Below are positions 1-7,753 of a stretch of 7,753 bases of DNA, piece by piece. Below the pieces are notes generated by a model, which worked only from the letters and a program-made list of their open reading frames with translations, was not told where the DNA came from and did not search any database. How positions within the stretch are numbered: position 1 is the stretch's first letter; each line of letters starts with the position of its first letter. Location: assembly GCA_002403905.1 (NCBI GenBank), contig DHIR01000113.1, forward strand, positions 17,036-24,788, read 5' to 3'. Position numbers and translations under genes: made by a program. Source of the DNA: Mucilaginibacter sp. UBA4741. GTDB lineage: Bacteria > Bacteroidota > Bacteroidia > Sphingobacteriales > Sphingobacteriaceae.

Positions 1-342
1 TGGAACCTGGTTTTTAGCCGCCGTTTTTTTATGGGTAACCGAAGCTGTAGCTGCAGCCTTTTTAATAGCATCATCAATGCGATGATTTACCACAACTCTA
101 CCGTTTATAGGTTTCCCAATCTTTATATCAGCCTCATCATAATAATGAATAGCCATCCCGAAAATTTCCTCGTCAGCAAAGCCATTTTTGCCACTATTCT
201 TAACCTGGTTAAGTATATAGGTAACGCAATCATTTATATTTTTCTCAGGCTTTTTGAGAGTCTCGGCAAAAAGTGGATCTTTTTCCGCTACGCCTTGTAG
301 ATGATTACTAATAGTGGTTTTGAAAGTGTCTGTCGCTTGCAT
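1..342 (-). CDS. PcfK-like protein, C-terminus cut by the window edge
   Basis: This is a partial gene: 114 codons are visible and the frame runs off at position 1. The protein begins MQATDTFKTTISNHLQG and continues with the pattern 'DPLFAETLKKPEKNINDC', 'YILNQVKNSGKNGFADEEIF', 'MAIHYYDE' and 'VVVNHRID'. I recognise this as the PcfK-like family, named after a gene of the pCF10 conjugation region and common on Bacteroidota plasmids, ICEs and phages, often next to a PcfJ-like gene. Its biochemical role is not established. The visible end is Lys/Ala rich, as expected for the basic tail of this family. The ATG at 342 is preceded by a strong AGGAGGA five bases away. It is probably the next gene of the same transcription unit after the helix-turn-helix gene, with a 118-base gap. 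The family call comes from memory of the sequence pattern; no search was run. Confidence 0.78.
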   Translation of the reverse strand, partial: MQATDTFKTTISNHLQGVAEKDPLFAETLKKPEKNINDCVTYILNQVKNSGKNGFADEEIFGMAIHYYDEADIKIGKPINGRVVVNHRIDDAIKKAAATASVTHKKTAAKNQVP

Positions 343-347
343 AACTA

Positions 348-354
348 TCCTCCT
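348..354 (-). promoter_or_regulatory. Strong Shine-Dalgarno sequence before the PcfK-like gene
   Basis: On the coding strand the sequence AGGAGGA ends five bases before the ATG at 342. This is notable because the other genes in the window have AT-rich leaders without such a motif, as is usual in Bacteroidota. It fixes the PcfK start. The rest of the 118-base gap (343-460) is AT-rich. I see no convincing hairpin terminator and no clear Bacteroidota promoter in it, only very short possible ORFs of 9 and 13 codons. Confidence 0.6.
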
Positions 355-460
355 ATCTGTTTAATAGATTTAAAAAAATTGTTCATTGTATGTTTGAATT
401 AAATTGTTTCTTAAAAAAGTACTATTTGGCCATGCTTTGATGTGTTACCATTATTTTAGC

Positions 461-694
461 TTATGCCGCTTTTTCTTGTTTTCTTAAAAAGTATTCTTTG
501 AACCGCTTGCCGTTCCTGGTTACCCATTCGGTAGCTATATCAATATCGAAACGCCTTCTGATAATTGGAATGTAGTGCCTGAGCTCCGGGGTACCGACTG
601 ATTTTAAAATACTCCTTACAGTTATTCTCCGTCCGGCTAATAGCTGCTCTTTAATTTGGTGGACATTACTGTCGTGCTGTGCTAACTTATCCAT
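461..694 (-). CDS. Small helix-turn-helix (winged-helix-like) protein
   Basis: A 77-aa basic protein. The segment around residues 14-35 (IKEQLLAGRRITVRSILKSV) has the helix-turn-helix shape often seen in small phage and plasmid proteins, where 'HLLAGKRLT..QAL..FG...LR..I..LR' is followed by a C-terminal 'NGKRF.EYFL' beta-wing element; here residues 61-70 read NGKRFKEYFL. Such proteins are usually annotated as helix-turn-helix domain proteins and are presumed to bind DNA, perhaps as small regulators. It lies 46 bases after the SNF2-like helicase and in the same direction. No partner domain is present. The start is the only ATG that gives the full domain, and no Shine-Dalgarno is visible. The DNA-binding role is inferred from the fold pattern only. 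Confidence 0.7.
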   Translation of the reverse strand: MDKLAQHDSNVHQIKEQLLAGRRITVRSILKSVGTPELRHYIPIIRRRFDIDIATEWVTRNGKRFKEYFLRKQEKAA

Positions 695-740
695 ATTGCT
701 AATTATTAAGTTTCATTACATCCATTACGTATCCGTAAGA

Positions 741-2216
741 TCAAGCCGCTAAAAGTTCCATAATGCCGTTGATAATATTAACATCAACATCATCTTCCGC
801 ACCGGTAATGGCATTGCCCATCGACCGTTTGCTTTCTATCAGCTCATAATTCCATTCATCAATTGTATTCTTGCCTAAGAAGTAATTACACATTACATTT
901 TTGTTCTGGCCAGACCTAAACAATCTGTCTTCGGCCTGGTCCATAATCGCACTGTTCCAGCCGAACTCTATAAAGGCGGCAACATTCGCCGCGTTCTGCA
1001 GCCCATCGGTACCGGTACCGGCCGCTTTCAGGTTGCAGGCAATCAGGTTAATTTTCGGATCACTCTGAAACCTGTCTACTGATGCTTGCTTTTGCAATGA
1101 ATTTTCCTTGCCGGTAATACGTACCGATTTAGGAAACCGCTCCTGTACCTTTTGGATAATATCATTCAGTACTGCAAACACTACTACCTTTTGGCCCTGG
1201 CTTATCTGGTCTTCTATAAAGTCAAAGGCATCTTTTAGTTTCCCCCGGGCGCTGATATTCTTTAATATCCCAATCCGGACCATCACAGCGCCTTTTAATG
1301 ACTTCTTAACCTGTTCGTCGGTAGAATCCTTATATTGCTTCATATATGACTTTAGGTCAAACATAGCATGGTTATACTCTTTTCTTGCCCCTGGCGACAG
1401 ATCACACATTATAATTTGTCTGGACTTATCAGGTAAATATTTCTTTATATCCTTGTCCGTTTTATTTCTGCGATAGTAACAGATTTCATTGAGTAATACC
1501 TTAAGTTCTGCTAAATTTGACGCATTTTTTTCACCGGAGCAGAACCTGTTTTTAAAATACTTATATCCGCCAAAATCACCCATTCGGTTAATAATGTAAA
1601 GCTGCGCTACCAGGTCCATGGGTTTGTTTACGAACATGGTACCGGTAAGCCCCATTACAAATTGTTTATCTTTTGTGATGGCCCGGGTAAATTTGTAGCC
1701 CTGGGTTTTTAATTCCTTTACCTTATGGATCTCATCAACGATAACGCTTTTAAATATATCAACAAATTTCCGTTTAAGGTTAACATCTGAAACTTTGAAC
1801 CGTCCGCCATCAGCCGGGCGGTTAACGCTTTCAACAAAGTACTTCTTTAAACTTTCAAAATTAACTATGAATACCTGTGCCGCGCCAATCCGGGCATACT
1901 CTGTAAAATTATACCTGATGGAGTCGTCCAATACAATCGCTTTGTATTTTGAAAACTTATGCCATTCGCGGCGCCAGTTTTCTTTTACACTGGATGGACA
2001 TATAACCAGGCACGGAAAAGAATTTAAGGCAATAGTAGTGGCAATGGCCTGCAGGGTTTTCCCCAGGCCCATATCATCCCCATTGATAAAACATTCCTTT
2101 TCGATACCATAGGCAACGCCGCCGGCCTGATAGGGCCGAAGCTCGCCCTTTAAAGGTATGTGTACCTTTAGTTCCGGCAGCGGTTTAATAATGTTAGGTA
2201 TTCTTTGAGGAAGCAT
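741..2216 (-). CDS. SNF2-family DEAD/H-box helicase (compact phage/plasmid type)
   Basis: A 491-aa superfamily 2 ATPase with both RecA-like lobes and little else. Visible motifs in order: the Q-like LRPYQ region near residues 26-30; Walker A GDDMGLGKT at 46-54; motif Ia 'LVICPSSVKENW' at 70-81; Walker B DEIH at 161-164; motif III GLTGT at 189-193; motif V 'AAGTGTDGLQ' at 398-407; and motif VI 'QAEDRLFRSGQ' at 427-437, close to the SNF2 consensus QAxxRxxRxGQ. It is shorter than chromatin-remodelling SNF2 proteins and matches the small versions carried by phages and plasmids, which are thought to move along duplex DNA or displace bound proteins during replication or recombination. Walker B is DEIH instead of the commoner DEAH/DEGH, which should still be catalytic. 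The start lies 8 bases after the stop of the upstream acidic-tail gene, so the two are very likely co-transcribed. Assignment to the superfamily is firm; the biological role is not. Confidence 0.93.
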   Translation of the reverse strand: MLPQRIPNIIKPLPELKVHIPLKGELRPYQAGGVAYGIEKECFINGDDMGLGKTLQAIATTIALNSFPCLVICPSSVKENWRREWHKFSKYKAIVLDDSIRYNFTEYARIGAAQVFIVNFESLKKYFVESVNRPADGGRFKVSDVNLKRKFVDIFKSVIVDEIHKVKELKTQGYKFTRAITKDKQFVMGLTGTMFVNKPMDLVAQLYIINRMGDFGGYKYFKNRFCSGEKNASNLAELKVLLNEICYYRRNKTDKDIKKYLPDKSRQIIMCDLSPGARKEYNHAMFDLKSYMKQYKDSTDEQVKKSLKGAVMVRIGILKNISARGKLKDAFDFIEDQISQGQKVVVFAVLNDIIQKVQERFPKSVRITGKENSLQKQASVDRFQSDPKINLIACNLKAAGTGTDGLQNAANVAAFIEFGWNSAIMDQAEDRLFRSGQNKNVMCNYFLGKNTIDEWNYELIESKRSMGNAITGAEDDVDVNIINGIMELLAA

Positions 2217-2224
2217 TTTTTTAA

Positions 2225-2803
2225 TTAATAAGATTGATCATCTTCTTCTTCATCACCAAAGTCCATACTCATTTGAGCATCCGGGGCGACCTTGCCGTCC
2301 AGGTATAATTCTACCTCCTCTATTATGACATTAATCACATGTTGTAATTCTACCATATTAGTATAGGGGTCATTCTCATCGTCAAACTTTGTGAACGGCG
2401 TGTTTAAGTTGATCATCTTATTGCCTATTTTTTTGAAGCCCGATAAGGTTACTCCTTCATTATCGCCGCTGCCGCCAATGCTGAAGCTGCGTACACCGAT
2501 GTTGTCAATTTTGTTAAGGTTGTTTTCCAACTCATGCAAGGTCATATTATTTACTTCCTTCAGATCGCAAAGTATTGCAAAGTGGGGGTGTAATAACCTA
2601 AAGGCATCGATCAGGTCCTGGTGCGCGATATTGCGGCCCTTGTAGGGGCACTCACCGGATAACTCCAATGGTTTTTCACTATCGGCCTGCTGAATGGTGA
2701 TGGTTTGGTCATAGTCGACCTCTACGCATGTAGTTTTGGTAATCTTCGCACGGCTTATTTTCCGGCTAATGGATGTTTCTGGGTTTGCTGTAATTACTGT
2801 CAT
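2225..2803 (-). CDS. Hypothetical protein with acidic C-terminal tail, possible ssDNA-associated protein
   Basis: A 192-aa soluble protein that I do not recognise with confidence. Visible features: a beta-rich N-terminal half with 'TCVEVDYDQTITIQ' near residues 25-38 and 'ECPYKGRNIAHQDLIDAFRLLHPHF' (split here for reading: ECPYKGRN, then IAHQDLIDAFRLL) near 51-75; a central 'RSFSIGGSGDNEGVTLSGFK' at about 104-123; and a final segment with nine acidic residues (SMDFGDEEEDDQSY). A short acidic C-terminal tail is typical of single-stranded DNA-binding proteins such as SSB and phage T7 gp2.5, which use it to contact partner enzymes. That similarity is only compositional, and no OB-fold motif is obvious. 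It lies between the 106-aa protein (9-base gap) and the SNF2-like helicase (8-base gap), in an operon that also holds RecT, which fits a role in DNA metabolism. The function remains unassigned. Confidence 0.8.
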   Translation of the reverse strand: MTVITANPETSISRKISRAKITKTTCVEVDYDQTITIQQADSEKPLELSGECPYKGRNIAHQDLIDAFRLLHPHFAILCDLKEVNNMTLHELENNLNKIDNIGVRSFSIGGSGDNEGVTLSGFKKIGNKMINLNTPFTKFDDENDPYTNMVELQHVINVIIEEVELYLDGKVAPDAQMSMDFGDEEEDDQSY

Positions 2804-2812
2804 TGTTTTATT

Positions 2813-3133
2813 TTATGTGAACTTGAAAAAAAACTGTTTGTCTTTAAATGGCACTTTTATTATTGTACTTGTAAAAGGAAAATCATCTTTAGAGAGTGTT
2901 TCAAGGTCCTCCTTTAGCACTCCTGATCCGGTAAATATTACCCTGACCTTTCCTTCATATTCTATTTGTAATGTCAGGCATGTACCGTCCCTGCTAAATT
3001 TGCTGTCGCCGGTGCGATAGTCCAGTATCATTACTGATTTATCTAATATTTCTTCAATTGTTATTTTATCACCGGTCAGGTTTTTTGATTTCACCCCCAG
3101 CGAACTGATTAACGTTATTTTGTTTTTTGCCAT
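2813..3133 (-). CDS. Hypothetical small protein, start corrected to an internal ATG
   Basis: A 106-aa protein beginning MAKNKITLISS, with a strand-rich middle: 'KSVMILDYR', 'TCLTLQIEYEGKVRVIFTGS' at about residues 51-70, and 'DFPFTSTIIK' at 84-93. I have a loose memory of similar small proteins beside recombination genes in Bacteroidota phages, annotated only as hypothetical, so no function is given. The reading frame stays open further upstream to a TTG at 3268, which would add 45 residues. That extension consists of the non-coding template-like repeat copy A and its leader, so I reject it; the ATG at 3133 has no visible Shine-Dalgarno but is the only ATG placed between the repeat and the conserved body. 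The gene follows copy A and precedes the acidic-tail gene by 9 bases. Confidence 0.75.
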   Translation of the reverse strand: MAKNKITLISSLGVKSKNLTGDKITIEEILDKSVMILDYRTGDSKFSRDGTCLTLQIEYEGKVRVIFTGSGVLKEDLETLSKDDFPFTSTIIKVPFKDKQFFFKFT

Positions 3134-3175
3134 GTTGGCAGGGTGTGTGCTGCTTATTATTTTTATTATCCCTTG

Positions 3176-3241
3176 GTGCGCACTGACATTCGTATTCGTA
3201 TTCCAGTTATCGTAGTTCGTATACGAGAACCTGAAGCCTGA
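3176..3241 (-). repeat. Copy A: candidate DGR template repeat (TR), non-coding
   Basis: A 66-base segment lying 37 nt after the stop of gene B. It corresponds codon by codon to the variable regions of genes B, D and E, but with 20 adenines concentrated in AAC, AAT and ACG triplets. Over the first 60 bases, gene B differs from copy A at 16 positions and 15 are adenines here, for example AAC to TCC, GAT to GCT, AAT to CGT, AAT to TTT, AAT to CAT and ACG to GCG (twice). The only exception is one third-position C to T. Its 3' edge, AGT GCG CAC, matches D and E (GGT GCG CGC), again through A to G only. It does not sit in a plausible gene: the conserved C-terminal tail seen in the proteins is missing after it. 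This is what a DGR template looks like by family knowledge. Whether it is transcribed and reverse transcribed is inference. Confidence 0.82.
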
Positions 3242-3277
3242 ACAACTGCCTACCCTCACAGCGCACAACCCTTTGTT
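3242..3277 (-). other. 5' leader of copy A, shared with the leader of copy C
   Basis: The bases between the stop of gene B and copy A resemble those between the stop of gene D and copy C: both carry an AAAGG-like start, then GTGCGCTGTG (A) or GTGTGCTGTG (C), then GGCAGT shortly before the repeat. None of the coding copies E, D and B has this leader. It therefore marks the non-coding copies as a class of their own and may be part of a structured template RNA. A nine-position pairing with one mismatch is possible between 3259-3267 and 3144-3152 downstream of copy A, which would bracket the repeat. That stem was found by eye and was not folded. Confidence 0.45.
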
Positions 3278-3667
3278 TTATTTATTGATCAGGAAATATT
3301 CCTTGTACAGATCAGCAAATTGCTCGCCGGCGTATAGTGCCATATCACTCGATTTAAAGCAAAGCCGGGAACCGACATGCGCAAACGCACGCCAATCAGC
3401 GTAGGACGTAAACGAGAACCCGAAGCCCGAAGGGTGTTCCTTGTCTTTTTTAATCACGAAATATGGGAAGTATTTATACTCACTGCTTTTAGTCCAGTCA
3501 GGCTGCCATCCATTATTTAATGCCTCGGCTATTTTAATTAGCTTGTAGTGGGCGATGACCGGGGCCTGATCTTTCACCGGCAGTAACGAAACTTCCGGTA
3601 ATGCATTTGGGTCGACGCCTAACTTTTTGCAGGCATCTTCATAAGTTTTTATGTCTTTAAAATCCAT
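3278..3667 (-). CDS. Gene B: variable small protein, DGR-like target
   Basis: A 129-aa protein beginning MDFKDIKTYEDACKKLG. Layout: an N-terminal helical part with the 'Y.DACKKLG' motif (residues 9-17) and 'KLIKIAEALNNGWQPDW' (42-58); an aromatic 'EYKYFPYFVI' stretch (63-72); the variable segment at residues 80-101; and a conserved tail 'LCFKSSDMALYAGEQFADLY' (102-121) ending INK. It is cytoplasmic by appearance, with no signal peptide or membrane segment. Upstream the frame is open to a TTG at 3712, but that part overlaps copy C, and the family motif begins right after the ATG at 3667, so I start there. Of the three paralogs it is the one whose tail is nearest to that of copy C, while its variable segment fits copy A best. 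I recall similar Bacteroidota hypothetical proteins with the GSRLCFK tail. The molecular function is unknown; a variable binding surface is inferred. Confidence 0.85.
   Translation of the reverse strand: MDFKDIKTYEDACKKLGVDPNALPEVSLLPVKDQAPVIAHYKLIKIAEALNNGWQPDWTKSSEYKYFPYFVIKKDKEHPSGFGFSFTSYADWRAFAHVGSRLCFKSSDMALYAGEQFADLYKEYFLINK
3365..3430 (-). repeat. Variable region (VR) of gene B
   Basis: This is codons 80-101 of gene B. Relative to copy A, changed codons are TCA to TCG, AGG to GGG, TAT to TTT, AAC to TCC, GAT to GCT, AAC to GAT, AAT to CGT, ACG to GCG, AAT to TTT, ACG to GCG, AAT to CAT and AGT to GGT. Invariant codons between them keep every base: GGC TTC, TTC TCG, TAC, TGG and GTC. 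Substitutions hit template adenines and almost nothing else, so amino acids change while neighbouring synonymous sites do not. Past the GTC GGT the sequence follows copy C (TCC CGG CTT TGC) instead of copy A. Confidence 0.85.
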
Positions 3668-3677
3668 GATGTATAAA

Positions 3678-3833
3678 TTATAAGGTGAAAAATTGATTGT
3701 ATTCCTTTTCAAACTGTTGCCCTGCGTACATAGCTAATTCACTCGATTTGTAGCAAAGCCGGGAACCGACATTCGTATTCGTATTCCAATTATCGTAGTT
3801 CGTGTTCGAGAAGCTGAAGCCTGAACCTCGAAA
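3678..3833 (-). pseudogene. C-terminal fragment of a fourth family member enclosing copy C, no start
   Basis: In frame after a TAG at 3834-3836, 51 sense codons run to a TAA at 3678-3680. They translate to the template-like variable segment followed by the family tail (LCYKSSELAMYAGQQF, then a short end FFTL). The N-terminal half of the protein is missing and the only in-frame Met lies deep in the tail, so it cannot make a full protein. The tail differs from that of gene B by ordinary changes (for example TAC/TTT, GAA/GAT, GCA/GCC) that are not limited to adenines, unlike the repeat core. Two readings are possible: a decayed gene whose core was retained or captured as a template, or a template that always carried this tail as 3' homology for homing. 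The TAA lies 10 bases before the ATG of gene B. Confidence 0.65.
3759..3824 (-). repeat. Copy C: second candidate DGR template repeat (TR), non-coding
   Basis: A 66-base copy lying 48 nt after the stop of gene D. It would read S-G-F-S-F-S-N-T-N-Y-D-N-W-N-T-N-T-N-V-G, with Asn triplets AAC/AAT wherever the proteins vary. Over the first 60 bases gene D differs at 13 positions (11 template adenines) and gene E at 16 (14 template adenines). The four exceptions are T/C changes at third positions of AAY codons 9 and 12. Codon 4 is AGC here and GGC in D and E, whereas copy A has AGG and gene B has GGG; this supports pairing C with D and E, and A with B. AAY and TAY triplets cannot mutate to stop codons by adenine replacement, a known design feature of DGR templates. 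Confidence 0.78.
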
Positions 3834-3871
3834 CTACTGCCAGCTTTACACAGCACACCACCTTTCGTATT
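3825..3871 (-). other. 5' leader of copy C, shared with the leader of copy A
   Basis: This stretch between the stop of gene D and copy C has no gene. It aligns with the leader of copy A with small gaps: a GTGTGCTGTG element and a GGCAGT element stand in the same order, the latter 8 to 14 bases before the repeat. It also contains the TAG that blocks the repeat frame. It may be the 5' part of a template RNA; this is inference from the shared sequence. Confidence 0.4.
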
Positions 3872-4270
3872 TTACTCCGGTATAATGAAATACAAGTCCT
3901 GGTAGAGATAATCAAACTTATCCGCTATATGTATAGCCTCCTTTGACGTCCCTACGCTCAGGCGCGCACCGACATCCGTATACGTACCCCAGTCATCGTA
4001 ACTCGCGGCCGAGAAGCCGAAGCCCGATTGTTTAGTAGTATCGGTTTTTATCCAATGCCACGCGCTATATTTTCTCTGGTTATTATTGCTCCAGTCAGCA
4101 ACAAACTTATTGGCTTTGTTATGCGCTTCATGTACAATGAACAACTTAGCCACTGCTAACATTGCTTTTCGGTGTTGTGGTTGCACCCAACTCAAATCGG
4201 GTTCACCAATCGGCTGAATACCTAAAAAAGCACAAGCCTCTTCTTCTGATTGAAATAATATTACTTCCAT
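3872..4270 (-). CDS. Gene D: variable small protein, DGR-like target
   Basis: A 132-aa paralog of gene B beginning MEVILFQSEEEACAFLG. The 'EEACAFLGIQP' stretch (residues 10-20) corresponds to 'EDACKKLGVDP' in B. Next come a helical segment 'MLAVAKLFIVHEAHNKANKF' (37-56), an aromatic 'ADWSNNNQRKYSAWHWI' stretch (59-74), the variable segment (82-103), and a tail 'EAIHIADKFDYLYQDLYF' (111-128). The tail keeps the F..LY spacing but not the LCFK motif of B. There is no signal peptide or membrane segment. The ATG is 3 bases after the stop of gene E, which suggests translational coupling. Copy C follows its stop. The family is recognisable only by comparison with its neighbours, and the function is unknown; the variable segment suggests a changeable recognition surface. 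Confidence 0.85.
   Translation of the reverse strand: MEVILFQSEEEACAFLGIQPIGEPDLSWVQPQHRKAMLAVAKLFIVHEAHNKANKFVADWSNNNQRKYSAWHWIKTDTTKQSGFGFSAASYDDWGTYTDVGARLSVGTSKEAIHIADKFDYLYQDLYFIIPE
3962..4027 (-). repeat. Variable region (VR) of gene D
   Basis: Codons 82-103 of gene D. Relative to copy C: TCA to TCG, AGC to GGC, AAC to GCC, ACG to GCG, AAC to AGT, AAT to GAC, AAT to GGT, AAT to TAT and AAT to GAT. The two non-adenine differences are both T/C at third positions. The 3' edge GGT GCG CGC CTG is identical to gene E and agrees with copy A (AGT GCG CAC) through A to G changes. Downstream of this edge D and E no longer match closely, which sets the 3' boundary of the homogenised segment. Confidence 0.83.
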
Positions 4271-4273
4271 TGG

Positions 4274-4741
4274 TTATAGTGTTAAATAATCGTTATAGTA
4301 TTTTTTAAACTCATTGGCACCCTCTTCTGCCAATTCTCTGGTCCTATATTCCAGGCGCGCACCGACAACCGTATCCGTATCCCAGCTAGCGCAAAACGCG
4401 CGCGAGAAGCCGAAGCCCGATGTGTCAGGGCTCCAATATGGCCAGTAATGTTGTTCAATACCATCATAAACCTGTTTCCATATTTTGCCATCTATCATGT
4501 TTTTGGCTCGGATACAGATTATTAAACGGTCATAAGCATCTGAAGAAACCTTGTCGAGGTCAGTTCTGTCCTCCAATGGAGGGACGGGCGTTTTACCCAA
4601 TAATTTACAGGCTTTTAAATAAGGGCCTTTCTCATTGAATAGGGTAGGGAACCATCCTTCCAATAATTTTTGTTCATCCTGACCGGCTTCCTCATGTAAT
4701 TTAATGAGTCCGTTCTTAATAGCTTTTAATTTTTGATTCAT
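4274..4741 (-). CDS. Gene E: variable small protein, DGR-like target
   Basis: A 155-aa paralog of B and D with a longer, Lys-rich N-terminus (MNQKLKAIKNGLIKLHEEAG). The shared core begins at 'YLKACKLLGKTP' (residues 41-52), followed by 'DAYDRLIICIRAKNMIDGK' (68-86), an aromatic 'YDGIEQHYWPYW' (92-103), the variable segment (108-129), and a tail 'YRTRELAEEGANEFKKYY' (132-149) that is close to the RELAEYAGKQF form I associate with this family. It is soluble by appearance. The gene starts 14 bases after the stop of the MBL-fold gene and ends 3 bases before gene D, so it is the first target in the array. No non-coding template follows it directly, so its template must be A, C or one elsewhere. 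The function is unknown. Confidence 0.85.
   Translation of the reverse strand: MNQKLKAIKNGLIKLHEEAGQDEQKLLEGWFPTLFNEKGPYLKACKLLGKTPVPPLEDRTDLDKVSSDAYDRLIICIRAKNMIDGKIWKQVYDGIEQHYWPYWSPDTSGFGFSRAFCASWDTDTVVGARLEYRTRELAEEGANEFKKYYNDYLTL
4355..4420 (-). repeat. Variable region (VR) of gene E
   Basis: Codons 108-129 of gene E. Relative to copy C: TCA to TCG, AGC to GGC, AAC to CGC, ACG to GCG, AAC to TTT, TAC to TGC, GAT to GCT, AAT to AGC, AAT to GAT (twice) and AAT to GTT. Fourteen of sixteen changed bases are template adenines. It is the only copy in which the TAC codon has changed, giving Cys. A template with AAT at codon 9 and AAC at codon 12 would explain every change in both D and E, so the exact template may be a third copy not in this window. 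Confidence 0.83.
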
Positions 4742-4755
4742 GTTGTGTGATTATA

Positions 4756-5493
4756 TTAAAATGGTGTTTTATTAAAATTGATACATAGCCCTTTATCGGC
4801 GATGTGGACGTTCTTTGCAGTTTGATCCAATACTTCCTGCCGGAATTGATTTGCATTGCTATTGTTATCTGATAAGTGTATCAGTAAGATGTTGTTCACT
4901 GCTGTGAGGTCATTTGCATTTAAAAACTCCTTGCATGTAGCCAGGCTCATGTGAGATTCCAATACCCGATCGCGCAGGAACTGCTGAGATACACCTTCCG
5001 ATACTTTCCTATCCAATATCTCCTGACTGTAATTAGCTTCAATGATTATATTGTTTAAGCCAGGGAATGTATATGGGCAATAGTAGCTGTCAGTTATAAA
5101 AACAATACGGCCAGTTTCTTCATGCTCAATCAAGTAGCCAACCGGCTCCTTACAATCATGCTTTACATCGAATGACTTTATCCTGAAGCCACCGAGCGTA
5201 AAAGTTTTACCAACCTCTATCTTGTTTAACCGGTGGTGCAGCAGATTGAATGCATCAATTGTACCTGGTGAAGCATATACTTTAATACCCGCGGTAACAA
5301 TTTCTCTAACAGCTTTGCAATGATCCTGGTGCTCATGGGTTATTATAACCCCCACGACTTTAGACAGGTCAAAGTTCAGGGCCTGTTTTATGAACGCGGC
5401 TTTTACACCGCATTCTATTATCAGGCATTCCGTATCGTTATATAGCAGATAACAATTGCCGGCTGATGAAGATGATATTACTTTAATTTTCAT
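4756..5493 (-). CDS. MBL-fold metallo-hydrolase
   Basis: A 245-aa metallo-beta-lactamase-fold protein. The metal-binding motif HEHQDH is at residues 53-58. Other likely ligands or fold positions are the His in 'DVKHD' (112), the Asp in 'VFITDSYY' (135), the His in 'ESHMS' (181) and the His in 'LIHLSDNNSN' (206), the last resembling the H-x-S end motif of the YycJ/WalJ-like and RNase Z-like branches. It begins MKIKVISSSSAGNCYLL, typical of that branch, whose members are proposed nucleases or phosphodiesterases. In phages such genes often stand beside recT, and here the ATG overlaps the recT stop by one base (TGATG), so translation is probably coupled. A nucleic-acid-directed role with RecT is inference; the substrate cannot be read from the sequence. 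Confidence 0.9.
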   Translation of the reverse strand: MKIKVISSSSAGNCYLLYNDTECLIIECGVKAAFIKQALNFDLSKVVGVIITHEHQDHCKAVREIVTAGIKVYASPGTIDAFNLLHHRLNKIEVGKTFTLGGFRIKSFDVKHDCKEPVGYLIEHEETGRIVFITDSYYCPYTFPGLNNIIIEANYSQEILDRKVSEGVSQQFLRDRVLESHMSLATCKEFLNANDLTAVNNILLIHLSDNNSNANQFRQEVLDQTAKNVHIADKGLCINFNKTPF

Positions 5494-6398
5494 CAGAATT
5501 TTAACTCGTTTGATGTAGTGTTTTCAGCAGCAGCTGCTGCCGGTTCTGTTTTGACCTCTGTTTTTGCCGGTTCTACCTTTTTAGGATCTTCCATTATTTC
5601 GGCGTCATCAAATGTGATGTTCTTTTTATGCGCCTTCTCCTTAATCTCATGCTTAACTCCGGCAGAAACCTGATCATCTTCACGCATTAGCGCGGAGTCG
5701 TCAGAGGTATTCGCGGCGACTTTAAGGGACCGGGTTATTACCGTTTTAGCGCACATTTGATCCGGAAAGTTTTTATGGGCCGGGGAGATGCCTTTTGAAC
5801 CACCCATTTCCCATGACTTTTTTATTTGAGCCAGGGTCATTATTTCGGTATCGGTAGAACCATCATTGTAAGTTACCACAGAGTAGGCGCCAACTATTTT
5901 ATCGTTATCGATGTTTTTAAACTCCTGCTGGTGCTCAATAACCCTTTTCCGGCCATTTTCCAATATTTCATATCTAAAGATGTCATCCTTATAAATGATT
6001 ACCGCTTTCGGTTCTTTAACCCCTGCATCCCGTTTGGCAATAGAAACAGCGCCGAAGTATGACTCATCGAGTGATAATTCATTACCGTACACGACAAAGT
6101 ATGCTTGTTTCTTAACTACGCTTAACCCTTTAATTACCATTTCCAGGAAAGCATTGGCAATACTTTCTTTAGTACAAACCTCAAGGGCGGGCCTCTTCTC
6201 CCTATCGACTACATCCTGTAGCATTAACCAACCGGCCCGGACCGCATTTTCCGGAATGTAATTAGGAGGTAATACGATATCTCCTGTTGCAAGGAAATCA
6301 TTAATCCTTGATAGAATATTATCTACCGTCTTTTCCTGAAACCTTTGAACACTTGTTGTTTGCTGTGCTGCAGGTGTATTTGTGTTTTCTGTACTCAT
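5493..6398 (-). CDS. recT: RecT-family single-strand annealing recombinase
   Basis: A 301-aa protein matching the RecT family: 'ALEVCTKESIANAFLEMVIKG' near residues 71-91, 'QAYFVVYGNELSLDESYFG' (98-116), 'AKRDAGVKEPKAVIIYKDD' (121-139), 'IVGAYSVV' (168-175) and 'FPDQMCAKTVITRSLK' (211-226). RecT proteins anneal complementary single strands during phage-type homologous recombination, usually with an exonuclease. The C-terminal ~60 residues are low-complexity Glu/Lys/Ala/Pro and end NELKF. It lies 48 bases after the zinc-hook ATPase gene, with an AT-rich gap and no Shine-Dalgarno, and overlaps the MBL-fold gene by one base. No RecE or other obvious exonuclease is in the window; it may lie beyond 7753. 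If the adjacent variable genes are diversified by cDNA, an annealing protein is a plausible helper, but that is speculation. Confidence 0.9.
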   Translation of the reverse strand: MSTENTNTPAAQQTTSVQRFQEKTVDNILSRINDFLATGDIVLPPNYIPENAVRAGWLMLQDVVDREKRPALEVCTKESIANAFLEMVIKGLSVVKKQAYFVVYGNELSLDESYFGAVSIAKRDAGVKEPKAVIIYKDDIFRYEILENGRKRVIEHQQEFKNIDNDKIVGAYSVVTYNDGSTDTEIMTLAQIKKSWEMGGSKGISPAHKNFPDQMCAKTVITRSLKVAANTSDDSALMREDDQVSAGVKHEIKEKAHKKNITFDDAEIMEDPKKVEPAKTEVKTEPAAAAAENTTSNELKF

Positions 6399-6446
6399 TT
6401 TCTTATCTGTTTATTTAAATTTTAATTATTCTGTGAACTGTTTTAG

Positions 6447-7753
6447 TTAGGCCACACTCATCATTTGTTCAGCGCCGGCAACTACCCTGATGGATTTATC
6501 TTGCGATGATACTACCAGGTTTATTATCTGTGCTTCTGTTTCCGGTATGAGCGATACACTTTCCCTGTTGTCAAGGAAAATAGGCGCTGAAACATTGTAG
6601 TGCCTGCTCAGCGTATTGATTATGTCTATCCCTGCCCATATACGGCCGGCTGTATTTAAATCACTGAACGGAACACCCTTGTACATGGTCTCACAGGTTT
6701 CAGCTTCGCCACCGTTGATTTGCCGGTCAAATAGCTTGAAGGTAACGTGCTCAAACAATCCGTTGATACGCGCTTCCAGTATATCCATTTTAGACCGTGT
6801 GAAATCTTCAATTAAGAATTCAGTCTTTTCAAGATCGGCCAGCGACTGGGCAAGTGTGCTTTCTTCTTCTTCAAGCTGGCTTATGCGCTCATTGCACCGG
6901 GCAATAGCATCTTTAGTGTTGAGCTTATTCCTAAGTGCCAATATTTCGGCCTCTATGGCCCTTTTTTGCTGATTAAGCTCTGAAGTATCGGCTGGTTTTA
7001 TCTCAACCAGTTCACTTTGTATTCTGGCTATATCAGCGTTTAATTGTACATATTCCTGATTACCGGCCAACAATTCATTAATTGTGATAGATGGAGCAGT
7101 GTTCACTTCTTCCCATTGTTGCAGCTCGGTTTTAGCATGCGTAAGGTTTAATTCAATCGATTGAAGCGCAGCTTTAATGGTGCTGATCAATTCATCGCAT
7201 TTTTTGACTTCTTCAACCAAGGCCAGGCCACTTGAATTGATGCGGGCCAATTCCTGGTTTTTATTTTGAATAAAGTTTGATTGCATATCCTGTTTCTTAG
7301 CCTCCACATCGTCTGCTTCAAATTCACGCAGGCAGGTAGGGCACGAAAACTCGTGTTCATTAAATATAAGCCCTGTTGCATTTATTTTGATAAAGGCGGC
7401 CCTTAACGCATCTGTCTTTGCTGTTAAATCCTCCTTTACCCGGGCCTGTGAATTTAATAAGTTATTCTTGCTGTTTATATCAACCTGTATGCTGTTGATC
7501 TTATTTAACAGCTCATTTCTTTTAAGCTGATGGGAATTAGCCTGGTTGCTGATCTTTAAGTTTTCATCGTGCCTGATAGCTTGCAGCCTGGTTTTAGCTT
7601 CGTGTACAGTGCCTTGTTTTGCCTGTATTTTCTGATACTCATTTTGATAATGAATATTTTTATCGTTGATGGCCTTTTCAATTTCATCAATGCCGGCTGA
7701 TTTAACAGCAATCTCCGCTTCAATGGCTTTGGTATCAACCGGCTCCGGCATAC
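6447..7753 (-). CDS. Rad50/SbcC-like AAA ATPase with zinc hook, N-terminus outside the window
   Basis: A partial gene; the frame is open to the window edge, and the first visible Met is probably internal. About 434 residues are seen. Long coiled coils rich in Glu, Lys, Gln, Asn and Leu flank a CPTC zinc hook (about residue 137 of the visible part, in 'EFSCPTCLREFE'), the apex motif of Rad50/SbcC-type proteins. The C-terminal ATPase half shows 'FSDLNTAGRIWAGIDIINTL' at about 362-381, in the position of the ABC signature, and 'PIFLDNRES' at about 390-398, in the position of Walker B and the D-loop. The Walker A motif must lie upstream of the window. Phage versions beside recT are thought to work in DNA end processing or replication-linked recombination. 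The signature is unlike the usual LSGGE, but that is common in this phage branch as I recall it. It is the first visible gene of the operon. Confidence 0.87.
   Translation of the reverse strand, partial: MPEPVDTKAIEAEIAVKSAGIDEIEKAINDKNIHYQNEYQKIQAKQGTVHEAKTRLQAIRHDENLKISNQANSHQLKRNELLNKINSIQVDINSKNNLLNSQARVKEDLTAKTDALRAAFIKINATGLIFNEHEFSCPTCLREFEADDVEAKKQDMQSNFIQNKNQELARINSSGLALVEEVKKCDELISTIKAALQSIELNLTHAKTELQQWEEVNTAPSITINELLAGNQEYVQLNADIARIQSELVEIKPADTSELNQQKRAIEAEILALRNKLNTKDAIARCNERISQLEEEESTLAQSLADLEKTEFLIEDFTRSKMDILEARINGLFEHVTFKLFDRQINGGEAETCETMYKGVPFSDLNTAGRIWAGIDIINTLSRHYNVSAPIFLDNRESVSLIPETEAQIINLVVSSQDKSIRVVAGAEQMMSVA

What the first reader, a model, noticed from the sequence alone, without database searches (positions are those of the whole stretch)
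3176..4420. Adenine-specific hypervariation across five copies of a ~60 bp segment: a DGR-type system
Aligned by codon, the coding copies (genes B, D, E) differ from the non-coding copies at 45 positions over three 60-base comparisons (B against A 16, D against C 13, E against C 16). Forty of these are adenines in the non-coding copy. The five exceptions are all T/C at the third base of AAY codons. Adenine makes up only about a third of the template, and all other bases, including free synonymous sites in TTC, TCG, ACG and GTC, are fixed. Outside the segment the same paralogs diverge in the ordinary way. Random drift or positive selection on protein alone would not spare the synonymous sites; mutagenic retrohoming from a template would.
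Basis: partly seen in the sequence, partly recalled or inferred. Interest (0 to 1): 0.96.

Follow-up and report, generated by a model that had tools for sequence, protein, structure and literature searches.

The report
Orphaned phage gene-diversifier without its enzyme
In a closed 47-kb genome of a bacterial virus, three small genes carry the adenine-only marks of a targeted mutation machine (a diversity-generating retroelement), but no gene for the machine's reverse transcriptase is found there and its two template copies are likely recombined hybrids, so the genes are probably frozen; several related viruses likewise lack or have a broken copy of the enzyme while keeping the genes it would have diversified.

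Summary
The segments are two template repeats (A, C) and three variable repeats (B, D, E) of a phage diversity-generating retroelement (DGR). The complete system is absent. The phage contig closes to a circle; no DGR reverse transcriptase was found on it or in the 80%-complete host MAG. Syntenic relatives read MBL-VP-VP-TR-RT-g196. Here only the RT is missing, between TR-A and g196.

New: (1) TR-A and TR-C look like reciprocal hybrids of two parental templates, which removes all but one non-adenine exception column; a covarying 11-pair helix flanking the TR supports this. The variable repeats match the inferred parents, so they were probably last written before the swap. (2) RT loss recurs in at least six other relatives; one keeps g196 by in-frame fusion. 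(3) g196, predicted OB-like, lies directly behind the RT in 53 of 55 loci: a candidate new DGR accessory. (4) The variable proteins showed no C-type lectin match and sit in a recombination module.

The parts
3176..3241 (-). Template repeat A (TR-A), non-coding, template-type 3' end (GTCAG...CAC)
3759..3824 (-). Template repeat C (TR-C), non-coding, template-type body but variable-repeat-type 3' end (GTCGG...CGG)
3678..3752 (-). Remnant of the C-terminal end of a variable-protein gene, joined to the 3' side of TR-C
   Evidence: (phrog_11581 positions 146-194, E 1.5e-9)
3278..3667 (-). Gene B, variable protein (phrog_11581; from its ATG)
3365..3430 (-). Variable repeat in gene B
3872..4270 (-). 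Gene D, variable protein (phrog_11581)
3962..4027 (-). Variable repeat in gene D
4274..4741 (-). Gene E, variable protein (phrog_11581, weak, E 0.00029)
4355..4420 (-). Variable repeat in gene E
3259..3271 (-). 5' strand of the TR-flanking helix, copy A
3142..3152 (-). 3' strand of the TR-flanking helix, downstream of TR-A (none seen downstream of TR-C)
3851..3862 (-). 5' strand of the TR-flanking helix, copy C; pairs 11 of 11 with the 3' strand at 3142-3152
3128..3140 (-). Hairpin TGCC..GGCA of the TR-RT spacer; its ATG (3131-3133) now starts g196. In relatives the RT gene begins a little after this point; here it is absent
2813..3133 (-). g196 (phrog_19665): predicted OB-like protein, in relatives encoded against or overlapping the 3' end of the RT
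4756..5493 (-). Metallo-beta-lactamase-fold hydrolase (MBL), syntenic anchor upstream of the variable-protein genes

Best explanation
The five segments are two template repeats and three variable repeats of a phage diversity-generating retroelement whose reverse transcriptase gene was not found in this closed phage genome, so the three proteins were, by inference, diversified at adenines in the past and are now likely frozen. Likely history: a resident cassette MBL-E-D-TR-RT-g196 diversified E and D. A piece with the end of a variable-protein gene, gene B and the 5' half of its own template then recombined into the resident template, leaving two hybrid templates, C and A (inferred). In another event of unknown order the RT was deleted from the TR-RT spacer to about codon 6 of g196, and g196 was kept in frame on a start codon from the spacer hairpin. 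In intact relatives the template RNA, closed by an 11-pair helix, is predicted to be copied by the RT with errors at A; g196 would act on the single-stranded cDNA; and the cDNA would replace the variable repeat, changing a predicted beta-hairpin on a small protein.
For: A-specific differences: 40 of 45; 40 of 42 under the hybrid model, the 2 left being one column. RT absent: no RVT_1 in the MAG at E<=0.001; at E<=10 one retron-like fragment on another contig; nine relatives' RTs give no match to the phage contig better than E 0.24. Genome closed: its ends join in one open frame, and the joined 690-aa protein is listed whole and 100% identical in 2 contigs, the longest 46,670 bp, whereas the held 46,963-bp contig has it split at its ends (source of those contigs not told). 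Synteny: of the best 80 of 109 MBL-anchored loci, 10 carry the variable-protein genes within about 1.6 kb after MBL; 7 have a full RT frame with YADD, 2 a truncated RT, 1 is cut by the contig end. g196 follows a full-length RT match in 18 of 18 loci that have one, of 94 examined. Hybrids: five informative columns split reciprocally with one shared breakpoint interval; C-upstream/A-downstream helix strands pair 11 of 11 against 9 of 11 for A/A. The helix is supported with registers fixed by sequence motif alone: 17 distinct pairs of strands, mean 10.65 of 11 paired, 0 of 20000 permutations of partners as good. RT loss in relatives with different junctions: L140, L047, L075, L020, L191, L021/L022.
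Against: Both templates keep their AAY motifs and the variable repeats show almost no non-A drift, so loss must be recent or an RT acts in trans. The host MAG is only 80.29% complete, so a chromosomal RT could be missed. The hybrid model rests on five columns plus the helix; T66 in C could be a chance mutation. Column 57 needs either a changed template or two separate breakpoints. Copy C's unmutated 3' body would not be expected if its gene end came from an ordinary mutated variable repeat. No tree of the RTs was made, so 'DGR-type' rests on motif and linkage.
Confidence: 0.82

Rival explanations
1. The locus is still active: a reverse transcriptase from a co-resident phage, another replicon or an unassembled part of the host works in trans on TR-A, helped by the retained g196.
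For: Variable-protein genes, TR-A and g196 are open or in place while only the RT is missing; L140 shows the same anatomy with g196 kept by an in-frame fusion. In Bacteroides phage Versailles an RT match is at 54436 and the variable-protein homologue at 10307, though I did not test whether that RT's template serves it. The MAG is 80% complete.
Against: The variable repeats match the inferred parental templates, not TR-A or TR-C as they stand, so probably no full-length homing since the swap. TR-A's helix is imperfect and TR-C lacks its 3' part. No DGR RT found in the MAG.
Confidence: 0.15
2. Chimeric cDNA: the RT switched between templates A and C while copying, so the variable repeats are mosaics and the templates were never recombined.
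For: The column pattern is the same whether templates or copies are mosaic.
Against: Needs the same switch interval in B (one direction) and in D and E (other direction), and does not explain why the flanking helix strands outside the repeats look swapped too or why C ends in a gene tail.
Confidence: 0.05
3. Ordinary paralogues under diversifying selection; the adenine bias is a by-product of AAY-rich codons.
For: The three genes are paralogues and diverge outside the segment.
Against: D and E differ at 0 of 42 template-non-A columns while the flanks differ at 21 of 30 and 19 of 32; the same pattern next to an RT recurs in relatives.
Confidence: 0.01
4. Assembly artefact: RT lost and templates joined wrongly across repeats.
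For: The source is a MAG in 299 contigs; no reads were available.
Against: A and C share only 14 identical bases in the breakpoint interval (columns 52-65), short for an assembly join; g196 stays in frame across the deletion junction; the circle is supported by other contigs, though these need not be independent samples.
Confidence: 0.04

Closest known systems
Bordetella phage BPP-1 DGR (VR-TR-RT with Avd; PMC12875486, abstract and two passages seen)
   Same: Template and variable repeats, adenine-only change, template followed by a structured spacer and the RT in relatives
   Different: Here no RT, two likely hybrid templates, three small target genes with an internal variable repeat, and g196 behind the RT in relatives; no Avd seen (search inconclusive)
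Target genes without RT or TR in some Treponema denticola isolates (PMC4891356, passages seen)
   Same: Variable repeats persist after the core DGR is lost
   Different: There both RT and TR are gone; here templates and g196 stay, only the RT is missing, and RT loss recurs across a phage family
Second, RT-distal variable repeats near counter-defence genes in gut prophages (PMC12629997, passages seen); LoVEphage and BI-TP1 homologues
   Same: LoVEphage and BI-TP1 carry homologues of gene B in neighbourhoods with DNA methyltransferase genes (and, in LoVEphage, a Lar-like restriction alleviation gene)
   Different: In the window's relatives the genes normally sit next to TR and RT, in the recombination module; whether the paper's second VRs are these very genes was not checked
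[quoted passage not shown]
   Same: Several templates in one DGR
   Different: No hybrid templates or RT loss in the passage seen

Membership tests
Diversity-generating retroelement (DGR) | Near-identical TR/VR pairs whose differences fall at template adenines | tested here: met
   40 of 45; 40 of 42 under the hybrid model
Diversity-generating retroelement (DGR) | TR non-coding, VR inside an open gene | tested here: met
   (ORF listing also runs a TTG-started frame of g196 through TR-A; relatives and the ATG argue against it)
Diversity-generating retroelement (DGR) | DGR-type reverse transcriptase encoded with the cassette | tested here: not met
   not found on the closed phage contig or in the MAG; an RT with IGNY.SQ and YADD is present in most relatives, called DGR-type by motif (recalled) and linkage, without a tree
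Diversity-generating retroelement (DGR) | Distinct 3' ends of VR and TR (IMH and IMH*) | tested here: inconclusive
   TR-A has the TR-type end, TR-C the VR-type end; the reported relatives' pairs that reach this stretch show the A/G split. Function of the ends not tested
Diversity-generating retroelement (DGR) | Known accessory protein (Avd, HRDC or MSL; names from PMC10053308, passages) | tested here: inconclusive
   PF05635 gave no match in 16 relatives, but no control rang either; HRDC and MSL not searched for
Diversity-generating retroelement (DGR) | Mutagenic retrohoming in vivo | not testable with these tools
   needs reads or an assay
[quoted passage not shown]
OB-fold single-stranded DNA-binding proteins (g196) | OB fold | tested here: inconclusive

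The most novel reading that the evidence does not exclude
A distinct phage DGR class in which g196, an OB-fold protein encoded against the RT's end, takes the place of Avd, and the variable proteins work inside the cell in counter-defence or recombination rather than in the tail. In this class phages repeatedly switch diversification off by deleting the mutator while target genes, and in some phages template and g196, are kept under selection: a 'diversify, then lock' life history, with some RT-less phages perhaps borrowing an RT from co-resident relatives. (Against the intracellular part: the homologue in phage Versailles is annotated 'tail protein'.)
Probability: 0.25. Interest if true: 0.85.

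Novelty: new variant of a known kind. Interest (0 to 1): 0.62.

Why it matters
DGRs are often recognised by their RT (in PMC12629997 a genome counted as DGR-positive only with an RT gene and repeats, passage seen), so RT-less descendants would escape such surveys. This family shows how a targeted mutator can end: the target genes outlive it, and in two phages (the window's and L140) the neighbouring g196 gene stays in frame. It also offers two testable parts for intact DGRs: a covarying helix that would close the template RNA, and a predicted OB-like protein tightly linked to the RT, possibly for the handling of mutagenised cDNA.

Tried and rejected
Host-encoded RT: the only RVT_1 trace in the MAG at E<=10 is a 157-aa open-ended fragment on contig C269 with YADD and VTGL motifs, read from memory as retron-like, E 0.0128. 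A search with 70 residues of a relative's RT found nothing in the MAG, but had no positive control.

RT remnant on the phage: tblastn with nine relatives' RTs gave nothing better than E 0.24.

Helix: single-sequence duplex energies were mostly not beyond shuffled controls, and the best score of each sequence was reached by 5-164 of 200 shuffles. One search chose registers by pairing, and the covariation count (97.7% of cells paired, 8 of 11 pairs with change on both sides, 0 of 500 shuffles; slid registers 31-45%) used those registers for 13 of its 16 rows and hand-set ones (from the alignment) for L018, L043 and L075, which favours pairing; L047 and L103 were left out as duplicates of L043 and L057. 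I therefore repeated it with registers set by sequence motif only on 20 relatives: 17 distinct pairs, mean 10.65 paired, against 8.93 with other relatives' partners, 0 of 20000 permutations. There L013 and L015 fall to 9 because the motif rule picked a second match. A_up/A_dn of the window reaches 10 of 11 in a shifted register (123 of 500 shuffles do as well); 9 of 11 is the homologous register.

The TR/VR scan reports only pairs with at least 80% of differences at template A and picks the frame that favours A; it is a finder, not a test. It found no pair in L020, L021, L022 or L073.

Fold searches: no PDB relative for the variable protein; the eight BFVD matches with E<=0.001 are uncharacterised phage proteins. 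No C-type lectin appears in those lists, which does not exclude one. Pfam gave nothing above cut-off for B, D, E or g196; NCBIfam nothing for B, g196 and one relative of each.

Relatives of E and of the 2225-2803 gene in viral contigs: none by that method. The joined tail protein matched nothing in the phage collection or in 19 relatives' records; the closure rests. Among genome contigs one encodes a relative of B, weakly.

Paper searches listed, by titles and starts of abstracts, no work on hybrid DGR templates or on an OB-fold DGR accessory; this is a limited library.
Full report
Observation. The strongest single number is that D and E differ at 0 of 42 columns where neither template has A, while, compared without gaps, the 30 bases upstream differ at 21 and the 32 downstream at 19.

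What the genome is. The window is G000:C19:17036-24788 of an 80%-complete MAG in 299 contigs. C19 is a 46,963-base phage contig; most of its genes lie on one strand, and those in the window include recombination genes (SNF2-type helicase, RecT, a metallo-beta-lactamase-fold hydrolase, an SbcC-like protein). Its two ends join in one open frame, and the joined 690-aa protein is listed whole and identical in 2 contigs, the longest of 46,670 bases (source not told), with the other 119 listed homologues covering 98-100% of it. I take the phage genome as closed.

What the family normally looks like. Relatives of gene B were found in 13 IMG/VR contigs; 10 of the 13 records have an RVT_1 match, with IGNY.SQ and YADD motifs in the nine RT frames extracted (that such motifs mark DGR RTs is recalled; phrog_1423 'Reverse transcriptase' matches the RT of L068 at 2.6e-120; no RT tree was made). 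In those ten the scan, which reports only pairs with at least 80% of differences at template A, lists pairs with 92-100%. Anchored instead on the window's upstream hydrolase, 10 of the best 80 loci (of 109) carry the variable-protein genes after it, from directly behind to about 1.5 kb away, in the order MBL-VP-VP-TR-RT-g196. This is the window's order, with the RT missing between TR-A and g196.

RT loss. No RT was found on C19 and no DGR RT in the MAG. The window's g196 begins MAKNKITLIS, unlike the 17 other aligned members, on an ATG in the TR-RT spacer hairpin: by comparison the deletion runs from the spacer to about codon 6 of g196 and leaves g196 in frame. Other losses: L140, template kept, first RT codons fused in frame to g196; L047, RT cut before YADD and joined in frame to the next gene; L075, RT remnant with a stop after 50 codons; L020, deletion from the end of the second variable gene, which is shortened, to the last codons of g196; L191 and L021/L022, template body and RT replaced by an HNH-type endonuclease gene with a stub of the template region left (for L191 the HNH reading is mine from the sequence). 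L195 has neither TR nor RT nearby, and L015 reads YADY where its near-twin L013 reads YADD. Anchored on variable proteins (B and two relatives that come from RT-bearing loci, which biases towards RT), 38 contigs were examined: 32 have an RT match (one cut by the contig end, L015 with YADY), 5 do not (L021 and L022 look like one phage), 1 has no room to tell. Apart from the shortened L020 gene, variable-protein frames could be read open in L140, L047, L191, L021 and L022 and for the second gene of L075.

Hybrid templates. Five columns distinguish A from C at non-A bases. B follows A at the first two and C at the last three; D and E do the reverse. With a breakpoint in columns 52-66 B has 0 non-A differences of 13, D 1 of 13, E 1 of 16, the last two at one shared column. 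Outside the repeat, the upstream helix strand of C pairs 11 of 11 with the downstream strand of A, that of A only 9 of 11. The helix itself holds across relatives when registers are set by sequence motif alone: 17 distinct strand pairs from 20 relatives, mean 10.65 of 11 paired against 8.93 with swapped partners, 0 of 20000 permutations; an earlier count with pairing-chosen registers gave 97.7% of cells and 8 of 11 pairs with double changes. Copy C ends in a variable-repeat-type 3' end and the tail of a variable-protein gene. The simplest reading is insertion of a gene-B piece into the resident template by homologous recombination; it is inferred. Because the variable repeats fit the parents, they were probably last rewritten before that event.

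Variable protein. The model of B (pLDDT 85) has helices and a hairpin that carries the variable repeat at lower confidence; no good match among solved structures. PMC8144416 (section 8 read) says annotated VR regions are systematically C-Lec and targets typically carry the VR at the C-terminus; here the repeat is internal and no C-Lec match was seen, which is inconclusive. Homologues in named phages lie in recombination or methyltransferase neighbourhoods, in line with the remark in PMC12629997 on second variable repeats near counter-defence genes (passages seen); against an intracellular role, the Versailles homologue is annotated 'tail protein'.

Verdict. A DGR by origin, not a complete DGR now: the defining RT was tested for and not found. 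The finding is a new variant of a known kind; its value lies in the recurrent loss of the mutator, the likely hybrid templates, and the RT-linked OB-like gene.

Noticed in passing
L038 1222-1695 (contig C269 of the host MAG): Open-ended fragment of a probable retron-type RT (YADD, VTGL) at a contig edge, unrelated to the phage.
   Followed up: partly
L015 1644-2606: RT of a near-twin of L013 reads YADY at the catalytic motif; could be a real inactivating change or an assembly error.
   Followed up: no
L022 10405-10869 and L191 about 5830-6200: HNH-type endonuclease genes sit where template body and RT stand in relatives, leaving stubs: the DGR may be a repeated landing site for homing-type genes.
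   Followed up: partly
L211/L213 (LoVEphage OY725593) and L212/L214 (BI-TP1 PQ571265): RVT_1 matches below the curated cut-off fall in two separate open frames in both related Bacteroides phages, as if the RT were split or frameshifted.
   Followed up: no
L039 (G209): One RT and template with a nearby variable gene and two more about 7 kb away.
   Followed up: partly
NC_055892.1 (crAss-like cr109_1), L208: Variable-protein homologue in a 99-kb phage record without any RVT_1 match at E<=1.
   Followed up: no
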